DNA from: Parapedobacter tibetensis
Lineage (GTDB): Bacteria > Bacteroidota > Bacteroidia > Sphingobacteriales > Sphingobacteriaceae
Assembly (NCBI RefSeq): GCF_024704835.1
Contig: NZ_JAMXBE010000011.1
Coordinates: 132,435-196,434, forward strand
DNA length: 64,000 nucleotides
Direction of reading: 5' to 3'
Part shown: positions 1 through 64,000 of the stretch, one piece after another
Numbering within the stretch: the first letter of the stretch is position 1
How the letters are laid out: each line of letters opens with the position of its first letter
Position numbers and translations under genes: made by a program
Notes under the pieces: model-generated
The model's database searches: none
Told to the model about the DNA's origin: nothing
What the model saw: the letters and a program-made list of their open reading frames with translations, nothing else

Positions 1-32
1 ATACTGTATTTATATCGTCAAGAGACCCTTCT

Positions 33-103
33 TTGCACTCCCTTGCACAAAAGACTTGCCTATGCTTGCATATCCTTGCCCATCGTTGCCCAAAAAATCG
101 TTG
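33..103. repeat. Phased TTGC decamer cluster
   Basis: The tetramer TTGC occurs at 33, 43, 56, 66, 76 and 86, and TTG again at 101. The four copies from 56 to 86 are exactly 10 bp apart, giving degenerate decamers of form TTGCNNNNNN. A small inverted repeat, TTTGCA-CT-TGCAAA, follows at 126-139. No convincing reading frame covers 1-250. It may be a decayed minisatellite or a helically phased protein-binding array; the sequence does not decide. Confidence 0.5.
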
Positions 104-200
104 TACCCCAATAAGTTGGCGGAACTTTGCACTTGCAAACGAAATAAAAACAATGGACAACAACGAAAATCCCATCCGGGCAGGACCATTTTGAAACAGG

Positions 201-233
201 TTCGCAGATTCGCAGATTAACGAATAAGCAAAC
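201..233. repeat. CAGATT dispersed short repeat
   Basis: The segment repeats TTCGCAGATT and CGCAGATTA in tandem and continues CGAATAAGCAAAC. Related wording, CAGATTAACGAAT, appears on the minus strand of the intergenic region at 61461-61526. It looks like a short intergenic simple repeat rather than a coding sequence. Confidence 0.45.
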
Positions 234-251
234 GGAGCAAAGCGACGTCCC

Positions 252-282
252 GACATCCTCCCGCCCCGGGCGGGAGGATGTC
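252..282. repeat. 31-bp GC-rich palindrome
   Basis: The arms 252-266 and 268-282 are a perfect 15-bp inverted repeat (GACATCCTCCCGCCC and its complement) around one central C. No T-run follows on either side, so it is not a standard intrinsic terminator. It sits at the upstream edge of a decayed reading frame (286-468) and could be a REP-like hairpin or an old gene boundary. Confidence 0.6.
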
Positions 283-285
283 CAC

Positions 286-468
286 CGTGAGGTACATCTT
301 GATGTAAAGCAAAAGTGGAGCGCCATGGTGGAAAAAGACATCAGCCTAAACGTGTAGAATTCCAAAAGTAATGTATTTCTAGGCCTATCAGTAAAGTTGG
401 AGCGTGCAGACAACCTGTATAGCATTGGCTTCCAACACCGGATACACGTGGGCTTTGAGCCGCTGTAG
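286..468 (+). pseudogene. Decayed outer-membrane beta-barrel C-terminus
   Basis: Read in the frame of position 286, the plus strand gives about 60 residues interrupted by one TAG at 355-357 and closed by TAG at 466-468. The part after the internal stop contains NVFLGLSVKLERADN followed by LYSIGFQHRIHVGF. Alternating hydrophobic and polar residues in two stretches joined by a turn look like the last beta-hairpin of a barrel protein. No start codon or upstream domain is visible, so it would be the tail of a gene whose front is lost. The family is not recognised. The reading rests on the translation pattern alone and a chance frame cannot be excluded. Confidence 0.4.
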
Positions 469-476
469 GTAAAAAT

Positions 477-594
477 ATTTTTACTATATTCGGCAGGTTG
501 TCAAAACAGGATCCCATTAAAATTTTTAAACAGTAAGAACACTATGGAAAGAAGATTTCGCTTGGGCATGGTAGGTAGGGGAATGGGCGTGTAG
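477..594 (+). pseudogene. Truncated copy of Gfo/Idh promoter and 5' end
   Basis: Positions 477-590 align without gaps to the minus strand at 29336-29223, which is the upstream region and first codons of the intact Gfo/Idh/MocA gene. By hand count about 97 of 114 positions agree. The ATG at 544 opens MERRFRLGMVGRGMGV and stops at TAG 592-594; the intact gene starts MERKLRMGMVGGG. The reading frame is lost after 16 codons and the glycine-rich nucleotide motif is damaged. Only the 5' end survives, so this is a relic of a duplicated or deleted paralogue, fused to the front of the rsmF-like gene that starts 22 bp later. Confidence 0.8.
485..492 (+). promoter_or_regulatory. -7 box TATATTCG inside the Gfo/Idh relic
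   Basis: TATATTCG fits the Bacteroidota -7 form TAnnTTYG and is preserved identically in the intact copy at 29321-29328. No good -33 TTG lies 19-21 bp upstream. If active it would transcribe toward the methyltransferase gene at 616. Confidence 0.35.
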
Positions 595-615
595 CTAATT
601 TAATTTCGCACTTAC

Positions 616-1992
616 ATGAGCAACATCATTCCCCCCGCTTTGGTCAGTAAATTGGGAGGCCTTGCTGGGTTCGATGCCGAGGCTTTCGAGGCTGCACATA
701 CGCTGGAAGGCAGCATTACCTCTATTCGGATAAATCCCGCAAAACCCCATGGCCCAGATACAGCCACCTTGGAGGGGGTGCCTTGGTGCGATACGGGCTT
801 CTACCTCGCAGCACGCCCGGTATTTACGTTGGATCCGTTGTTTCATGCGGGATGCTATTATGTACAGGAAGCTTCGTCCATGTTTGTAGCCCATGCCATC
901 AAAGCCCTTGAATTGGACCAACAACCCTTGGTGGCTTTGGATCTCTGCGCCGCGCCTGGCGGGAAGAGTACGTTGCTCAACACGTATCTTCATCCGGAGA
1001 GCTTGCTCATCTCCAACGAACTCATTAAAACACGGGTGAACATATTGGCCGACAGTCTTGTGCGCTGGGGGCATACGAATACGGTGGTAACGAATAACGA
1101 CCCTTCCGCTTTTCGTCACCTGCCGGGGTATCTGGACCTCATGCTGGTGGATGCACCATGCTCAGGGTCGGGGCTGTTCCGAAAGGACCATAATGCCATA
1201 TCCGAATGGTCTGAGGCCGTGGTGCGGCTTTGCAGTGAGCGGCAGCAGCGTATCCTGGCCGATAGCCTACCCGCACTCAAAACAGGGGGTGTCCTATTGT
1301 ACTCCACGTGCTCGTATTCAACTGAAGAGAACGAGCAAATAGCCGATTGGCTATGTGATACACAGGGTATGGAGCCGCTCCATATCGCCATTGATGAGGC
1401 ATGGGGCATCGAACAAACGATGTCTGATAAACACGCATGCCCCGGATACCGCTTCTATCCACATAAACTACGGGGTGAGGGATTCTTTCTTGCCGCTTTC
1501 CGCAAGGTAAATGAACAACCTTCGTTTGAACATCGTAAGCTAAAACCTGAAAAGGCAAATGCTCCCAAGGAACTGGAAAATTGGATTGTACAGGGTGATA
1601 ATTTGTCTTCGAGTTTCGTTACATTCACCATGGGGGATGATATCTTTATCTTTTCCCAAGATAGGGAAAGCGACTTGCGAATCCTGCAACGTATGTTGTA
1701 CTTGAAACATGCAGGAACATGTGTAGGAAGGCTGGCCAAGGGTGATCTCATTCCTAACCACGACCTAGCGTTGAGCCATGCGCTTCGTCCCGGTCTTCCA
1801 ATGCTTGATTTAGAAAAGGAGCATGCACTCGAATACCTTCGCAAAGGCAATCTCCCACTCACAACCAACCCACAGGGACTCGCCGGCTGGGCACTTGCCG
1901 CTTACAAGGGAGTGCCATTGGGCTGGGTGAAGCTATTGCCCAACCGCATCAACAACTACTATCCTAAAGAATGGCGGATTGCCACCTTGTAA
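616..1992 (+). CDS. RsmF-like rRNA (cytosine-5) methyltransferase
   Basis: Class I SAM-dependent RNA m5C methyltransferase of the NOL1/NOP2/Sun family, expected to methylate a cytosine of 16S rRNA in the cytoplasm. The SAM-binding motif LDLCAAPGGKS lies near residues 109-118. The two family cysteines are visible in DAPCSGSG (near residue 182) and in LYSTCSYSTEENE (near 230). The remaining C-terminal 180 residues match the extra domain that separates RsmF-type enzymes from RsmB. At 458 residues the length is normal for RsmF. The ATG at 616 follows a near -7 box, TAATTTCG at 601-608, with only 7 bp between, so the mRNA may be almost leaderless. It converges with the phoH-like gene. Which cytosine it modifies cannot be read from sequence. 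Confidence 0.88.
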   Translation: MSNIIPPALVSKLGGLAGFDAEAFEAAHTLEGSITSIRINPAKPHGPDTATLEGVPWCDTGFYLAARPVFTLDPLFHAGCYYVQEASSMFVAHAIKALELDQQPLVALDLCAAPGGKSTLLNTYLHPESLLISNELIKTRVNILADSLVRWGHTNTVVTNNDPSAFRHLPGYLDLMLVDAPCSGSGLFRKDHNAISEWSEAVVRLCSERQQRILADSLPALKTGGVLLYSTCSYSTEENEQIADWLCDTQGMEPLHIAIDEAWGIEQTMSDKHACPGYRFYPHKLRGEGFFLAAFRKVNEQPSFEHRKLKPEKANAPKELENWIVQGDNLSSSFVTFTMGDDIFIFSQDRESDLRILQRMLYLKHAGTCVGRLAKGDLIPNHDLALSHALRPGLPMLDLEKEHALEYLRKGNLPLTTNPQGLAGWALAAYKGVPLGWVKLLPNRINNYYPKEWRIATL

Positions 1993-2029
1993 GGTTAAGG
2001 CTTAGCGCACCTGCGTCTTTGCGTGAAAA

Positions 2030-3358
2030 CTACAGCAGGTCATTCGCCAAATTCGCCAGTTCGCTCCGTTCACCTTTTTGCAAGGTAATGTGGGCGTATA
2101 ACGGGTGGTTTTTTACATTTTCAATAAGGTAAGAAAGGCCATTGCTTTCGGCATCGAGGTAGGGGGTGTCTATTTGGTAAATATCACCGGTGAAGACAAT
2201 TTTGGTGTGCTCGCCCGCACGGGAGATGATGGTCTTGATTTCATGAGGGGTGAGGTTTTGTGCCTCATCCACGATAAAGAAAATCTTGGTAAGGGTGCGC
2301 CCCCTGATGAAGGCCAATGGTGCGATTTCGATTTTTTCGTTGGCGATCAGCTCATCGATTTTTTTGAGCATCTTTTCATCGTCGGCATATTGCTCTTTGA
2401 TGAAGCGAATATTGTCCCAAATGGGTGCAAGGAAGGGATCTGTCTTGGATTTGGCATCTCCGGGCAAGAATCCGATTTCTTTGTTGCTCAATGGGATGAT
2501 AGGCCGGGTGATGTAAATCTGCCGGTAGTTTTTTCGCTGTTCGAGGGCACTGGCCAAGGCCAATAGTGTTTTTCCTGTGCCCGCATTGCCTTGGATGCTT
2601 ACCAAGCGGATAGCCGGGTTGGTAAGGGCATGCAAAGCAAAGGCCTGCTCAGGGTTGCGCGGTTTAATGTGGAAAACAGGTTCGGAGGGTACCGGAACCA
2701 ACGTATGTGTAGCTTTATGGTAAAAGGCATTGACCTTTTTACGTTGATGTTTAAGGATGTAGAATTGGTTGGCGCCCGTGTGGTTGAGCGTTAGATTTTC
2801 GACGGTGACCGCTGTTTTGTCCTTTAAAGCGTCAACCAACGGTGCAGGTGTGTCATTGCGAACGGTTTTTCCAGTATAGAGTTCCTCTACATTCTTGATT
2901 TTACCGGTTTCATAGTCTTCGGCGAGGAGGTTCAGCGCTTTTGCCTTCAGACGCAGGCAGATATCTTTCGAAACCAGTACCACCTTTTTATCTGGATTTT
3001 CCTCCATCAAGGTAAGCGCCGCATTAATGATTTGGTGGTCATATTTGGCGTTGCCGAAAATTTCCTCCGCATCATTCAGCCTGGGCTTATTAGACAGGAT
3101 TACTTTGAATTTCCCTTTCATCTGGCCTTTGAGGTTCACCCATTGGTTGATGAGTTTCTGTTTAGACATTTGGTCAATCAGCCGGATGAAACTACGTGCC
3201 TCGAAATTACGGGTTTCATTGCCCCCTTTTAAATTATCGAGCTCTTCAAGCACTTGTATGGGAATGGCCACATCATGTTCTTGGAAATTGTTGAGCGCAT
3301 TATGGTCGTACAGAATGACCGAAGTATCTAAAACGAAAATTTTGCGGGGAGCCGCCAT
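2030..3358 (-). CDS. PhoH family PIN/NTPase protein
   Basis: A two-domain protein: an N-terminal PIN-type nuclease domain (about residues 5-150, opening FVLDTSVILYD with the acidic metal-ligand aspartate) and a C-terminal PhoH NTPase domain. The Walker A motif is GNAGTGKT near residue 257 and Walker B is FFIVDEAQN near 365; FTGD follows as the sensor region. PIN-PhoH (PhoH2-like) proteins are reported to unwind and cleave RNA in an ATP-dependent way. The 442-residue length is usual. The gene is monocistronic and convergent with the rsmF-like gene 37 bp away. Physiological RNA targets are unknown. Confidence 0.88.
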   Translation of the reverse strand: MAAPRKIFVLDTSVILYDHNALNNFQEHDVAIPIQVLEELDNLKGGNETRNFEARSFIRLIDQMSKQKLINQWVNLKGQMKGKFKVILSNKPRLNDAEEIFGNAKYDHQIINAALTLMEENPDKKVVLVSKDICLRLKAKALNLLAEDYETGKIKNVEELYTGKTVRNDTPAPLVDALKDKTAVTVENLTLNHTGANQFYILKHQRKKVNAFYHKATHTLVPVPSEPVFHIKPRNPEQAFALHALTNPAIRLVSIQGNAGTGKTLLALASALEQRKNYRQIYITRPIIPLSNKEIGFLPGDAKSKTDPFLAPIWDNIRFIKEQYADDEKMLKKIDELIANEKIEIAPLAFIRGRTLTKIFFIVDEAQNLTPHEIKTIISRAGEHTKIVFTGDIYQIDTPYLDAESNGLSYLIENVKNHPLYAHITLQKGERSELANLANDLL

Positions 3359-3516
3359 AATTCATGTGATTTTTTTTATCAAATTGAAGGTATAAAATTA
3401 CTGTTTTTTATCATCAAGTTGTCCGCTTCAAGGCTTATTGGTTAATCTTTTTCTTGCGTAATTAAAGGTGGGGAGTAAAAAAGGCAGGTTTTTATTGCCT
3501 AAACTAAAATTAGCCG

Positions 3517-5982
3517 TTAAAACAACCTTAAACCAATCCTAACCGCATCCTTTCCTCGCAAGCCTACTTCTGAGCCGAATGACCGCGCATAAATTACACG
3601 GAAGTTTTGCCATTGGAGACCAAAATGGGCTTCCCCATAATGATCGGTTTCCGAAGTGTGCAGGTAATGCAGCCCAATGATTTCCTGTAATTTGAGCTTA
3701 CGGAGCAGGGGCACTTTACTGGTGAGCACGGTAGCGAGGTTATATTCGCCGTGCGCTTCCGCAAAACTCCCTGCAGTGCTGTGTTGATAGTAATCTAGCA
3801 GGAGGAAGGTCCTTAGTTCCTGCTCACTGATGAGTGTCTGCGTGCCGTTGAAATGCCTACGATCTATGTAATATACTTGGCTCCTGTTTAGGAATGTCCC
3901 TACTGCTGCGGAAAATGACATATGGCCGTACAGCCCCAATGCGATTTTTGACTTGTCTAATCCAGCAATAAACAAATCATAATCCACATCCGACCCGAAA
4001 ACATTCGGGATGCCTTTAGTGTAATTCACGGACAGCGTAGGCCATTTCGATGGAAGGTATACCCTACGATGTGGGTACGTTTCATATGTTGTGCCGAAAT
4101 CATAACTGAGCCCCAAGGAAACGTTGAACGATTGGTTCTCTTCAAATAGCGGTATGTCTTCCTCTGGCATAAAAGGATTATTTGACGTAAGGTGCTGCCT
4201 ATTCCGCTCCCAAAAGGTATAATCGGTGCTGTTTGGCAACCATTGTCGGTTTTCCCATATCGCTGAGGTGGTCAATTTCACATTTCCTGGCAGGGTATAC
4301 TGCCATCTTGCTCCACCAAAAGCGCGTTCGTATAGTTTTAAGTAGTTACGACCAAAAAAGGTTGTGCTGATGGTGTTAAACAGCGGCGGAAGGGACCCTC
4401 GATTGTTCAAGTCTTGCATATCGCTACCCCCATAGATACTGATCGTGCTTTCGCCCAAGGGAAATGTAGTACCCAAATAGCCATTGAATTGTTTGTTGGC
4501 AAAGCCATAACGCGCATTGCCATATAACACAAAATTGCGGTTGAGTACCGTATCTATGCGCTTCGTATAGCGAATCCCGTAGTTCAGCGCCAATCCTTCT
4601 ACGCTGTTGAACAGTATGGAAGTAGCCAATCCGTCGAATGAAAGGAAAGAGCGCTGGGCCCGGTTTCTATGGGTGTATCCCGTGGTGAGGAATCCCATCG
4701 GTTTGAACCGGTTTGATACCTTATCAAGCGAATCTAGGTATTCCTTGGATTCACGCCGCTGCTGGAGACTATCCTTATGGATATAATCCAGTCGCTCTTC
4801 TTCCGTGAGCAACAGCAGACGATGCTCGGCCCAATAGGCCGAATCCTTTTCATTGACACCCTCGGTGATACGCAGCACTTCGTTGAAAAGCCCCTTTTCT
4901 ATATCGGGGTTTGGTGCATAGTCGCTATACACAGCCGCAAAATACCCGCCGATCCGGAATCCGAGCAGTCCACCTACAAAATCAAACCGGATGCTCGAAG
5001 GCTGCCATTGCCCATATTCAAGTGGGATGAATTCCTGTTGGATGGCTAATGTATCGATGATATTGACGCCGGACTCTTTGGTGAGTTGCAGGTTTATACC
5101 ATATATCCGCCAGGTGTCCTCCACGATATAGATATCGCCACGATACAGTGGTTCGACCTTGCGCCGAGGGATCACCTCGATTTTATTGATGATCAGCCCG
5201 TTTTCTTCGCTGCTTCCCAAGTAACGGTAACGGTAATAGCTTAATGCATTGTCTGCGATGGGCGAAACAAATGGGCGGGCGCTCAATCCTTCTATGATGG
5301 GTTGGTGGTTTTCATAGAAATTAAGCTTCAAATCAGAGGCCCTGTTGAAACTAAACGCCCTATTGTTGCCAGAAAAGGTAGAACTAATCATTTCTTCCCT
5401 AAATTCATCGGGCGGCCTTACCGTAATTTGGGATTCGGATTCCGATAAGTACACGATGCCCGTACGATTGGAGTCGAGACCGATTTCCCGACCAATTTGA
5501 TCGATGTCTACCCCAAGAAATTTCTTTGGCGCACGCAATAATCGTTGTACTCCCTTGATGTAAACCTTTGCCGTATAAGGAGTGGCCTCATTCAGGTATT
5601 TCTTGCGATTACGTATGGCTTGCCGAATGATCGCATAAGCAGGGTCCTCTCCTCCGCCGATGACTACTTCATCCAACAGGTAGGATTCCGTGAGAAGCGT
5701 GATCTGGATGTGGGTATCACGGTTTAATGTCACCTGTTCAGCGGTTTGCTTATATCCCACGGCCCTTACCAGGATTTCATGTTCGCCTGATGGCAGCTGT
5801 AGCTTGAACGCTCCTTCGCTGTTGGCTGCGGTGCCTATGGCGGCGTCTTTCTTGTACACGCTCGCAAATGGAACGGGATCGCCCTTTTCGTCTGTTATCA
5901 TCCCGGTCAACTGGTAGGATTGTGCATGAGCAAAGGTGGATGCGATAAAAAGGAGAAGAAGGAGGGTAATGGATCTCAGCAT
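3517..5982 (-). CDS. DUF5686 outer-membrane protein with carboxypeptidase-regulatory domain
   Basis: Starts with a clear signal peptide (residues 1-20, ending HAQS). A carboxypeptidase-like regulatory domain (about 22-108, with TGMITDEKGDPVPFASV and an LDEVVIGGG linker) is followed by a long DUF5686 region rich in alternating beta-strand sequence that ends in ...RIGLRLF, a C-terminal aromatic residue typical of barrel proteins. It is therefore inferred to be an outer-membrane beta-barrel with a periplasmic plug-like domain. The family is abundant in Bacteroidota and has no established substrate. The 821-residue length is typical. It is transcribed alone. Confidence 0.85.
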   Translation of the reverse strand: MLRSITLLLLLFIASTFAHAQSYQLTGMITDEKGDPVPFASVYKKDAAIGTAANSEGAFKLQLPSGEHEILVRAVGYKQTAEQVTLNRDTHIQITLLTESYLLDEVVIGGGEDPAYAIIRQAIRNRKKYLNEATPYTAKVYIKGVQRLLRAPKKFLGVDIDQIGREIGLDSNRTGIVYLSESESQITVRPPDEFREEMISSTFSGNNRAFSFNRASDLKLNFYENHQPIIEGLSARPFVSPIADNALSYYRYRYLGSSEENGLIINKIEVIPRRKVEPLYRGDIYIVEDTWRIYGINLQLTKESGVNIIDTLAIQQEFIPLEYGQWQPSSIRFDFVGGLLGFRIGGYFAAVYSDYAPNPDIEKGLFNEVLRITEGVNEKDSAYWAEHRLLLLTEEERLDYIHKDSLQQRRESKEYLDSLDKVSNRFKPMGFLTTGYTHRNRAQRSFLSFDGLATSILFNSVEGLALNYGIRYTKRIDTVLNRNFVLYGNARYGFANKQFNGYLGTTFPLGESTISIYGGSDMQDLNNRGSLPPLFNTISTTFFGRNYLKLYERAFGGARWQYTLPGNVKLTTSAIWENRQWLPNSTDYTFWERNRQHLTSNNPFMPEEDIPLFEENQSFNVSLGLSYDFGTTYETYPHRRVYLPSKWPTLSVNYTKGIPNVFGSDVDYDLFIAGLDKSKIALGLYGHMSFSAAVGTFLNRSQVYYIDRRHFNGTQTLISEQELRTFLLLDYYQHSTAGSFAEAHGEYNLATVLTSKVPLLRKLKLQEIIGLHYLHTSETDHYGEAHFGLQWQNFRVIYARSFGSEVGLRGKDAVRIGLRLF

Positions 5983-6167
5983 GGGATCGTGTTTAGAACA
6001 TTAATGTTGCTAAATATAAATGACGACCAAATTTAAAAAAGATTACAATCAAGCGCTGTTAAATCGTGTTAAATGTGGGCAAATGCTGCCGCCTTTGGTT
6101 CTTTAAGTATCCTATTTTGGCAATTTGGCCCAGAAATTGTGCCATGGCTCATCGTGCGGCCATAAAG

Positions 6168-6198
6168 TTGCATATGATAACAAGTTTATCTAAGTTTG
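6168..6198 (+). promoter_or_regulatory. Promoter TTG-N20-TAAGTTTG
   Basis: A -33 TTG at 6168-6170 and a -7 TAAGTTTG at 6191-6198 are spaced 20 bp, matching the known Bacteroidota consensus. The first ATG of the methyltransferase gene is at 6205, six bases after the -7 box, so the transcript probably starts on or next to the start codon. Confidence 0.7.
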
Positions 6199-6204
6199 CC
6201 TGCA

Positions 6205-6840
6205 ATGGATATGTTCGATGACATATTGACGAGCTATCTGGAGAGGACCTGTGATGCTGAATCTGCGTTATTGCAGCGCATCAATAGAGAAACCTACTTG
6301 AAGGAAACGATGCCTCATATGCTTTCAGGGCATTACCAAGGCAGGGTATTGGCATTACTAAGCAAGCTAGTTTCGCCCAAAAAAATCATGGAAATAGGTA
6401 CATTCACTGGTTATGCCACGATATGCCTGGCCGAAGGGCTTTCGCCCAATGGCGAAATCCATACGATTGATAGCAATCCTGAATTAGAAGATCGGGTGCT
6501 TGGATATTTTGAGCAATCCGGATTCGCTAATGCTATCCACTACCATATCGGTGATGCATCTGCAACCATCCCCGGCTTGCCGGGACCTTTTGACTTGGTC
6601 TTTATCGATGCCGACAAGAAAAATAATCATCTTTATTACGAACTTACGCTTGAGAAAACCCGCGCAGGGGGATTGATTTTAATAGATAATGTACTTTGGA
6701 AAGGAAAGGTGGTGAACAATGCCACGGATACTCAAACACAGCAAATTGCTTCGTTGAACGAACGGCTTACAAACGATGAACGTGTGGATAAACTGATTCT
6801 CCCGATCCGGGATGGATTATTTGTATTACGAAAACGGTAG
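6205..6840 (+). CDS. Class I SAM O-methyltransferase (caffeoyl-CoA OMT-like)
   Basis: A 211-residue soluble methyltransferase of the caffeoyl-CoA/catechol O-methyltransferase family (Methyltransf_3). The SAM-binding motif is MEIGTFTGYATICLAEGL, the acidic ribose contact lies in IHTIDSNPE, and the metal-ligand region VFIDADKKNNHLYYE and LILIDNVLWKGKV are both present. Such enzymes transfer methyl groups to catechol-like hydroxyls in a divalent-metal-dependent way; the substrate here is unknown. The ATG at 6205 was chosen over the upstream TTG at 6196 because the -7 box overlaps that TTG; ATG 6211 is a further alternative. It lies 18 bp upstream of the glucosaminidase gene and may be co-transcribed. 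Confidence 0.85.
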   Translation: MDMFDDILTSYLERTCDAESALLQRINRETYLKETMPHMLSGHYQGRVLALLSKLVSPKKIMEIGTFTGYATICLAEGLSPNGEIHTIDSNPELEDRVLGYFEQSGFANAIHYHIGDASATIPGLPGPFDLVFIDADKKNNHLYYELTLEKTRAGGLILIDNVLWKGKVVNNATDTQTQQIASLNERLTNDERVDKLILPIRDGLFVLRKR

Positions 6841-6858
6841 CGATACCAAATAATCGAT

Positions 6859-7542
6859 ATGGAACAGCTATATAAGACTATGGTACGCACATTAAGCTTT
6901 ACCCTCTTGTTATTGACAGCCTTAGCCATGCCATCGTATGCCCAAAAAACCTCTCCTCAGCAGTATATTGAACAATATAAAGATGCTGCTATACAACACA
7001 TGAAAGAACATGGGTGTCCGGCAAGCATTATATTGGCCATTGCCATGCATGAAAGTGCAAACGGGAATAGCCGGGTGGCTAAGCACCTCAATAATCATTT
7101 TGGCATCAAAGGGCGAAATACGAGTAAGATCATCCGTTCGGCCTATAAAGGCTATGCGTCCGTGGAGGAATCGTACGAAGATTTTGTTAATCTTCTCAAA
7201 AGACGGAAAAGCACACAAAAACTGTTTAACCAGTACATGACAGATGAATACCAGGAATGGGTGCGGGGAATTGCCCGCTCGGGTTATGCGCAAAGCCCTA
7301 CATGGGCTACCAAGGTGGTGGGTATGATTAAGAAATACAACCTGCACGAATTTGACGAACGGCCTGAGGATGCGACGTTTGTGCTAAACGAGGAACCCGA
7401 CCAAACCGAGCTATATACTGTAAAAAAGGGGGACACGTTGTCTGCCATTGCCCAGAAACATGGTACTACTGTTAAAACGATACAGCGCAACAACGGATTG
7501 GCCAACTCAAGATTGCATATTGGTCAACAACTAGTTCTATAA
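6859..7542 (+). CDS. Secreted glucosaminidase with LysM domain
   Basis: Predicted peptidoglycan hydrolase. A signal peptide ends near SYAQ (an alternative start at 6880 gives a more compact signal peptide). The glucosaminidase domain (about residues 35-160) shows [17 protein letters not shown] with the catalytic-type glutamate, then [10 protein letters not shown]-terminal LysM domain (about 183-227, [17 protein letters not shown]) should bind N-acetylglucosamine polymers. It would cleave N-acetylglucosaminyl linkages in the periplasm. Its stop codon TAA is directly followed by the ATG of a paralogue with the same domain order, so the pair is surely one operon. Confidence 0.87.
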
Positions 7543-8391
7543 ATGAAAGTGAAGAGTTTTTTCTATTGCTTGCTCGCTATTGTATGCTTTGCTTCATGCC
7601 TATCCAAGCACGAAGTGCTTCAGAATCCGCGCTCGGGAGGCCGTCCTGCGCCCGTACGCACGCCAAAACCGGAGATAAGCAAAGCGCCCCGCCCTTCTTA
7701 TACGAGCACTTCCGGATACGAATACATCGCTCATTACAAGGATATTGCCATTGCGGAGATGGACCAATACGGTATTCCTGCAAGTATTAAATTGGCTCAG
7801 GCCTTACTGGAATCAGGCAATGGCAATAGCACCTTGGCCCGAGAGGCCAATAATCACTTTGGTATCAAATGCACGCCGGAATGGCCGGGGAGGAAAACCT
7901 ATAAAGATGACGACAGCCGTAATGACTGCTTCCGTGTGTATGAACGGGTAGAAGATTCTTTCAAAGACCACTCCCAATTTTTACTACGCAATCGTTATGC
8001 TTCCCTTTTTGAACTTGATCGAGATGATTACAAAGGGTGGGCAAGAGGGCTTAAGTCTGCAGGCTACGCGACCAATCCTAAGTATGCTGAACTATTGATA
8101 AATCTCATCGAGCGCTATGAGCTACATCAATACGACCGCCCGGAGTCCCGTGGCGAGAAGGTAAAACGTGAAGGAATTGTTCGGACGGAAATCGTTGATA
8201 ACAAGACGGAAAAAACCCGAGAGGCACCAGCAAAAGCCCCAGTGGCCATCGAGATCCATGAAGTGAAACAAGGAGATACGCTTTCAAGTATCAGCAAACA
8301 ATATGGGATGACCGCTAAGGAACTAATGGACCTCAATGGCCTTAAGACCGAATCCCTTTTTGTTGGGCAATTGATTTTGGTGTCGCTTTAG
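7543..8391 (+). CDS. Glucosaminidase-LysM lipoprotein, tandem paralogue
   Basis: Same architecture as the preceding gene but membrane-anchored. The N-terminus carries a lipoprotein signal with the lipobox FASC near residue 20. A proline- and charge-rich linker leads to the glucosaminidase domain (about 60-190; ASIKLAQALLESGNGNS, then NNHFGIKCTPEW), a second charged linker, and a LysM domain (about 235-282; VKQGDTLSSISKQYG). It starts on the base after the upstream stop codon. The two genes look like an old tandem duplication split into a soluble and a lipid-anchored form, which would let them act at different depths of the envelope; this division of labour is inference. Confidence 0.87.
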   Translation: MKVKSFFYCLLAIVCFASCLSKHEVLQNPRSGGRPAPVRTPKPEISKAPRPSYTSTSGYEYIAHYKDIAIAEMDQYGIPASIKLAQALLESGNGNSTLAREANNHFGIKCTPEWPGRKTYKDDDSRNDCFRVYERVEDSFKDHSQFLLRNRYASLFELDRDDYKGWARGLKSAGYATNPKYAELLINLIERYELHQYDRPESRGEKVKREGIVRTEIVDNKTEKTREAPAKAPVAIEIHEVKQGDTLSSISKQYGMTAKELMDLNGLKTESLFVGQLILVSL

Positions 8392-8495
8392 GTGCTTAAG
8401 TGTGCGGAGCCATTATCGCGCCGATTGCTGGAGAGCGATTGTGAAATGATGTTAAATTTTTCGCTAACTCCGAACTTAACCGTAGTTTTACGACG

Positions 8496-9245
8496 GTGAA
8501 AAATACTGCCTGCTTTTTTTTTGCGTTGCTTTTAAGCGCTTTATGGCCCAGGTTTACTGTGGCCCAAACAGCTATACAGGGCATCGTGTTTGATAAACAC
8601 ACGAAACAACGGATTTCCCAAGTATATATCTACAATACAGTCAATGACCAAGGTGGGTACAACAACACGCGGGGCGAATTTGATATCCAAGCCGGTCCGG
8701 GCGATGTTTTGATTGCGGCAGTAAAGGGATATCACGCAGATACATTGGTCGTGTCGGATAAGAAAATTGTCTTGTTCCATTTGGAACGGTCTACCATTTG
8801 GATCGATGAAGTGTCTGTTGTTGCAAGGCGCAGCCCGGAAGAGCAGTTGCTCGAAAACAAACGAGCATACAGTACAGCATACGCTAAGGGGGATGCCGGT
8901 TCCATATTTTCTGTAGGACCTACTGGGGCAGGGCTAAGCATCGATGCCTTGTATAAGTTGATTAGTCGGGAAGGAAAAAATGCCCGTAGACTTCAAGAAA
9001 TCATTGAACGCGATTATAGGGAATCTGTTATCGACTATCGTTTTACACCAGAGTTGGTCAGCGGGGTAACGGGCCTTACCGGTACAAAACTTGCTGATTT
9101 CATGCGTCAATATCGTCCCTCATATTATTTTTTGCTGAGCGCCAATGATTACAACCTAACGTTTTACATCCGTTCATCGTTTGCACAATATCGACAAAAC
9201 CCAGGCGCTCGAAGGCTGCCTGCACTCCCCAAAACAGCGAATTAA
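8496..9245 (+). CDS. Carboxypeptidase-like regulatory domain protein
   Basis: A 249-residue secreted protein with a signal peptide ending TVAQ and a carboxypeptidase-like regulatory (transthyretin-like) domain at about residues 24-105, starting IQGIVFDKHTKQRI. The rest has no recognisable fold; it is charged and partly helical. The family is common in Bacteroidota envelopes, and no enzymatic residues are seen. The start is GTG at 8496, five bases after a TAGTTTTA -7-like box at 8483-8490; no in-frame ATG gives a signal peptide. It stands about 100 bp after the LysM pair and may depend on its own promoter. Confidence 0.7.
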   Translation: MKNTACFFFALLLSALWPRFTVAQTAIQGIVFDKHTKQRISQVYIYNTVNDQGGYNNTRGEFDIQAGPGDVLIAAVKGYHADTLVVSDKKIVLFHLERSTIWIDEVSVVARRSPEEQLLENKRAYSTAYAKGDAGSIFSVGPTGAGLSIDALYKLISREGKNARRLQEIIERDYRESVIDYRFTPELVSGVTGLTGTKLADFMRQYRPSYYFLLSANDYNLTFYIRSSFAQYRQNPGARRLPALPKTAN

Positions 9246-9405
9246 AACGACCCGAAAGATATACACTGGCATTTAGATTGCTTCTCGGGTTCCAAAAAAC
9301 GCCAGCCATGAATAGGGTATGGATCATGCCTTGGAATTTTGTAAACATGGCGCTAAGCAAGTTTTATGAAAAAACAGCACGATATTTGTTATTTTAGCGG
9401 CAGAT

Positions 9406-10395
9406 ATGAAACAATACAAACCCATCTATTTTTGTGCCTGTTTACTGTTAGGAGCTACTTTTGTGGCTCGAGCCCAACTATATGATTTGGATCAACTGCG
9501 ACACAAACCAGACTCCAATAGCTTGAAAGTGGACAAGCCTGAACTTGATATACGCCCCGTTGCGCTTCCCCTATCTGCATTGGGTCTTAACGTCATCTAT
9601 TGGCGGCATTGGTCATCTTTCGGAATCAATGCCAACCAAGCCTCCTTCAGTGACAACTGGAACGCGGGTGGTGTAAATTCCATTTCGGTGGGGGCCTTGA
9701 TCGACCATAAATCTGATTATACTCGGAACAACACGAATTTCGTCACTGAACTAAAATTGCGGTATGGGAAAATGAAAAACAGAGATCAGCTAGCCCGAAA
9801 GAGCGATGATCGGATTTTTTGGGACAACAAATTATCCGTGAAAGTTTCATCTAGCTGGTCTATTTATACATCGGTTACATTTGAAAGCCAGTTTGATGTA
9901 GGTTATAAATATAGGAAAGTGGATGGCGAGGAAATGATTGATACGTTGATTTCTAATTTCATGGCCCCCGGCTACCTTACTGAATCACTCGGTGTGGAAT
10001 ATAAACCGGATAAATCGTTTTCCCTGCGTATTGGCACCGGAGCCGTAAGACAGACATTCTTATTGGACGATCGATTGGTTCCCAGAATTGGGGAAGAACC
10101 ACGGTTTGGTGTTGAGCCGGGCAAGCGTTTTCGAAACGAATTGGCTTTTCAGCTTACCGCTTTTTTAGATCGCAATTTATCAGAAAATCTCAACCTGTAT
10201 AGCCGATACAACATGTTTGCCAATTACAACGAATTGAGCGACCCTAATCATGAACTGGAAGCAAAACTTACCGCTAGGGTGACTAGATTGGTAAATGTCA
10301 CCCTCAATGGCCGTCTGATTTACAATAGTGATGTAGATCCCAAGGTGCAAACCAGCCAAACACTTGCCTTGGGTCTGTTATACAAGATTCCATAA
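9406..10395 (+). CDS. DUF3078 domain-containing protein
   Basis: A 329-residue exported protein with a signal peptide ending ARAQ. The family signature region is visible as WRHWSSFGINANQASFSDNW near residue 65, followed by amphipathic strands up to the terminus. DUF3078 proteins are predicted outer-membrane beta-barrels of unknown function. A near -7 box, TATTTTAG at 9390-9397, lies 8 bp upstream of the ATG. The amidase gene starts 16 bp after its stop codon, which places this barrel in a cell-envelope cluster. Confidence 0.82.
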   Translation: MKQYKPIYFCACLLLGATFVARAQLYDLDQLRHKPDSNSLKVDKPELDIRPVALPLSALGLNVIYWRHWSSFGINANQASFSDNWNAGGVNSISVGALIDHKSDYTRNNTNFVTELKLRYGKMKNRDQLARKSDDRIFWDNKLSVKVSSSWSIYTSVTFESQFDVGYKYRKVDGEEMIDTLISNFMAPGYLTESLGVEYKPDKSFSLRIGTGAVRQTFLLDDRLVPRIGEEPRFGVEPGKRFRNELAFQLTAFLDRNLSENLNLYSRYNMFANYNELSDPNHELEAKLTARVTRLVNVTLNGRLIYNSDVDPKVQTSQTLALGLLYKIP

Positions 10396-10411
10396 TCAAG
10401 CGCACCTTTGC

Positions 10412-11287
10412 ATGAACATGTCCATAAAAAGGAATAGGGTTTTATATTATGTGTTGTTTTGCTTACTTATAAGCTGCAATACAAACCGTTATGCAAAGAC
10501 CAATAAATTATACAAAGCGCAATTAAAAGAATTAACCGAGGAAATCAAGCGACCGCTTCCCTATCCAACAGCACCCCTTATTACCACATATGATTCCTCA
10601 GGCACTGCCATTTTATCGGAAGATACACATAGGCAGCGAGATGCCCATTGGGTAGGTGCAGTCCATTTCAACCTACGGAAGCCTAATTATGTAATTATCC
10701 ACCATACTGCTCAGGATAGTTTGGAGCAGACCCTACACACATTCACCGTGCCCCATACACAGGTAAGTGCCCATTATGTCATCGGGCACAATGGCGAGGT
10801 GTACCAAATGCTCAACGATTATCTACGCGGATGGCATGCAGGTGCCGGGAAATGGGGAAGTATGACGGACGTCAATTCGGTATCGTTGGGGATTGAGCTG
10901 GATAACAACGGAAACGAACCATTCTCCGAATCTCAAATATATAGTTTGCTGAGCCTATTGGATACCTTGAAAACCAGATACAACATCCCTACGGCCAACT
11001 TCCTTGCCCATTCGGATATCGCCCCAACCCGTAAAAACGACCCCAGTGCACTATTCCCGTGGAAAAAATTAGCCGAACGAGGCTTTGGCCTATGGCCGGA
11101 TGAGGTATTAATGACTCCACCGGAAAATTTCAATCCCGTAGATGCCTTACGTATCATCGGGTATGATACGAGTAACCTAAAAGCGGCAATCATCGCATTT
11201 AAACGCCGCTATATCCAAAATGATCTTACTCCTGAATTGACAGTATACGACCAAAGCGTACTGTATAGCCTCTATTTAAAATATTGA
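10412..11287 (+). CDS. N-acetylmuramoyl-L-alanine amidase lipoprotein
   Basis: Amidase_2 (PGRP-like, zinc-dependent) enzyme that should cut the bond between N-acetylmuramic acid and L-alanine. The first zinc histidine lies in NYVIIHHTAQDS and a second in LAHSDIAPTRKNDP; SAHYVIGHNGEVYQM and GWHAGAGKW match the family core. The N-terminus is a lipoprotein signal with lipobox LISC. The reading frame is open from 10364, but that start would overlap the DUF3078 gene and spoil the signal; ATG 10412 or 10418 fits. About 60 C-terminal residues lie beyond the enzyme domain. It may be involved in cell-wall recycling or daughter-cell separation together with the two glucosaminidases upstream. Confidence 0.88.
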   Translation: MNMSIKRNRVLYYVLFCLLISCNTNRYAKTNKLYKAQLKELTEEIKRPLPYPTAPLITTYDSSGTAILSEDTHRQRDAHWVGAVHFNLRKPNYVIIHHTAQDSLEQTLHTFTVPHTQVSAHYVIGHNGEVYQMLNDYLRGWHAGAGKWGSMTDVNSVSLGIELDNNGNEPFSESQIYSLLSLLDTLKTRYNIPTANFLAHSDIAPTRKNDPSALFPWKKLAERGFGLWPDEVLMTPPENFNPVDALRIIGYDTSNLKAAIIAFKRRYIQNDLTPELTVYDQSVLYSLYLKY

Positions 11288-11305
11288 TCGTAGCTCGCTA
11301 AAGCG

Positions 11306-13006
11306 CTATGAAGTTTTCAATTGCTTATGAGCAGTAGTTCCCTGAAATAGCAACGCAAACAAAACTACTCCAGCACAGCCAACCAAATTCAGCCAAAGGA
11401 AAGCCATGGCATCTGACCACCACAAGAACACGATGATCATTTCAGTAAGGATAGCTGCCCATAGTACAGCCCTTCCGCCTGCCCGTTTCACATAAAACGC
11501 TACCACGAAAATGCCAAGTATGGTGCCATAAAACAGCGACCCTAGGATATTTACGGCCTCCAATAAGTTGCCAAGTTTACTGGCATATAAGGCAATTAAT
11601 ACACAAAAAGACCCCCAAACGAAGGTAAAAATCCTGGAGGCCGAGAGGTATCGCTGCTCGCTACCCTTTTTGCTTACAAAACGCTTATAGATATCTATCA
11701 CCGTTGTAGATGCCAATGAATTGATCGCGCTGGCGGTGGCACCCATGGACGCCATAAATACGATGGCCACCAAAAGTCCGATTACGCCCTTTGGAAAATT
11801 TTCAGTAACAAATGATAGGAAGATGTAATTATTGTCATTGGTATCAGCCATGCTGTCGTTTTCTTCCATTAAAGCTACCAAATCCTCTCGCACTTCTTTA
11901 GCACGCACATCGGCATCGCGCAATCGTTGCCGTACATTGTCTATCGTCGCTTCATCATCACGGTCCAACGCAGCCGTCAACCGGTGTATTTGCTCCTGCT
12001 TTTCCCTGAAAATCGATTCATGTTCCGTTTTCAGTTCATCTACTTGGGCAGTATACCCACTGTTTTCGATTTTATTGAGTTCATATTTGTTAAAGAAGAT
12101 AGGCGGGCTATTGTATTGATAATACGCAAATACCAGGACTCCGATAAGCAGAATGGCAAACTGCATAGGTACTTTGAGCAGCCCATTCATGAGCAAGCCA
12201 ATGCGACTATGGCGAATAGACGAGCCGGTGAGATATCGTCCCACTTGGCTTTGATCTGTGCCAAAATAAGAAAGCTGCAGGAAAAAACCGCCGATCAGTC
12301 CGCTCCAAAGGGTATACGGGTTATTCCAGTCAAAAGAGAGGTCTATAGCGTTAGCCTTGCCAGATTTGCCCGCGATATGCAGGGCCTTGACCAGGCCAAT
12401 ATCTTTGGGCAGCATGTATACCACCATTATCCCTGCGGTCAACAACCCACCAAAGATGATGCTCATCTGTAACAGTTGGGTATACGATACGGCCTTGGTA
12501 CCGCCATATACCGTATAAAGCACCACGAGTGCGCCAATGAAAAGCGTCGTATAGGTGACATTAATCTGCAAAATGCTCGATAAGATGATAGCGGGAGCAT
12601 AGATGGTAATTCCCGTTGATAGGCCCCGCTGGAGAAGAAATAGGAAGGCTGTAAACGCGCGGGTGCGTACATCAAAGCGTTTTTCCAGAAATTCGTATGC
12701 CGTGAAAACACGTAGGCGATGAAAGATAGGCACAAATGAGATGCTCAACACGATCATGGCCAAGGGCAGGCCAAAATAAAATTGCACGAAACTCATGCCC
12801 GAGGAATAGGCCAAGCCCGGTGCGGAGAGAAAGGTAATAGCACTTGCTTGCGTGGCCATCACGGAAAGTCCAACATGGTACCATGGCAATGACTTGTTGC
12901 CTAGCAGATACCCATCGATATTCCGGATGCCTTTACTTTTGTACACCCCATAGGCGACAATCATTAGCAACGTGCAGAATAGCACAATCCAGTCTGTATT
13001 ACTCAT
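11306..13006 (-). CDS. Sodium:solute symporter (SSS family)
   Basis: A polytopic inner-membrane Na+-coupled transporter of the SSS family with about 13 predicted helices, for example VLFCTLLMIVAYGVY at the N-terminus and the family stretch near GATASAINSLASTTVIDIY. Between about residues 310 and 390 lies a long hydrophilic insertion, rich in E, K, Q and R with heptad-like spacing, that probably forms a coiled coil outside the membrane. It starts with an ATGA overlap with the 39-residue membrane protein upstream and is the last gene of the PIG-L operon. The context suggests it imports the product or substrate of that deacetylase; the solute is unknown. Confidence 0.88.
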   Translation of the reverse strand: MSNTDWIVLFCTLLMIVAYGVYKSKGIRNIDGYLLGNKSLPWYHVGLSVMATQASAITFLSAPGLAYSSGMSFVQFYFGLPLAMIVLSISFVPIFHRLRVFTAYEFLEKRFDVRTRAFTAFLFLLQRGLSTGITIYAPAIILSSILQINVTYTTLFIGALVVLYTVYGGTKAVSYTQLLQMSIIFGGLLTAGIMVVYMLPKDIGLVKALHIAGKSGKANAIDLSFDWNNPYTLWSGLIGGFFLQLSYFGTDQSQVGRYLTGSSIRHSRIGLLMNGLLKVPMQFAILLIGVLVFAYYQYNSPPIFFNKYELNKIENSGYTAQVDELKTEHESIFREKQEQIHRLTAALDRDDEATIDNVRQRLRDADVRAKEVREDLVALMEENDSMADTNDNNYIFLSFVTENFPKGVIGLLVAIVFMASMGATASAINSLASTTVIDIYKRFVSKKGSEQRYLSASRIFTFVWGSFCVLIALYASKLGNLLEAVNILGSLFYGTILGIFVVAFYVKRAGGRAVLWAAILTEMIIVFLWWSDAMAFLWLNLVGCAGVVLFALLFQGTTAHKQLKTS

Positions 13007-13122
13007 CCGAAATAGCTAGTGAATAAGTAAAACAGCAGGATCAGCACCAACAACCATAGCACCACAATCCAATAAAAGCGCTTCCAATTGCGGGCAAAGG
13101 GTGGCAATCCCTTATCGGTCAT
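13003..13122 (-). CDS. 39-residue single-helix membrane protein
   Basis: The reading frame ATG 13122 to TGA 13003 encodes a peptide opening MTDKGLPPFARNWKRFYW, followed by a run of about 18 hydrophobic residues (IVVLWLLVLILLFYLF). A charged cytoplasmic-type N-terminus followed by one helix fits a small membrane subunit. Its start overlaps the end of the upstream 68-residue gene by 11 bp, and its TGA overlaps the symporter ATG (ATGA), so translation is almost certainly coupled. By analogy with small accessory subunits of some symporters it may assist assembly of the transporter; that role is inference. It falls below usual ORF-calling cut-offs. Confidence 0.65.
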   Translation of the reverse strand: MTDKGLPPFARNWKRFYWIVVLWLLVLILLFYLFTSYFG

Positions 13123-13318
13123 GCTCGCGGCCTTTCAATAATATATTGGCAAAAAAGGCGGCAAATAGCAAACCGATGATCGCCCCAACAATGGTGGCCA
13201 TAAATGTTTCCTGGGTAACGCCACCTGTTAAGGCGCCGAACACGGCCCCTAACAAAAAGAAAATGCCTTTCATGTTCTTTACACCATCCATGTGTTCTTC
13301 TGCTTGTTTCTCCTTCAT
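13112..13318 (-). CDS. 68-residue two-helix membrane protein
   Basis: A small protein with a charged N-terminus (MKEKQAEEHMDG) and two hydrophobic, glycine-rich segments (GIFFLLGAVFGALTGGV and ATIVGAIIGLLFAAFFANI), ending in a basic tail. It starts 3 bp after the stop codon of the PIG-L deacetylase gene and overlaps the next micro-gene by 11 bp. No family is recognised. Gene order makes it a candidate partner of the deacetylase/symporter pair. Confidence 0.7.
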   Translation of the reverse strand: MKEKQAEEHMDGVKNMKGIFFLLGAVFGALTGGVTQETFMATIVGAIIGLLFAAFFANILLKGREHDR

Positions 13319-13320
13319 AG

Positions 13321-15798
13321 TTAATTGGGTTTGGCCAGCAAATTTACAAATAATCTGTATGCGCCCGGTACACCAGCTGGCAATTGCCTAAAAAAAGCCA
13401 GCGATGTATAAACAAAGTTACCTTTGCCATAGGAGGCTATCAATAGTGAACCATCGTTGGGCGACTCGCCTGGGTCGCCCATACGCAGTGGCCGGTCATA
13501 CTGTGCATCCGAGTCACCCACGAAATACAGCCCCCTTTCCTGTATCCAGCCATCAAAGTCGGCTGCCGTGATTTTGTTGGGGTAATTCAACACGCGGCTG
13601 TTGGGGTTTACGATAGTGACTGGTGCCGTTTCGTCCGTCACCCGACTACGGGTGAGTGTAAGCGGGTAGGGGCCAAGTTCCGATACACCCAATCTACTGC
13701 TTACATTATATTGGATAAGCAGCGTGCCCCCATTTTCGACATATTTAAATAGGTGAGGCTGCATATACCGCATGCGTCCATTTATATTGTATATGCGTAT
13801 TCCGGCTACTATGGCGTCATATTGCGAAAGGTTTCCCGACAGTACGTCCTGTTCTCCTAACATGTCCACCTGTAGACCGATTTCTCGTAAAGCTTGGGGC
13901 ACCAAATCGCCTGCACCCGGCAGGTAGCCAATACGGGTAGCTGAGGTTCCCGTTTCCACCTTGCTGAGCCGAGCGGCGGCAGTGGGGAACCAAGTGATGT
14001 GTGGGATATGCTCATGAGATATGGAGCGGATTGTATTGGCCGATTCCGTGGAGCTTGCATATTGCAATTCGACGCTTAGTGAATCGGTTAGCGACGCGTC
14101 TTCTGGTGGGTATATAGTGAAATGCGAAACGATTTCCTCCTCTTTTGATAAAAAATCCAATGCAAGTTGTTGGGGTTCGGCTTTCCAACCTTGTGGTAAG
14201 CGCAATACGGCAGTGGCCGACACCTTTTCTTGCGCATGCGAAATAAACACCACTTCAAGGGATTTGGGTTCCTCACCATTAAAAATCAAGGCTTTTTGGC
14301 TGAGGTTGGCGGTCACTTGGGGAGCAATGACTAAGGGTTCATATACCTCACCCCGAACGGGATGCGTGTATTTGAACACGATTGGGCGCTCGAATGCTAT
14401 TTCTTTTCCATTGATATTCAAGGCTATATTGGTCGTGGGATTGTCATGATTTTCGGGTAGGCCAATGTCCTCCTGCTTTTCGACGATGAAGCTTCCCACG
14501 CCATGCGGCTGGCGGAGCCAGTAAGGTTGGGTGATGCTACTGGCAGTATAAGTGGATGGATGCTGGTACTGCTCGTTGATTTCCAGCTCCGTCTGTTTTG
14601 ACGTATCTGAACGCTCGGTCCCTTTTGTCCACACGTTTTGTACAGACACACTAACATCGGGTCTCCGTACGATGAAGGCAGTGCTAATGGGAATTTGTTC
14701 ACCCACGGCAAATTTTGCGGCCGGCGCATAGCTTTCAAACCAAATCCCGCCACAGGCTAAAATCAAGTTCTTGATTTCTGTAGTCTTTTGTATTTTCCAA
14801 TACTCGTCATCCAAGGCTTCCACGGCGCTGAGCAAGGCGATCAATCCATTGATGGACCTTTCTGGACGCTCCATGTCAAAATCTTCGAGTATGCTCGCGA
14901 CGGACTGCTGGATGTTTTCACCCCCCTTAATCCGCTTCCATGAGGTTTCTATACCGTCAAAAAGCGTTTGCTGGGGTGCATCGCCTTGCAATACCTCAAA
15001 CCGTTCAATGATGTTCCCACGTTGCCGCGCCGCCCCAAAGCCTTGGCTTTTATGGTTTGACCGGCTTTCTGCGGCAATTTCGCCATAGGATTGGCCAAGG
15101 AGTGGATTATAGTCGCCAATGTTTACGATAAAATGTTCAGAGGAAGGCGGAGATCCCTGGAAAAAACTGGAGGTATTCCAAAGTAGCCGCTTGGCTCGCC
15201 ATACCGATACCTCTGTGAGTTGCTCGGGGAAGCTATTGGGATCCGCCGCTGCTTTGAATGCTTCAATAGCGAGTATCGCAGAGGCTTGGTGGTGGCCGTG
15301 TCCGGCCCTTTCATCAGACGGGAAGCGCGTAATGATGACGTCCGGTCTGAATTTCCGGATCACCCATACGGCATCGGCAAGGATATCTTCCCGACCCCAA
15401 AAGCGAAACGTCTCGTCATGGGTTTTGGAAAAACCAAAGTCGTTGGCCCGAGAGAAAAACTGCTCTCCGCCATCTCTGCGTCGCGCTGCAAGCAGCTCTT
15501 TTGTACGGATCAGGCCTAGCTCTTCGGCTTGTTCAGTACCGATGAGGTTTTGCCCCCCATCGCCACGTGTGAGGGAAAGGTATCCGGTACGGTATAGCTT
15601 TTCTTTGGCCAACCAAGCAATCAGCCGTGTATTTTCGTCATCAGGATGTGCTGCAAAATACAATACCGAACCCAATGTGTTCAACTGTTTGATCGCTTGT
15701 TTGATTTCGCCGGCATGATATGGGCGCTGCGTTTGAGCGAAGGATAGGGTGGATATAAAAAGGAGAAAAAGAGCTGACGGTAAAAATCGTATATTCAT
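13321..15798 (-). CDS. PIG-L family deacetylase, secreted, 825 residues
   Basis: A signal peptide (ending SFAQ) is followed by a PIG-L/LmbE zinc-dependent N-deacetylase domain at about residues 35-200. The metal motif AHPDDE is near residue 50 and GHGHHQAS near 167, both as in the family. The protein is much longer than single-domain LmbE enzymes; the rest contains beta-sandwich-like stretches and a C-terminal region (GIRIYNINGRMRY, then NGGTLLIQYNV) that resembles glutamine-amidotransferase-like or ThuA-like folds. It likely deacetylates an N-acetyl sugar derivative in the periplasm. First gene of an operon with two tiny membrane proteins and an SSS symporter. A -7-like TATCTTTA at 15803-15810 lies 4 bp upstream of the ATG. 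Confidence 0.87.
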   Translation of the reverse strand: MNIRFLPSALFLLFISTLSFAQTQRPYHAGEIKQAIKQLNTLGSVLYFAAHPDDENTRLIAWLAKEKLYRTGYLSLTRGDGGQNLIGTEQAEELGLIRTKELLAARRRDGGEQFFSRANDFGFSKTHDETFRFWGREDILADAVWVIRKFRPDVIITRFPSDERAGHGHHQASAILAIEAFKAAADPNSFPEQLTEVSVWRAKRLLWNTSSFFQGSPPSSEHFIVNIGDYNPLLGQSYGEIAAESRSNHKSQGFGAARQRGNIIERFEVLQGDAPQQTLFDGIETSWKRIKGGENIQQSVASILEDFDMERPERSINGLIALLSAVEALDDEYWKIQKTTEIKNLILACGGIWFESYAPAAKFAVGEQIPISTAFIVRRPDVSVSVQNVWTKGTERSDTSKQTELEINEQYQHPSTYTASSITQPYWLRQPHGVGSFIVEKQEDIGLPENHDNPTTNIALNINGKEIAFERPIVFKYTHPVRGEVYEPLVIAPQVTANLSQKALIFNGEEPKSLEVVFISHAQEKVSATAVLRLPQGWKAEPQQLALDFLSKEEEIVSHFTIYPPEDASLTDSLSVELQYASSTESANTIRSISHEHIPHITWFPTAAARLSKVETGTSATRIGYLPGAGDLVPQALREIGLQVDMLGEQDVLSGNLSQYDAIVAGIRIYNINGRMRYMQPHLFKYVENGGTLLIQYNVSSRLGVSELGPYPLTLTRSRVTDETAPVTIVNPNSRVLNYPNKITAADFDGWIQERGLYFVGDSDAQYDRPLRMGDPGESPNDGSLLIASYGKGNFVYTSLAFFRQLPAGVPGAYRLFVNLLAKPN

Positions 15799-15910
15799 GG
15801 TTTAAAGATAATGCATTATATGTATATCCTTATATAGGGAAAGCATGAATGGCGCTGTCTTCACATAAATTTTACGTTTGATGGCCCTTGGTTTATGAGT
15901 ATTACCCATA

Positions 15911-15939
15911 CAAAAGCCGTCCCGATCTATCGGGACGGC
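15911..15939 (-). terminator. Intrinsic terminator, minus strand
   Basis: GCCGTCCCGAT (15916-15926) and its exact complement (15929-15939) form an 11-bp GC-rich hairpin; on the minus strand TTTTG follows. It could end the peroxiredoxin/thioredoxin operon, 220 bp after the last stop codon, and it lies about 115 bp ahead of the PIG-L start. A TATTTTTG box at 16001-16008 on the same strand could start a short transcript of about 80-90 nt ending here. The rest of 15799-16161 shows no gene. Confidence 0.65.
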
Positions 15940-16161
15940 CCTTGCAAATTAACAATTAAAAAAATCATTTAAATCTTAAAACCTCCGCTTTTACAACCAC
16001 CAAAAATAACAAATGATTGCTCTGACTAAAAATCTGTAAAATCCGATTTTAAGAAGTTAACCTTTAACAAGGGTAAAGTTACGACAATATGCGGCTAAGC
16101 GTAAGGGTAAGCGCGGACAAGTTTTCAACAAAAACTTTGTTTTTAACATTCCGCGGCCCAT

Positions 16162-16419
16162 TCACTTATCTATCGAACCGAGTACGCGTTTCATAAATAT
16201 ATTGAGGGCCTCTTTCCTTTCCATGCCTTCTTTTACCAGCTTATCCACTTCCACGGCACCGTACATATTTGAAATCAGTTCGCCCAATACATCCAGTTCT
16301 TCATCTTTCAATGAAGGCACTTCAGTGAGCGATTCAAGCGTTTCAATGGTTTCAAGGACATAATCCTGGTCATTTTGCGCAATGAACTCAACTAGGTGCT
16401 TAATTATGGGCAACTTCAT
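16162..16419 (-). CDS. DUF6952-like small protein
   Basis: An 85-residue acidic helical protein (KLPIIKHLVEFIAQNDQDYV at the N-terminus, DELDVLGELISNMYGAVEV-like core). I recall this as the DUF6952 family, found next to thioredoxin and peroxiredoxin genes in Bacteroidota; the name is from memory. No cysteine or catalytic motif is present. Its start overlaps the thioredoxin gene by 20 bp, so the two are translationally coupled. The constant neighbourhood suggests a role in the same redox system. Confidence 0.72.
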   Translation of the reverse strand: MKLPIIKHLVEFIAQNDQDYVLETIETLESLTEVPSLKDEELDVLGELISNMYGAVEVDKLVKEGMERKEALNIFMKRVLGSIDK

Positions 16420-16714
16420 TAAACAAATCGATTAAAGGATCAAATTTATTCGTCTGCACCTGATTGACCAACTTGCCCCCTTTGAATGCCGCAAAAGTAG
16501 GAAGGTTATTTACATTGGCCAGTTGCCTTGATTGAGGGAACCGTTCTGCATCGGCAATGACAAAGGGAATCTTTTCGTTTTCCGAGGCCAATTTCTTGAA
16601 CTTCGGTTTCATGATTTTGCAATTGCCGCACCATGTGGCGGAATATTGCACCACTACCATATCGTTGTCTTTCACGATATCGGCAAGGTTATCGCTATCC
16701 AATTCTTGAAACAT
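16400..16714 (-). CDS. Thioredoxin family protein (WCGNC active site)
   Basis: A 104-residue cytoplasmic thioredoxin fold. The redox motif is ATWCGNCKIMKP near residue 31, with asparagine in place of the usual proline of WCGPC, which should alter redox potential. The cis-proline loop NNLPTF is present near residue 76. It lies 51 bp downstream of the peroxiredoxin gene and overlaps the DUF6952-like gene, so it is a plausible reductant for the peroxiredoxin; that pairing is inferred from the operon. Confidence 0.87.
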   Translation of the reverse strand: MFQELDSDNLADIVKDNDMVVVQYSATWCGNCKIMKPKFKKLASENEKIPFVIADAERFPQSRQLANVNNLPTFAAFKGGKLVNQVQTNKFDPLIDLFNEVAHN

Positions 16715-16765
16715 ATTGTAATTAAAATAAAAATGTGTACCCTGGAATAGGTGTATTGTGATAAA

Positions 16766-17410
16766 TTAGCTCAATGAGATTTGACTGGCCAAGTAGTTGG
16801 CTACACCATCACGTGAAGCGTTCATGGCTTCTTTGCCTTCCTCCCAATTAGCGGGGCATACTTCGCCGAATTTTTGCACATGAGCGTAGGCGTCGATTAG
16901 GCGGAGATATTCTTTCACATTGCGGCCTACCGGCATATCGTTTACACTTTCGTGAAACACCTTGCCATCCTCATCAATGAGGTAAGTAGCACGGAAAGTC
17001 ACATTTGAACCTTCGAAGATGTAGCCAAATTCGTCACTTTCTTTTTCTTCACCTTCCAATATACCTAATACACGGGATAGGTTACGGTTGGTATCGGCTA
17101 GGATGGGATAGGTTACGCCTTCGATTCCACCATTATCCTTTGCGGTGTTCAACCAAGCAAAGTGCACCTCGTTCGTATCGCATGATGCACCGATAACGAT
17201 GGTATTGCGTTTTTCAAATTCGGGCAATGCTTCTTGGAAGGCATGTAGTTCAGTGGGGCACACAAAGGTAAAATCCTTAGGGTACCAGAACAGCAGCACT
17301 TTTTTTCCGTTTTTAGTGGCTTCTTCAAAAATGTTGATAGACAGATTGTCGCCAAGGTAATCAATTGCATCAACCGTAATGCTTGGGAATTTTTTTCCTG
17401 TAAAACTCAT
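16766..17410 (-). CDS. Typical 2-Cys peroxiredoxin (AhpC/Prx1 type)
   Basis: A thiol peroxidase that reduces H2O2 and organic hydroperoxides. The peroxidatic cysteine lies in DFTFVCPTELHAF near residue 48, with the conserved threonine three residues before it, and the resolving cysteine in FGEVCPANW near residue 170. The conserved arginine lies in NVTFRATYLIDEDG. The 214-residue length fits. ATG 17410 was chosen because the frame upstream of it covers the promoter. A -7 box TACCTTTG lies at 17441-17448, giving a leader of about 25 nt. First gene of a three-gene redox operon. Confidence 0.92.
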   Translation of the reverse strand: MSFTGKKFPSITVDAIDYLGDNLSINIFEEATKNGKKVLLFWYPKDFTFVCPTELHAFQEALPEFEKRNTIVIGASCDTNEVHFAWLNTAKDNGGIEGVTYPILADTNRNLSRVLGILEGEEKESDEFGYIFEGSNVTFRATYLIDEDGKVFHESVNDMPVGRNVKEYLRLIDAYAHVQKFGEVCPANWEEGKEAMNASRDGVANYLASQISLS

Positions 17411-17440
17411 AGTTATGTATCCATTAAAAATTTGACACCG

Positions 17441-17448
17441 CAAAGGTA
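17441..17448 (-). promoter_or_regulatory. -7 box TACCTTTG of peroxiredoxin operon
   Basis: On the minus strand TACCTTTG is a perfect TAnnTTTG box, 30 bp upstream of the peroxiredoxin ATG. No TTG stands at the -33 position. Confidence 0.6.
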
Positions 17449-17610
17449 CAGTTTATCTCCATGTCGAATTATCGTTTTTGTCAATAGGCCATATAAATCC
17501 TCTATGGCTTGGTATTTTTGAAATTGAAATTACAATCACCGAACATCGTCACCGGAAATCTTTTTTCGGTTTATTTACATAAAAGCTTATTTTTGCCCCA
17601 AAGTAATTCT

Positions 17611-17682
17611 GGCCCTGTAGTTCAACGGATAGAATAGAAGTTTCCTAAACTTTAGATATGGGTTCGATTCCCGTCGGGGCTA
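17611..17682 (+). tRNA. tRNA-Arg (anticodon CCU)
   Basis: The 72-nt sequence folds as a complete cloverleaf: acceptor GGCCCTG pairs with CGGGGCT (with two wobble pairs), D arm GTTC/GAAT, anticodon stem GAAGT/ACTTT with loop TTCCTAA giving anticodon CCT (reads AGG), and T arm ATGGG/CCCGT with loop TTCGATT. The discriminator is A and CCA is not encoded. It is followed by an intrinsic terminator. Confidence 0.95.
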
Positions 17683-17686
17683 CCTA

Positions 17687-17728
17687 CGGGACATTTGACT
17701 TAAATTGTCATTTGTCCCGATTTTTTTT
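17687..17728 (+). terminator. Terminator of tRNA-Arg
   Basis: CGGGACA pairs with TGTCCCG, and GAC with GTC closer to the loop, interrupted by a short internal mismatch; eight T residues follow at 17721-17728. Confidence 0.8.
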
Positions 17729-17853
17729 GACTCCAATTCATTGTTAATCAATAATATAAGGCATCAAGCGTAAAAGTTGACTAATGCTACGGGCCTGAAC
17801 AGAATTAAACTGTAAACGGAGCGATTTTTGTTTTGTTAAAGAAAAACGTTGCT

Positions 17854-18762
17854 ATGAAAAATTTAGCTGTTTATCTCATTTTATGTGTTTGTATAGCACA
17901 GACATCCTGCAAAAAAGATAAAAAATTATCCGTCGATGCCCAGGTGCTTACTGATATCAGTTTTGGTGAGGACCCTAAGCAAAAAATGGATGTGCATCTC
18001 CCTGAGAGTAGAAATGAACAGACACCTGTTGTAGTGATGCTACATGGTGGCGGGTTTGTGGCTGGCGACAAGACAGCGTTTTCTGCGCGTGCGCAGCAGC
18101 TTGCTGCCAAAGGTTTTGTGGTACTTAATGTCAACTACCGGCTGGTGAGCATCGATGGTGTGTTTAGCAACCCTATTGTGCACAAGCCCAGTCCTGTAAA
18201 GATTTCAGATCAACTAAACGACATTGCGGCGGCTGTTAATCTGGCTGCTTCTAAAAGCGGCGAATGGCGGATGAGTAACGATAAATGGTCCATAGCCGGA
18301 CATAGTGCAGGTGCAACATTAGCCTTGCTTTATGCTTATGGTGATAAAAATACCGGCGGGCGGGTTAAGGTGGCAGCCAATTGGGCCGGTGCTACCAACT
18401 TTGCTTTTCAAGACGAATCGGAAGTAGAGCAACTCGACCCGAGAATTGCCGAGATCATCTACCGCGCAGTAGGCGCAGAACCTGTACAGGCCAATATACC
18501 GGCTTACATGGCTGTCAGCCCCATGTGGCTGGCTATTCAGGGTAGGGGGTTGGCAACTATCAATATCCGTCCCGAGTTCAATAATGTTGGTGATCTTCCT
18601 GATGGAAGCAAAGTGGAATATCAGAAGTTTACCCAGGTACTGAACGATAAAGGCGTAACCAATAAATGGGTAGAGGTTGCCGGTGCCGATCATGGATTTT
18701 CCAAAGCAGGCAACTGGGACCTGGTCATGAATGAAACTGCCGCATTTTTTAACTCAAATTAG
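17854..18762 (+). CDS. Alpha/beta hydrolase (esterase/lipase) lipoprotein
   Basis: A 302-residue serine hydrolase of the hormone-sensitive-lipase-like group. The oxyanion-hole motif is MLHGGGFVAGDK near residue 63, the nucleophile elbow is IAGHSAGATLAL near 150, and the catalytic histidine lies in GADHGFSKAGNW near 288. The N-terminus is a lipoprotein signal with lipobox QTSC, so it should sit at the membrane facing the periplasm or cell surface. The start is ATG 17854; a TTG at 17833 in the same frame would spoil the signal. It stands alone between the tRNA terminator and a long gene-free stretch. Substrate unknown. Confidence 0.85.
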   Translation: MKNLAVYLILCVCIAQTSCKKDKKLSVDAQVLTDISFGEDPKQKMDVHLPESRNEQTPVVVMLHGGGFVAGDKTAFSARAQQLAAKGFVVLNVNYRLVSIDGVFSNPIVHKPSPVKISDQLNDIAAAVNLAASKSGEWRMSNDKWSIAGHSAGATLALLYAYGDKNTGGRVKVAANWAGATNFAFQDESEVEQLDPRIAEIIYRAVGAEPVQANIPAYMAVSPMWLAIQGRGLATINIRPEFNNVGDLPDGSKVEYQKFTQVLNDKGVTNKWVEVAGADHGFSKAGNWDLVMNETAAFFNSN

Positions 18763-19048
18763 CCAACCGATATTTGTGTTTCTATTCCTGATTGGCGCAT
18801 TATGTCCGGATTATCTCCTATTCAGATATGGAATGACCTCCGGTCAACAAGTGGGTAGTAAACCGCGTGTTAGTTCCCATGAGGGTTACATACCCGCTTT
18901 ACGATGCGTAGAGCAGGTTTTTACTTTAAGCGTTTCAAAACATCATCATGCAGGCCTTGGGTCGGATACGGTAAAACAGATCAAGGGCAAATTATCTGCC
19001 GGCTTGGCACATCAATTGGACTATACAATCCTACAAAAATGTATAGCC

Positions 19049-19132
19049 ATGAAACGCGATAAATTTACACTTCCTGTACTAATAGCTTGTTTATTAGTCG
19101 TATTGGTTCTTTTGGGCTCTTTTTCTGCATAG
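19049..19132 (+). CDS. Possible 27-residue membrane peptide
   Basis: ATG 19049 to TAG 19130 encodes a lysine-rich start (MKRDKFTL) followed by one hydrophobic segment (PVLIACLLVVLVLLG). The same frame is open from 18731, but that longer version overlaps the hydrolase gene and lacks protein-like character in the middle. The rest of 18763-19242 shows nothing I can name. It may be chance. Confidence 0.2.
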   Translation: MKRDKFTLPVLIACLLVVLVLLGSFSA

Positions 19133-19242
19133 CACCAAAGATTTAATCATCCAAACAGGAGTAAAAGGGTGGCATATGCCAAATTAATGCCCTCATAGAA
19201 AACACCTGATTATGTATAAGATAACCACAAGGTGTAGCCGGA

Positions 19243-20655
19243 TTACACATCCTGTAACCCAAAATACGCCTTTGCATTGTGGTAGCAGATATCCTGTATG
19301 ATTTTACCGGTCCATTGAACATCATCTGGAATCAATCCGTTATTGATGTCCCTGGCAAAAAGGTTGCAAAGCAACCGCCTGAAATATTCATGCCGTGAAT
19401 AGGATAGAAAACTACGTGAATCTGTAAGCATGCCCACAAAGCAACTGATTAGTCCGATATTAGACAAGGTATCCATTTGCTGAGTCATGCCATCCAATTG
19501 GTCCAAAAACCACCAGCCGGATCCAAATTGCATTTTTCCTTTTGTGCCCTCGGCTTGGAAATTCCCCATCATAGCTGCAAACACGGCATTGTCTGCGGGG
19601 TTGAGGTTATAGATAATCGTCTTTGCCAATCGGCCCTCGGCTTCCAGGGCATTGAAAAACTGCGACATGTTTTCAGCCTGCTGGAAATCGCCAATAGAGT
19701 CAAATCCTGTGTCAGGGCCGAGTTCTCGCAATCTGCGACTGTTGTTATTACGCAGGGGGCCGAGGTGGAACTGCTGCACCCATTCTTTATCGTGATATAG
19801 TTTGCAGAGTTCTAAGAGCACCGTATAGGTAAACGCCTCTTCATGCGCCGCCGCCAAGTGGTCATCTCCGGCAAGCACTTGTTTGAACACTTCATTCAGT
19901 TTGGCAGGGGATGCAGTGGCTTTCGGCAGATGGCTCAGCCCATGGTCGGCGATGCGACATCCATGGCTATGGAAATAATATAGCCTATTCCATAATGCAT
20001 CCAGCAGCGTATCCAAATCTACAATCGCCACGCCACTGCTTGATTGTAGCCTTTCGATATAATCCCGATAATCATCGCCTTTGCTCAGTTGGAACACTTT
20101 GTCTGGCCTAAATGTGGGAAGGATCTTCGTTTCAAACCCGGATTGGGCGATTGACTGATGGTGCTCGAGGCTATCCGTGGGGTCATCCGTGGTGCCTACC
20201 ATTTCTACTTGAAAATGCCGAAGCAGACCGCGTGGCGTAAACTCAGGGATTTGCAGTTGGGGCAGTGTGCGATCAAAAATGGCGTCGGCATTGCTGGCAT
20301 CTAGTAGTTCGGTAACGCCAAATGGGTTTTTTAGCTCCATATGGGTCCAATGGTACAATGGGTTGCGTAAAGTGTAAGGCACAGCCTCGGCCCACTTCTT
20401 AAATTTCTCCCGGTCATCTGCATCGCCGGTGATATACTGCTCTGGAATACCCAATACCCGTTGTGCACGCCATTTATAGTGATCGCCGGCCAACCAAATA
20501 TGGGTAATGTTTCTGAAATTTTCGTTGGAAGCCACCGCATCCGGTGGCAGGTGTGAGTGATAGTCAATAATGGGCAATTTCTTGGCATAGTCATGATAAA
20601 GCTTTTCAGCCGTGCTGGACTGTAGCAAGAAATTGTCAGTTAGAAAATAAGCCAT
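19243..20655 (-). CDS. uxaC: Glucuronate isomerase UxaC
   Basis: Uronate isomerase of the amidohydrolase superfamily, converting D-glucuronate to D-fructuronate (and D-galacturonate to D-tagaturonate). The N-terminal metal motif IIDYHSHLPPDAVASNENF and NITHIWLAGDHYKW match the family. The C-terminal LTDSRSFLSYSRHEYFRRLL is diagnostic. At 470 residues the length is normal. It is the third gene of an operon, 36 bp after uxuA, consistent with cytoplasmic glucuronate breakdown. Confidence 0.95.
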   Translation of the reverse strand: MAYFLTDNFLLQSSTAEKLYHDYAKKLPIIDYHSHLPPDAVASNENFRNITHIWLAGDHYKWRAQRVLGIPEQYITGDADDREKFKKWAEAVPYTLRNPLYHWTHMELKNPFGVTELLDASNADAIFDRTLPQLQIPEFTPRGLLRHFQVEMVGTTDDPTDSLEHHQSIAQSGFETKILPTFRPDKVFQLSKGDDYRDYIERLQSSSGVAIVDLDTLLDALWNRLYYFHSHGCRIADHGLSHLPKATASPAKLNEVFKQVLAGDDHLAAAHEEAFTYTVLLELCKLYHDKEWVQQFHLGPLRNNNSRRLRELGPDTGFDSIGDFQQAENMSQFFNALEAEGRLAKTIIYNLNPADNAVFAAMMGNFQAEGTKGKMQFGSGWWFLDQLDGMTQQMDTLSNIGLISCFVGMLTDSRSFLSYSRHEYFRRLLCNLFARDINNGLIPDDVQWTGKIIQDICYHNAKAYFGLQDV

Positions 20656-20691
20656 AGGGTTTCCATTTTTACGTTTTCAGATGGCGAGCAT

Positions 20692-21855
20692 TCATTGGCC
20701 GATGATACCCAATTCAAGCCCCCGTAGTTCGGCCAACCCGCGTAGACGGCCGATAGCCGAATAGCCCGGTGCCGTGGTTTTATTGAGGTCATCAAGCATT
20801 TGGTGTCCATGGTCTGGGCGGAAGGGGATAGCCTTTTCGCGCAGTTGGTTTTCGGCCTGTAGGGCTTTCATTATCGCATGCATATTGACATCGCCATCCA
20901 AATGGTCTGCTTCAAAAAAATTCCCCTGCTCATCTTTCTTTACGTTACGCAGGTGTACGAAATAAACACGCTCTTTTACTGCGTCAAAAACTGCTGGAAT
21001 ATCGTTGGACATACCTGCACCCAAAGATCCCGTGCAAAAACAGATGCCGTTAAATGGTTTGTCCAATTCGCGGAGAATATACAATAGGTCTTCTTTATTG
21101 CTGGCAATACGCGGTAGCCCAAGAATGGGATAGGGCGGGTCGTCGGGATGGATAGTCATCCGGATACCGTTTTCTTCGCATACTTCCGCGATGGATGACA
21201 AAAACCAAATCAGGTTTTGCCGTAGCCCATCAAAACCAATGGCTGCGTATTCACGAATACTCTCACGCAGCTCTTCCAGTTCAATGCTTCGTTCGCCCGG
21301 TATTCCCATCAATACATTGGTGTTTAACAACTCCATGGTTTGCGGCGTATATGCTTCGTATCTTTTTTTTGCTTCAACTTTAATTTCTTCGGGGTAATCT
21401 TGCTCAGCCCCTTCCCTTTTCAATACAAAAAGATCAAAGATTGCTAAATCATTCCAATCAAAATACAACGCTTTCGAACCGTCCTTCATCTCCAAATCGA
21501 GCTGCGTACGCGTCCAATCCAACACCGGCATGAAATTATAGCAAACGGTCTTAATCCCTTCCTGGCCTAAGTTTCGTAGGGTTTGCCTATAATTTTCAAT
21601 ATAGATTTGCGCATCAGGCCTCCGGGTTTTGATGGCCTCGTGCACGGGCACGCTTTCCACCACACTCCATGTAAGCCCCGCCGCTTCTATCAAGGCTTTT
21701 CGCTCCCGAATATCTTCCAATGGCCACGTCGCCCCATGGGGAATATGATGGAGTGCAGTTACTATACCCGTGGCTCCCGCCTGTTTGATGTCCTGCAAAG
21801 AAACCGTATCAGCGGGACCGTACCAGCGCCAGGTTTGTTCAAGTTTTTTTGTCAT
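20692..21855 (-). CDS. uxuA: Mannonate dehydratase UxuA
   Basis: Dehydrates D-mannonate to 2-keto-3-deoxy-D-gluconate in the hexuronate pathway. The signature MTIHPDDPPYPILGLPRI is present near residue 235, together with the N-terminal WRWYGPADTVSL. The length of 387 residues is typical. It sits between the SDR mannonate oxidoreductase gene and uxaC with short gaps, so all three steps from glucuronate to KDG are encoded in one operon. KDG kinase and aldolase genes are not in this window. Confidence 0.95.
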   Translation of the reverse strand: MTKKLEQTWRWYGPADTVSLQDIKQAGATGIVTALHHIPHGATWPLEDIRERKALIEAAGLTWSVVESVPVHEAIKTRRPDAQIYIENYRQTLRNLGQEGIKTVCYNFMPVLDWTRTQLDLEMKDGSKALYFDWNDLAIFDLFVLKREGAEQDYPEEIKVEAKKRYEAYTPQTMELLNTNVLMGIPGERSIELEELRESIREYAAIGFDGLRQNLIWFLSSIAEVCEENGIRMTIHPDDPPYPILGLPRIASNKEDLLYILRELDKPFNGICFCTGSLGAGMSNDIPAVFDAVKERVYFVHLRNVKKDEQGNFFEADHLDGDVNMHAIMKALQAENQLREKAIPFRPDHGHQMLDDLNKTTAPGYSAIGRLRGLAELRGLELGIIGQ

Positions 21856-21882
21856 TTTCTTTTATGCTTATTTGCCCTTCAA

Positions 21883-22704
21883 TCACACTCCACTCCAGGC
21901 ATTGAATCCACCATCTACCATAATGGTTTCACCGGAAACAAAAGCCGATGCATCGCTCAATAAGTATATCAATGTGCCGGTCAATTCTGCCGGAGCGCCC
22001 AGTCGCCCAAAGGCCGTGTTGTTGACAAAGCGCTGGGCGCGGTCGGTATATGACCCATCGGCGTTGGTGAGCAATGTACGGTTTTGCTCTGTAAGAAAGA
22101 CACCGGGTGCAATGGCATTGACCCGTACTTTGTCGCCATAACGCTGGGCTAATTCCACAGCCATCCATTTGGTATACCCTTCAATGGCGCATTTGGCCAT
22201 AGTGTACCCCATCACGCGTGTAATGGCTTGCTGTGCTGCCAAGGAAGAGATATTCACGATGGAACCTTTGCCCTGTTCGGCGATGACCCTGCCAAAAATA
22301 TGTGTAGGTATCACAGTACCAAAAAGATTCAGCTCCACGGCTTTCTTGGTGTCTTCTATTTTTGAATCAAAAAGGTTTTGGTCAGGACCAATCGTTGCGC
22401 CGGGGATATTGCCACCTGCGGCATTTACCAAGCCGTCTATCGTGCCCCAAGTATCTAATATTTCTTTTTTGGCGTCGTGTATGGCGCGTTCATCCAGTAC
22501 GTTTGTAATCACTGCTATGGCTTCTCCTCCTCTGGATTTGATGGCCGCTACACGTTCGAGGGCTCGTTCCTTGTTGCGTCCTAATATCGCCACTTTGGCC
22601 CCTGCCGCAGCAGTCGCCAAGGCAAATGATTCGCCCAGAACCCCCGTGGCACCAGTAATTACTACCACCTTGTCAACCAAAGAAAACTGTTGTATTCCAT
22701 CCAT
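21883..22704 (-). CDS. SDR-type D-mannonate oxidoreductase
   Basis: A short-chain dehydrogenase of 273 residues. The Rossmann motif TGATGVLGESFA is near residue 18; the catalytic serine lies in NISSLAAQQ and the YxxxK pair in YTMAKCAIEG. Classical UxuB is a long-chain dehydrogenase of about 490 residues, so this enzyme is a non-homologous replacement. Its place as first gene ahead of uxuA and uxaC implies NAD(P)H-dependent reduction of D-fructuronate to D-mannonate. The role rests on context plus known SDR mannonate oxidoreductases annotated in Bacteroidota. Confidence 0.85.
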   Translation of the reverse strand: MDGIQQFSLVDKVVVITGATGVLGESFALATAAAGAKVAILGRNKERALERVAAIKSRGGEAIAVITNVLDERAIHDAKKEILDTWGTIDGLVNAAGGNIPGATIGPDQNLFDSKIEDTKKAVELNLFGTVIPTHIFGRVIAEQGKGSIVNISSLAAQQAITRVMGYTMAKCAIEGYTKWMAVELAQRYGDKVRVNAIAPGVFLTEQNRTLLTNADGSYTDRAQRFVNNTAFGRLGAPAELTGTLIYLLSDASAFVSGETIMVDGGFNAWSGV

Positions 22705-23092
22705 AGCTATTAAAATAAGGTTTATATCGTGTTTAAAACGCCAATATTAGTCAAAAATGAGCTTAATCGCTATGTTTTTTTGGATAAATATCTACGAAAA
22801 CGTTGTAGCATAACACATTGCAGTGAAAATGCTTATTTAAGAAATATGTGGATCTAGCTGATGATCTCCTCACTTAAGAGCGCGTGTTGCCAATACGGCT
22901 AAAGCCCATTCAGAAGGAACAATCGGTTTTGCTAAAAGCTAGGTAAAGCGTGTCAAAAATTATTCATCTGGGTGGGCTTTACAAAAATTTAACAATTTTA
23001 TTTTAAGATGTCGTTTTAAAGCGATACTTTTGCATCCCCAACATTGGAAGGGCTTACATGTTGAAAAATAATTAATTACAAAAAATATAGAT
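22705..23092. other. Intergenic region between hexuronate operon and HU gene
   Basis: The 388 bp separate two divergent units. The right part holds the HU promoter (TACTTTTG at 23025-23032). On the left, minus-strand TAATATTG at 22740-22747 is a one-mismatch -7 box for the hexuronate operon. No operator, small gene or RNA structure is obvious in the remainder. Confidence 0.4.
23025..23032 (+). promoter_or_regulatory. -7 box TACTTTTG of HU gene
   Basis: TACTTTTG is a perfect TAnnTTTG box. The -33 position reads TTTTA, a weak match. The ATG lies 60 bp downstream, leaving an A/T-rich leader of about 55 nt. Confidence 0.55.
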
Positions 23093-23377
23093 ATGACTAA
23101 AGCAGAAATTATCGCGGAAATCGCTAACAAAACGGGGTTAGAGAAAGTAGATGTTCAAGAAACTGTTGAAGCTTTTTTCAAAGTAGTGAAAAATGCCATG
23201 ATCGGGGGTGAGAATGTTTATGTAAGAGGATTCGGTAGTTTTGTAGTGAAAAAAAGGGCAGAGAAAACCGCGCGCAACATCTCGAAGAACACTGCCATTA
23301 TTATACCTGCACACTATGTGCCGACATTCAAACCCGCCAAAACGTTTGTTGAAAAGGTAAAAACCGGCAACAAATAA
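23093..23377 (+). CDS. HU/IHF family DNA-binding protein
   Basis: A 94-residue nucleoid protein. The N-terminal helices begin MTKAEIIAEIANKTGLEK, the beta-arm core shows NVYVRGFGSFVVKKRAEKTA, and the DNA-contacting arm ends VPTFKPAKTFVEKVK. It should bind and bend DNA as a dimer. It is followed 33 bp later by the TPR gene. Confidence 0.93.
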   Translation: MTKAEIIAEIANKTGLEKVDVQETVEAFFKVVKNAMIGGENVYVRGFGSFVVKKRAEKTARNISKNTAIIIPAHYVPTFKPAKTFVEKVKTGNK

Positions 23378-23410
23378 TTGCGCCCATAAGCGCAATGTAG
23401 CGTATCCGCC

Positions 23411-24244
23411 ATGCAAAGGACCAAACAGATAGCCACGATAACATCCATTGTTATACTCATGGGCTTCCTTTTGGTACAACCCATCAAGGGTTTGGTCAAT
23501 AAAGATAAAGGCGGCGCAGCGTCCGATACGGAGTCCAGTTCCTTGGTAACTTTCGAATTGGTATCTCAACAGGCCAAGCAAGGGCTGAATGTGAATATCA
23601 TCAAGGAAATATCGGATATTGAAGCACAATTACGAGACGCTTCTGATTCGAAGAAAATTGATTTGCTGCAACAACTTGCGATGAAGTGGGATGATGTGAA
23701 CAGGCCCGCCCCAACCGGATTCATCTATGAAAAACTAGCCGATCTCGATGCTAAGTTTGATTATTGGTTAAAGGCAGGCAATGCTTATCGTGAAGCATAT
23801 GCTAATCTCCAGGACACGTCGATGGCAGGTGCATTCAATGGTTATGCGATAAATGCTTATCAAAAAGCCTTGGAAATCAACGGGAATGATTTAGACGCCA
23901 AAACGGGATTGGGTAGTGCATACGTAAGTGGCACAAACAATCCCATGGCTGGCATTGCGCTCTTACAGGAAGTGGTCAAAGCCGATCCATCCCATATTGA
24001 TGCAAACAAAAACTTAGGCCTATTCTCCATGCAGTCACGTCAGTTTGACCGCGCGATAGATCGGTTTAAGACCGTTGTATCTTTGAAACCGGATGCCGAA
24101 TCCTATTTTTACCTGGCAACAAGTTATGAAAACATTGGGTTGAAACGAGAAGCAATAGCTGCGTTTGAAAAAAGCAGGGAACTTGCTGCAGATCCAACTC
24201 TCACTCAGTTTATCAATCGTAAAATCGATGAATTGAGTAAATAA
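23411..24244 (+). CDS. Membrane-anchored TPR protein
   Basis: A 277-residue protein with an N-terminal hydrophobic segment (about residues 8-25, ITSIVILMGFLLV) that probably serves as an uncleaved anchor. A low-complexity linker precedes at least three TPR motifs between about residues 125 and 270, for example AINAYQKALEINGNDLDAKT, GIALLQEVVKADPSHIDANK and AIDRFKTVVSLKPDAES. TPR arrays are protein-binding scaffolds; no enzymatic motif is seen. The gene follows HU closely and precedes the AURKAIP1 peptide by 34 bp, so HU, TPR and the peptide are likely co-transcribed. Confidence 0.8.
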   Translation: MQRTKQIATITSIVILMGFLLVQPIKGLVNKDKGGAASDTESSSLVTFELVSQQAKQGLNVNIIKEISDIEAQLRDASDSKKIDLLQQLAMKWDDVNRPAPTGFIYEKLADLDAKFDYWLKAGNAYREAYANLQDTSMAGAFNGYAINAYQKALEINGNDLDAKTGLGSAYVSGTNNPMAGIALLQEVVKADPSHIDANKNLGLFSMQSRQFDRAIDRFKTVVSLKPDAESYFYLATSYENIGLKREAIAAFEKSRELAADPTLTQFINRKIDELSK

Positions 24245-24278
24245 TTAGTTAAATTCATTCATTTAAAAAAATTAAGCT

Positions 24279-24368
24279 ATGCCAAGCGGAAAGAAAAGAA
24301 AAAGACACAAGATGGCTACCCACAAACGTAAAAAACGTTTAAGAAAGAACAGGCATAAGAAAAAATAG
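24279..24368 (+). CDS. AURKAIP1/COX24-domain micro-protein, 29 residues
   Basis: ATG 24279 to TAG 24368 encodes 29 residues, more than half of them lysine or arginine, opening MPSGKKRKRHKMATHKRKK. This is the tiny protein annotated in Bacteroidota as AURKAIP1/COX24 domain-containing, related to the C-terminal domain of mitochondrial ribosomal protein mS38. It probably binds rRNA in the small ribosomal subunit. It lies 34 bp after the TPR gene. It is below normal ORF length cut-offs but its sequence is highly recognisable. Confidence 0.88.
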   Translation: MPSGKKRKRHKMATHKRKKRLRKNRHKKK

Positions 24369-24777
24369 TCTTTCTTGCCTAGTATAGACCAACTACCGGA
24401 ATGGGGTATATAAATGAGCGTGATTTCACAATTGAACTCTGCCCCATATGATGCCGGAAAGAATTGGTTTATAACTAATTGCGGTGGTGGCTGAGCAAGG
24501 TGTTTACCTTGATGTAACTCCGTACCATCGTTGGTTATTAAACGTATTTTATTGTTTCATCCAGAGCAGGTATTTGGATCGTGAGATGAAGGCATGTGGG
24601 AATTGTTTCAACGTCTATTATTTATTTACGTTATGATCATAACGAGATTAAGTTATAGCCATCATATAAACAAGGAAAAATCAGTCAACCATGGCATATC
24701 GTTCGCATACTTTCGCCACATCCTAGGCAGCAATAAGCCGCCTCCAAAACCCACCTGCTTTGCAAAAGGAGTAGCTG
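24369..24777. other. 409-bp leader region upstream of RNase G
   Basis: No gene was found between the micro-protein and the RNase G start. The region holds a 16-bp perfect palindrome CGTTATGATCATAACG at 24629-24644, a -7-like box TACTTTCG at about 24708-24715, and a strong Shine-Dalgarno AAAGGAG ending at 24771. RNase E/G genes are often autoregulated through their own leader; a long leader would fit, but this is inference. Confidence 0.5.
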
Positions 24778-26331
24778 TTGGTAAAGGAATTAATTATCGA
24801 TTCGACTCCCGAAAAGGGGGTCACTATTGCTTTACTACAGGACAAACAGCTTGTAGAGCTCAATAAAGAGCAGGCGAACAACAATTACGCCGTAGGCGAT
24901 ATATATCTGGGCAGGATAAAAAAAATAATGCCTGGGCTTAATGCTGCGTTCGTAGATGTTGGTTATTCGAAAGACGCTTTCTTGCACTACCTCGACTTGG
25001 GGCCGCAGGTGCAATCGCTTGTCAAGCTTACCAAACTAGTAAAGAATGGCAGTTACAAAGAGAAACTGCTCAATAGTTTAAGACTAGAAAAGGACATCAA
25101 CAAAGCCGGTAAGATATCTGAGGTATTGAGCCGCAATATGTTGTTGCCTGTACAAATAGCCAAGGAACCTATTTCTACCAAAGGGCCAAGATTGAGTTCG
25201 GATTTGTCTATTGCAGGAAGGTACATCGTGTTAGTGCCTTTTTCCAGCGCTGTATCCATATCCAAGCGCATCAAAGGCAACGCAGAGCGTAATCGCCTCA
25301 AAAAAATTGTAGAAAGTATCAAACCTGCCAATTTCGGCGTAATCATCCGGACTGTTTCAGAAGGTAAGGGTGTAGCGGAGTTACAGAAAGATTTATTGGA
25401 CACCATTTCCAAATGGGAACTTTTCACAAGTCGCCTGCGTTCGGTCGAACCCGCGCAAAAGGTGCTTGGCGAAATGGACCGGGCTTCGACCATCTTACGT
25501 GATATCCTCACCGATGAGTTTTCGCATATTTATGTCAATGATCAGATGATCTATGAGGAGACTCGTTCGTATGTGCAGGAAATTTCGCCAGATTTGGAGA
25601 AAATAGTCAAACTATACAAGCATAAGGAACCCATATTCGAACATTTCGGCATCGAACGGCAGATTAAGGCGGCATTCGGTAAGACGGTAAACCTGCATGG
25701 CGGGGCTTATCTCGTAATCGAGCATACCGAGGCGCTTCATGTCATTGATGTGAATAGTGGCAACCGTACAGCCAATAAAGAAAACCAAGAGGAAAATGCC
25801 TTACAGGTAAACATGGAGGCCGCTAAGGAAATCGCACGCCAACTTCGCCTTCGCGATATGGGAGGTATTGTGGTGATCGATTTCATCGATATGCACAAGC
25901 CGGCCAATCGCAAGGAACTGCATGCGCACCTGAAGCAGTGTATGGCCACAGATCGCGCTAGACATACCATTTTGCCTCCAAGCAAATTTGGCCTCGTGCA
26001 AATCACCAGGCAACGCGTACGGCCCGAAATGTCCATTGTGACCAACGAAAAATGCCCTGCTTGTGATGGTACCGGGGAAATCCGTTCCAGCATTGTGCTC
26101 ATGGATGATATCGAAAACAACTTGAGTTTTATCCTTCAGGAACAGAATGAAAAGGATATTACGCTATGTGTGCACCCGTACATTTATGCTTATGTCAAAT
26201 CCGGTTTCATCTCGCGTCGGATGAAATGGTATTTCAAATTCGGTCGGTGGATCAAAGTGAAACCCGTTTCATCGTATTACCTCACTGAATTCCATTTTTT
26301 CAATGGCAAAGAGGTAGAGATAAAGTTATAA
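24778..26331 (+). CDS. rng: Ribonuclease G/E family protein
   Basis: Endoribonuclease for rRNA and mRNA processing. An S1-like domain lies at the N-terminus (about 30-110, VGDIYLGRIKKIMPGLNAAF), and the catalytic region has the metal-binding acidic stretch LHVIDVNSGNRTANKENQEE near residue 325 and DMGGIVVIDFIDM near 362. The zinc-link CPACDGTG is present near 430. The length of 517 residues matches RNase G and lacks the long RNase E scaffold tail. Translation starts at TTG 24778: the Shine-Dalgarno AAGGAG lies 6 bp upstream and homologues start at this residue. Confidence 0.92.
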   Translation: MVKELIIDSTPEKGVTIALLQDKQLVELNKEQANNNYAVGDIYLGRIKKIMPGLNAAFVDVGYSKDAFLHYLDLGPQVQSLVKLTKLVKNGSYKEKLLNSLRLEKDINKAGKISEVLSRNMLLPVQIAKEPISTKGPRLSSDLSIAGRYIVLVPFSSAVSISKRIKGNAERNRLKKIVESIKPANFGVIIRTVSEGKGVAELQKDLLDTISKWELFTSRLRSVEPAQKVLGEMDRASTILRDILTDEFSHIYVNDQMIYEETRSYVQEISPDLEKIVKLYKHKEPIFEHFGIERQIKAAFGKTVNLHGGAYLVIEHTEALHVIDVNSGNRTANKENQEENALQVNMEAAKEIARQLRLRDMGGIVVIDFIDMHKPANRKELHAHLKQCMATDRARHTILPPSKFGLVQITRQRVRPEMSIVTNEKCPACDGTGEIRSSIVLMDDIENNLSFILQEQNEKDITLCVHPYIYAYVKSGFISRRMKWYFKFGRWIKVKPVSSYYLTEFHFFNGKEVEIKL

Positions 26332-26335
26332 CATA

Positions 26336-26372
26336 AAAAGGGAAACCCGGGCATACCCGAATTTCCCTTTTT
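26336..26372. terminator. Bidirectional terminator
   Basis: AAAAGGGAAA pairs with TTTCCCTTTT, and CGGG pairs with CCCG at the top of the stem. A-rich and T-rich flanks make it work in both directions. It lies between the convergent RNase G and nuclease genes and overlaps the latter's stop codon. Confidence 0.85.
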
Positions 26373-27168
26373 ATTTCAGCAACTCCAGCGTAACCAACAC
26401 GGGCATATGATCCGAAGGGTTTTCCTTGATTACCTTGATATCCTTGATATCCCATTTGTGCCCCTTGCCCTTGGAAAGGAAAACATAATCAATCCTTGAT
26501 TGTGGGTTTTCAAACGGAATGGTGTTTTCTTCCTTTCCATATTCCCGTGCTGCATCCAAGAATTTTTCCGAAATTACCTGGTATGGTTCGGTGTCAGGCC
26601 TGAAATTGAAATCCCCACCCATGATTACAGGGATAGCTTGGTTTTCAAAAACCGTATTAATGGCCTCTACTTGTGCAATACGATTTGCCTCAGACTTATG
26701 GCAAAGATGCGTGCCAGCAAAAATCAGCTGATTCCCATCAGGTAGCGTGTATGTAACGGAAAGCAGTGCTCGGGCCTCACCTCCTTCAGGTAAAGGCAAC
26801 GTATCTCTTTTTGCTTCAGAAGGCCAACGGGAAAGCACCCCTTCGCCATATCCGCCATTGCTATAATCGATAGCCTTAGCAAAATAGCCGTGCATGCCTG
26901 TGAGTTTAGCGAGTTCCTGTACCAAATCCTTGGGCACCCCATTATTGAATCCTGCAGTACGATTGGTCATGCTGTCCACCTCCTGCAAAGCAACAAAATC
27001 GGGCTTATATGCATTGATGATGTCGGCTATTTCCTGCAGGTTACTGTTCCCTGGATTGTAATTATGTTCACCATGATAGATGTTATAAGTCATTACTTTG
27101 AGCTCTTGCGCTGAAGCCATTACGCCGGGCAAACAAAGCAATAAACATATAATAAAGTGCTTATACAT
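26371..27168 (-). CDS. Secreted endonuclease/exonuclease/phosphatase family protein
   Basis: A 265-residue EEP-fold (DNase I-like) hydrolase with a signal peptide ending ASAQ. The metal-ligand glutamate lies in FVALQEVDSMTNRT, the catalytic core in GGDFNFRPDTEP, and the closing histidine in NPSDHMPVLVTLEL. The fold covers nucleases, sphingomyelinases and phosphoinositide phosphatases; an exported protein could act on extracellular DNA or phosphodiesters. It lies 32 bp downstream of miaA and may be co-transcribed with it. Confidence 0.87.
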   Translation of the reverse strand: MYKHFIICLLLCLPGVMASAQELKVMTYNIYHGEHNYNPGNSNLQEIADIINAYKPDFVALQEVDSMTNRTAGFNNGVPKDLVQELAKLTGMHGYFAKAIDYSNGGYGEGVLSRWPSEAKRDTLPLPEGGEARALLSVTYTLPDGNQLIFAGTHLCHKSEANRIAQVEAINTVFENQAIPVIMGGDFNFRPDTEPYQVISEKFLDAAREYGKEENTIPFENPQSRIDYVFLSKGKGHKWDIKDIKVIKENPSDHMPVLVTLELLK

Positions 27169-27200
27169 GTTTTAATCCTCCAATAATTAATACAACAATA

Positions 27201-28100
27201 TTACGCTTTCCGCAGATTTTCCACAACATCTATCGCCATATTTTCAATCAACTGCCACTTCAGCCAATGAATTTTTAATCCGTCTTTCTCCATCTTGCGG
27301 AAATAGGTCATCTGTCGCTTGGCGAAGCGATGTATTTCGGTGTTGAGCCGGGCGAAAAACATATGGTAGTCCATTTCGCCCAAGAGGTACTGCGTGATAT
27401 ATTTATATTCTAGCCCATAATAGACTAGCCTTTCCGGGGGTATCCCTCTTTGCAGTAACAACCTTACTTCGTCAATCAAACCTTCATCAAGTCGTTTCTG
27501 AAGTCTTTCAGTGATACGTTGTCTTCGGGTTTCCACTGGAGGATTAATGCCAAAAATAGTTGCTGAAAGCGGGGGGTATGGATTTGGCGGCAATGTGTAT
27601 TGCTGGCACCATGTGGCTATCTCGATGGCTCGGATAAGCCGTTTCTTGGTGCTGGTATCCGCCTTGAAATCGGACGGAACGGGCAAATGCCGTAGTTTCT
27701 CCTTTAAGGTTTCAGCAGCTAGCGGTTCGAGCATTGCTCGCAGCGCGGCATCTACGGGTACGATGGTATAATCAAGCCGCTGCATGACCGATTGGATATA
27801 TAACCCTGTACCCCCACATAAGATGGGCTGTTTGCCTTGCCGTCGGATGGATTCCACGGCTTTATGTACATCTTCCTGATATTGGGTTACGTGATAAGTC
27901 TCCCCTGCCTCAAGGATGTCAATGAGGTGATACGGGATATTACCATATATGTGGAGATCCTTGCCAGTGCCCAAATCCATCCCCCTGTAGACCTGCCGCG
28001 AATCTGCACTGATGATGGCGCCATTGGTCTGGCGAGCCACTTCTATAGCTAGCTGGGTCTTTCCAGAAGCGGTAGGGCCAAGGATGACCACCAACCTCAC
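27201..28100 (-). CDS. miaA: tRNA dimethylallyltransferase MiaA
   Basis: Transfers a dimethylallyl group to N6 of A37 in tRNAs that read codons starting with U. The P-loop GPTASGKTQLAIEVA begins near residue 7, followed by the family signature SADSRQVYRGMDLGTGK. PILCGGTGLYIQSV and KRLIRAIEI are also diagnostic. At 299 residues it is normal length. Its start overlaps the end of the Gfo/Idh gene by 4 bp, so translation is coupled to an unrelated oxidoreductase. Confidence 0.94.
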   Translation of the reverse strand: MRLVVILGPTASGKTQLAIEVARQTNGAIISADSRQVYRGMDLGTGKDLHIYGNIPYHLIDILEAGETYHVTQYQEDVHKAVESIRRQGKQPILCGGTGLYIQSVMQRLDYTIVPVDAALRAMLEPLAAETLKEKLRHLPVPSDFKADTSTKKRLIRAIEIATWCQQYTLPPNPYPPLSATIFGINPPVETRRQRITERLQKRLDEGLIDEVRLLLQRGIPPERLVYYGLEYKYITQYLLGEMDYHMFFARLNTEIHRFAKRQMTYFRKMEKDGLKIHWLKWQLIENMAIDVVENLRKA

Positions 28101-29269
28101 ACGACAAACTTAGTCCACTTCTCGGTACTACTATTACTCGCTACCACATTATCGATGAAAGCCATACCCCGTACTCCTTCATCCACTTGCGGGAAATCGA
28201 GCATTTCGGGTGTGGGTGTTTCACCATTAAGCTTGGCCGACACCGTGAGGACAAAATTCCGATAGATGTTGCCGAAGGCTTCCAGAAGCCCTTCGGGATG
28301 GCCTGATGGAATACGCGTATTATGGGTGGCGAAACTGCTTAGGGTATAGGGCGGTTGGTAGGCGTTACCGGTACGGATATATTGCCGGGGCTGGTCAAGA
28401 ATCTTTATAATCAGATTGTTGGGATCTTCCTGGGCCCATTCGATGCCTCCTTTTTCTCCATACACACGGATACGGAGCGCGTTTTCTTCTCCTGCCGAAA
28501 TTTGTGAGGCAGTAAGTACTCCACGCGCACCGTTGTCAAAACGCAGTAATACATTTCCATCATCGTCAAGCAACCTGCCTTCAACCAATGTGGATAGGTC
28601 TGCGCAAAGTTCGGTAATCTGCAAGCCGGTGACATATTCGGCCAAATGCGCTGCATGCGTGCCGATGTCACCCATAGCCCCACTTTTACCCGATTTCTTG
28701 GGGTCCGTGCGCCAAGCGGCCTGAGCATTTCCTTCACGCTCAGAGAGGCGGCTCAGCCATCCTTGCGGGTATTCTACAACGATTTTTCTCACCTTACCCA
28801 ATACGCCCTCTTTTATCATGGCCTTGGCTTGTTTCACCATCGGGTAACCACTATACGTATGTGTGAGGCATAGCATTTTTCCTGTGCGTTCTACAATTTC
28901 TTTCAACTCCTTGGCTTCTTCGAGTGTAAAAGTCATTGGTTTTTCAATGACAACATTGAACCCATGCTCTAAAGCCAGCTTTGCCGGGCCAAAATGCACA
29001 AAATTGGGTGTAACGATGGTCACGAAATCCATCTGCACGTCTTCGGGCAACTGGCTTTCTTTTTCAATCATTTCCTCGTAGGTGAGGTATACGCGGTCTT
29101 CGGGGATGAACAGGGCTTTACCCGATTCCTTGGCAACTTCAGGATTTATGCTGAATGCCCCACAAACCAATTCAACCAGCCCATCCATATTGGCTGCAAT
29201 CCGGTGCACTGCGCCGATGAATGCGTCCTTTCCTCCACCTACCATGCCCATGCGAAGTTTTCTTTCCAT
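28097..29269 (-). CDS. Gfo/Idh/MocA family oxidoreductase
   Basis: A 390-residue NAD(P)-dependent sugar or polyol dehydrogenase-like protein. The nucleotide-binding motif GMVGGGKDAF is at residues 8-17 and the family motif VVIEKPMTF lies near residue 107. AMGDIGTHAAHLAEY near 200 contains the active-site-type aspartate and histidine. The C-terminal alpha/beta domain completes the fold. No signal peptide is present. Substrate cannot be assigned. It heads an operon with miaA (4-bp overlap). Its promoter and first codons are duplicated as a relic at 477-594. Confidence 0.88.
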   Translation of the reverse strand: MERKLRMGMVGGGKDAFIGAVHRIAANMDGLVELVCGAFSINPEVAKESGKALFIPEDRVYLTYEEMIEKESQLPEDVQMDFVTIVTPNFVHFGPAKLALEHGFNVVIEKPMTFTLEEAKELKEIVERTGKMLCLTHTYSGYPMVKQAKAMIKEGVLGKVRKIVVEYPQGWLSRLSEREGNAQAAWRTDPKKSGKSGAMGDIGTHAAHLAEYVTGLQITELCADLSTLVEGRLLDDDGNVLLRFDNGARGVLTASQISAGEENALRIRVYGEKGGIEWAQEDPNNLIIKILDQPRQYIRTGNAYQPPYTLSSFATHNTRIPSGHPEGLLEAFGNIYRNFVLTVSAKLNGETPTPEMLDFPQVDEGVRGMAFIDNVVASNSSTEKWTKFVV

Positions 29270-29320
29270 AGTGTTCTTACTGTTTAAAAAAAATATTAGG
29301 ATCTTGTTTTAACAATCTGC

Positions 29321-29328
29321 CGAATATA
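29321..29328 (-). promoter_or_regulatory. -7 box TATATTCG of Gfo/Idh-miaA operon
   Basis: TATATTCG on the minus strand fits TAnnTTYG, 51 bp upstream of the Gfo/Idh ATG. Its identical survival in the relic copy at 485-492 supports it being functional. Confidence 0.5.
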
Positions 29329-29443
29329 CTAAAAATCCCTAATTTGTGAACGCAAAAGTCAATAGGATGTTGCCTACAACAGTCGATAAAAAACAGGTTA
29401 TTAACCTTAGGGTAGTAGGTGATTCGATTTCAGTGATATGCCA

Positions 29444-30244
29444 TTAAATAACCTTTACCAACTTGAGGCTACCACTGTTACAAATCGGCACATAGCCTGC
29501 TCTTTCCCGGTCTTGGGGTGATTTTTCCATCATATCGGATGGCATTGCCCCATCATAATATCGTTTCATCGTGCTGGTCTCTATCCAAAAAAGCTGGGGA
29601 GGGATTTCGCCTACAATGGTGAAGCCCGTCTTTCGATAGCTGCTTCCATCAGACCAGTCCTTATCAGCATACGTCATGATATCGCCGGGGTTGAACTCCT
29701 GCTGAAAGGCGTCAAGCAATTTGCTAAAACCCCCTACCACTTGTATTCCTTGCTTATGGCAAAAACGAAGCAGTTCATAAGACCGGTATTCGGCAGGTTG
29801 ATTGTCCATCCGCCTTCCACCACTGAATACAGCAATGGAAACCAACTCGCCCTCATGGAACAGGCCATAACGATACTTGCCCGGCAATGCCACTTGTAAA
29901 TGGTGGTCTTGCTGGAATGCCATAGCCATAGATTTATCAATGCGGGCCGCGACGGTATCACGCGCATGAACCCGTTGCGCCTGTCCCGCCAACGCTGCAA
30001 TGCGGTTGAGCAAAAGGTCGGGCTGTGTTATCCAGACATCCTCATCAATGTGGATGCAACGCACATCGCTCTCTACCGGTATTCGTTTCTTAGCATCGCT
30101 CAGGTAATAGACAATACTTATAGGTAAGCCTTCGGAGAATAGGAAACAAGCATTCTTAGTGAGTGCCTTGAGGTCAAATTCCGCATGCACCCTGTGCTGC
30201 AGAGCTATTAAAAACTTGTAGAAGGAGCTGTTGACACTAAACAT
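29444..30244 (-). CDS. Unrecognised protein with phage-endonuclease-like C-terminal domain
   Basis: A 266-residue cytoplasmic protein. The N-terminal half is unassigned and contains acidic and histidine residues. The C-terminal half has RSYELLRFCHKQGIQVVGGF, SKLLDAFQQEFNPGDIMTYAD, and SDGSSYRKTGF, a pattern I associate with the C-terminal domain of some phage homing-endonuclease-like and GNAT/Mom-like proteins. That resemblance is from memory. ATG 30244 was chosen; the frame is open to a TTG at 30268. It is not in an operon and is divergent from the chimeric hydrolase gene. Function unknown. Confidence 0.6.
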   Translation of the reverse strand: MFSVNSSFYKFLIALQHRVHAEFDLKALTKNACFLFSEGLPISIVYYLSDAKKRIPVESDVRCIHIDEDVWITQPDLLLNRIAALAGQAQRVHARDTVAARIDKSMAMAFQQDHHLQVALPGKYRYGLFHEGELVSIAVFSGGRRMDNQPAEYRSYELLRFCHKQGIQVVGGFSKLLDAFQQEFNPGDIMTYADKDWSDGSSYRKTGFTIVGEIPPQLFWIETSTMKRYYDGAMPSDMMEKSPQDRERAGYVPICNSGSLKLVKVI

Positions 30245-30330
30245 GGAAATCAGGTAAATGAATTGCAAAAATCATAAAATTTTTAACAGATAACTATTTT
30301 TTGTGCAAATATTAGCGATATTCGTCATGT

Positions 30331-32127
30331 ATGAGAAAAATTCCCTCAATTACCTACATATTATGCTTGTGTATAGTTTGCTTTTACGGATGCCATACCG
30401 CTTACGCGCAACAAAATGTGCCAAGGGTCAACCATACGGTTTTGTTAAACAACCAAAGCAGGATCGTTCCATTACGTGCCTTGCAGGATCGCAGAATCGC
30501 TCATATTGCCAATATTGACGAACAAACCTTGTCGCTGTTTGGCGAACTATTGGACCGTTATGCACCTATTGACCATTTCGCCATTCCAACTAACACCGAG
30601 AGCTATGGTAAATTGGATGAGAGATTGAAATTCTATAATACGCTTATCCTTGCCGTCAATGGCAAGGACTTAGGTAACAAACGGTTGTTGCAGTTTATCA
30701 ATACCCAAGCGATTGGCAAACAGGTTATACTCGCCGTTTTTGGAGATGGTACGAAGTTGGGTGGGTTAGATTTTGTCCGATTTCCCATATTATGGAACCC
30801 CGAACTGACCGAAGAAGCCGCTAGCCATGCGGCAATGTCTGTATTTGGGGGTATCGCATGCACAGCGCGCTTGCCACAATCGTTTTCTACAAAATATGCA
30901 GCAGGTGCTGGGTTTACTACAGAACAAACGCGTTTAGCATATACGGATGCTGCCCTATTAGGCATTGATGCACAACACTTGGGCGCTAGCATTGATACCA
31001 TTGTGGAAGAGGCTATTCGTGAGCGAGCTACGCCCGGAGCTGTTGTGATGGTAGTCAAAAATGGCAAGGTTATTTTCGAAAAGGCTTACGGCTACCATAC
31101 ATATGACCGGCTCACGCCTACGGAGGTGTCTAATATTTTTGACTTGGCCTCCCTAACCAAAATAATGGCTACCACTCCTTCTGTGATGCGACTTACCGAA
31201 CGTGGTGTAATCCACCTCGATAGTACGATGGGTTACTACCTGCTTCAGGCCCGTAATACGAATAAAAACAAGACCAAACTACGGGATGTGATGCTCCATG
31301 AAGCGGGGTTTATCCCTTATATCCCATTTTACCGCGAATTGAAATCCGATGACCTTAGCCCCGATTCATCGGCCGCTTATTCCGTGAAAGTGGCAGATGG
31401 TTGCTATATCCGTACAGGATATTATGAGGAGGTAATGTGGTCTACCATGCTTCAATCTAAGCTCAATGCCTCTGGATCGTATGTATATAGTGATATCAGT
31501 ATGTATGTGATGAAAGAAGTAACCGAACACCAAACAGGTTTTCCCATACAAGACTACATTCAGCAGGAGTTTTATCGGCCATTGGGTATGAAAACCGCCG
31601 GATACGGCCCCCGTGAGCGCTTCGGAAGAAACCGGATTGTGCCTACGGAGAATGATAAAGGATTTAGGAAAACCTTACTGCAAGGATATGTCCACGATCA
31701 AGGAGCAGCCATGGCAGGCGGCATTGCGGGGCATGCTGGATTATTCGCTACGGCAAATGATTTGGCCATTTATGGCCAGCTGCTGCTCAATAGGGGAGCA
31801 TACGGTGGTGATCGTTACTTCAGGGCCGAAACGGTAGATTTGTTCACCTCCCGACAGTCGGCCAACAGCCGGAGGGGATTGGGATTTGATCGTTGGGATC
31901 CGGATACGAGCAAACACTATCCCTCAAAGTTGGCTTCAGATGCTACCTTTGGACATACCGGATATACTGGCACCTGCATTTGGATTGACCCTAAAGAACA
32001 ATTGGTATATATCTTCCTTTCCAACCGGGTGCACCCAGAAGTGAGCACCAAACTGATCAGTCTCAATATCAGGGGAAGGATACAGGACGCTGTATATGAA
32101 GCCATACAAGCAGCGCAAAAGAATTGA
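30331..32127 (+). CDS. Serine hydrolase: GH3 C-terminal-like domain fused to beta-lactamase domain
   Basis: Signal peptide to about residue 26, then residues about 30-205 resemble the C-terminal domain of GH3 beta-glucosidases (NNQSRIVPLRAL near the start; a GGIACTARLPQSF loop near 178). Residues about 225-590 are a class C beta-lactamase/esterase-type domain: SxxK in DLASLTKIMATTP, the YxN-equivalent YSD in SGSYVYSDISMY, and HTG in FGHTGYTGT. Bacteroidota also carry full-length fusions of about 1000 residues with a complete GH3 enzyme in front; here the GH3 catalytic N-domain is absent while the signal peptide is intact. It is followed 24 bp later by a dipeptidase gene, which suggests envelope peptide or glycan turnover. 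Confidence 0.75.
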   Translation: MRKIPSITYILCLCIVCFYGCHTAYAQQNVPRVNHTVLLNNQSRIVPLRALQDRRIAHIANIDEQTLSLFGELLDRYAPIDHFAIPTNTESYGKLDERLKFYNTLILAVNGKDLGNKRLLQFINTQAIGKQVILAVFGDGTKLGGLDFVRFPILWNPELTEEAASHAAMSVFGGIACTARLPQSFSTKYAAGAGFTTEQTRLAYTDAALLGIDAQHLGASIDTIVEEAIRERATPGAVVMVVKNGKVIFEKAYGYHTYDRLTPTEVSNIFDLASLTKIMATTPSVMRLTERGVIHLDSTMGYYLLQARNTNKNKTKLRDVMLHEAGFIPYIPFYRELKSDDLSPDSSAAYSVKVADGCYIRTGYYEEVMWSTMLQSKLNASGSYVYSDISMYVMKEVTEHQTGFPIQDYIQQEFYRPLGMKTAGYGPRERFGRNRIVPTENDKGFRKTLLQGYVHDQGAAMAGGIAGHAGLFATANDLAIYGQLLLNRGAYGGDRYFRAETVDLFTSRQSANSRRGLGFDRWDPDTSKHYPSKLASDATFGHTGYTGTCIWIDPKEQLVYIFLSNRVHPEVSTKLISLNIRGRIQDAVYEAIQAAQKN

Positions 32128-32151
32128 TTACAATTTTTCACCTAATTTGCT

Positions 32152-33321
32152 ATGGGTTTCTCCATGAAAATAGTTGTTGTTTGCCTAGCTTCCATCCTTT
32201 GGGACATTGCTATCTATGCCCAAGATGCCACTGAAATCCATCGTTCGGCCATTGTCTTTGATGCACACAACGATGTGTTATACCAATCGGTTATGCGAGG
32301 TAAGGACATTGGCAAACGGATGAATACAGGGCATACCGATTTGCCCCGTATCAAAGAAGGGGGGATAGATGTGCAGGTCTTTGCTGTATGGTGCAATGAA
32401 AAATATGGCAAAGGCACAGCCTTTGCCCAAGCCAATGCACAAATTGATGGGTTGATGAAGGTCATCCGCGAATATCCCGATGATATCGCCTTGGCCACTG
32501 ATGTTGCGCGCATACGGCAAATCATAGAACAAGAAAAAATAGCTGCTGTCATTGGCGTGGAGGGGGGCCACATGATTGAAGACCGAATAGACTACCTCGA
32601 TAGCTTGTTTAGACGGGGCGCACGGTATCTTACCCTCACATGGAACAATAGTGTAGATTGGGCGACCTCCGCTACGGATGAAACGAGAAACCCATCAAAG
32701 CTACGGCATAAAGGGTTGAATGACTTTGGCCGTCAGGTTGTCCATAGGATGAACGATTTGGGAATGATGGTCGATCTCTCACATGTAGGCCGGCAAACAT
32801 TCTTTGACGTGATGGAAACGACCTCCAAGCCGGTGTTGGTGTCACATAGTAATGCATATGCCCTAATGGCACATGCCCGCAACTTGCATGATGACCAAAT
32901 CAAGGCTGTGGCTGAAAATGGAGGCGTGATTTGCCTCAATTTTTACTCGGGATTCCTTGATCCAGCTCATTATGGCAAAATAAACCGCCTATATGAGAAA
33001 CACGTTGCAGCAACAGATTCCGTGAAACGTTCTAGCAGCGCTAAATATAATTTACTGCCCCCAGCGGCAAAGGAACAGCTCCGCCCGTCTTTATCACTTT
33101 TATTTGACCATATCGACTACATGGTGAAGCTGGCGGGGATAGATCATGTAGGTATCGGGAGTGATTTTGATGGCATTACGTCTACACCTAAGGGGCTGGA
33201 TGATTGCCGTGATTTCCCCAAAATTACGGCAGGATTACTGCAACGTGGGTATTCGGAGGTAGATATCAGAAAGATATTGGGTGAAAACATGTTGCGGCTG
33301 ATGGAGGCGCAGGAAGAATAA
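32152..33321 (+). CDS. Membrane dipeptidase, peptidase family M19
   Basis: A zinc-dependent dipeptidase of 389 residues. The HxD metal motif lies in FDAHNDVLYQ near residue 43, the bridging glutamate in GVEGGHMIED, and metal histidines in DLSHVGRQT and VSHSNAYAL; GIGSDFDGI closes the barrel. The N-terminus forms a signal peptide ending IYAQ, with ATG 32164 as an alternative start. It should hydrolyse dipeptides, including those with D-residues, in the periplasm. It follows the serine hydrolase gene closely and precedes radA by 5 bp. Confidence 0.9.
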   Translation: MGFSMKIVVVCLASILWDIAIYAQDATEIHRSAIVFDAHNDVLYQSVMRGKDIGKRMNTGHTDLPRIKEGGIDVQVFAVWCNEKYGKGTAFAQANAQIDGLMKVIREYPDDIALATDVARIRQIIEQEKIAAVIGVEGGHMIEDRIDYLDSLFRRGARYLTLTWNNSVDWATSATDETRNPSKLRHKGLNDFGRQVVHRMNDLGMMVDLSHVGRQTFFDVMETTSKPVLVSHSNAYALMAHARNLHDDQIKAVAENGGVICLNFYSGFLDPAHYGKINRLYEKHVAATDSVKRSSSAKYNLLPPAAKEQLRPSLSLLFDHIDYMVKLAGIDHVGIGSDFDGITSTPKGLDDCRDFPKITAGLLQRGYSEVDIRKILGENMLRLMEAQEE

Positions 33322-33326
33322 ATATC

Positions 33327-34706
33327 ATGGCCAAAACAAGAACAACCTATTTCTGCCAAAATTGCGGATATGAATCTGCAAAATGGCTTGGCAAATGTCC
33401 CTCTTGCAACGAGTGGAATACATTTGTGGAAGAAGTGGTGGAAAAAACCGGTACCCGAACTCCTGATTGGCGAACCACGGCTGATCCCACAAAACGACCA
33501 AATAAAGCTGCGGCGATACACGAAATTGTGCATGCAGAAGAAATTCGCCGAATCACACCCGACAAGGAACTAAACAGGGTTTTAGGCGGAGGGATTGTGC
33601 CCGGATCACTGGTGCTCATCGGGGGTGAACCCGGCATCGGCAAATCCACACTGATGCTACAGCTTGCCCTCAACATGCCAGGAACTAAGACACTATATAT
33701 TTCTGGTGAGGAAAGCGAACAACAGCTCAAACTGCGGGCAGAGCGGTTAGTACAATCGTCCAAAGCTGATTGTTACATCCTCACAGAAACATCCACGCAA
33801 AATATTTTCAAGCAAATTGAATCCACCAAGCCCGATTTGGTTATCATCGATTCGATACAGACGCTCCACTCTGCCCGTATTGATTCCACTCCGGGTAGCG
33901 TATCACAAGTGCGCGAATGCACCGCGGAACTGCTTCGTTTTGCAAAGGAAACAGCTACACCAGTATTCGTGGTCGGTCACATTACCAAGGATGGCACGAT
34001 TGCCGGCCCCAAGGTATTGGAGCACATGGTAGACACGGTATTGCAGTTTGAGGGCGATCAGCACCATGTATACCGCATCCTACGCGCTATCAAAAACCGA
34101 TTTGGATCTGCGGCTGAGCTGGGAATCTATGAAATGCAGGGAACAGGGCTGCGGGAAGTGAGCAATCCTTCGGAAATCCTGCTTTCACAACGAGAACATA
34201 CCATGAGCGGCATCTCCATCGCCGCTATGTTGGAGGGGCTGCGGCCCATGCTCATCGAAGTGCAGGCATTGGTAAGTAATTCCGCCTATGGAACGCCCCA
34301 ACGCTCCTCTACGGGATTTGACGCCAGACGATTGAACATGTTGCTTGCCGTGCTTGAAAAACGCTTTGGTTTCCGACTAAGCGCACAAGATGTGTTCCTC
34401 AATATCGCGGGAGGGTTACGAGTGGAAGACCCTGCTATTGATCTGGCGGTCATTACCGCCATTATTTCCTCCCAGCAAGACATATCCATGGCCGCCACGA
34501 TTGCCTTTGCGGGTGAGGTGGGTCTTTCTGGCGAAATACGGGCGGTCAACCGCATTGAACAACGCATTGCCGAAGCCGAGAAGCTCGGATTTGAAGCCAT
34601 CTATATTTCCAAATACAATACCAAAGGATTAGATAGCAGCAAATATCAAATCGAAATCAAACCCGTAGCCAAAGTAGAGGAGGTCTTTCAAGCCGTTTTT
34701 GGATGA
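33327..34706 (+). CDS. radA: DNA repair protein RadA
   Basis: RecA-like ATPase that promotes branch migration in recombination. The N-terminal C4 zinc finger (CQNCG and CPSCNEW) begins near residue 9. Walker A is GGEPGIGKSTLM near residue 97; the RadA-specific KNRFG motif is near 250. The C-terminal Lon-like domain has AIDLAVITAIISS. The length of 459 residues is normal. It starts 5 bp after the dipeptidase gene, an operon without obvious functional logic. Confidence 0.95.
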   Translation: MAKTRTTYFCQNCGYESAKWLGKCPSCNEWNTFVEEVVEKTGTRTPDWRTTADPTKRPNKAAAIHEIVHAEEIRRITPDKELNRVLGGGIVPGSLVLIGGEPGIGKSTLMLQLALNMPGTKTLYISGEESEQQLKLRAERLVQSSKADCYILTETSTQNIFKQIESTKPDLVIIDSIQTLHSARIDSTPGSVSQVRECTAELLRFAKETATPVFVVGHITKDGTIAGPKVLEHMVDTVLQFEGDQHHVYRILRAIKNRFGSAAELGIYEMQGTGLREVSNPSEILLSQREHTMSGISIAAMLEGLRPMLIEVQALVSNSAYGTPQRSSTGFDARRLNMLLAVLEKRFGFRLSAQDVFLNIAGGLRVEDPAIDLAVITAIISSQQDISMAATIAFAGEVGLSGEIRAVNRIEQRIAEAEKLGFEAIYISKYNTKGLDSSKYQIEIKPVAKVEEVFQAVFG

Positions 34707-34736
34707 TGGAAGAAGCCGCATAGGTTTAGATTGAGG

Positions 34737-35105
34737 CTAACCAACCGTTTTCCCGAACGGAGTAAATGCCAATCCCATTAATTTAAAATGCTGCCTGCCG
34801 AATGGGATGCCAATAATGGTGATGCAGAGCAATAAACCAAAAAGAAAGTGGGTGAGCGCTACCCATATCCCCCCGAATAGGATCCAAAGGATATTCATGA
34901 GCGTGTAAAGGCATCCTGTACTTGATGGCGTATTGGTTACCACCATGCCGAACGGCACCAATGAAGCAATCGCCAGCTTAAACAGTTGTATCCCGAAAGG
35001 AATGCCCACGATGGTGAGGCAGAGTATCAATCCACCAATAAGATATTCTAGGAAGATTAAAAATCCACCAAAGACTATCCAAATTAGATTTCCTATAAGA
35101 TTCAT
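34737..35105 (-). CDS. YccF domain membrane protein
   Basis: A 122-residue inner-membrane protein with duplicated YccF halves: NLIWIVFGGFLIFLEYLIGG followed by CLTIVGIPFG, and later NILWILFGGIWVAL followed by CITIIGIPFG. About four membrane helices are expected. Function of the family is unknown. It starts 4 bp after the hisS stop codon. Confidence 0.85.
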   Translation of the reverse strand: MNLIGNLIWIVFGGFLIFLEYLIGGLILCLTIVGIPFGIQLFKLAIASLVPFGMVVTNTPSSTGCLYTLMNILWILFGGIWVALTHFLFGLLLCITIIGIPFGRQHFKLMGLAFTPFGKTVG

Positions 35106-35109
35106 AAGC

Positions 35110-36495
35110 TTACTTGGTCAAAAAAGAGATAATAGCCTTTTCATCCAATTTCCGTTGTTCTCCGGTCCGCATGTCTCTCAGCGAAAACAGTCCATGCTGT
35201 ATCTCTTCTTCTCCGAGGAGAATAACATAAGGGATTTTTTTGGCATCTGCATAAGACAGCTGTTTCTTCAATTTCACCGAGGAGGGGTAAAGTTCCGTGG
35301 AAATTCCTGCCGCACGCAGTTTTTGCAGGAGAGGCAAGGCGTACAACTCAGCCAACTTATCGAAATTACTGATGAGCACCATGGTAGACTGCGTAGCGCT
35401 TTCTGGAAACAAGGCCAATTCTTCCAATACATCATATATTCGGTCTGCCCCGAAGGAAACACCTACACCGGTAAGCCCCTTAAGTCCAAACATGCCGGTA
35501 AGATCGTCGTACCGGCCGCCACCGCCAATGCTACCCATGGTCACCTCGTTGGTCTCTACCTCAAAGATGCATCCTGTGTAATAGTTGAGACCCCTCGCCA
35601 AGGTAATGTCCAAATCAACAAAACGATCTATCAGTGATGAATCAGCCGTTAGTTTTTCAATGTAACCCAATACGATTTCAATTTCATCAATGCCTTGTAA
35701 TCCGGTGGTTGAAGATGTAAGCACTTGCTTCAGGGTTTCTATTTTTTCGGCTTTGCTGCCTTGCAACTGAATAATCGGTTGTAACCTATTCAAATCTTCT
35801 GTAGAAAACCCCTTGTCAAGCAGTTCCTTATTGACTCCATCGAAGCCAATTTTATCTAGCTTGTCAATGGCTACCGTCATATTCACGATTAACTCCGGTT
35901 TGCCCAATATCTCTGCAATGCCCATTAGGATCTTGCGGTTATTGAGTTTGATGGTAAAGTCGCGTAATCCCAAGTTACTAAATGCCTCATGATAGATGAG
36001 CACAAATTCGGCTTCATTGAGCAGGCTTTCCGAACCGACTACGTCCACATCACACTGGCAAAACTCGCGATAACGCCCGCGTTGCGGCCTATCTGCACGC
36101 CATACGGGTTGCATTTGGAATCGCTTGAATGGCAGGGCGATTTCATGTTGGTGCATCACTACATAACGGGCAAAAGGCACCGTGAGATCATAACGCAAGG
36201 CTTTTTCAGCGATATGTGGAATCAGCTCCGTAGAAGCCCTTTCTTCCAAGAGACCCTTTGGGGCCTTGGCTAAGTAGTCGCCCGAATTGAGTATCTTGAA
36301 GATCAGCTTGTCTCCTTCATCTCCGTATTTGCCTGTAAGCGTCTGAAGGTTTTCAAAAGAAGGGGTTTGTATCTCTTGATACCCATACTTTACGAACACC
36401 GACTTAAGGGTATTGAAAATATAATTGCGCTTTTCCATTTCAACGGGCGAGAAATCGCGCGTGCCCTTAGCCAACGAAGGTTTAATTATTGCCAT
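35110..36495 (-). CDS. hisS: Histidyl-tRNA synthetase
   Basis: Class II aminoacyl-tRNA synthetase. Motif 1 region ([17 protein letters not shown]) opens the protein; motif 2 lies in [20 protein letters not shown] near residue 121, the HisA signature [14 protein letters not shown] near 302, and motif 3 in [13 protein letters not shown] near 343. The C-terminal anticodon-binding domain follows. At 461 residues it is typical. A perfect -7 box, TACCTTTG, ends only 4 bp upstream of the ATG, so its mRNA is probably leaderless. Confidence 0.95.
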
Positions 36496-36499
36496 ACTG

Positions 36500-36507
36500 C
36501 AAAGGTA
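36500..36507 (-). promoter_or_regulatory. -7 box TACCTTTG of hisS
   Basis: Minus-strand TACCTTTG, four bases before the hisS ATG, predicts initiation at or beside the start codon. No clear -33 TTG is present. Confidence 0.6.
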
Positions 36508-36578
36508 GGGATTGATTTACGATTTTAGATTATTGCTGTCGCATTTGTCTTGATCGGTATCAATGCTGCCTTCGGCGG

Positions 36579-37310
36579 TTATAAGATGCTCAAAACTTCG
36601 CAGGCCTTTTCGGCGGCTATTTTCTCTGCACTCTTTTTATTGTAATCGCGACCAGTGCCATATACTTCGCCATCCACCACTGCATCTATCGTAAAAATCT
36701 TAGCATGGTCACCCTCGATATTTTCGACTTGCACAAAACTTATTTCTTTGCCAGCCTGCTGGCACCATTCAATAAGCCTACTTTTGAAATTCATTTCGGT
36801 TTGTTCCAAGGTTTGGATATCCACATGAGGCTTGATGATTCGGTTTATCAAGAAGTTTTTGGTAAATACATATCCCTTATCCAAATAGATGGCACCAATT
36901 AATGCCTCAAACGCATCACCGAGTAACGAGCCTTGTTTGTTTGGATAGTTTATCATGCGCACATCAAATTGGATGAGCTCATTGAGTCCCAGTTTTTTAG
37001 ACAACTGATTGAGATGTGCTCGGCTCACGATTTTTGAACGCATTTCCGTAAGGAAACCCTCGCCTTTGTAAGGGTATTTTTTGAAAAGCAACTCAGCCAC
37101 CACGGATCCCAATACGGCGTCGCCCAAAAATTCCAGGCGCTCGTTGCTGTTTTTTGTACCGTCTTTCACAGGCACGGCGACAGATTTATGACGGAATGCC
37201 AATTGGTATAGATGCAGGTTGCCCGGAACAAAGCCCAACATGTTCTTCAACGCCTTTACGTATTGGCGGTTGGATGAAAAATGTAGTTTGTAAATCTTTG
37301 AAATAGGCAT
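36579..37310 (-). CDS. rnc: Ribonuclease III
   Basis: Double-strand-specific endoribonuclease for rRNA and structured RNA. The signature NERLEFLGDAVLGSVV starts near residue 56, the second acidic cluster lies in GDAFEALIGAIYLDKGY near 130, and a C-terminal dsRNA-binding domain ends with KIAAEKACEVLSIL. At 243 residues it is normal. It follows fabF by 67 bp, the common Bacteroidota order acpP-fabF-rnc. Confidence 0.95.
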   Translation of the reverse strand: MPISKIYKLHFSSNRQYVKALKNMLGFVPGNLHLYQLAFRHKSVAVPVKDGTKNSNERLEFLGDAVLGSVVAELLFKKYPYKGEGFLTEMRSKIVSRAHLNQLSKKLGLNELIQFDVRMINYPNKQGSLLGDAFEALIGAIYLDKGYVFTKNFLINRIIKPHVDIQTLEQTEMNFKSRLIEWCQQAGKEISFVQVENIEGDHAKIFTIDAVVDGEVYGTGRDYNKKSAEKIAAEKACEVLSIL

Positions 37311-37377
37311 CTATTTATTTAGCTGTATAAAGCGTTCAAAGGAAAAAAATGCTCCCTTTGTCGCAAATGCCTTTGGG

Positions 37378-38631
37378 TTATTCCTCGAATTTCTTAAAAA
37401 TAACAGTTGCATTATGCCCGCCAAAACCAAAGGTGTTGCTCATAGCGGCATCAATCTTCCGTTTTTGTGCCTTATTGAACGTGAAGTTTAGTTTCTGGTC
37501 AAGGTTTGGATCATCCGTGAAATGATTGATGGTAGGCGGGGCCATATCATTTCTCACCGCTAAAATGGAAGCGATGGATTCAACCGCCCCAGCAGCACCC
37601 AATAAGTGCCCTGTCATGGACTTTGTGGAGCTAATACTGAGGTCATAAGCATGATCGCCATAAAAATCGAGGATAGCTTTTGATTCGCTGATGTCTCCAA
37701 CGGGTGTTGAAGTGCCATGTACATTTATATAATCGATGTTTTCTTTTGAGATTTTAGCATCTTTTATCGCGTTGGCCATGGCAAGGCGCGCTCCCAAGCC
37801 TTCAGGATGAGAAGCGGTGATGTGATGTGCATCGGCACTCATGCCGCCACCTACAAGCTCGGCATAAATTTTGGCCCCACGGGCCTTGGCATGTTCGAGG
37901 CTTTCCAAAATAATTGCTCCAGCCCCCTCGCCAGCCACAAACCCATCTCGGTCTTTATCAAAAGGCCTCGAAGCTGTGGTTGGATCATCGTTGCGTGTAG
38001 ATAGGGCATGCATGGCATTGAAGCCACCTATACCCGCTTCATTAATAATAGCCTCAGACCCCCCACTAATGATGACATCTGCGTAACCTGTCCTGATGTA
38101 GTTAAGTGAATCAATCAGTGCATGCGTTGAAGAAGCACAAGCGGATACCGTGGAGAAATTCAGACCATGTAGGCCATATCTCATCGAAATATGCCCAGGG
38201 GCAATATCCAGAATCATTTTGGGGATAAAAAAGGGGTTAAATCGCGGGGTACCATCCCCTTGGCCAAAACTGATCACTTCGTCCAGAAATGTTTTCAGCC
38301 CGCCGATACCCGACCCCCATATCACACCAATACGGTTGGTATCCAGTTTTTCAAATTCAAGCGAGGCGTCTGCTACCGCCTCATCTACTACCGCCAATGC
38401 ATAATGTACAAATGGATCTACTTTTCGGGCTTCCTTCCGCTCCATGAAATTATCTGCGCTAAACCCTTTCACTTCACAAGCAAAGCGAGTTTTGAATTTT
38501 GACGCATCAAATCGGGTGATAGGAGCAGCGCCGCTTACTCCTTTGATTAGGCTGTCCCAAAATGCCGAGACAGTGTTCCCAATAGGAGTAAGCGCACCTA
38601 ACCCTGTTACTACTACTCTTTTAAGCTCCAT
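37378..38631 (-). CDS. fabF: 3-oxoacyl-[ACP] synthase II FabF
   Basis: Condensing enzyme for fatty acid elongation. The active-site cysteine lies in STVSACASSTHAL near residue 165; the catalytic histidines lie in VHGTSTPVGD near 305 and SMTGHLLGAAG near 340. The 417-residue length is typical of KAS II. It lies 27 bp downstream of the acyl carrier protein gene, its substrate carrier. Confidence 0.96.
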   Translation of the reverse strand: MELKRVVVTGLGALTPIGNTVSAFWDSLIKGVSGAAPITRFDASKFKTRFACEVKGFSADNFMERKEARKVDPFVHYALAVVDEAVADASLEFEKLDTNRIGVIWGSGIGGLKTFLDEVISFGQGDGTPRFNPFFIPKMILDIAPGHISMRYGLHGLNFSTVSACASSTHALIDSLNYIRTGYADVIISGGSEAIINEAGIGGFNAMHALSTRNDDPTTASRPFDKDRDGFVAGEGAGAIILESLEHAKARGAKIYAELVGGGMSADAHHITASHPEGLGARLAMANAIKDAKISKENIDYINVHGTSTPVGDISESKAILDFYGDHAYDLSISSTKSMTGHLLGAAGAVESIASILAVRNDMAPPTINHFTDDPNLDQKLNFTFNKAQKRKIDAAMSNTFGFGGHNATVIFKKFEE

Positions 38632-38658
38632 TTATTATGACTGGCCTAATGAAATTAG

Positions 38659-38895
38659 CTAGTTAACGTTTTTTTCTAAATAGGCGATTGCTTGTCCTAC
38701 AGTGCTGATGGTTTCAGCCTGGTCATCGGGGATAGCTACGTTGAATTCCTTTTCAAACTCCATGATCAGCTCTACGGTGTCGAGTGAATCGGCACCCAAA
38801 TCATTGGTGAATGAAGCCTCAGGTGTAACTTCGTTTTCGTCTACACCTAGTTTTTCAACGATAATAGCTTTAACTCTTGATGCGATATCAGACAT
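38659..38895 (-). CDS. acpP: Acyl carrier protein
   Basis: A 78-residue acidic four-helix protein. The phosphopantetheine serine lies in [13 protein letters not shown] near residue 38. The ATG at 38895 was chosen over an in-frame start at 38931 because homologues begin MSDIA. First gene of acpP-fabF-rnc. Confidence 0.96.
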
Positions 38896-39140
38896 GATTT
38901 TATAGTTTAATTGTTTAATAAATCTGTGCAAAGAAAAATAAATTTCGGCAAATAGTAAAACGTTTTTGATTTTTAAAGCATTATTCCGTTTACTTTAGTG
39001 AAAACTAAATTATAGTTTTTATGTCAGCTGTTTAGCCTAAAATTCTTTTAGGTCTATTAATTGGTCAATTGTCCAAAAATAATTACAGTATGCTTTATCA
39101 TTACTTTTATATAATTGCTATTCCAGTCCTTTTGTTTTTG

Positions 39141-39148
39141 TAATTTTG
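39141..39148 (+). promoter_or_regulatory. -7 box TAATTTTG
   Basis: A perfect TAnnTTTG box upstream of the IPExxxVDY gene; the nearest upstream TTG (39115-39117) is 23 bp away, slightly too far. Two small A/T-rich hairpins lie at 39001-39019 and 39036-39052. Confidence 0.55.
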
Positions 39149-39169
39149 CGATGAATATAGAAATTTACT

Positions 39170-39592
39170 TTGAATAAAGTCATATTAAAATACGAATTAG
39201 ACTTAGATTTCATCTTGATTGCTATTACTTCTTCACTCAAGGATTATCGCCTGTGTTATTTTATCAACAAATTTACGGGGTTGAAGTTGCATAAGATTGA
39301 CGACCATGAAATTTGGAAGCCATCTCCCAAGAGCCGGGTATACTTCAGTCGGTACGCGGATTATTCAGCCCCCTCAGACACCGAATATTACCTCTTAGCC
39401 AATAAAGGGGCGGATGGGGGGTTTCTGATTCCCGAAATGCGCCATTCGGATTATTTTTTTTTAATCAAAAACTTTATTGATGACGAGGACCTGACTGCAC
39501 TACAAGATAACGTTGCAGAGATTCCTGAAGTAGTGGTGGCCAGTGAAATCCCCCCCCAAAAATTGAAATCCAAAGAAAATCTAATATTTTAG
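39170..39592 (+). CDS. IPExxxVDY family protein
   Basis: A 140-residue protein of a Bacteroidota-specific family of unknown function, named after a C-terminal motif; here the tail reads VAEIPEVVVASEIPP, so the final DY is not conserved. The N-terminal half shows LDFILIAITSSLKDYRLCYF and KLHKIDDHEIW as in homologues. It is divergent from acpP and upstream of pyruvate kinase, a conserved neighbourhood. The frame has no ATG near the start; TTG 39170 is the likely start. A nine-codon out-of-frame ORF (ATG 39151, TAA 39175-39177) overlaps it. Confidence 0.75.
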   Translation: MNKVILKYELDLDFILIAITSSLKDYRLCYFINKFTGLKLHKIDDHEIWKPSPKSRVYFSRYADYSAPSDTEYYLLANKGADGGFLIPEMRHSDYFFLIKNFIDDEDLTALQDNVAEIPEVVVASEIPPQKLKSKENLIF

Positions 39593-39714
39593 TGCCATAT
39601 TTGCCAAAGTGTATTTATCACACCATGAATATAAATAATATAAGTTAGAACAAGTCAATTTTTTAGTGCCATACCGAGTAGGGCAAATGCAATTAAACAA
39701 AATAACAATTATAG

Positions 39715-41145
39715 ATGGAAAAGGTTCAAAAACGAACTAAAATAGTGGCCACATTGGGCCCGGCGTCCGCCAAAAAAGAAATATTAAGTAGCATGATTGC
39801 TAAGGGTGTAGACGTATGCCGACTCAACTTCTCGCACGGCAGCCAAGAAGACCACCTAAAGGTAATCAAAATCATACGGGAAATAAACAAAACACACCAA
39901 ACCAATATTGGGATATTGGCCGACTTGCAAGGCCCGAAAATCCGGATAGGCAAAATGAAGGAAGGGGGCGCCGTTTTGCTTAATGGTACACAGGTAGAAA
40001 TTACGACCAAAGCGCTTATCGGTGATGAAAGCAAAATTTACATTACCTATGAGAATTTCCCCAAAGATGTGAAAGCGGGAGAAATCATTTTGCTCGACGA
40101 TGGGAAAATACAGTTACGCGTACTGCGCTCAAATTTCGAAGATACGGTATGGTGTGATGTGGTACATGGGGGCGTCCTCACTTCGCGTAAAGGAGTGAAT
40201 CTTCCTAATACCAAAGTTTCCATTCCTAGTCTGACAACGGAAGACCTGGATAACCTATATTTTGCGCTTGAGCAAGATGTAGAATGGATTGGGATGTCGT
40301 TTGTAAGAACAGCAGACGACATTGTGAGGCTCAAGGAGATCATCCAGTCAAAAGGGAAGACCGCACGTGTGATTGCAAAAATAGAAAAACCAGAAGCCAT
40401 CGACAACATCGATGCCATCATCGCTGCTACGGATGGCATCATGGTAGCCCGAGGCGATCTTGGCGTAGAAATGCCAATGGAGGATGTGCCCATACTACAA
40501 AAAATGATGGTAAAGAAATGCCGGAATGCCTCCAAACCGGTCATCATCGCCACACAAATGCTGGAAAGCATGATTACCACCCCCCGACCTACGCGAGCAG
40601 AAGTAAATGACGTGGCCAACTCCGTGCTTGATGGTGCGGATGCTGTGATGCTGAGTGGCGAGACATCGGTCGGTGAGTTCCCCGAAATCGTGATAGAAAC
40701 AATGAGCAAAATCATTGTCCATGTGGAGCAAACATCCTATCCATATTATATTGCGAAAAAGACTCAACATAGCTCAGAATCGATGATTCCCGACTCCATT
40801 TGTGGCTCATCCATCTATTTGGCCGAAAAGACGAAAGCATCTGCCATTGTAGCCATGACATTCTCAGGCTATACAGCCTTCGAGATATCGAGCTTCCGCC
40901 CCGATACCGACATCTATATCTTTACAGGCAACCCGATACTGCTCAACACCCTCAGCTTACTTTGGGGTGTCAAAACGTTTTTTTACGATAAATTTGAAAG
41001 TACAGATGGCAGCATCAACGATGTGAATTCACTATTGAAAGCGAAAAAACTAGTGGAAACGGGACAAATCGTCATCAATACTGCGTCTACCCCGCTACAT
41101 AAAAAAGGCAATACAAATACAATCAAAGTGACGGAGGTAGATTAG
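39715..41145 (+). CDS. pyk: Pyruvate kinase
   Basis: Last step of glycolysis, phosphoenolpyruvate plus ADP to pyruvate plus ATP. The N-terminal RTKIVATLGPASA and CRLNFSHGSQEDH, the catalytic signature VIAKIEKPEAIDNID with its lysine near residue 222, and MVARGDLGVEMP are all intact. The C-terminal allosteric domain is present. At 476 residues it has normal length. It follows the IPExxxVDY gene by 122 bp. Confidence 0.96.
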   Translation: MEKVQKRTKIVATLGPASAKKEILSSMIAKGVDVCRLNFSHGSQEDHLKVIKIIREINKTHQTNIGILADLQGPKIRIGKMKEGGAVLLNGTQVEITTKALIGDESKIYITYENFPKDVKAGEIILLDDGKIQLRVLRSNFEDTVWCDVVHGGVLTSRKGVNLPNTKVSIPSLTTEDLDNLYFALEQDVEWIGMSFVRTADDIVRLKEIIQSKGKTARVIAKIEKPEAIDNIDAIIAATDGIMVARGDLGVEMPMEDVPILQKMMVKKCRNASKPVIIATQMLESMITTPRPTRAEVNDVANSVLDGADAVMLSGETSVGEFPEIVIETMSKIIVHVEQTSYPYYIAKKTQHSSESMIPDSICGSSIYLAEKTKASAIVAMTFSGYTAFEISSFRPDTDIYIFTGNPILLNTLSLLWGVKTFFYDKFESTDGSINDVNSLLKAKKLVETGQIVINTASTPLHKKGNTNTIKVTEVD

Positions 41146-41169
41146 TAAGCATAAGTAAGTTTAGCCTGA

Positions 41170-41210
41170 CGCCATTAAAGTGACAAAATATTTATTGCTT
41201 TAATGGCGTT
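41170..41210 (+). terminator. Hairpin downstream of pyruvate kinase
   Basis: ACGCCATTAAAG at 41170-41181 is perfectly complementary to 41199-41210, with a 17-base loop. Only TATAT follows rather than a T-run, so it is a weak terminator or an mRNA-stabilising 3' hairpin. Confidence 0.5.
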
Positions 41211-41298
41211 ATATGTATGGTTAAGCCGGATCCTATGGAATAGTCCCCTTACAGCTTAATCATTTTTTGACTGAACATCGTTCTATAACATAGCAAGA

Positions 41299-42018
41299 AT
41301 GACTATCGAAACACTCCTTACAAAAGCACAAGCCATCTTATATGCCCTTACCGACAAGGAAAAGGCTCGGCTTATTCAGATAAAACAGGACCATCTGACT
41401 TATCTGGCCACCAAGGATATCTTTAACCTCTATCGCGCAGTGAAAGAAGTAGAGCAGGCCCAAACAAAAGGATTGTTTATAGAGGCCGGTTGTGCGCTTG
41501 GTGGTTCGGCCATTGCGATCGGCAGGGCCAAAAAGCAGAAGCGGGAGTTTTGGATATACGATGCTTTTGGATTGATTCCTCCGCCTACTGATAAGGACGA
41601 TGCTGACGTGCATGCCCGCTATGAAGAAATCAAAAGCGGGAAATCCAAAGGCTTAGGCAATAATCCATATTATGGATATACCAAAAATCTACAGGAAGTA
41701 GTAACCGCTAATTTGGCCAAGTATGATGTTCCCGTTGAAGAAAACAACATCAAACTGATAAAGGGTTATTTTGAGGATACGCTCTCCATAGCCGAACCCG
41801 TAGCTTTTGCACACATCGATTGCGACTGGTACGAATCTGTAATGACCTGTCTATATCAAATCGTACCAAACCTGACATTAGGGGGAAAACTTGTTTTTGA
41901 TGATTATCACGCATGGTCCGGTTGTCGCCATGCCGTTGACAAGTATTTTGAGGGCAAAAAAGACCAATATGCGTTTGCCACACAAAGCAAAAAGCTGCAC
42001 GTGACCAAAATTGCATGA
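41299..42018 (+). CDS. TylF/MycF-type class I methyltransferase
   Basis: A 239-residue SAM-dependent methyltransferase of the macrocin O-methyltransferase (TylF/MycF/NovP) family. The SAM-binding region is LFIEAGCALGGSAIAIGRAK near residue 57, the metal-binding stretch is FAHIDCDWYESVMTCLYQI near 172, and GGKLVFDDYHAWSGCRHAVD near 195 follows. These enzymes O-methylate sugars or related hydroxyls. No antibiotic or surface-sugar cluster surrounds it, so the substrate is open. It is monocistronic. Confidence 0.85.
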   Translation: MTIETLLTKAQAILYALTDKEKARLIQIKQDHLTYLATKDIFNLYRAVKEVEQAQTKGLFIEAGCALGGSAIAIGRAKKQKREFWIYDAFGLIPPPTDKDDADVHARYEEIKSGKSKGLGNNPYYGYTKNLQEVVTANLAKYDVPVEENNIKLIKGYFEDTLSIAEPVAFAHIDCDWYESVMTCLYQIVPNLTLGGKLVFDDYHAWSGCRHAVDKYFEGKKDQYAFATQSKKLHVTKIA

Positions 42019-42157
42019 CTCTTTGGAGGCGTTGTACATAGTTCCTCCTATTGTTGCGGGTTTGTTATTGGCTTAATATCATGATTCAAGTTTGCAATAC
42101 CCTGATTTTTTTAGTGTTAAAATATGTTAAAAGCTAAACTTTGCTTTTAAGCTTACG

Positions 42158-42165
42158 TATTTTTG
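42158..42165 (+). promoter_or_regulatory. -7 box TATTTTTG of the two-component operon
   Basis: Perfect TAnnTTTG box, six bases before the histidine kinase ATG at 42172, predicting a leaderless transcript. A TTTG at 42140-42143 is too close (14 bp) to be a normal -33 element. Confidence 0.55.
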
Positions 42166-42171
42166 TATGGG

Positions 42172-43986
42172 ATGAAGCACAAAAGCATTGGATTGATTAT
42201 TGGGTTGATGACATTTGCCCTCCTGGGTGTAGTGGCCATGCAGTATTTTTTCATCAAGCAGTCATACATTCAAAAAGCACAATTGTTTGATGAATCGGTG
42301 AAGGCCGCGCTCAACGTTGTGGCCTCCAAGGCGGAGAAAAGGGAAGTAATGAAATTGGCGGAGACCCAACAACGCAAAAACAAGGAAAAGTTTGAGCGCG
42401 AACAACGTAAGCTGGAAGAGCAACTTCGGATAAAGACCGAGATCGAGGAATTACGTAATAAGCAAGCTAAATTTCATGCAGCCTTCAAACAACAAGAACA
42501 GGTATTAAGCGAGCAGTTCCCAGTTGTAATACCCATCGAAAATAATGATTTCTTTGAAACGTACATTAAGAATCCTCGAAATCGACATTTAGTCGAAGTG
42601 GATTTTGGTTTCAAGTCCGTTATTGATGGTGGGTTCCAAAGAAACGATAATACAGTTGGTATTTATGCCACCAAGCAAGTGCCCATACGTAAGGCTCAAG
42701 ATGATAGCGTAAGATACCTCATTTTATTGGGGGCAAACCCCTTTGGTACCGAGCGTGTGGATTATACCTATAAAGCCCTCCCCCCCAGGCAAGACCTTAA
42801 GCTAAACAGCGAAATAGACCGCAAAGAAAGGCAGCTTAGGCTGCTTCAGGCCAACACGCTGATGGATACCATAGCCATCTTAAGTGGCAAGAATCATAAG
42901 CTTGTCGAAGATTTTGCGGCGGAATTGGAATTATATAAGCGCCCATTGAGTGAACGTATCAACGTAGGGTATATCAAAAAAGAACTGCAAAAAGAATTGG
43001 TAAGCAGGGACATCAAATCCACGTTCAATTTGGAAATAAAGGACGAGTATACCACCTTTCATTCTTTTGCAAATTTTGCCGACGAGAAACCTACCCCGCA
43101 AAATGTCTATTCCACGGTGCTGTTCCAAGCAGATAACGACGGTTCCTCTGGGCGGCTTTCTGTGTATTTTCCCAACAAAAATACCATCCTCACAAGCAGC
43201 ATGTCGATGATGCTATTTTCCTCCGTGGCCCTGTTGCTGGTATTGATCGGGTGTTTTACTTACACCATCTTTACCATACTCCGACAGAAGAAGGTTTCGG
43301 AAATGAAAACCGATTTTATCAACAACATGACCCATGAGTTCAAAACACCGGTGGCGACCATCATGATAGCGAGCGAATCGTTGAAAGACCCAGAGATTTC
43401 ATCCGATCGATCCCGTACGGCACGTTTGGCCAACATCATATATGATGAAAATGTTCGCCTAGGAAATCATATCGAGCGCGTGCTCAATATTGCCCGCCTT
43501 GAAAAGGATAATCTGAAGCTGCAGCATCATGATGTAGATATCAACGAACTTGCGCAAGTGGTTGTAGATAGCATGGAATTGCAATTACAGAAAAATGGCG
43601 TTCATGTAGCTATGGATCTCGATGCCACTCAGGCAGTGGTGGTAGGCGATGAGCTACATATTTCGAACGTCTTATTCAATTTAGTAGATAACGCGATCAA
43701 ATACAGCAAAGAACATCCGGAAATCACTATCAAAACTAGAAACACCAATAAACATATTCTAATCACAGTGGCGGATAAGGGAATAGGAATGAGCAGGGAG
43801 CAGCTATCTAAGATTTTTGATCAGTTTTATCGCATCCCTACTGGAAACAGGCATGATGTAAAGGGATTCGGTTTGGGACTGAGTTATGTACATGATATCG
43901 TGAAACGGCTAGGTGGAAAAGTACAGGTAAAAAGTGAAAAGGACAAGGGCACGACATTTGAAATAATACTGCCCATCAAAGGCTAG
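42172..43986 (+). CDS. Sensor histidine kinase (RprX-like)
   Basis: A 604-residue membrane sensor kinase. The first membrane helix is at about residues 5-25; a long periplasmic region follows, with a strong coiled coil at about 60-115 (rich in KFEREQRKLEEQL). The second helix is near 345-370. HisKA has the phospho-histidine in NNMTHEFKTPVATI, and the ATPase domain shows the N box LVDNAIKYSKEHP, G1 DKGIGMS and G2 GFGLGLSYVHDI. It begins at ATG 42172 rather than the TTG at 42163, which overlaps the -7 box. The response regulator follows 9 bp later. The pair resembles Bacteroides RprX/RprY; the signal is unknown. Confidence 0.88.
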   Translation: MKHKSIGLIIGLMTFALLGVVAMQYFFIKQSYIQKAQLFDESVKAALNVVASKAEKREVMKLAETQQRKNKEKFEREQRKLEEQLRIKTEIEELRNKQAKFHAAFKQQEQVLSEQFPVVIPIENNDFFETYIKNPRNRHLVEVDFGFKSVIDGGFQRNDNTVGIYATKQVPIRKAQDDSVRYLILLGANPFGTERVDYTYKALPPRQDLKLNSEIDRKERQLRLLQANTLMDTIAILSGKNHKLVEDFAAELELYKRPLSERINVGYIKKELQKELVSRDIKSTFNLEIKDEYTTFHSFANFADEKPTPQNVYSTVLFQADNDGSSGRLSVYFPNKNTILTSSMSMMLFSSVALLLVLIGCFTYTIFTILRQKKVSEMKTDFINNMTHEFKTPVATIMIASESLKDPEISSDRSRTARLANIIYDENVRLGNHIERVLNIARLEKDNLKLQHHDVDINELAQVVVDSMELQLQKNGVHVAMDLDATQAVVVGDELHISNVLFNLVDNAIKYSKEHPEITIKTRNTNKHILITVADKGIGMSREQLSKIFDQFYRIPTGNRHDVKGFGLGLSYVHDIVKRLGGKVQVKSEKDKGTTFEIILPIKG

Positions 43987-43995
43987 GAAACTATT

Positions 43996-44688
43996 ATGCA
44001 AAAAATTCTATTAGCTGAAGACGATCCCAACTTGGGAGACATCTTGAAGGACTACTTGGAACTGAAAGGAAAATTTGACGTCACGCTCAGCAAGGATGGG
44101 GATGAGGCATTGCGTCAGTTCAACAAGGAAGCATTTGACCTCTGTATACTAGACGTAATGATGCCCCGTAAGGATGGATTTACCCTTGGCAAAGAAATCC
44201 GGAAGATCAACGCAGATATCCCCATCATTTTTGCTACCGCCAAAGGGATGATGGAGGACAAAACAGAAGCTTTTGAGCTTGGGGGCGATGACTACATCAC
44301 CAAACCTTTCCGCGTAGAAGAATTGTTGCTGCGCATTCATGCCCTGCTCAAACGGGCTTCACGTGAAAAGCAGGGAGAGGATGAGTTGCCCGACAAATTC
44401 CAAATCGGCGATCATCATTTCGATTATATCGCCCAACAGATTTCATACAAAGGGCATCAACAAAAATTATCAACCAAAGAAGCCGAATTGCTCCGCCTGC
44501 TCTGCATCAAGAAAAACGATGTGCTGACCCGTGAGGAGGCCTTACTCAGAATCTGGCATGACGACAACTATTTCAATGGCCGTAGCATGGATGTGTTCCT
44601 AAGCAAACTCCGCAAGTACCTGCGCAGTGACCCCAAGGTAGAAATCGTAAATGTGCATGGTAAGGGATATAAGCTGCTGGTGAGCTGA
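43996..44688 (+). CDS. OmpR-type response regulator (RprY-like)
   Basis: A 230-residue regulator with an N-terminal receiver domain: acidic pocket EDD near residue 7, phospho-acceptor aspartate in DLCILDVMMPRKDG near 53, and the conserved lysine in DDYITKPFRVEEL near 103. The C-terminal winged helix (about 130-230) shows LSTKEAELLRLLCIKKNDVL and NVHGKGYKLLV. It is the partner of the kinase gene 9 bp upstream. Confidence 0.92.
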   Translation: MQKILLAEDDPNLGDILKDYLELKGKFDVTLSKDGDEALRQFNKEAFDLCILDVMMPRKDGFTLGKEIRKINADIPIIFATAKGMMEDKTEAFELGGDDYITKPFRVEELLLRIHALLKRASREKQGEDELPDKFQIGDHHFDYIAQQISYKGHQQKLSTKEAELLRLLCIKKNDVLTREEALLRIWHDDNYFNGRSMDVFLSKLRKYLRSDPKVEIVNVHGKGYKLLVS

Positions 44689-44745
44689 GCATTAAACCTG
44701 CAAAAATATTTGCACTTTATAGATTTTATCCCGACCTTAGCGGCC

Positions 44746-44848
44746 GCTTATGGAGAAAGGCAGAGGGAATGGACCCTGTGAAGCCTTGGCAACCTGTCAC
44801 AAGACAAGGTGCTAAATTCTACCCACCAACTGGAGGGAAAGATAAGCA
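44746..44848 (+). promoter_or_regulatory. SAM-I (S-box) riboswitch
   Basis: The conserved S-box elements occur in order: P1 strand CTTAT at 44747, GGAGAAAGG (kink-turn side), GAGGGAATGGACCC, TGAAGCC, TTGGCAACC, AAGGTGCTAAATTC, and the closing ATAAG at 44842-44846. It lies 120 bp upstream of metE, which it should repress when SAM is abundant. Downstream are a CACAA/TTGTG hairpin (44851-44867) and a pyrimidine stretch CCCTCTCCCTC (44868-44878) that can pair with either of two GAGGGA segments of the aptamer region. No U-rich terminator is seen. Confidence 0.9.
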
Positions 44849-44970
44849 GACACAACTCATCCTTGTGCCCTCTCCCTCAAAGCAATCAAAATAGGTAAAG
44901 TTTGCCGACCATCGAATTAGATCCGGCACAAGTTGATTGTACATTAAATACATTTTATTCATACATTATC

Positions 44971-47292
44971 ATGTTAAAAACCAACAATTTGGGCTACCCG
45001 CGTATCGGCGCCCTCCGCGAGCTGAAAAAGGCCAATGAAGCATATTGGGCAAAAAAAATCAGCCAGCAAGAACTGTTGCAGGCCGGACTCAAAATCCGTG
45101 AAGGCAATTGGAAGACTCAACAGGAGGCCGGTATCGACTTGATTCCCTCCAATGATTTTTCTTTTTATGACCAGGTGTTGGACCTTACACTGACCGTAGG
45201 TGCAATTCCCGCCCGTTACAATGGGTTCAATGTGGAGAATGCATCCGCTTACAACCTCGATTTATATTTTGCCATGGCCCGTGGTTTCCAACAAGATGGC
45301 CTCGATGTAACCGCCATGGAAATGACCAAATGGTTCGATACCAACTACCATTACCTTGTTCCTGAATTTGTGAAAGACCAGCAATTCCGTCTCACTTCGG
45401 AAAAAGTCATCAATGAATTCAATGAAGCCAAGCAGTTGGGCATTACTACCAAACCGGTACTGTTAGGACCCATCTCCTACCTCTTGTTGGGTAAAGAAAA
45501 AGAAACTGGTTTCGACCGTTTGGATTTGATAGACCGCTTATTGCCGGTTTACGAAGAAATTTTAGGAAAATTAGCTCAAGCAGGAGCACAGTGGGTGCAG
45601 TTTGACGAGCCTTTCCTAGCATTGGATATTGACGACAAAACCCGTCAGCTTTACCAAAGCGTTTACACCCGTCTATCGGCTGCTGCACGTGGTGTAAACT
45701 TAATTATTGCTACTTATTTCGAGTCATTGCGCGAAAACACACAGACCGCCCTTGGCTTACCCGTGCAAGCGTTGCATATAGATTTGGTGCGGGGAGAAAG
45801 CCAACTCGACGAGCTATTGCCGCTCGTACCTCAAAATCTCATTCTTTCACTTGGTGTGGTGGATGGACGTAACATTTGGAAAAACGATTATGAAGCTTCA
45901 CTCCAAAAAATTACGAAAGCTACGGATGCTTTGGGTGCCCAGCGTGTATGGGTAGCTCCGTCAAGCTCCTTGCTGCATGTTCCCTTTGATTTGGACATCG
46001 AGGACAATGAAAAATCATTACCCGCTGAAGTCAAAAATTGGTTGGCATTTGCCAAGCAAAAATTGACTGAGGTCAAGGATTTGGCCGTATTAGCATCAGG
46101 CAATGCAGATGAGACTACATTGGCTCGCTTTGAAGCCAACAAAGCGGCACAACAAAGCCGTCGTACATCGTCATTGATTCACCGTGACGAGATAAAGACC
46201 CGCGTGAAAAACATCACCGATTCCGATGCTCAACGGACAAGCCCTTTCGCCGAGCGTAAGGCCAAACAACAAGCAAAATTTAATTTGCCCGCTTTTGCCA
46301 CTACAACAATAGGTTCTTTTCCACAGACCAAAGATGTGCGCAAATGGAGGGCCGACCTAAAAAAAGGAGTCATTACTCAAGCGGAATATGACAAACTCAT
46401 TGCCGAGGAAACCGAACGGACTATCCGTTTGCAAGAAGAGCTGGATATCGATGTATTGGTACATGGCGAGTTTGAGCGTAATGACATGGTGGAGTATTTT
46501 GGTGAGCAATTATCGGGATACGCATTTACCAAAAATGGGTGGGTACAATCATACGGCTCACGTTGTGTAAAACCTCCAGTTATCTATGGCGATGTTGCCC
46601 GTCCGAATGACATGACCGTTTACTGGTCGGCATATGCGCAAACTTTGACCAAGCGTCCGGTAAAAGGGATGCTAACAGGTCCGGTAACCATTTTGCAATG
46701 GTCATTCGTGCGTAATGACCAACCGCGTTCGGAAACAACCTATCAAATCGCACTCGCCATTCTTGATGAGGTGCAGGCATTAGAAAAAGCAGGCATCAAG
46801 ATTATCCAAATCGATGAGCCAGCCATCCGCGAGGGTCTTCCCTTGCGCAAAGCCGACCACAAAGCCTATTTGGATTGGGCGGTACGTGCATTCCGTGTTT
46901 CTTCATCTAATGTAGCAGACGACACACAGATTCACACGCACATGTGCTATTCGGAGTTTAACGATATCATTGAACATATCGCCGCGATGGATGCCGATGT
47001 GATTACCATCGAAACTTCTCGCTCACAAATGGAGCTATTGGATGCTTTTGCCGATTTCAACTATCCAAATGATATTGGACCCGGTGTATATGATATCCAC
47101 TCGCCACGTGTGCCGAGCAAGGACGAAATGGTCAAGCTTTTAGAAAAGGCGAAGGCAGTAATCCCTGCCGAGCAATTGTGGGTAAACCCAGATTGTGGAT
47201 TGAAAACACGTGCTTGGCCTGAGACTAAAGCCGCTTTGGAATCTATGGTCGAAGCAGCCAAAACCCTTCGCGGCGTAGCCGAAGCGGTGTAA
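44971..47292 (+). CDS. metE: Cobalamin-independent methionine synthase MetE
   Basis: Transfers the methyl group of 5-methyltetrahydropteroyltri-L-glutamate to homocysteine. Both duplicated barrels are present: the N-terminal part opens NNLGYPRIGALRELKKANE, and the C-terminal catalytic half begins TTIGSFPQTKDVRKW. Zinc-ligand residues lie in HTHMCYSEFND near residue 655 and NPDCGLKTRAW near 740; LVHGEFERNDMVEYF is the substrate region. ATG 44971 gives 773 residues, the family norm; the frame is open from TTG 44902. Controlled by the SAM-I riboswitch upstream, and ended by a strong terminator. Confidence 0.96.
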   Translation: MLKTNNLGYPRIGALRELKKANEAYWAKKISQQELLQAGLKIREGNWKTQQEAGIDLIPSNDFSFYDQVLDLTLTVGAIPARYNGFNVENASAYNLDLYFAMARGFQQDGLDVTAMEMTKWFDTNYHYLVPEFVKDQQFRLTSEKVINEFNEAKQLGITTKPVLLGPISYLLLGKEKETGFDRLDLIDRLLPVYEEILGKLAQAGAQWVQFDEPFLALDIDDKTRQLYQSVYTRLSAAARGVNLIIATYFESLRENTQTALGLPVQALHIDLVRGESQLDELLPLVPQNLILSLGVVDGRNIWKNDYEASLQKITKATDALGAQRVWVAPSSSLLHVPFDLDIEDNEKSLPAEVKNWLAFAKQKLTEVKDLAVLASGNADETTLARFEANKAAQQSRRTSSLIHRDEIKTRVKNITDSDAQRTSPFAERKAKQQAKFNLPAFATTTIGSFPQTKDVRKWRADLKKGVITQAEYDKLIAEETERTIRLQEELDIDVLVHGEFERNDMVEYFGEQLSGYAFTKNGWVQSYGSRCVKPPVIYGDVARPNDMTVYWSAYAQTLTKRPVKGMLTGPVTILQWSFVRNDQPRSETTYQIALAILDEVQALEKAGIKIIQIDEPAIREGLPLRKADHKAYLDWAVRAFRVSSSNVADDTQIHTHMCYSEFNDIIEHIAAMDADVITIETSRSQMELLDAFADFNYPNDIGPGVYDIHSPRVPSKDEMVKLLEKAKAVIPAEQLWVNPDCGLKTRAWPETKAALESMVEAAKTLRGVAEAV

Positions 47293-47315
47293 TTGCGTTG
47301 ATTATCTTATTATAG

Positions 47316-47348
47316 GCCCCGCTGCCGATAACGGCGGCGGGGCTTTTT
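47316..47348 (+). terminator. Terminator of metE
   Basis: GCCCCGC and TGCCG pair with CGGCGGCGGGGC around a short ATAA loop, followed by five T residues. Confidence 0.9.
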
Positions 47349-47455
47349 CTTTATAATCGTACGGATGGGTTTCTATGCCTCCGTATAACTGAAATTTTAA
47401 CGCAACGCCGCATTGAGCTTTGTGTGATGACGCACCCGCTGACTGTATTAGTTAT

Positions 47456-48490
47456 TTATTCCTTCAACGCTGCCCTTACTTGGGGTGCTATCTTCGCTCC
47501 GTAGATTTCGATGGATTTCATTAGATCTTTATGTGAGGGGCCACCTACATCCATATGCGCGGCAAAACGTGTTAGGCCAAACATTTCTTGTGCCTGCAGG
47601 ATTTTATCGACCATCTCGCTGGCATCCCCGATGAACAATGCCCCATTTTTGGTTCTGCCATAGTCATATTGCGACCGCTGGTATGCAGGCCAACCTCTTG
47701 ATTTTCCTACCCTATCCATCTGCGCGGCATACAAAGGATAATACTGGTTGCTGATGGCCAGACTGTCTTCACCAAAAAATGCATGCGCATGTATACCTAC
47801 CCGAAAGTTGGAAAGATCATGCCCATATTTCGTATATGTCTCTTTGTAAAGCTCAAAGAGTGGCTTGAACTGTACAGGTGACCCCCCGATGATGGCGATC
47901 ATCAAGGGTAGTCCCAATCGTCCGGCCCGCACAACCGATGCCGGCGTACCGCCAACAGCAATCCATATAGATAAGTCGTTGTTTACCGCACGGGGCAATA
48001 TTTCTTGGGCTTTCAGCGGCGCCCGGTGTTTACCCCCCCAGGTAACCTCTTGTTCTTTGTTGATTTGCAGAAGCAATTCCAGCTTTTCAATAAATAGTTC
48101 TTCATAGTCTTGCAGATTATAGCCAAACAATGGGAAAGATTCGATAAAGCTACCTCTGCCTGCCATCAGCTCCACACGGCCATTTGACAACAAATCGACC
48201 ATGGCGAAACTTTGGTATAGTTTTACGGGGTCTGAAGAGCTCAATACGGATACAGCGCTGCCCAATTTGATATTTTTTGTTACAGTAGACGCCGCGGCCA
48301 ATATGATTTCGGGACTCGGAACAGCATAATCGGGTCGATGGTGCTCGCCCATGCCGAAGTAATCTAGCCCAAGCTCATCCATCACCTTAATTTCTTCAAT
48401 GATTTCTTGCAACCGTTGTTGTGCAGGCTGGAATTTTCCAGTTATGGGATCCATATGCAAGTCCCCAAACATGCTAATGCCAAGTTCCAT
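47456..48490 (-). CDS. LLM-class flavin-dependent oxidoreductase
   Basis: A 344-residue luciferase-like monooxygenase (bacterial luciferase fold, FMN- or F420-type). The N-terminal MELGISMFGDL, GMGEHHRPDYAVPSPEIILA near residue 45, and NGRVELMAGRGSFIESFPLF near 105 are typical. Bacteroidota members are presumably FMN-dependent; the substrate is unknown. The start is supported by a Shine-Dalgarno AGGAG at 48497-48501 and a -7 box TATCTTCG at 48511-48518. The gene is monocistronic. Confidence 0.88.
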   Translation of the reverse strand: MELGISMFGDLHMDPITGKFQPAQQRLQEIIEEIKVMDELGLDYFGMGEHHRPDYAVPSPEIILAAASTVTKNIKLGSAVSVLSSSDPVKLYQSFAMVDLLSNGRVELMAGRGSFIESFPLFGYNLQDYEELFIEKLELLLQINKEQEVTWGGKHRAPLKAQEILPRAVNNDLSIWIAVGGTPASVVRAGRLGLPLMIAIIGGSPVQFKPLFELYKETYTKYGHDLSNFRVGIHAHAFFGEDSLAISNQYYPLYAAQMDRVGKSRGWPAYQRSQYDYGRTKNGALFIGDASEMVDKILQAQEMFGLTRFAAHMDVGGPSHKDLMKSIEIYGAKIAPQVRAALKE

Positions 48491-48510
48491 GACTTTCTCC
48501 TAATTTTATG

Positions 48511-48518
48511 CGAAGATA
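48511..48518 (-). promoter_or_regulatory. -7 box TATCTTCG of the LLM gene
   Basis: Minus-strand TATCTTCG fits TAnnTTYG, 20 bp upstream of the LLM ATG, with AGGAG between; one of the few genes here with a clear Shine-Dalgarno. Confidence 0.5.
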
Positions 48519-48625
48519 CAGAAAGCAGGATGGGCCTGCGTTAATATAGGTTAAGAAATCTGTCAATAATTTGAGTCCAAGCACATCTCAGTTTTACGAA
48601 ATAAATTTAAGCATATTTCCGAAAA

Positions 48626-48660
48626 CACAGCAGCCACCTCTTCTCGAGGTGGCTGCTGTG
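48626..48660 (-). terminator. Strong hairpin terminator
   Basis: A perfect 15-bp stem (CACAGCAGCCACCTC and complement) with a 5-base loop. On the minus strand TTTTC follows, ending the secreted coiled-coil gene at 48685; on the plus strand a T-run appears only 8 bases later. Confidence 0.8.
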
Positions 48661-48684
48661 TCATCTGTCTTTTTATAAACTTAC

Positions 48685-49284
48685 TTATAAGATTGCTACC
48701 GTAGAGGCCTCGCGGTCGTCAAATTTGGCCACCCGCTCAATGGAACGGGCAAAATGCTCTTCTACTTCACGTAGGATTGGTAGCGTCTGTTCATTTAATT
48801 CGTTTAATAGGCGGGCATATTTTTTCTTTGAAACTTCAAACCTTTTCATTTCCTTGTTCAATTCGGTCTTCAATAGTGCTTGCAACCGAGCTATTTTCTT
48901 GTTTTCGAATACATCCCTTTCTGCATGCTTTTCGGTATAGAGGGCCGCGATTTCAGCAATTGCCTTTTTGCTTTCTTCCACACGGATTCCCTTGTCGAGG
49001 TCTTGTTGATAAACATTGGTAAAGAAAGCCTTATCGCGTTCAAGTTCGGCATGGTTACCGCGGCTTTCTTTGATACGAGCTTCTTCCAGTGCATATTGGT
49101 TCCACAGTACATCTACATTTCTTTGGTGGAAGGCCATTTGCTCCTTAAAAGCTTCGATGCTTTTTGAGTCACCCGATAGTTCCTTCTTACTTTCCTTGTT
49201 TGATGCGGCTGACCCGTAGGTACTTGCCGTCCCGTTTCCAATTGCTGCTGCGCAAATCATAGCGCATAATACTAAAGATTTCAT
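48685..49284 (-). CDS. Secreted coiled-coil protein, unrecognised
   Basis: A 199-residue exported protein with a signal peptide cleaved near GNGTAS. The mature part is almost entirely helical and charged, with heptad-like runs (for example ALEEARIKESRGNHAELERD and KTELNKEMKRFEVSKKKYAR), so a coiled-coil or OmpH/Skp-like elongated structure is likely. No cysteine or enzymatic motif is seen. Monocistronic, with its own terminator. The 220 bp upstream (49285-49504) hold no gene I can support. Confidence 0.65.
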   Translation of the reverse strand: MKSLVLCAMICAAAIGNGTASTYGSAASNKESKKELSGDSKSIEAFKEQMAFHQRNVDVLWNQYALEEARIKESRGNHAELERDKAFFTNVYQQDLDKGIRVEESKKAIAEIAALYTEKHAERDVFENKKIARLQALLKTELNKEMKRFEVSKKKYARLLNELNEQTLPILREVEEHFARSIERVAKFDDREASTVAIL

Positions 49285-49504
49285 AATGGTATATTTTAAT
49301 TTTTATACGTTGCTTTCCCAAGGGTGTTGTTCTTTGTTTTTGCCCTCTTTTATGAATAAGACGCTAAGTGCTAAAAAACGTTGCGTACGATTTGGAGATA
49401 ATAGACCAATTGGCCGTTGTCATCGACCAAAAGATAGATCAATAGATAAAAGGCGGGTTTCACTCGACGAAAATTGGGAAGGTTTAAGGTGAAGAGCTCA
49501 GGAC

Positions 49505-50089
49505 TCAGGGTTTAATTCGCTCTGTTACCTGGGCAAGGGTGACTGCGTCGCGGCCGCATAGCTCGAAATAGGCAATATTTGGACTCAACATACTGCCTCC
49601 CTCAATCCGCACGAAGATGCGGTCGAGGATAGCCTCGCGATTGTTGATGGAGGCCAAAACCAGGTATTTCTTATGTGCCGTAGAATAGGAAAGTCGCAAG
49701 GGCAGGGTTTTGTAAGCGGCTAGGCGTAGCTCAAAATCCCCATTGGTAAGTGTTTTATGGGAAATGCCATACGCCATGCTGCGTTGGATAAGATTCAGCT
49801 CCTTACGCACTCCGCCTTCGGCATACCGTATCCAATAGGCATTTACCGGCTTATCGGCATCTACTTGGTTCCCATCGGTATTGAGCTGGTATATTATGGT
49901 GTTTTCATCGGGGTCACGCTGTAGGTAAAAAAGCTGCTTCTTTTCATTAGGTATCGGCAATTTAGCTACTTCAACCTGTTTTTCAAAGTCATTTTGTTGG
50001 GCCAAGAGCCCCAGTGCATAGAAGAGGAATACCACACTGATGCAACCCTTGAGGCAGGCATACCGATGAAAAATTGGATGTGATAGCAT
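49505..50089 (-). CDS. DUF4833 domain-containing secreted protein
   Basis: A 194-residue protein with a signal peptide ending GLLAQQ. The DUF4833 region spans about residues 45-190, with ENTIIYQLNTDGNQVD, NAYWIRYAEGGVRKELNLIQ and a C-terminal ELCGRDA. The fold is probably all-beta; the function is unknown. The ATG at 50089 gives a proper signal peptide; the frame is open to a TTG at 50110. Confidence 0.8.
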   Translation of the reverse strand: MLSHPIFHRYACLKGCISVVFLFYALGLLAQQNDFEKQVEVAKLPIPNEKKQLFYLQRDPDENTIIYQLNTDGNQVDADKPVNAYWIRYAEGGVRKELNLIQRSMAYGISHKTLTNGDFELRLAAYKTLPLRLSYSTAHKKYLVLASINNREAILDRIFVRIEGGSMLSPNIAYFELCGRDAVTLAQVTERIKP

Positions 50090-50153
50090 AACGCTCTTCC
50101 CTTTTTCCAAAGATAGCGATTTTTATGTTAAGGATCGGGCGGGGGACAAAGCA

Positions 50154-50720
50154 CTAATAAAGCCGTTTCACCAACTGCTCTTCTACACCTTTATACACCT
50201 GTAGCGGTTTTTGATGGCGCCAACCCAAATCGTTGAGTATACCTCCGAAATTAATGAAATAATCGATATTGCTCGATTTGAATTCGTCAATAACATGGTC
50301 GCGGAAATTGATACCGGCAATCCAGCCGTCTTCTATATCTTGGAACCATTCCTCATAATAGCAATCGTCTGAAGCATGGAAATTGAGTACGTTTTCGCCA
50401 ATGATAATAAATTTGCTAATGCCGGCGCTGACCATGATGTCTACTACCTCACGCTTGAGCAACATCACGTCATTATATATCGCATCGTTCCATTCGCCAA
50501 TTAATTCAATGATGGTGTAACCATATTGGTAATCTGTAAACAGGATTTTGAGGTAAAGGGTATTGGATCCGAAATTGTCCCATTGTGGGTGCAGGAGGAA
50601 GTTGTATATTTTCTTGTCAAACTCGAACTCATTGTACTCCGTGCCATAGAACGGGGAAAACTCGTCTTCAGCGGCGATATAATCATCTCTCCAGCGGTAA
50701 TATGGCTCAATCTCGTGCAT
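50154..50720 (-). CDS. Conserved hypothetical acidic protein
   Basis: A 188-residue acidic cytoplasmic protein, rich in aromatic residues (MHEIEPYYRWRDDYIAAEDE at the start; EWFQDIEDGWIAGINFRDHV in the middle). No signal peptide, membrane segment or known motif. I believe it has homologues across Sphingobacteriaceae but cannot name a family. It is divergent from the S41 peptidase gene. Confidence 0.7.
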   Translation of the reverse strand: MHEIEPYYRWRDDYIAAEDEFSPFYGTEYNEFEFDKKIYNFLLHPQWDNFGSNTLYLKILFTDYQYGYTIIELIGEWNDAIYNDVMLLKREVVDIMVSAGISKFIIIGENVLNFHASDDCYYEEWFQDIEDGWIAGINFRDHVIDEFKSSNIDYFINFGGILNDLGWRHQKPLQVYKGVEEQLVKRLY

Positions 50721-50919
50721 CGTTCTGTGCGAGTTTTCTGTTTTACAAAATTGCTAATAATTTATGAAACCCACATGATTAAAATAATCACGAAGCGCAT
50801 AAGACATAGCACTCAGGGCCGGGATCACCGAAACCTGACCACCACATTTTATGTAAATTTTGTGCGTTAACGATGGAAAATGCTGGAAACTATGTAATTT
50901 AGCGGTTGTTATCAATGCT

Positions 50920-52545
50920 ATGCGCAAGGGAACCAAAAGAAATTTATTTATAGCGGCCACTTATGGCGCTGTCTTATTTTTGGGATTGCTACTCGGGCAG
51001 AATTATGCGGGTGAAAATCGCTGGTCTGGGTCGGGTGGGCTGCTGCCTTTGGGCAAGACTGATAGAACGGGGAAGGTGCAGCATATGATTGATCTCATCG
51101 TTTCCAATTACGTGGATAGCATGGATATCGGCCAGCTGCAAGACCTCGCTATCAATGAAATTGTAGCACAATTAGATCCGCATTCCGAATACCTCCAACC
51201 TGACCAAGCGCTTAAGCAACATGAAACCCTCGAAGGGAGTTTTGAAGGCATAGGTATTGAATATTACAACCTGCACGACACCTTAATGACGGTAGGACTG
51301 ATTGCTGGCGGACCGGCACAACGTGCTGGCATGCGGGTGGGTGATAAGCTTGTCGCCATCAATGGCGATGCAATCGCGGGAGTAAACATCACAGACAAAG
51401 CTATCGAGGAGAAGATCCGGGGGCGTAGAGGCACGGCTATTGAAATAACCATAAACCGTAGCGGGAAAGACATACCCACGCCGCTAAAGGTCATGCGCGA
51501 TCGAGTGGACGTGAGCAGTATCGATGCTGCATACATCATCGATAGCGCCACGGCTTACATCAAAATTAGACGTTTTGGTGCTAACACTGCCGATGACTTT
51601 AGACAGGCGCTGCAAAACCTGAAAAAACAAGGTGCGCAACGGTTGATACTTGACTTGCGTGAAAATGGCGGGGGTTACTTCAGTGCTGCCACAGCATTGG
51701 CCAGCCAGTTTTTTGTTGACAAACAACTAATCGTATACACGCAGGGGGCACATGAAGCTCGTACCGACTATTACTCTAGCGCCGACGGCATATTTGGAAA
51801 TGGCGAGCTGGCGGTGCTCATCGATGAGCAATCTGCATCTGCTAGTGAAATCGTGGCTGGAGCAATACAAGACCTAGAGCGAGGCATTATCGTAGGCCGA
51901 CAGTCGTTTGGAAAAGCGTTGGTTCAAGAACAGTTTGGTTTTGGCGATGGGTCGGCAATCAACCTGACCGTCGCCCGTTATTATACTCCATCGGGTAGGT
52001 GTATCCAAAAGTCATATCCCATCAGTAATGGGAAAAACCACCATCTGGCCAACCGGCCAACCCCGGCCAAAAAACTGATGGATACAACTATAGCCGAAGC
52101 GGTCCGCCGCCATCGTCCATCTCAAGACGTGTATAAAACCGCATCAGGTAAGTTGGTATATGGCGGTGGTGGTATTTCACCCGATGTGCTGGTGCCCGCA
52201 GATAGTAGCGGGATAAGCACATTATATCGCAAAATACGAAAGGCCAATCTTATCGAAACATACGTATATGACCGCCTTACCAAATCTGTGCCAGCCTACG
52301 CAGCAGAAAACTACCTGAAAGGATATTTCTTGCCTGACAAGGAATACGATGATTTCTTGCAATATGTACGCAATAAAGGTATAGACCATACCACGAAGGA
52401 AGCCGAGGCCATAAAGCCTATGGTGCGCACAGATATTGAGGCATTATTGGGCCGCTACTATTTTGGTAGTGAGACGTTTTTTAAAGTACGAAACCGTTCG
52501 GATCAGGTATTGGCCCAAGCCCTAAACGCCTTGCAGGGTGGATAA
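50920..52545 (+). CDS. S41 family C-terminal processing peptidase
   Basis: A 541-residue periplasmic serine protease anchored by an N-terminal helix (about residues 10-28). A PDZ domain (about 85-175, with FEGIGIEYYNLHDTLMTVGL) precedes the catalytic domain with its Ser-Lys dyad: the serine in IDEQSASASEIVAGAIQD near residue 307 and the lysine in RQSFGKALVQEQF near 334. Such Ctp/Prc enzymes degrade or trim envelope proteins from the C-terminus. The ATG at 50920 follows a near -7 box TAATTTAG; a GTG at 50860 is in frame but upstream of it. Its stop codon abuts that of the convergent ABC gene (TAA/TTA). Confidence 0.9.
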   Translation: MRKGTKRNLFIAATYGAVLFLGLLLGQNYAGENRWSGSGGLLPLGKTDRTGKVQHMIDLIVSNYVDSMDIGQLQDLAINEIVAQLDPHSEYLQPDQALKQHETLEGSFEGIGIEYYNLHDTLMTVGLIAGGPAQRAGMRVGDKLVAINGDAIAGVNITDKAIEEKIRGRRGTAIEITINRSGKDIPTPLKVMRDRVDVSSIDAAYIIDSATAYIKIRRFGANTADDFRQALQNLKKQGAQRLILDLRENGGGYFSAATALASQFFVDKQLIVYTQGAHEARTDYYSSADGIFGNGELAVLIDEQSASASEIVAGAIQDLERGIIVGRQSFGKALVQEQFGFGDGSAINLTVARYYTPSGRCIQKSYPISNGKNHHLANRPTPAKKLMDTTIAEAVRRHRPSQDVYKTASGKLVYGGGGISPDVLVPADSSGISTLYRKIRKANLIETYVYDRLTKSVPAYAAENYLKGYFLPDKEYDDFLQYVRNKGIDHTTKEAEAIKPMVRTDIEALLGRYYFGSETFFKVRNRSDQVLAQALNALQGG

Positions 52546-53211
52546 TTAACTCACCACTTGCCCATCCAGGAGTTCGACGATTCGATGACCGTATTCTGCA
52601 TTTTTCTCCGAATGTGTTACCTGTATAATGGTTACACCATCTTCCTCATTGAGCTGCTTGAACAGGTTCATGATGTCCTCTCCCTGTTTGGAGTTGAGGT
52701 TCCCCGTAGGTTCGTCGGCCAGCAGTAACTTGGGCGTAGTGGCCAATGCCCGTGCGATACCTACCAATTGCTGTTGACCTCCCGAAAGCTGTGTGGGAAA
52801 AAGGTCTTTCTTGCCCACGATGCCAAAGCGGTCGAGCAAGTCGCCCACAATGGCCTTACGTTCGCCTCCTTTGAGGTTTTTATAGATGAGCGGTGTCTCA
52901 ATGTTTTCGTATACCGTGAGTTCATCAATCAAGTGGTAGGCTTGGAATACAAAGCCGATATGTTGTTTATAAAGGGCTGAGCGTTGTCTCTCCTTAAGCC
53001 CAAGCACATTTTCATCCATAAAAAGGTATTCGCCCTCATCAGGTTCATCCAAGAGTCCAAAGATATGGAGCAACGTGGATTTGCCTGAGCCCGAAGGCCC
53101 CATGATGGATACGAACTCGCCCTCGGCAATATGGAGGTTGACATCTTTGAGTACGAATGAACGGCTTCCGCCCACGTTGTACCACTTGAATATGTTGTTT
53201 AATTGGATCAT
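52546..53211 (-). CDS. ABC transporter ATP-binding protein (MacB/LolD type)
   Basis: A 221-residue ATPase. Walker A GPSGSGKSTLLHIFG near residue 40, signature LSGGQQQLVGIARAL near 143, and Walker B LLLADEPTGNLNS near 163 are all intact. It belongs to the group that drives FtsX/MacB-type permeases, which do not themselves form a translocation channel but exert mechanical force on periplasmic partners. The likely permease gene (54729-57101) is separated by a divergent MFS gene but shares its promoter module. The stop codon adjoins that of the S41 gene. Confidence 0.93.
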   Translation of the reverse strand: MIQLNNIFKWYNVGGSRSFVLKDVNLHIAEGEFVSIMGPSGSGKSTLLHIFGLLDEPDEGEYLFMDENVLGLKERQRSALYKQHIGFVFQAYHLIDELTVYENIETPLIYKNLKGGERKAIVGDLLDRFGIVGKKDLFPTQLSGGQQQLVGIARALATTPKLLLADEPTGNLNSKQGEDIMNLFKQLNEEDGVTIIQVTHSEKNAEYGHRIVELLDGQVVS

Positions 53212-53218
53212 GTTTAGC

Positions 53219-53247
53219 TATCAGCTTTTGGCTATCAGTAGTCAGCG
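53219..53247. repeat. GCTATCAG short direct repeat
   Basis: GCTATCAG occurs twice (near 53217 and 53231), followed by a similar GTCAGC. Such short repeats are common in intergenic DNA of this group and no function is inferred. Confidence 0.4.
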
Positions 53248-53299
53248 TTTATCTTTTTGCTGAAAACAATTCAAATATATTAATTATCAGGATTGCTAT

Positions 53300-53315
53300 G
53301 CCAAATTCCTTACCA
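53300..53315 (-). promoter_or_regulatory. -24/-12-like promoter of ABC ATPase
   Basis: Minus-strand TGGTAAGGAATTTGGC closely matches TGGTAGTGAATTTGGT upstream of the permease gene (57137-57152). The TGG...TTTGG spacing resembles sigma-54 -24/-12 elements (TGGCAC-N5-TTGC), with G in place of the last C. The start codon is 88 bp downstream. Confidence 0.6.
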
Positions 53316-53368
53316 ATATTACAAAATACTATTAACTAACAGCATACCTAAAACCAGAAAACGTCCGG

Positions 53369-53406
53369 TGTCCGATTCCGAACATATTGTTGTGCGATTC
53401 CGAACA
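53369..53406. promoter_or_regulatory. Paired TGTYCG-N4-CGRACA palindromes
   Basis: Two imperfect palindromes: TGTCCG-ATTC-CGAACA at 53369-53384 and TGTGCG-ATTC-CGAACA at 53391-53406, centres 22 bp apart. Exactly 53 bp separate the first from the TGGTA promoter motif at 53300-53315. The same layout recurs at 57206-57242, so these are probable activator sites for the ABC ATPase rather than for the divergent MFS gene. Confidence 0.75.
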
Positions 53407-53490
53407 TTCTCATTGGCTCGAAAATGAGATAATGCCGTCAGTTTTGTATCATATTTTCGACGAGCCTCTTCCTAATATGCATAAACCAAC

Positions 53491-53498
53491 TATCTTTG
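53491..53498 (+). promoter_or_regulatory. -7 box TATCTTTG of MFS gene
   Basis: Perfect TAnnTTTG box 20 bp upstream of the MFS ATG. A second candidate, TATTTTCG, lies at 53452-53459. Between it and the palindromes is a 7-bp inverted repeat (TCTCATT at 53408-53414 and AATGAGA at 53423-53429). Confidence 0.5.
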
Positions 53499-53518
53499 TG
53501 TACTTTTTACACTAAGAG

Positions 53519-54718
53519 ATGAAAAAAAGTTTATTGTCACTCGCTTTCGGCGGATTGGGTATCGGAATTACCGAGTTTGTTATGATGGGTTTGTTAGAAG
53601 ATATCGCGCGAGACCTTCGTATAGATATCCCGACGGCGGGCCACCTCATTGCCGCGTATGCGCTGGGGGTGGTCATCGGGGCACCTTTGCTAGTCGTGAT
53701 GGCGGGCAAGTATCCACCAAAGCGTATCCTTATCGGCTTAATGGTGTTGTTTACGGTTTTCAATGCCTTTTCCGCATTTGCACCGAGTTACTATACCTTG
53801 CTGATCTCGCGCTTGTTGGCAGGTCTACCCCATGGCGCATTTTTTGGTGTGGGCTCGGTGGTGGCCAGCCGTTTGGCCCAACCGGGGAAGGAAGCCCAGG
53901 CGGTATCCATCATGTTTGCCGGTCTCACCATCGCCAATCTTATCGGCGTACCGCTCGGCACCTATATTGGCCATCATTTCATTTGGCGGTATTCCTTCGC
54001 CATTGTGGTATTGGTAGGGCTCATTACGCTATTATCCTTGAAGCTATGGATGCCTAACCTGCCTGTGAAACAAACAGGAAGCGTAAAATCCCAACTTCGC
54101 TTTTTCAGGCGCAGTGAGGCATGGCTGATTATTGGGATGATCGCCATTGGCACTGGAGGTCTTTTCTCGTGGTACAGCTACATTTCGCCGCTGATGACCA
54201 AGGTGTCGGGCTTTTCAGAGGCTTCCATGACTTACATCCTCATGCTGGCAGGCCTAGGCATGTTTATCGGCAATTTTTTCGGGGGCCGCTTGGCGGACCT
54301 GGTTTCCCCCGCCAAGGCCTCTGTGGTGCTACTCTTTGCGATGGCCGTGGCATTGGTTTCCCAGCGGTATTTGGCGGTCTATCCTGTCCCGTCTTTGGTG
54401 ATGACATTTATTCTTGGTGGCATTGCCTTTGCATTGTCTGCTCCTATACAAATGCTGATGATCAATACAGCCAAAGGCTCGGAAATGCTCGCTGCTTCGG
54501 TGAGTCAAGCGAGTTTCAATATCGGCAATGCCCTCGGGGCCTTTTTGGGAGGCTTGCCCATTGCAATGGGCTATGGCTACGCCTCACCGGAATGGGTTGG
54601 AGCGGTCATGGCCACTTGCGGCGCCTTGTTTGCATTGTGCTTCATTTATCATCGAAGCCAGCGTAATAGCGAGGAACCTATAGTCGTTGGACAGGCCATA
54701 GAAGAAGTTGGTTGTTAG
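53519..54718 (+). CDS. MFS transporter, AraJ-like exporter
   Basis: A 399-residue inner-membrane protein with 12 predicted helices, two halves separated by a short cytoplasmic loop near residues 175-195. The first half has the DHA1 pattern GIGITEFVMMGLLEDIARDL near the N-terminus and RLLAGLPHGAFFGVGSVVAS in helix 4-5, typical of AraJ/YdhP proteins. These are proton-driven exporters of sugars or drugs. It is inserted between the ABC ATPase and permease genes and convergent with the latter. Substrate unknown. Confidence 0.88.
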   Translation: MKKSLLSLAFGGLGIGITEFVMMGLLEDIARDLRIDIPTAGHLIAAYALGVVIGAPLLVVMAGKYPPKRILIGLMVLFTVFNAFSAFAPSYYTLLISRLLAGLPHGAFFGVGSVVASRLAQPGKEAQAVSIMFAGLTIANLIGVPLGTYIGHHFIWRYSFAIVVLVGLITLLSLKLWMPNLPVKQTGSVKSQLRFFRRSEAWLIIGMIAIGTGGLFSWYSYISPLMTKVSGFSEASMTYILMLAGLGMFIGNFFGGRLADLVSPAKASVVLLFAMAVALVSQRYLAVYPVPSLVMTFILGGIAFALSAPIQMLMINTAKGSEMLAASVSQASFNIGNALGAFLGGLPIAMGYGYASPEWVGAVMATCGALFALCFIYHRSQRNSEEPIVVGQAIEEVGC

Positions 54719-54728
54719 CCCTCAACGC

Positions 54729-57101
54729 TTATTCATCCCTAAGCGAATCAATCGGATTGGCGCGTGCTGCGCGTATCGACTGAAAGGCCACCGTAAGCAA
54801 CGAAATAAGTAAAGCCGCCATGCCCGCCACTGCAAACATCCACCATTGCACCGTGATGCGGTAAGCAAACGTGGCCAGCCATCGGTCTACCAACAGATAC
54901 GCCAGTGGCAATGCGATGAGGTTGGCCAACAGAAAAATCCTGAAGAATGGCTTGTTGAGCTGCATAAATAGCTGGTTTACGGAGGCTCCTAAAACCTTAC
55001 GGATGCTCATTTCTTTCTGCCGGATACTAATGCTATAGGCAGACATGCTGAACAGGCCCATTACCGCGATGGCGATGGATAGGAACGTGAATGCACTGAA
55101 CGCAGATTCCAGTTGTTCCTGTTGGGCATGTAGCGCAGCGTATTTCTGGTCGACGAATTCGTATCGGAAATGCTCGCCATCCAATCTGTTGATGGACTTC
55201 CAGTCTTTTTCCAAGGCGATCAACGTCTGCCGTGCCGTACCCGGTTTGATTTTTGCCAGAATCTCGGTTTTGTGCTGCCCGCAGGCGTTGTTGATGGAAT
55301 ATACAGTGGGCTGTACCAGTCGCTCAAACCCTGCCATCTTGCTGTCTTTGACCACCCCTATGATCTGGAAGTCGGTGTCACAGCCGCGGATGGTTTTTCC
55401 GACGGGGTTTTCTATATCGAAGGCTTTCGCCAGCGTTTCGTTGACTAGGGCTCCGCTCACGGAGTCCGCCGCAAACGCTTCGGTGAATGAGTGGCCTTGC
55501 AAGACTTCCATGCCCATCGTTTCCACGTAGTCGAAATCCACGGCAACGTGGTCTGCCTTGTGCACTCCGTTCACATATTCAAATTCCTTTTTCGCTGGGC
55601 CGATTCCTCCCGGAACACTCGTTGCCGCTGTGACATATTCAATTCCCGGGTAGCTTTGCATCCGGTCGCGGAAGGGTTTGAAATCAGATGGGTTGTTCAA
55701 TATCGCGGAATTCTTGATGTACACCACCTGTTCGGGATCGAAACCTTTGTCTCCTTGGCGCATATAGTCAAGCTGCCTGTTGAGGATAAGCATGCCGGTG
55801 ATGAATACAATGGCGATGACAAACTGGAAGGTCAACAGGGAATGGCGGAACCAGGCCGTCCGGTGGCTGGTCTGGAAGTTGCCCTTCAGAATGCTCACCG
55901 GATGGTAGCCCGAGAGGATGATGGATGGGTAGATACCCGATACCATTGCGGTGAGCAGCGCAGCCACCAACAGCTGCCACCCAATCTGGCCCGTCAACGT
56001 GAAGGTGGCCAAATCATAGGCCAGCCATTTCTGCAAGCCATTTTGGCAAAGGACGACTAGGCCCCAAGCAAGCACGGAAGCGAGTAAACATTGGAGCAGT
56101 ACCTCGCCCAGGAATTGCATGGCTAAACGGCTTCGGCTCACGCCGAACATTTTTTTGATGCCGATTTCCTTGGCGCGTTTATTGGCCTGGGCAATCATGA
56201 GATTGGCGAAATTGATGCTGGCCAGTAGCAGGATGATGCCTGAGAGTATTCCCAATGCCCAGACCGTGATATATCCCGTATTCGAGCCATGCTTCGGCCT
56301 CAGATGCAGGTTTTTTAACGGATCAAGATACGTTTCGCCCTTGGCGAATGCCGAAGTGGAGTTGTGGTAATACTGTGAAACTTCTTGTTTATATATTTCG
56401 TTGATTTTCTGGCTTAATCGACGGATATCCGTCCCCGGCTTCACTTGGATAAAAGTTTGGACTTGGCGAGGGTGCCCCACGTTTGCGTCACCGAGGTTTG
56501 GTACAAAAAACACGACTTCAAAGGTGAGGTTGGACAATCCTCGTTCCTTTGAGATGCCATGAATGTAGGGGAATCGCCCAAATTGCTCGCTATGCAAGAT
56601 GATTTGCCGCGGTTCGAACACTTTCTCGGGCGCTTTCGGAAATAACGCTTTGGCGATCTCGGGCGTAATGAGATTCCACTGGGGTTGAGATTGGTCAGCT
56701 ACTGGATTTCCATAGGCTTCAATGCCAAACATCTTTGCAATGGAAATATCGGCCGCCTTCCAATCTTTTACCATTGCTTCGCCGTTGTCGTGGATAAAGG
56801 GTATTTCCCAAGGGAAATAGGAAACCCGACCTACCTCCTCCACTTCCGGGAATTCCGTTTTAATGGCGTCGGCCAATGCCGACGGCGTAACGTCGGTATT
56901 CGTTCCCCGATAAGTCAGCCCTACCAAGTAAATATTCTCATAATTCGGATTCCATTTGTCATAGCTCGTTTCTCGATTGATGTAGAGATAAGCCAATACA
57001 AAACCTGCAAAACCCAGACTCAAACCAAGGATATTTAATGCGGTAAATAGCTTTGATCGAAGCACATTACGCCAAGCAATCTTTAGGTTATTCAAATTCA
57101 T
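54729..57101 (-). CDS. FtsX/MacB-type ABC transporter permease, 790 residues
   Basis: A large permease with an N-terminal helix (about residues 18-40), a periplasmic MacB_PCD domain (about 45-245), an FtsX domain with three helices (about 285-400), another helix near 425-445, a second periplasmic domain, and a C-terminal FtsX domain (about 665-785). The FtsX signatures are visible in RAKEIGIKKMFGVSR and RQKEMSIRKVLGAS. This duplicated form is common in Bacteroidota, often encoded in arrays and linked to peptide or envelope-stress efflux. Expected partner: the ATPase at 52546-53211, with which it shares a promoter and operator module. Confidence 0.9.
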   Translation of the reverse strand: MNLNNLKIAWRNVLRSKLFTALNILGLSLGFAGFVLAYLYINRETSYDKWNPNYENIYLVGLTYRGTNTDVTPSALADAIKTEFPEVEEVGRVSYFPWEIPFIHDNGEAMVKDWKAADISIAKMFGIEAYGNPVADQSQPQWNLITPEIAKALFPKAPEKVFEPRQIILHSEQFGRFPYIHGISKERGLSNLTFEVVFFVPNLGDANVGHPRQVQTFIQVKPGTDIRRLSQKINEIYKQEVSQYYHNSTSAFAKGETYLDPLKNLHLRPKHGSNTGYITVWALGILSGIILLLASINFANLMIAQANKRAKEIGIKKMFGVSRSRLAMQFLGEVLLQCLLASVLAWGLVVLCQNGLQKWLAYDLATFTLTGQIGWQLLVAALLTAMVSGIYPSIILSGYHPVSILKGNFQTSHRTAWFRHSLLTFQFVIAIVFITGMLILNRQLDYMRQGDKGFDPEQVVYIKNSAILNNPSDFKPFRDRMQSYPGIEYVTAATSVPGGIGPAKKEFEYVNGVHKADHVAVDFDYVETMGMEVLQGHSFTEAFAADSVSGALVNETLAKAFDIENPVGKTIRGCDTDFQIIGVVKDSKMAGFERLVQPTVYSINNACGQHKTEILAKIKPGTARQTLIALEKDWKSINRLDGEHFRYEFVDQKYAALHAQQEQLESAFSAFTFLSIAIAVMGLFSMSAYSISIRQKEMSIRKVLGASVNQLFMQLNKPFFRIFLLANLIALPLAYLLVDRWLATFAYRITVQWWMFAVAGMAALLISLLTVAFQSIRAARANPIDSLRDE

Positions 57102-57136
57102 GATCTTTCGTTAAAAATTCAACGTCATCTCATTAT

Positions 57137-57152
57137 ACCAAATTCACTACCA
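57137..57152 (-). promoter_or_regulatory. -24/-12-like promoter of permease
   Basis: Minus-strand TGGTAGTGAATTTGGT, 35 bp upstream of the ATG. It shares TTGGTAnnGAATTTGGYATA with the ABC ATPase promoter. No TAnnTTTG box of similar quality is seen in the same interval. Confidence 0.6.
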
Positions 57153-57205
57153 AATAGTTAACCTACTGTCTTTCAAATAAACGAGACAGCAGGCCATCAA
57201 CAAAA

Positions 57206-57242
57206 GTGTCCGATATCGGACACCTACTGTTCGATTTCGAAC
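57206..57242. promoter_or_regulatory. Paired TGTYCG-N4-CGRACA palindromes
   Basis: TGTCCG-ATAT-CGGACA at 57206-57221 is a perfect palindrome (extending to GTGTCC...GGACAC), and TGTTCG-ATTT-CGAACA at 57227-57242 a near-perfect one, centres 21 bp apart. They lie 53 bp upstream of the promoter motif, the same distance as at the ATPase gene. Probable dimer sites of one activator. Confidence 0.8.
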
Positions 57243-57299
57243 AGTATAATGACTAGTAAATTATTTATGAAATTGGTTGAATATGCCGAATGGGCTGCG

Positions 57300-57845
57300 C
57301 TATGTTAACAATCCCAGTTTAGCCAATGCATAGAATAACGCCGCAGTATGCAGCGCCTGCCCAAATTGATTGTCCAAGAGCAGGTGCTTCAATTCCTCAG
57401 GGGAAACTAATATCACATCAATTTCTTCCTGTTCGTCAAGTTCTTGTTCCTGCACTTTCACACCTCCGGTGAGCAGATAAGTGGTGGTACTGTTATTACT
57501 TGTAGCGGGATTTGGAAAGAGTGTGGACAAGTTTTCGATGGTATCAAACCGATAACCCGTTTCTTCGAGGAGTTCACGGGTAGCCGCTGTTGAGGCATCC
57601 TCCCCGGGGTCAATCACCCCGCCCGGAATTTCGAGTACATCTTGCTTCACCCCGTGTCGGTATTGTTTTACTAAAATAAACTGGTTGTCGGCGGTCAAGG
57701 CCACCATGTTCACCCAATCGGGGTATTCCAACACGTAATACTCGGGCACGATGTGACCGTTTGGCATGCGGCATACATCTTTGCGCAAAACCGCCCATGG
57801 CGCTTGTACGAGGTATTCCGACGATAATGTTTCCCAGTGCAGCAT
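57300..57845 (-). CDS. NUDIX hydrolase, ADP-ribose pyrophosphatase-like
   Basis: A 181-residue NUDIX protein. The Nudix box runs from GGVIDPGEDASTAATRE to LLEETGY (about residues 75-97), with the metal-binding glutamates present. The N-terminal beta-sheet with EYYVLEYPDWVNMVAL resembles ADP-ribose/sugar-nucleotide diphosphatases. It starts 1 bp after the phosphohexomutase stop codon, which suggests a link to sugar-nucleotide housekeeping. Confidence 0.88.
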   Translation of the reverse strand: MLHWETLSSEYLVQAPWAVLRKDVCRMPNGHIVPEYYVLEYPDWVNMVALTADNQFILVKQYRHGVKQDVLEIPGGVIDPGEDASTAATRELLEETGYRFDTIENLSTLFPNPATSNNSTTTYLLTGGVKVQEQELDEQEEIDVILVSPEELKHLLLDNQFGQALHTAALFYALAKLGLLT

Positions 57846-57846
57846 A

Positions 57847-59589
57847 TCAGGCGATGTCTTTCATGATGCGATCGATTTTTTCATCCAATTGCCTGCTCAC
57901 TTCATCGAAATCATCGCGGCTAGGCAATGGTTGCCTCACGCTGCAATAAAACTTGATTTTGGGTTCAGTACCGGATGGACGGGCCGAAATAACATCACCA
58001 TCTACCGTGATGAATTGCAGCACGTCTGACTTGGGTAGGTTGATGATTTCCCTCGCCCCTGTCTGCGGGCTGAATGCTTCACTGCTTTGGTAATCTTTGA
58101 TTTGTGCTACCCGGATACCGCCTATTTCCTGAGGGGGATTACTGCGCAAACGGGTCATCATGGCTTTGATTTCTTCGGCTCCAGCCTTACCTTTCTTGGT
58201 GAGTGAAATCAATTTTTCCTTATAATAACCGTATTGGAGATATAGGTCTAACAGGGCATCAAACAAGGTTTTGCCTTGGTTTTTATAATATGCCGCCATT
58301 TCGGCAATAAATGCGCATGATACCACAGCGTCTTTATCACGGACCAGCTCGCCCACCAAAAATCCATAGCTTTCTTCACCACCCACTAGAAATCTGCTCC
58401 GTCCTTCTTTGGCTGTCATGATTTGGCCAATGAACTTGAAGCCCGTGAGTACATCGTCATAAGGAACACCGTAAGCGTTGGCAATGTCTGCAATAAGACT
58501 AGTGGTCACAATAGTTTTAACCACATAGTCACCCTCCTTCAAATCGCCCAATTCTTTTTTGGATGAAAGCACATAGTTGACCAATAAGCTGCCGATTTGG
58601 TTTCCGTTAAGCAGTTGGTACTTGCCCTTTGCGTTTTTCACCGCCGCCCCTACGCGGTCGGCATCTGGATCGGTAGCGAAAATGATGTCGGCACCTATGC
58701 GCTCACCTTCTTTCACTGCCATAGACATGGCTTCTTCTTCTTCCGGATTAGGGTACACTACCGTAGGGAAATTGCCATCGGGCTGTGCCTGGGCTTCCAC
58801 AACCTGTACATTCGTAAAACCCCATCGCTCAAGCGCTGGCGGCACCAGGGTAATGCCCGTGCCATGTATGGGCGAAAAGACGATTTTTAAATCCTTTTGC
58901 GCGGCCACCACCTCCGGCCGTATGGATAATGCAGCAATTTGACTAAGGTATGCCTCATCCATTTGCTCATCGAGCAACGTAATATTTTCCGCTACGGGAC
59001 CAAAATTTATTTCACTAGGATTTGTGATGGCGTAAACCGCCGTGATGACATTCTTGTCGTGCGGGGCCACCAGTTGCCCCCCATCATTCCAATAAGCCTT
59101 ATAGCCATTATATTCTTTGGGATTGTGAGAAGCGGTGAGCATCACTCCGGCATGGCATCCCAAGTGACGTACCGCAAAGGAGAGCAGCGGAGTGGGTCGC
59201 AATTCTTTAAACAGAAACACATGGATGCCATTGGCGGCGAAGACGTCAGCAACCAATCGGGCAAATTCTTTTGAGTTGTTTCGGCTATCGTAGGAAACGG
59301 CCACTTTCAGTTGTTCACCGCCGGGGTAGGTGTCTGCCAAATAATTGCTCAACCCCTGAGTCGCCCGGCCTACGGTATACTTATTCATGCGGTTGGTACC
59401 CACGCCCATGATACCACGGAGGCCTCCGGTACCAAATTCTAGGTCTTTATAAAAGCTATCGGTCAATTCCGTGTATTGCTCTGAATCAAAAAGATGTTTT
59501 ACGGCTTTGCTTGTTTCTTCGTCATAAGGTGTTTGCAGCCAGATGGCTGCGCGCTCTTGTATGGATGGCTCTAAATGCATTGTTGACAT
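57847..59589 (-). CDS. Phospho-sugar mutase (phosphoglucomutase/phosphomannomutase)
   Basis: An alpha-D-phosphohexomutase of about 580 residues, the size of the PgcA-type enzymes. The phosphoserine loop is MLTASHNPKEYNGYK near residue 140, the metal-binding loop FATDPDADRVGAA near 303, the sugar-binding loop GGEESYGF near 396, and the phosphate-binding RPSGTEPKIKFY near 545. It interconverts hexose 1- and 6-phosphates for glycolysis and sugar-nucleotide synthesis. ATG 59589 was chosen; the frame opens at a TTG further up, next to the -7 box. Confidence 0.92.
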   Translation of the reverse strand: MSTMHLEPSIQERAAIWLQTPYDEETSKAVKHLFDSEQYTELTDSFYKDLEFGTGGLRGIMGVGTNRMNKYTVGRATQGLSNYLADTYPGGEQLKVAVSYDSRNNSKEFARLVADVFAANGIHVFLFKELRPTPLLSFAVRHLGCHAGVMLTASHNPKEYNGYKAYWNDGGQLVAPHDKNVITAVYAITNPSEINFGPVAENITLLDEQMDEAYLSQIAALSIRPEVVAAQKDLKIVFSPIHGTGITLVPPALERWGFTNVQVVEAQAQPDGNFPTVVYPNPEEEEAMSMAVKEGERIGADIIFATDPDADRVGAAVKNAKGKYQLLNGNQIGSLLVNYVLSSKKELGDLKEGDYVVKTIVTTSLIADIANAYGVPYDDVLTGFKFIGQIMTAKEGRSRFLVGGEESYGFLVGELVRDKDAVVSCAFIAEMAAYYKNQGKTLFDALLDLYLQYGYYKEKLISLTKKGKAGAEEIKAMMTRLRSNPPQEIGGIRVAQIKDYQSSEAFSPQTGAREIINLPKSDVLQFITVDGDVISARPSGTEPKIKFYCSVRQPLPSRDDFDEVSRQLDEKIDRIMKDIA

Positions 59590-59621
59590 GGGCTTAAAAA
59601 TTTCATTTGTTTTTCGCAATC

Positions 59622-59629
59622 AAAAATAT
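59622..59629 (-). promoter_or_regulatory. -7 box TATTTTTG of phosphohexomutase-NUDIX operon
   Basis: Perfect TAnnTTTG box 32 bp upstream of the ATG on the minus strand. Confidence 0.5.
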
Positions 59630-59738
59630 CAATTCAATTGAAAAAAAGGAGTGTTTGAATGATTAATTTTATCTGTTTTCGGCGTTAAGCTTTGCGCATG
59701 GCTCAAAACACGGAGCCTATACTCCCTGCCCTATGCTC

Positions 59739-60620
59739 CTAGCCACGCGTCATCTGCTCCAGCATATCCCACATGTCATCCGGCACCGCTTCCAGTCCAT
59801 TGAACTGTCCGGCACCCTGCAACCATTCTCCCCCATCTATGGTGATGATTTCGCCATTGATGTATCCGGCAAAGTCCGACACCAGGAATGCGGCTAGGTT
59901 TGCCAGTTCTTGGTGTTCGCCTACCCGTTTGAGCGGCACACGGTTTTTGAAATCGAATTGTTTGGCCAAATCACCAGGCAACAGGCGCTCCCATGCACCC
60001 TTGGTGGGGAATGGGCCCGGGGCAATGGCATTGCTACGGATGCCGTATTTACCCCACTCTACAGCCAGTGAGCGGGTAAGTGCTAATACCCCTCCTTTGG
60101 CGGCAGCTGAAGGGACAACGTATGCCGAACCGGTAAAGGCGTATGTGGTGACGATGTTGAGGATGCTGGCCGATTGTTTTTGGGCAATCCAGTGTTTGCC
60201 AAAGGCCAGGGTGCAATTGGCCGTACCCTTCAATACAATGTCTATGATCGTCGCAAATGCGTTGGCAGATAGGCGCTCAGTAGGTGAGATGAAGTTGCCC
60301 GCAGCATTGTTGAGCAAGCTATCCACCTGTCCAAACCGCTCAAGCGTAGCAGCTAACAAGCGCTCTACGTTATCAATATCGCGTATATCGCAGGCTACTG
60401 GCAATACTTGCCCGCCAGTATCAGATTCCATTTCGGCGGCGGCTTTTTCTAATATGGCTAATTTACGGCTTGCGATGACCACATGCGCCCCTAATTTGAG
60501 GAAGTAAGTAGCCATGGCTCTGCCCAGGCCCGTGCCTCCTCCGGTGACCACGATGGTTTTGCCTTTTAGTGCATCCTCACGTAAGGCTCCCTGTATGGGG
60601 GTGCTTGTTTTACTATTCAT
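59739..60620 (-). CDS. SDR oxidoreductase, 2,4-dienoyl-CoA reductase type
   Basis: A 293-residue short-chain dehydrogenase. The cofactor motif VTGGGTGLGRAMA begins near residue 26. The region YVVPSAAAKGGVLALTRSLA followed by VEWGKYGIRSNAIAPGPFPT is close to eukaryotic-type 2,4-dienoyl-CoA reductases; as in that group, the usual SDR tyrosine of YxxxK is missing at its position (SAAAK) while the lysine is kept. It should reduce 2,4-dienoyl-CoA with NADPH. The enoyl-CoA isomerase-like gene lies directly upstream with a 69-bp gap. Confidence 0.8.
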   Translation of the reverse strand: MNSKTSTPIQGALREDALKGKTIVVTGGGTGLGRAMATYFLKLGAHVVIASRKLAILEKAAAEMESDTGGQVLPVACDIRDIDNVERLLAATLERFGQVDSLLNNAAGNFISPTERLSANAFATIIDIVLKGTANCTLAFGKHWIAQKQSASILNIVTTYAFTGSAYVVPSAAAKGGVLALTRSLAVEWGKYGIRSNAIAPGPFPTKGAWERLLPGDLAKQFDFKNRVPLKRVGEHQELANLAAFLVSDFAGYINGEIITIDGGEWLQGAGQFNGLEAVPDDMWDMLEQMTRG

Positions 60621-60689
60621 TTGCTGATGTATTTAGCTGCAAATTGGCGAAACGCGAATAGGCAGAATCACCGTCCACCCTTTAAATTA

Positions 60690-61457
60690 TCAATGAGATC
60701 GTTTCACTAAGTTATCAATAATCGTTTTGAGTATGGAGCGGGTGGCGGGCGACCACCATTGTTTGAGCACGGCCTCTATGACTTCATCTTGATTGGCCTC
60801 AAACCGTGCAATTAGCGCTTTGCGCATGTTGCGCTTACTTTGCCGCCAAGTGTTCCGTTCGTATTGGGTGAATTTTCTAAGCTGCCGCTCAGCAGCAGTT
60901 CGGATACTTTTCACATGGACAACCTCATCTATCAGTCCGGCTTGAAAGGCTTCTTGCGGGTTGAGCAATTTTCCTTCAAGCAAATACCGGTAGGCAACGG
61001 CTTGGCCCACCCAAAAACTGTATAAGTGGAAGATGCTGTCTGGCACAACGATACCTACGGGCACTTCATTGAGCCCAATGACGTAGTCGCCCTCGACCAT
61101 CACCCGATAATCACAGCAAAGTGCCAGTACACAGCCGCCTGCGGGGCTATGTCCACTGATGGCAGCCACAGCTGGTTTATCAAAGGCCACAAATACACGG
61201 ATGAAATCGATAAAGGTATGCCAAAACTTACGTACTTCCTCTTCATTGTATTCATATAGTGCGATCAGGTCAAGCCCGGCGCTGAAAAAGTCTTCTTTGC
61301 CCTGTATAATCAGCCCTTCAATGGCAGGATCTTGTTGGGCGGCTATTATTGACTGCTTGAGTTCCTCAAGCATTTGCTGGTTAATGGCATTCGATTTACC
61401 ACGATCCAAATAGACATGGGAAATCCGTTCGTCAACCGTTACCTTAATAAAATCCAT
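60690..61457 (-). CDS. Enoyl-CoA hydratase/isomerase (delta3,delta2-enoyl-CoA isomerase-like)
   Basis: A 255-residue crotonase-fold protein. The oxyanion-hole region is SAGLDLIAL near residue 58 and AISGHSPAGGCVLALCCDYR near 100. It has a single catalytic-type glutamate in YVIGLNEVPVGIVVP near 131, the pattern of mitochondrial ECI1-type isomerases, and lacks the second glutamate of true hydratases. It would move a double bond from the 3 to the 2 position. Adjacent to the dienoyl-CoA reductase gene. Confidence 0.78.
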   Translation of the reverse strand: MDFIKVTVDERISHVYLDRGKSNAINQQMLEELKQSIIAAQQDPAIEGLIIQGKEDFFSAGLDLIALYEYNEEEVRKFWHTFIDFIRVFVAFDKPAVAAISGHSPAGGCVLALCCDYRVMVEGDYVIGLNEVPVGIVVPDSIFHLYSFWVGQAVAYRYLLEGKLLNPQEAFQAGLIDEVVHVKSIRTAAERQLRKFTQYERNTWRQSKRNMRKALIARFEANQDEVIEAVLKQWWSPATRSILKTIIDNLVKRSH

Positions 61458-61460
61458 AGT

Positions 61461-61526
61461 TGCTAATTCGCTTTTCGTCGATTCGTTAATCTGTTATTTG
61501 ATAATCTGCCTATTTGCTAATCTGTG
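61461..61526. repeat. AATCTG short intergenic repeat
   Basis: TAATCTG or close variants occur three times in this 66-bp segment, and on the minus strand it contains CAGATTAACGAAT, shared with the repeat at 201-233. It resembles simple intergenic repeats found in this group. Confidence 0.45.
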
Positions 61527-61539
61527 AAAAGCAAACCAA

Positions 61540-64000
61540 CTACTTGACCGTAATATAATGTAACGCCCGTGCAAGCCTCCCATTGACATCCAGTCCCTCT
61601 ACCATGATGCGGTAGGTGCCGCTCCCTTCGGCAGTATAAAATTCAAACGAGGCATTTCCTTCTTGGTCTGTGACGATATTGGGCGCCCAGTGGATGGTGG
61701 TTCGCAAGTCTCTCATTCCTGCAAGCGAATCTGTAGGCACACTATAATCGGGCACATAGAATTCCCTTACCTCATAATACCCTTGTGGGCTGTGGGTGAC
61801 GATGCCAGGGGTGTACAAATCCCGGTTATATCCGCCACTATCTCCACGCTTAGTGGTGATGATAAGCACCCCGCCGCCACCTCTGCTACCATATATAGCA
61901 GTATTGCCTACACCACGCAACACCTCTATGGTTTCTACATCAAACGGGTTGATCATAGAAAGGGCATCACCTTCCATGAACATGCCATCCATGACAACTT
62001 GCATTGGTGTGTTTTGAGAACGGGTAGAATAGGGTACCCCGTTACGGAAAACTACACCCAACAGCCTTCCTTGCAAGCACATATCCAAAGAGGCACATCC
62101 CATCATCAGCTCGTCCGCAGTGATAACTTGATCGGCGTTGCCGGGGCCATTGAGGTTGCTGGAATGCCTTACCTTGCTTTTCTCCGCCTCACGTGTCACC
62201 TTCACTTCCTCCAATAAGATTGTTCGTTGCTTGAGCCCATATCTTTCCATCTCATTAAATTGCTCCTGCGTGTTTTTGAGGTATGTGCTAATGGATTGGT
62301 TGATATTTACAGTAGCGTCTGGGGTATTCTTGTTGCGTGTAACCTGTTGTTGGGGTGACTCATCAAGCTGAACTTCCACATTTTTTCGGCCTCGTTCGTC
62401 CCGGGCTTGTACCACGAATTTGGTGTTATCATAAAACAGCAACCGATCGAAATTGAACCGGCCATCATCTCCCGTCACCGTGTCGATAATAGCACCGACA
62501 TTGGTGGTAGAAAGAACGGTCACCGTGGCATTGGGTACCGGGGTCTTACCATCGCGCTTGGTCACCACCCCACTGATGCGTAAATCTTGCTCAGGATGAT
62601 AGGTGATGGCGGGAATTTTGCCTGCCATCAAATCGGGCCAATTAATCCTGCTCCATCCCTGCGTGAGCATCACATGGTCAAGCTGCCTTTTTTTGGCAAT
62701 ATCCATGTCTTCAAAATAATACTCAGGGGTTTCGACGTACCCTTTTATATCCGAACTGAGCAATAAGGAGGCATAGATATTGCCCTCACCATGTTCATCA
62801 AGAGGCACTTTGCTCAGGTCAAGTACAGAGGCAGAAAGTGTAGCAACACGGCTGGTATCCGCATCATGCCCTACCGCAATCTGGACGGTTGCTTTTTCCT
62901 TATGCCTATAATTTTCCTTATCTGTCGATACACTTAGGGGCAGCATCGCACTTTCATTTAAATTGAATATTGTCCGCTCGGCTAGCGGTTGCATCGCTGA
63001 CGAGAAAAGGGTGAGTTGGACTACTCCAAGGGGGATATTTTCACGCGGAATGGAGAAGACGATCTCATTCTTCGCAAATTTGCTCTTTGAAGCATAGAAC
63101 ACATTGGCGTTACGCTGCAACAACAGTGTGACCTCTTGCCCCTGTAACAAGTCATGGGAGGCAAAGGCCTGCACGTAGATGTTCTTGTCAAGCTCGTTGT
63201 TCACAGCGAGCGCATAGCCTGAGGGAATCACCTTGGGAAGGTTTTCCTGTGATTCACTTCCGTCTGCATAAGTGAGCTTTGCCGTGTAGCTTTGTCCGAC
63301 TTGGGGAATGAAGCTAAAACTCCCCATTCCGGCATATGTCGATTCGAATTCGGCTATCTGTGTGCCATCGCTATCTTCTACATGGCCGGATACATCAATA
63401 CCTAACCCTTCGGGCTGCAAAGCCTTAAACCCAACTTTAGTGAGGTTGTTCGCCACAAGGTGGCCGCTTTCGGGAAAGAACTGGATGCTATTGGTATTTG
63501 ACGTAGTTTTTAGCGGTATGGTTTTATTGATGGTATGCTTATCCGGTGTTAGTATGGTAAGCGCTACTTTCCCCTTCTTTAGGTTGAAAGGCTGCTTGTT
63601 TACAAAATCAAAGGAGATTTGGCCGTTTTCATCCGTCTTTTCCTTACCCCGGCTGATATTCCTACTCTCCATGACTACTTGATAATTGACGTCCATATCG
63701 GCCAGCGGCCCTCCTTTGAGATCGGTAAAGGTGATTTCGGTATTGACGGTATGTACGGGTGAATTTTCGTAGGAAAAGGAGCTATGGGTAACAATGTTGT
63801 CTGATCGGGCATTTCCGATAGGCACCATTCGGTCATAGAAGATATCGTTGTCAAAATTACGCATCCAGTTGGTATATGCGCGGATACGATAGTTTCCTTC
63901 CCTCAGCGAATCGGCTAGTTGGAAATCACCCATGGTTACTCCCGCGATGAGGGGCAGCCGGATGGATTGTACGATTTTGTCTTCGGGATCGATGAGGTCT
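61540..64000 (-). CDS. MG2-like/carboxypeptidase-regulatory protein with TonB plug (partial)
   Basis: The 5' end lies beyond the window: the frame stays open from ATG 63933 to 64000 and reads IRLPLIAGVTMGDFQLADSL, a conserved stretch of the family. The protein has an N-terminal macroglobulin-like (MG2) region, several beta-sandwich domains, a carboxypeptidase-like regulatory domain (near ISGVVTKRDGKTPVPNATV) and, in the C-terminal third, a TonB plug-like domain (MQVVMDGMFMEGDALSMINP, VLRGVGNTAIYGSRGGGGVL). No beta-barrel follows the plug. It is probably a large periplasmic or outer-membrane-associated protein of unknown function. Confidence 0.85.
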   Translation of the reverse strand, partial: DLIDPEDKIVQSIRLPLIAGVTMGDFQLADSLREGNYRIRAYTNWMRNFDNDIFYDRMVPIGNARSDNIVTHSSFSYENSPVHTVNTEITFTDLKGGPLADMDVNYQVVMESRNISRGKEKTDENGQISFDFVNKQPFNLKKGKVALTILTPDKHTINKTIPLKTTSNTNSIQFFPESGHLVANNLTKVGFKALQPEGLGIDVSGHVEDSDGTQIAEFESTYAGMGSFSFIPQVGQSYTAKLTYADGSESQENLPKVIPSGYALAVNNELDKNIYVQAFASHDLLQGQEVTLLLQRNANVFYASKSKFAKNEIVFSIPRENIPLGVVQLTLFSSAMQPLAERTIFNLNESAMLPLSVSTDKENYRHKEKATVQIAVGHDADTSRVATLSASVLDLSKVPLDEHGEGNIYASLLLSSDIKGYVETPEYYFEDMDIAKKRQLDHVMLTQGWSRINWPDLMAGKIPAITYHPEQDLRISGVVTKRDGKTPVPNATVTVLSTTNVGAIIDTVTGDDGRFNFDRLLFYDNTKFVVQARDERGRKNVEVQLDESPQQQVTRNKNTPDATVNINQSISTYLKNTQEQFNEMERYGLKQRTILLEEVKVTREAEKSKVRHSSNLNGPGNADQVITADELMMGCASLDMCLQGRLLGVVFRNGVPYSTRSQNTPMQVVMDGMFMEGDALSMINPFDVETIEVLRGVGNTAIYGSRGGGGVLIITTKRGDSGGYNRDLYTPGIVTHSPQGYYEVREFYVPDYSVPTDSLAGMRDLRTTIHWAPNIVTDQEGNASFEFYTAEGSGTYRIMVEGLDVNGRLARALHYITVK

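Follow-up and report, generated by a model that had tools for sequence, protein, structure and literature searches.

Two control modules that precede an ABC transporter ATPase gene and a permease gene in Parapedobacter tibetensis are two of about 17 such modules in the genome. We consider it probable, from comparison of sequences, that they belong to a sigma-54 regulon for envelope export, governed by a kinase-regulator pair encoded some 72 kb away (contig C3) and built around common ATPases, an adaptor and TolC. In this reading the kinase would phosphorylate an NtrC-type regulator, which is predicted to bind a pair of palindromes separated by about two turns of the helix, with centres some 85-90 and 105-110 bp ahead of where transcription is inferred to start. 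The bound regulator would activate sigma-54 RNA polymerase at a promoter whose -24 box begins 50-52 bp beyond the proximal palindrome. Of the 34 MacB-like permease genes that the regulon would comprise, 31 (including a truncated one) form an array, one is that described here and two occur singly; two ATPases encoded on their own, an HlyD-type adaptor and a TolC would complete it. A signal would raise this entire set together, with ATPases, adaptor and channel common to many interchangeable permeases.

Paired modules in the window and in the genus

The window, the whole 64-kb stretch of DNA that was analysed, contains the following features:

52546..53211, minus strand: stand-alone MacB/LolD/DarD-like ABC ATPase, 221 aa (ABC_tran, E 3.8e-33)
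53297..53316, minus strand: putative sigma-54-like promoter of the ATPase gene (TTGG at -24, N10, GG at the -12 place)
53369..53384, minus strand: proximal operator palindrome of the ATPase module, exact match
53391..53406, minus strand: distal operator palindrome of the ATPase module, one mismatch (TGTGCG), 22 bp centre to centre
53519..54718, plus strand: AraJ/Cmx-like MFS transporter (MFS_1, E 1.1e-45; NCBIfam scores below cut-offs)
54729..57101, minus strand: duplicated MacB-like permease of 790 aa (MacB_PCD and FtsX stretches, two of each)
57134..57153, minus strand: putative sigma-54-like promoter of the permease gene (TTTGG at -24, N10, GG at the -12 place)
57207..57222, minus strand: proximal operator palindrome of the permease module, exact match
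57228..57243, minus strand: distal operator palindrome of the permease module, exact match, 21 bp centre to centre

An initial annotation of this DNA had described the same layout upstream of both genes, and exact motif matches, conservation and a genome-wide excess of the palindrome bear it out. The gene starts it gave, 53211 and 57101, agree with open reading frames of 221 and 790 aa, and the palindrome centres are 22 and 21 bp apart, as claimed. TTGGTANNGAATTTGGYATA matches exactly on the minus strand at 53297-53316 and 57134-57153 and has no other match in the 64-kb window even when up to three mismatches are allowed; at that tolerance, at least two matches arose in 2 of 100 shuffles. Two details required correction. 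The gap of 'exactly 53 bp' between motif and proximal palindrome applies to the permease gene and is 52 bp at the ATPase gene, and three of the four palindromes, rather than all, fit TGTYCG-N4-CGRACA exactly, the fourth carrying a mismatch. At the ATPase promoter, a five-base box ending in TGG begins 51 bp beyond the proximal palindrome.

The geometry can be followed through 69 paired modules in eight Parapedobacter genomes, 16 of them from this genome and 53 from congeners. The palindromes are 21 bp apart in 46 of these, 22 bp in 21, and 20 and 19 bp in one each. When either direction is accepted, the TGG of the -24 element starts 52-54 bp beyond the proximal palindrome in all 69; the same counting at other three-base offsets gives a mean of 6.4 and a maximum of 15. 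Exact palindromes number 144 across the nine genomes of the genus, against 13 for the reversed pattern.

Both window modules are kept, with at most one mismatch per palindrome, in all six congeners that have an orthologue of the permease, and the MFS gene, which may lie outside the regulon, occupies the same place in four of the six. Two congeners (G001 and G006) have no close orthologue of the window permease and retain the ATPase, which in G001 is preceded by one palindrome accompanied by a TTGG box and in G006 by a different permease with an imperfect palindrome pair.

The operator set and the exporter genes behind it

Across the whole genome the exact palindrome occurs at 22 places, compared with 2 for its reversed form, mainly as pairs spaced 21-22 bp that head predicted operons of duplicated MacB-like permeases. 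The initial annotation had regarded placement of the motif pair at random, away from ABC genes, as evidence against its reading; exporter genes are headed by 16 of the 19 exact-palindrome loci. In a scan of the whole genome the promoter motif is weak by itself, because the reversed control gives comparable numbers of matches (38 forward and 33 reverse at up to two mismatches, versus 20 and 29). Two loci were judged not to be members: C45:16020, where the spacing differs and the site forms a perfect inverted repeat of 44 bases, and C85:124100, a single palindrome with no -24 element at the expected distance. A LexA-like identity of the operator was set aside because the half-sites of LexA run in the opposite direction.

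On another contig (C12), 31 of 32 permease-like open reading frames in one array lie downstream of one of 11 modules when operons are assigned as same-strand runs with gaps of at most 400 bp, and modules of this array also head one ATPase gene and one HlyD-type adaptor gene. A TolC gene on contig C8 is preceded by an exact palindrome together with a second site that is degenerate. The window ATPase has a single close relative (87-96%) in each of the eight congeners, and close relatives of the two ATPases are present as one of each in all nine genomes; MacB_PCD matches range from 9 to 83 per genome in the same nine, a duplicated permease contributing up to two.

The transporter had been annotated as a split ABC exporter. 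It is probably not merely split, as its ATPase looks common to many permeases. We tentatively extend this to a form of plug-in export, a possibility to which we give slightly less than even weight, where two ATPases, an adaptor, TolC and one switch would power more than 30 duplicated permeases, each for another substrate. If true, it would explain the many-copy 'orphan' duplicated permeases of Bacteroidota, supplying both the missing partners and the common switch. With a shared operator, a regulator candidate and no more than two candidate ATPases in each genome, the system becomes testable: one deletion would silence the set, and loss of one ATPase would disable many permeases.

In the exact form described here the operator is lineage-specific, since its counts over the phylum resemble those of the reversed control: at least one exact palindrome is present in 113 of 198 genomes, and most genomes have 0-2, about equal to that control. 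A variant operator, TGTNCG-N4-TGATAC, gives 35 matches versus 17 reversed in nine genomes; for 30 of the 35, exporter genes were sought within the same 3 kb and found at 20, an association that is supportive but not strong.

Sigma-54 assignment and the candidate regulator

The genome has one full match to rpoN (C10:19470, E 2.2e-55), a second match falling under the cut-off. Its sigma-54 activators comprise four that match strongly (213-233 bits), besides 7 more weak matches. The favoured activator and its partner are:

C3:58653-60005: NtrC-type response regulator (receiver, AAA+ and Fis domains), the candidate regulator of the set
C3:60008-61327: membrane kinase directly after the regulator, its candidate partner, with no recognisable outer sensor domain

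The regulator had been annotated as lying outside the window, and this candidate indeed sits outside, about 72 kb to the left. Judged by eye, the kinase has two membrane helices and nearly no outer loop. The regulator carries the loop GAFTDA in place of the GAFTGA typical of NtrC-type enhancer-binding proteins; among 80 orthologues the loop is GAFTDA or GAYTDA in 76 and GSFTGA in 4, all of them variants listed as ones that would keep activity in the Desulfovibrio vulgaris survey (PMC4641369). A structure prediction of the regulator without alignment was uninformative (mean pLDDT 34.7).

The neighbourhood of the regulator in relatives ties it to the palindromes. A kinase lies within 6.5 kb in all 80 orthologue loci, immediately downstream in all 11 listed, and exporter genes lie within 6.5 kb in 70. 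These loci hold 16 exact palindromes against 1 reversed; the widened form TGTNCG-N4-(CGNACA or TGATAC) gives 93 against 2, and 16 pairs against 0, a count that is partly circular because the widening was derived from those very loci. In Sphingobacterium and P. lycopersici, palindromes separate a divergent adaptor gene from TolC, regulator and kinase genes. In Albibacterium a palindrome lies just upstream of the regulator, and after the kinase come genes orthologous to the ATPase and permease of the window. Exporter genes are absent beside the regulator in the present genome and at five of the six named Parapedobacter loci, two of those five ending at a contig edge, and the regulator's own 20-kb stretch contains no palindrome. 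Among 17 chosen genomes, regulator and palindrome show no simple co-occurrence: five of the same family but other genera have a relative of the regulator (50-68%) and zero exact palindromes, while ten genomes from beyond the family carry at least four palindromes each, eight of them lacking a close relative (39% or less) and the other two having one at 50-54%. The class of operator agrees with an R/K residue in the DNA-binding domain of the regulator at 65 of 65 loci (80 compared, 15 of them without an operator), a match without statistical weight because one change on the tree is one independent contrast.

The initial annotation had an NtrC-type activator and sigma-54 co-induce the ATPase and permease genes, and this is the reading that best fits the presence of rpoN, the activators and the regulon; its weak point is the -12 element. 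The GG of a sigma-54 promoter is found at -24 in all 69 modules. Ten bases further on, at -12, such a promoter has GC or GT, and the window promoters have GG there. TG[CT] occupies -12 in 1 of 14 window-type promoters (L219, which faces the MFS gene); among the remaining modules it does so in 32 of 55. The -24 to -12 interval is apparently one base short in some of the adaptor and ATPase promoters. Because the -12 of the window sites is degenerate, the assignment leans on the regulon more than on those sites.

These promoters could instead be independent of sigma-54, with the palindromes bound by a repressor or by some other kind of regulator, and the fixed-distance TGG marking a different promoter. 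The degenerate -12 of window-type promoters and a distance more rigid than is usual for an enhancer point that way. We nevertheless think it improbable: the complete TTTGGCRC-N6-TG[CT] is present in several array modules, paired sites some two helical turns apart and far upstream suit an activator acting at a distance, and the regulator linked to the palindromes in relatives is NtrC-type. A purely local origin, in which the modules were duplicated as the MFS gene broke up an operon and nothing wider is involved, would account for TTGGTA..GAATTTGG, which both window promoters share and the array modules do not, and accords with the lack of the MFS gene in two of six congeners. Those two, however, still carry both modules, the permease and ATPase genes directly flanking the second, and 14 more paired modules lie outside the window; local duplication is thereby refuted as a full account, and we give it hardly any weight.

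A somewhat stronger competitor, if still an unlikely one, keeps the sigma-54 regulon and assigns it to one of the three further strong activators, C12:495309, C45:121413 or C34:132202, of which two have the loop GSFTGA and one GSFTSA. The activator on C45 lies about 10.5 kb from an ATPase gene and a long permease gene, these without a nearby palindrome, and that on C34 has a Lol-like permease of 406 aa about 4 kb away. Moreover, G001 retains 5 palindromes and paired modules without an orthologue of the favoured regulator detectable at E<=1e-80, through an assembly gap or true absence; genes of the regulator's neighbourhood had no match in G001 C38:1-100000 and 142001-162000 (a contig of 165,714 bases). 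Against these candidates, the 20-kb stretches around all three contain no palindrome at up to one mismatch, which is equally so for the favoured regulator, and it is the latter that lies near exporters in 70 of 80 relatives, a count that covers the favoured regulator only.

Relation to known regulons and exporters

Sigma-54 regulons with NtrC-type enhancer-binding proteins have been reconstructed in D. vulgaris (PMC4641369). The proposed regulon resembles such systems in its receiver/AAA+/Fis regulator, sensor kinase, paired upstream palindromes and -24/-12-like promoter, and differs in having one family of duplicated permeases as its target, a near-fixed distance from site to -24, and a GAFTDA loop. 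COG0577 permeases of Bacteroidia have been predicted to be under sigma-54 control from promoter matrices (PMC12316311, 2025), the same permease class and sigma factor as here. Its treatment of COG0577 permeases appears to name no operator or regulator, and its activator list is restricted to GAFTGA proteins, a filter that the GAFTDA regulator falls outside. The link predicted there would gain a defined operator and a candidate regulator. We found no operator, regulator or shared-motor reading for this class of permease in the open-access literature, which suggests that these three are new, the sigma-54 control itself being known as a prediction.

As in MacAB-TolC, the regulon unites a MacB-like permease, an HlyD-type adaptor and TolC, each gene behind a module, that of TolC being degenerate at its second site, and the closest solved structures to the window permease by sequence are MacB chains. 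Unlike MacB, ATPase (221 aa) and permease (790 aa) are separate rather than fused, the permease is doubled within one chain and there are many permeases per ATPase. ADOP permeases (TIGR03434), duplicated proteins annotated as orphan permeases of unknown function and present in 28 and 33 copies in two Dyadobacter genomes (PMC11573002), are similar in length (about 800 aa), in copy number and in mostly having no adjoining ATPase gene. The window permease nonetheless scores 252.7 bits, below the ADOP cut-off of 622.3, and the common control and candidate shared ATPases identified here are further differences. The cut-offs of the darobactin exporter DarBCD are also missed, by the window ATPase (for which DarD is the top NCBIfam model, 237.4 bits versus 375), the array adaptor (174.8 versus 450) and the window permease (85.3 versus 700).

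The two-helix kinase with its scant outer loop and the link to FtsX-type permeases recall BceRS-BceAB, a detoxification system described from Firmicutes (PMC5985334). The candidate regulator here, by contrast, is NtrC-type with a sigma-54 domain and would control dozens of permeases. BceR-type regulators are OmpR-like and have no sigma-54 domain.

The paired modules of the window

The initial annotation had placed one layout, a promoter motif followed by two palindromes, upstream of both an ABC ATPase gene and a permease gene, and a motif and palindrome search of the window recovers both modules at those places:

53211 (gene start), minus strand: stand-alone ABC ATPase, 221 aa
53297-53316, minus strand: promoter motif of the ATPase module, exact
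53369 and 53391: palindromes (TGTYCG-N4-CGRACA) of the ATPase module
Between the ATPase and permease genes: MFS transporter
57101 (gene start), minus strand: permease, 790 aa, in which MacB_PCD and FtsX stretches occur twice each
57134-57153, minus strand: promoter motif of the permease module, exact
57207 and 57228: palindromes of the permease module

No third match to the promoter motif occurs in the window at up to three mismatches; the palindromes are exact in three of four cases and carry one mismatch in the other. Centre-to-centre distances are 22 bp (ATPase) and 21 bp (permease), as had been reported, while the gap of 'exactly 53 bp' between motif and palindrome stands for the permease and fails for the ATPase, where it is 52 bp.

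The geometry was followed in 69 paired modules, 16 from the genome of the window and 53 from stretches of seven congeners that were picked by palindromes or by the permease orthologue and not by promoters. Palindromes are spaced by 21 bp in 46 modules, 22 in 21, 20 in one and 19 in one. With either direction taken, a TGG starts 52-54 bp beyond the proximal palindrome in all 69, within a five-base box starting at 50-52 bp; TGG at other three-base offsets, counted in the same way, averages 6.4 of the 69 modules and never exceeds 15. At the -12 place, TG[CT] is found in 32 of the 55 non-window-type modules and in one of the 14 window-type modules, where GG is usual. The -24 half is thus firm, whereas the -12 element of both window promoters is not canonical. 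The sole window-type module with TG[CT] faces the MFS gene of congener G007. In that genome, the ATPase module (locus L219, at 5633) holds a better sigma-54 match (TTTGG-N10-GC) in the direction of the MFS gene, which therefore may belong to the regulon there.

Extent and conservation of the putative regulon

The suggestion of sigma-54 and an NtrC-type activator holds, on a larger scale than was proposed. The whole genome (85 contigs, 5.98 Mb) contains 22 exact copies of the palindrome, compared with two of the pattern read backwards, and the 22 form 19 loci, 16 of them with ABC-exporter genes downstream. One locus, on contig C4, precedes a 198-aa secreted-looking protein. Sequence comparison supports a reading in which the duplicated MacB-like exporters would form one sigma-54, NtrC-type regulon, whose weak points are the -12 element and the identity of the activator.

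Eleven of the palindrome loci lie within a permease-rich 126-kb stretch of contig C12. Among 32 permease-like ORFs of this array, collected by blastp with three of the permeases, 31 (one truncated) stand below a module in same-strand runs with gaps of at most 400 bp, and the ATPase and HlyD-type adaptor of the array are also headed by modules. Further modules occur at single permeases on C56 and C78, and of the two palindromes at a TolC-type gene on C8, one is exact and the other degenerate; a long permease (C45:134062) with its own adjoining ATPase gene has no exact palindrome nearby. The array also contains two permease genes that are truncated, at C12:168721-169053 (110 aa) and C12:247274-248422 (382 aa), which are signs of its turnover.

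Two of the 19 loci, C45:16020 and C85:124100, do not fit the regulon pattern. The former (C45:16020-16063) is a 44-base perfect inverted repeat with two operator palindromes 28 bp apart and TTTGG boxes on both sides, 50 and 53 bp off, and may be a different, two-way site. In the window, 48685-49284 (minus strand) encodes a secreted-looking 199-aa protein that matches nothing in Pfam and shares 55% identity with the protein behind the C4 module; no palindrome lies upstream of the window copy at up to two mismatches, and relatives adjoin modules in G002 and G004 (loci L231 and L253).

Each of the nine genomes of the genus has palindromes, which total 144, against 13 reversed. An orthologue of the window permease is present in six of eight congeners (75-78% identity), and all six keep both modules. 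Four of them have the MFS gene; in the other two, the second module sits right between the permease and ATPase genes, which makes the second promoter independent of the MFS gene. The G005 permease orthologue (G005:C11:267717) carries an in-frame TAG, with the surrounding permease and ATPase modules intact.

According to PMC12316311 (2025), predicted sigma-54 promoters are enriched upstream of COG0577 permeases, in Bacteroidia among others; that paper describes this as the first evidence of its kind, and requires GAFTGA in its activator filter. PMC9723704 maps the sigma-54 promoters of Flavobacterium psychrophilum, which serve mainly gliding motility, envelope stress and the quality control of proteins. 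No published operator, regulator or regulon of this kind was found in the open-access literature searched.

A candidate regulator

The genome encodes one rpoN and 11 matches to sigma-54 activators above the cut-off, four of them strong. The favoured candidate is the regulator-kinase pair at C3:58653-61327. Its response regulator combines receiver, AAA+ and Fis domains; the kinase that comes next has a HATPase domain, a weak PAS match and, read by eye, two membrane helices with the outer loop nearly absent. The regulator shares 87% identity with its counterparts in three named Parapedobacter species, which probably places the genome in that genus, and its loop is GAFTDA, listed in PMC4641369 as a variant that would retain activity.

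Genome contigs were scanned for relatives of this regulator, and the neighbour counts cover the best 80 of the 171 found. All 80 have a relative of the kinase within 6.5 kb of the regulator, and 70 have exporter genes in that range; the ten loci without exporter genes comprise five from Parapedobacter (two cut by a contig end), three with the regulator within 650 bp of the locus end, and two others. The Albibacterium regulator-kinase pair has orthologues of the window's ATPase and permease as neighbours, and a palindrome immediately precedes the regulator. Sphingobacterium and P. lycopersici carry palindromes in the region that separates a divergent adaptor gene from the TolC, regulator and kinase genes. 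The best 80 loci hold 16 exact palindromes against one reversed, and 93 against two (pairs, 16 against 0) for a widened type that was derived from these same loci. TGTNCG-N4-TGATAC is the operator form of more distant groups. This asymmetric form occurs in more distant Bacteroidota (L120, L123, L134, L140, L185, L186 and related loci), in several cases as 22-bp pairs near the same regulator, and also at other exporter genes.

Against the link, the C3 regulator neither adjoins exporters in its own genome nor has a palindrome ahead of it, and another activator, on C45, has an ATPase and a long permease at a distance of about 10.5 kb. Congener G001 keeps modules, but an orthologue of the regulator at E<=1e-80 is absent from it, nor was the regulator neighbourhood found in the searched parts of one of its contigs. 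In five genomes from other genera of the family, a relative of the regulator is present (50-68%) and the exact palindrome is absent; among ten genomes outside the family with at least four palindromes, no relative exceeds 39% in eight, and the remaining two contain one at 50-54%. Operator class matches a regulator residue in 65 of 65 loci, which amounts to one event on the tree. In Parapedobacter soli (L113), one 16-base stretch occurs in three copies at 78-bp steps upstream of the regulator gene, near a contig end; repeats of this kind might account for gaps in the assembly here.

Few ATPases, many permeases

The window ATPase has one close relative in each of the nine genomes (87-96% in congeners), as does the array ATPase, which is 52-53% identical to it; all remaining ATPases reach at most 46%. 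MacB_PCD matches range from 9 to 83 per genome, a count to which a duplicated permease contributes up to two and which includes ordinary single permeases. By inference, the ATPases may serve many permeases. The permeases resemble the darobactin exporter and ADOP (TIGR03434; 252.7 bits versus 622.3) below the cut-off only. G001 lacks the close orthologue of the permease, and its ATPase retains just one exact palindrome, together with a TTGG box; in G006, a different permease precedes the ATPase, behind an imperfect palindrome pair.
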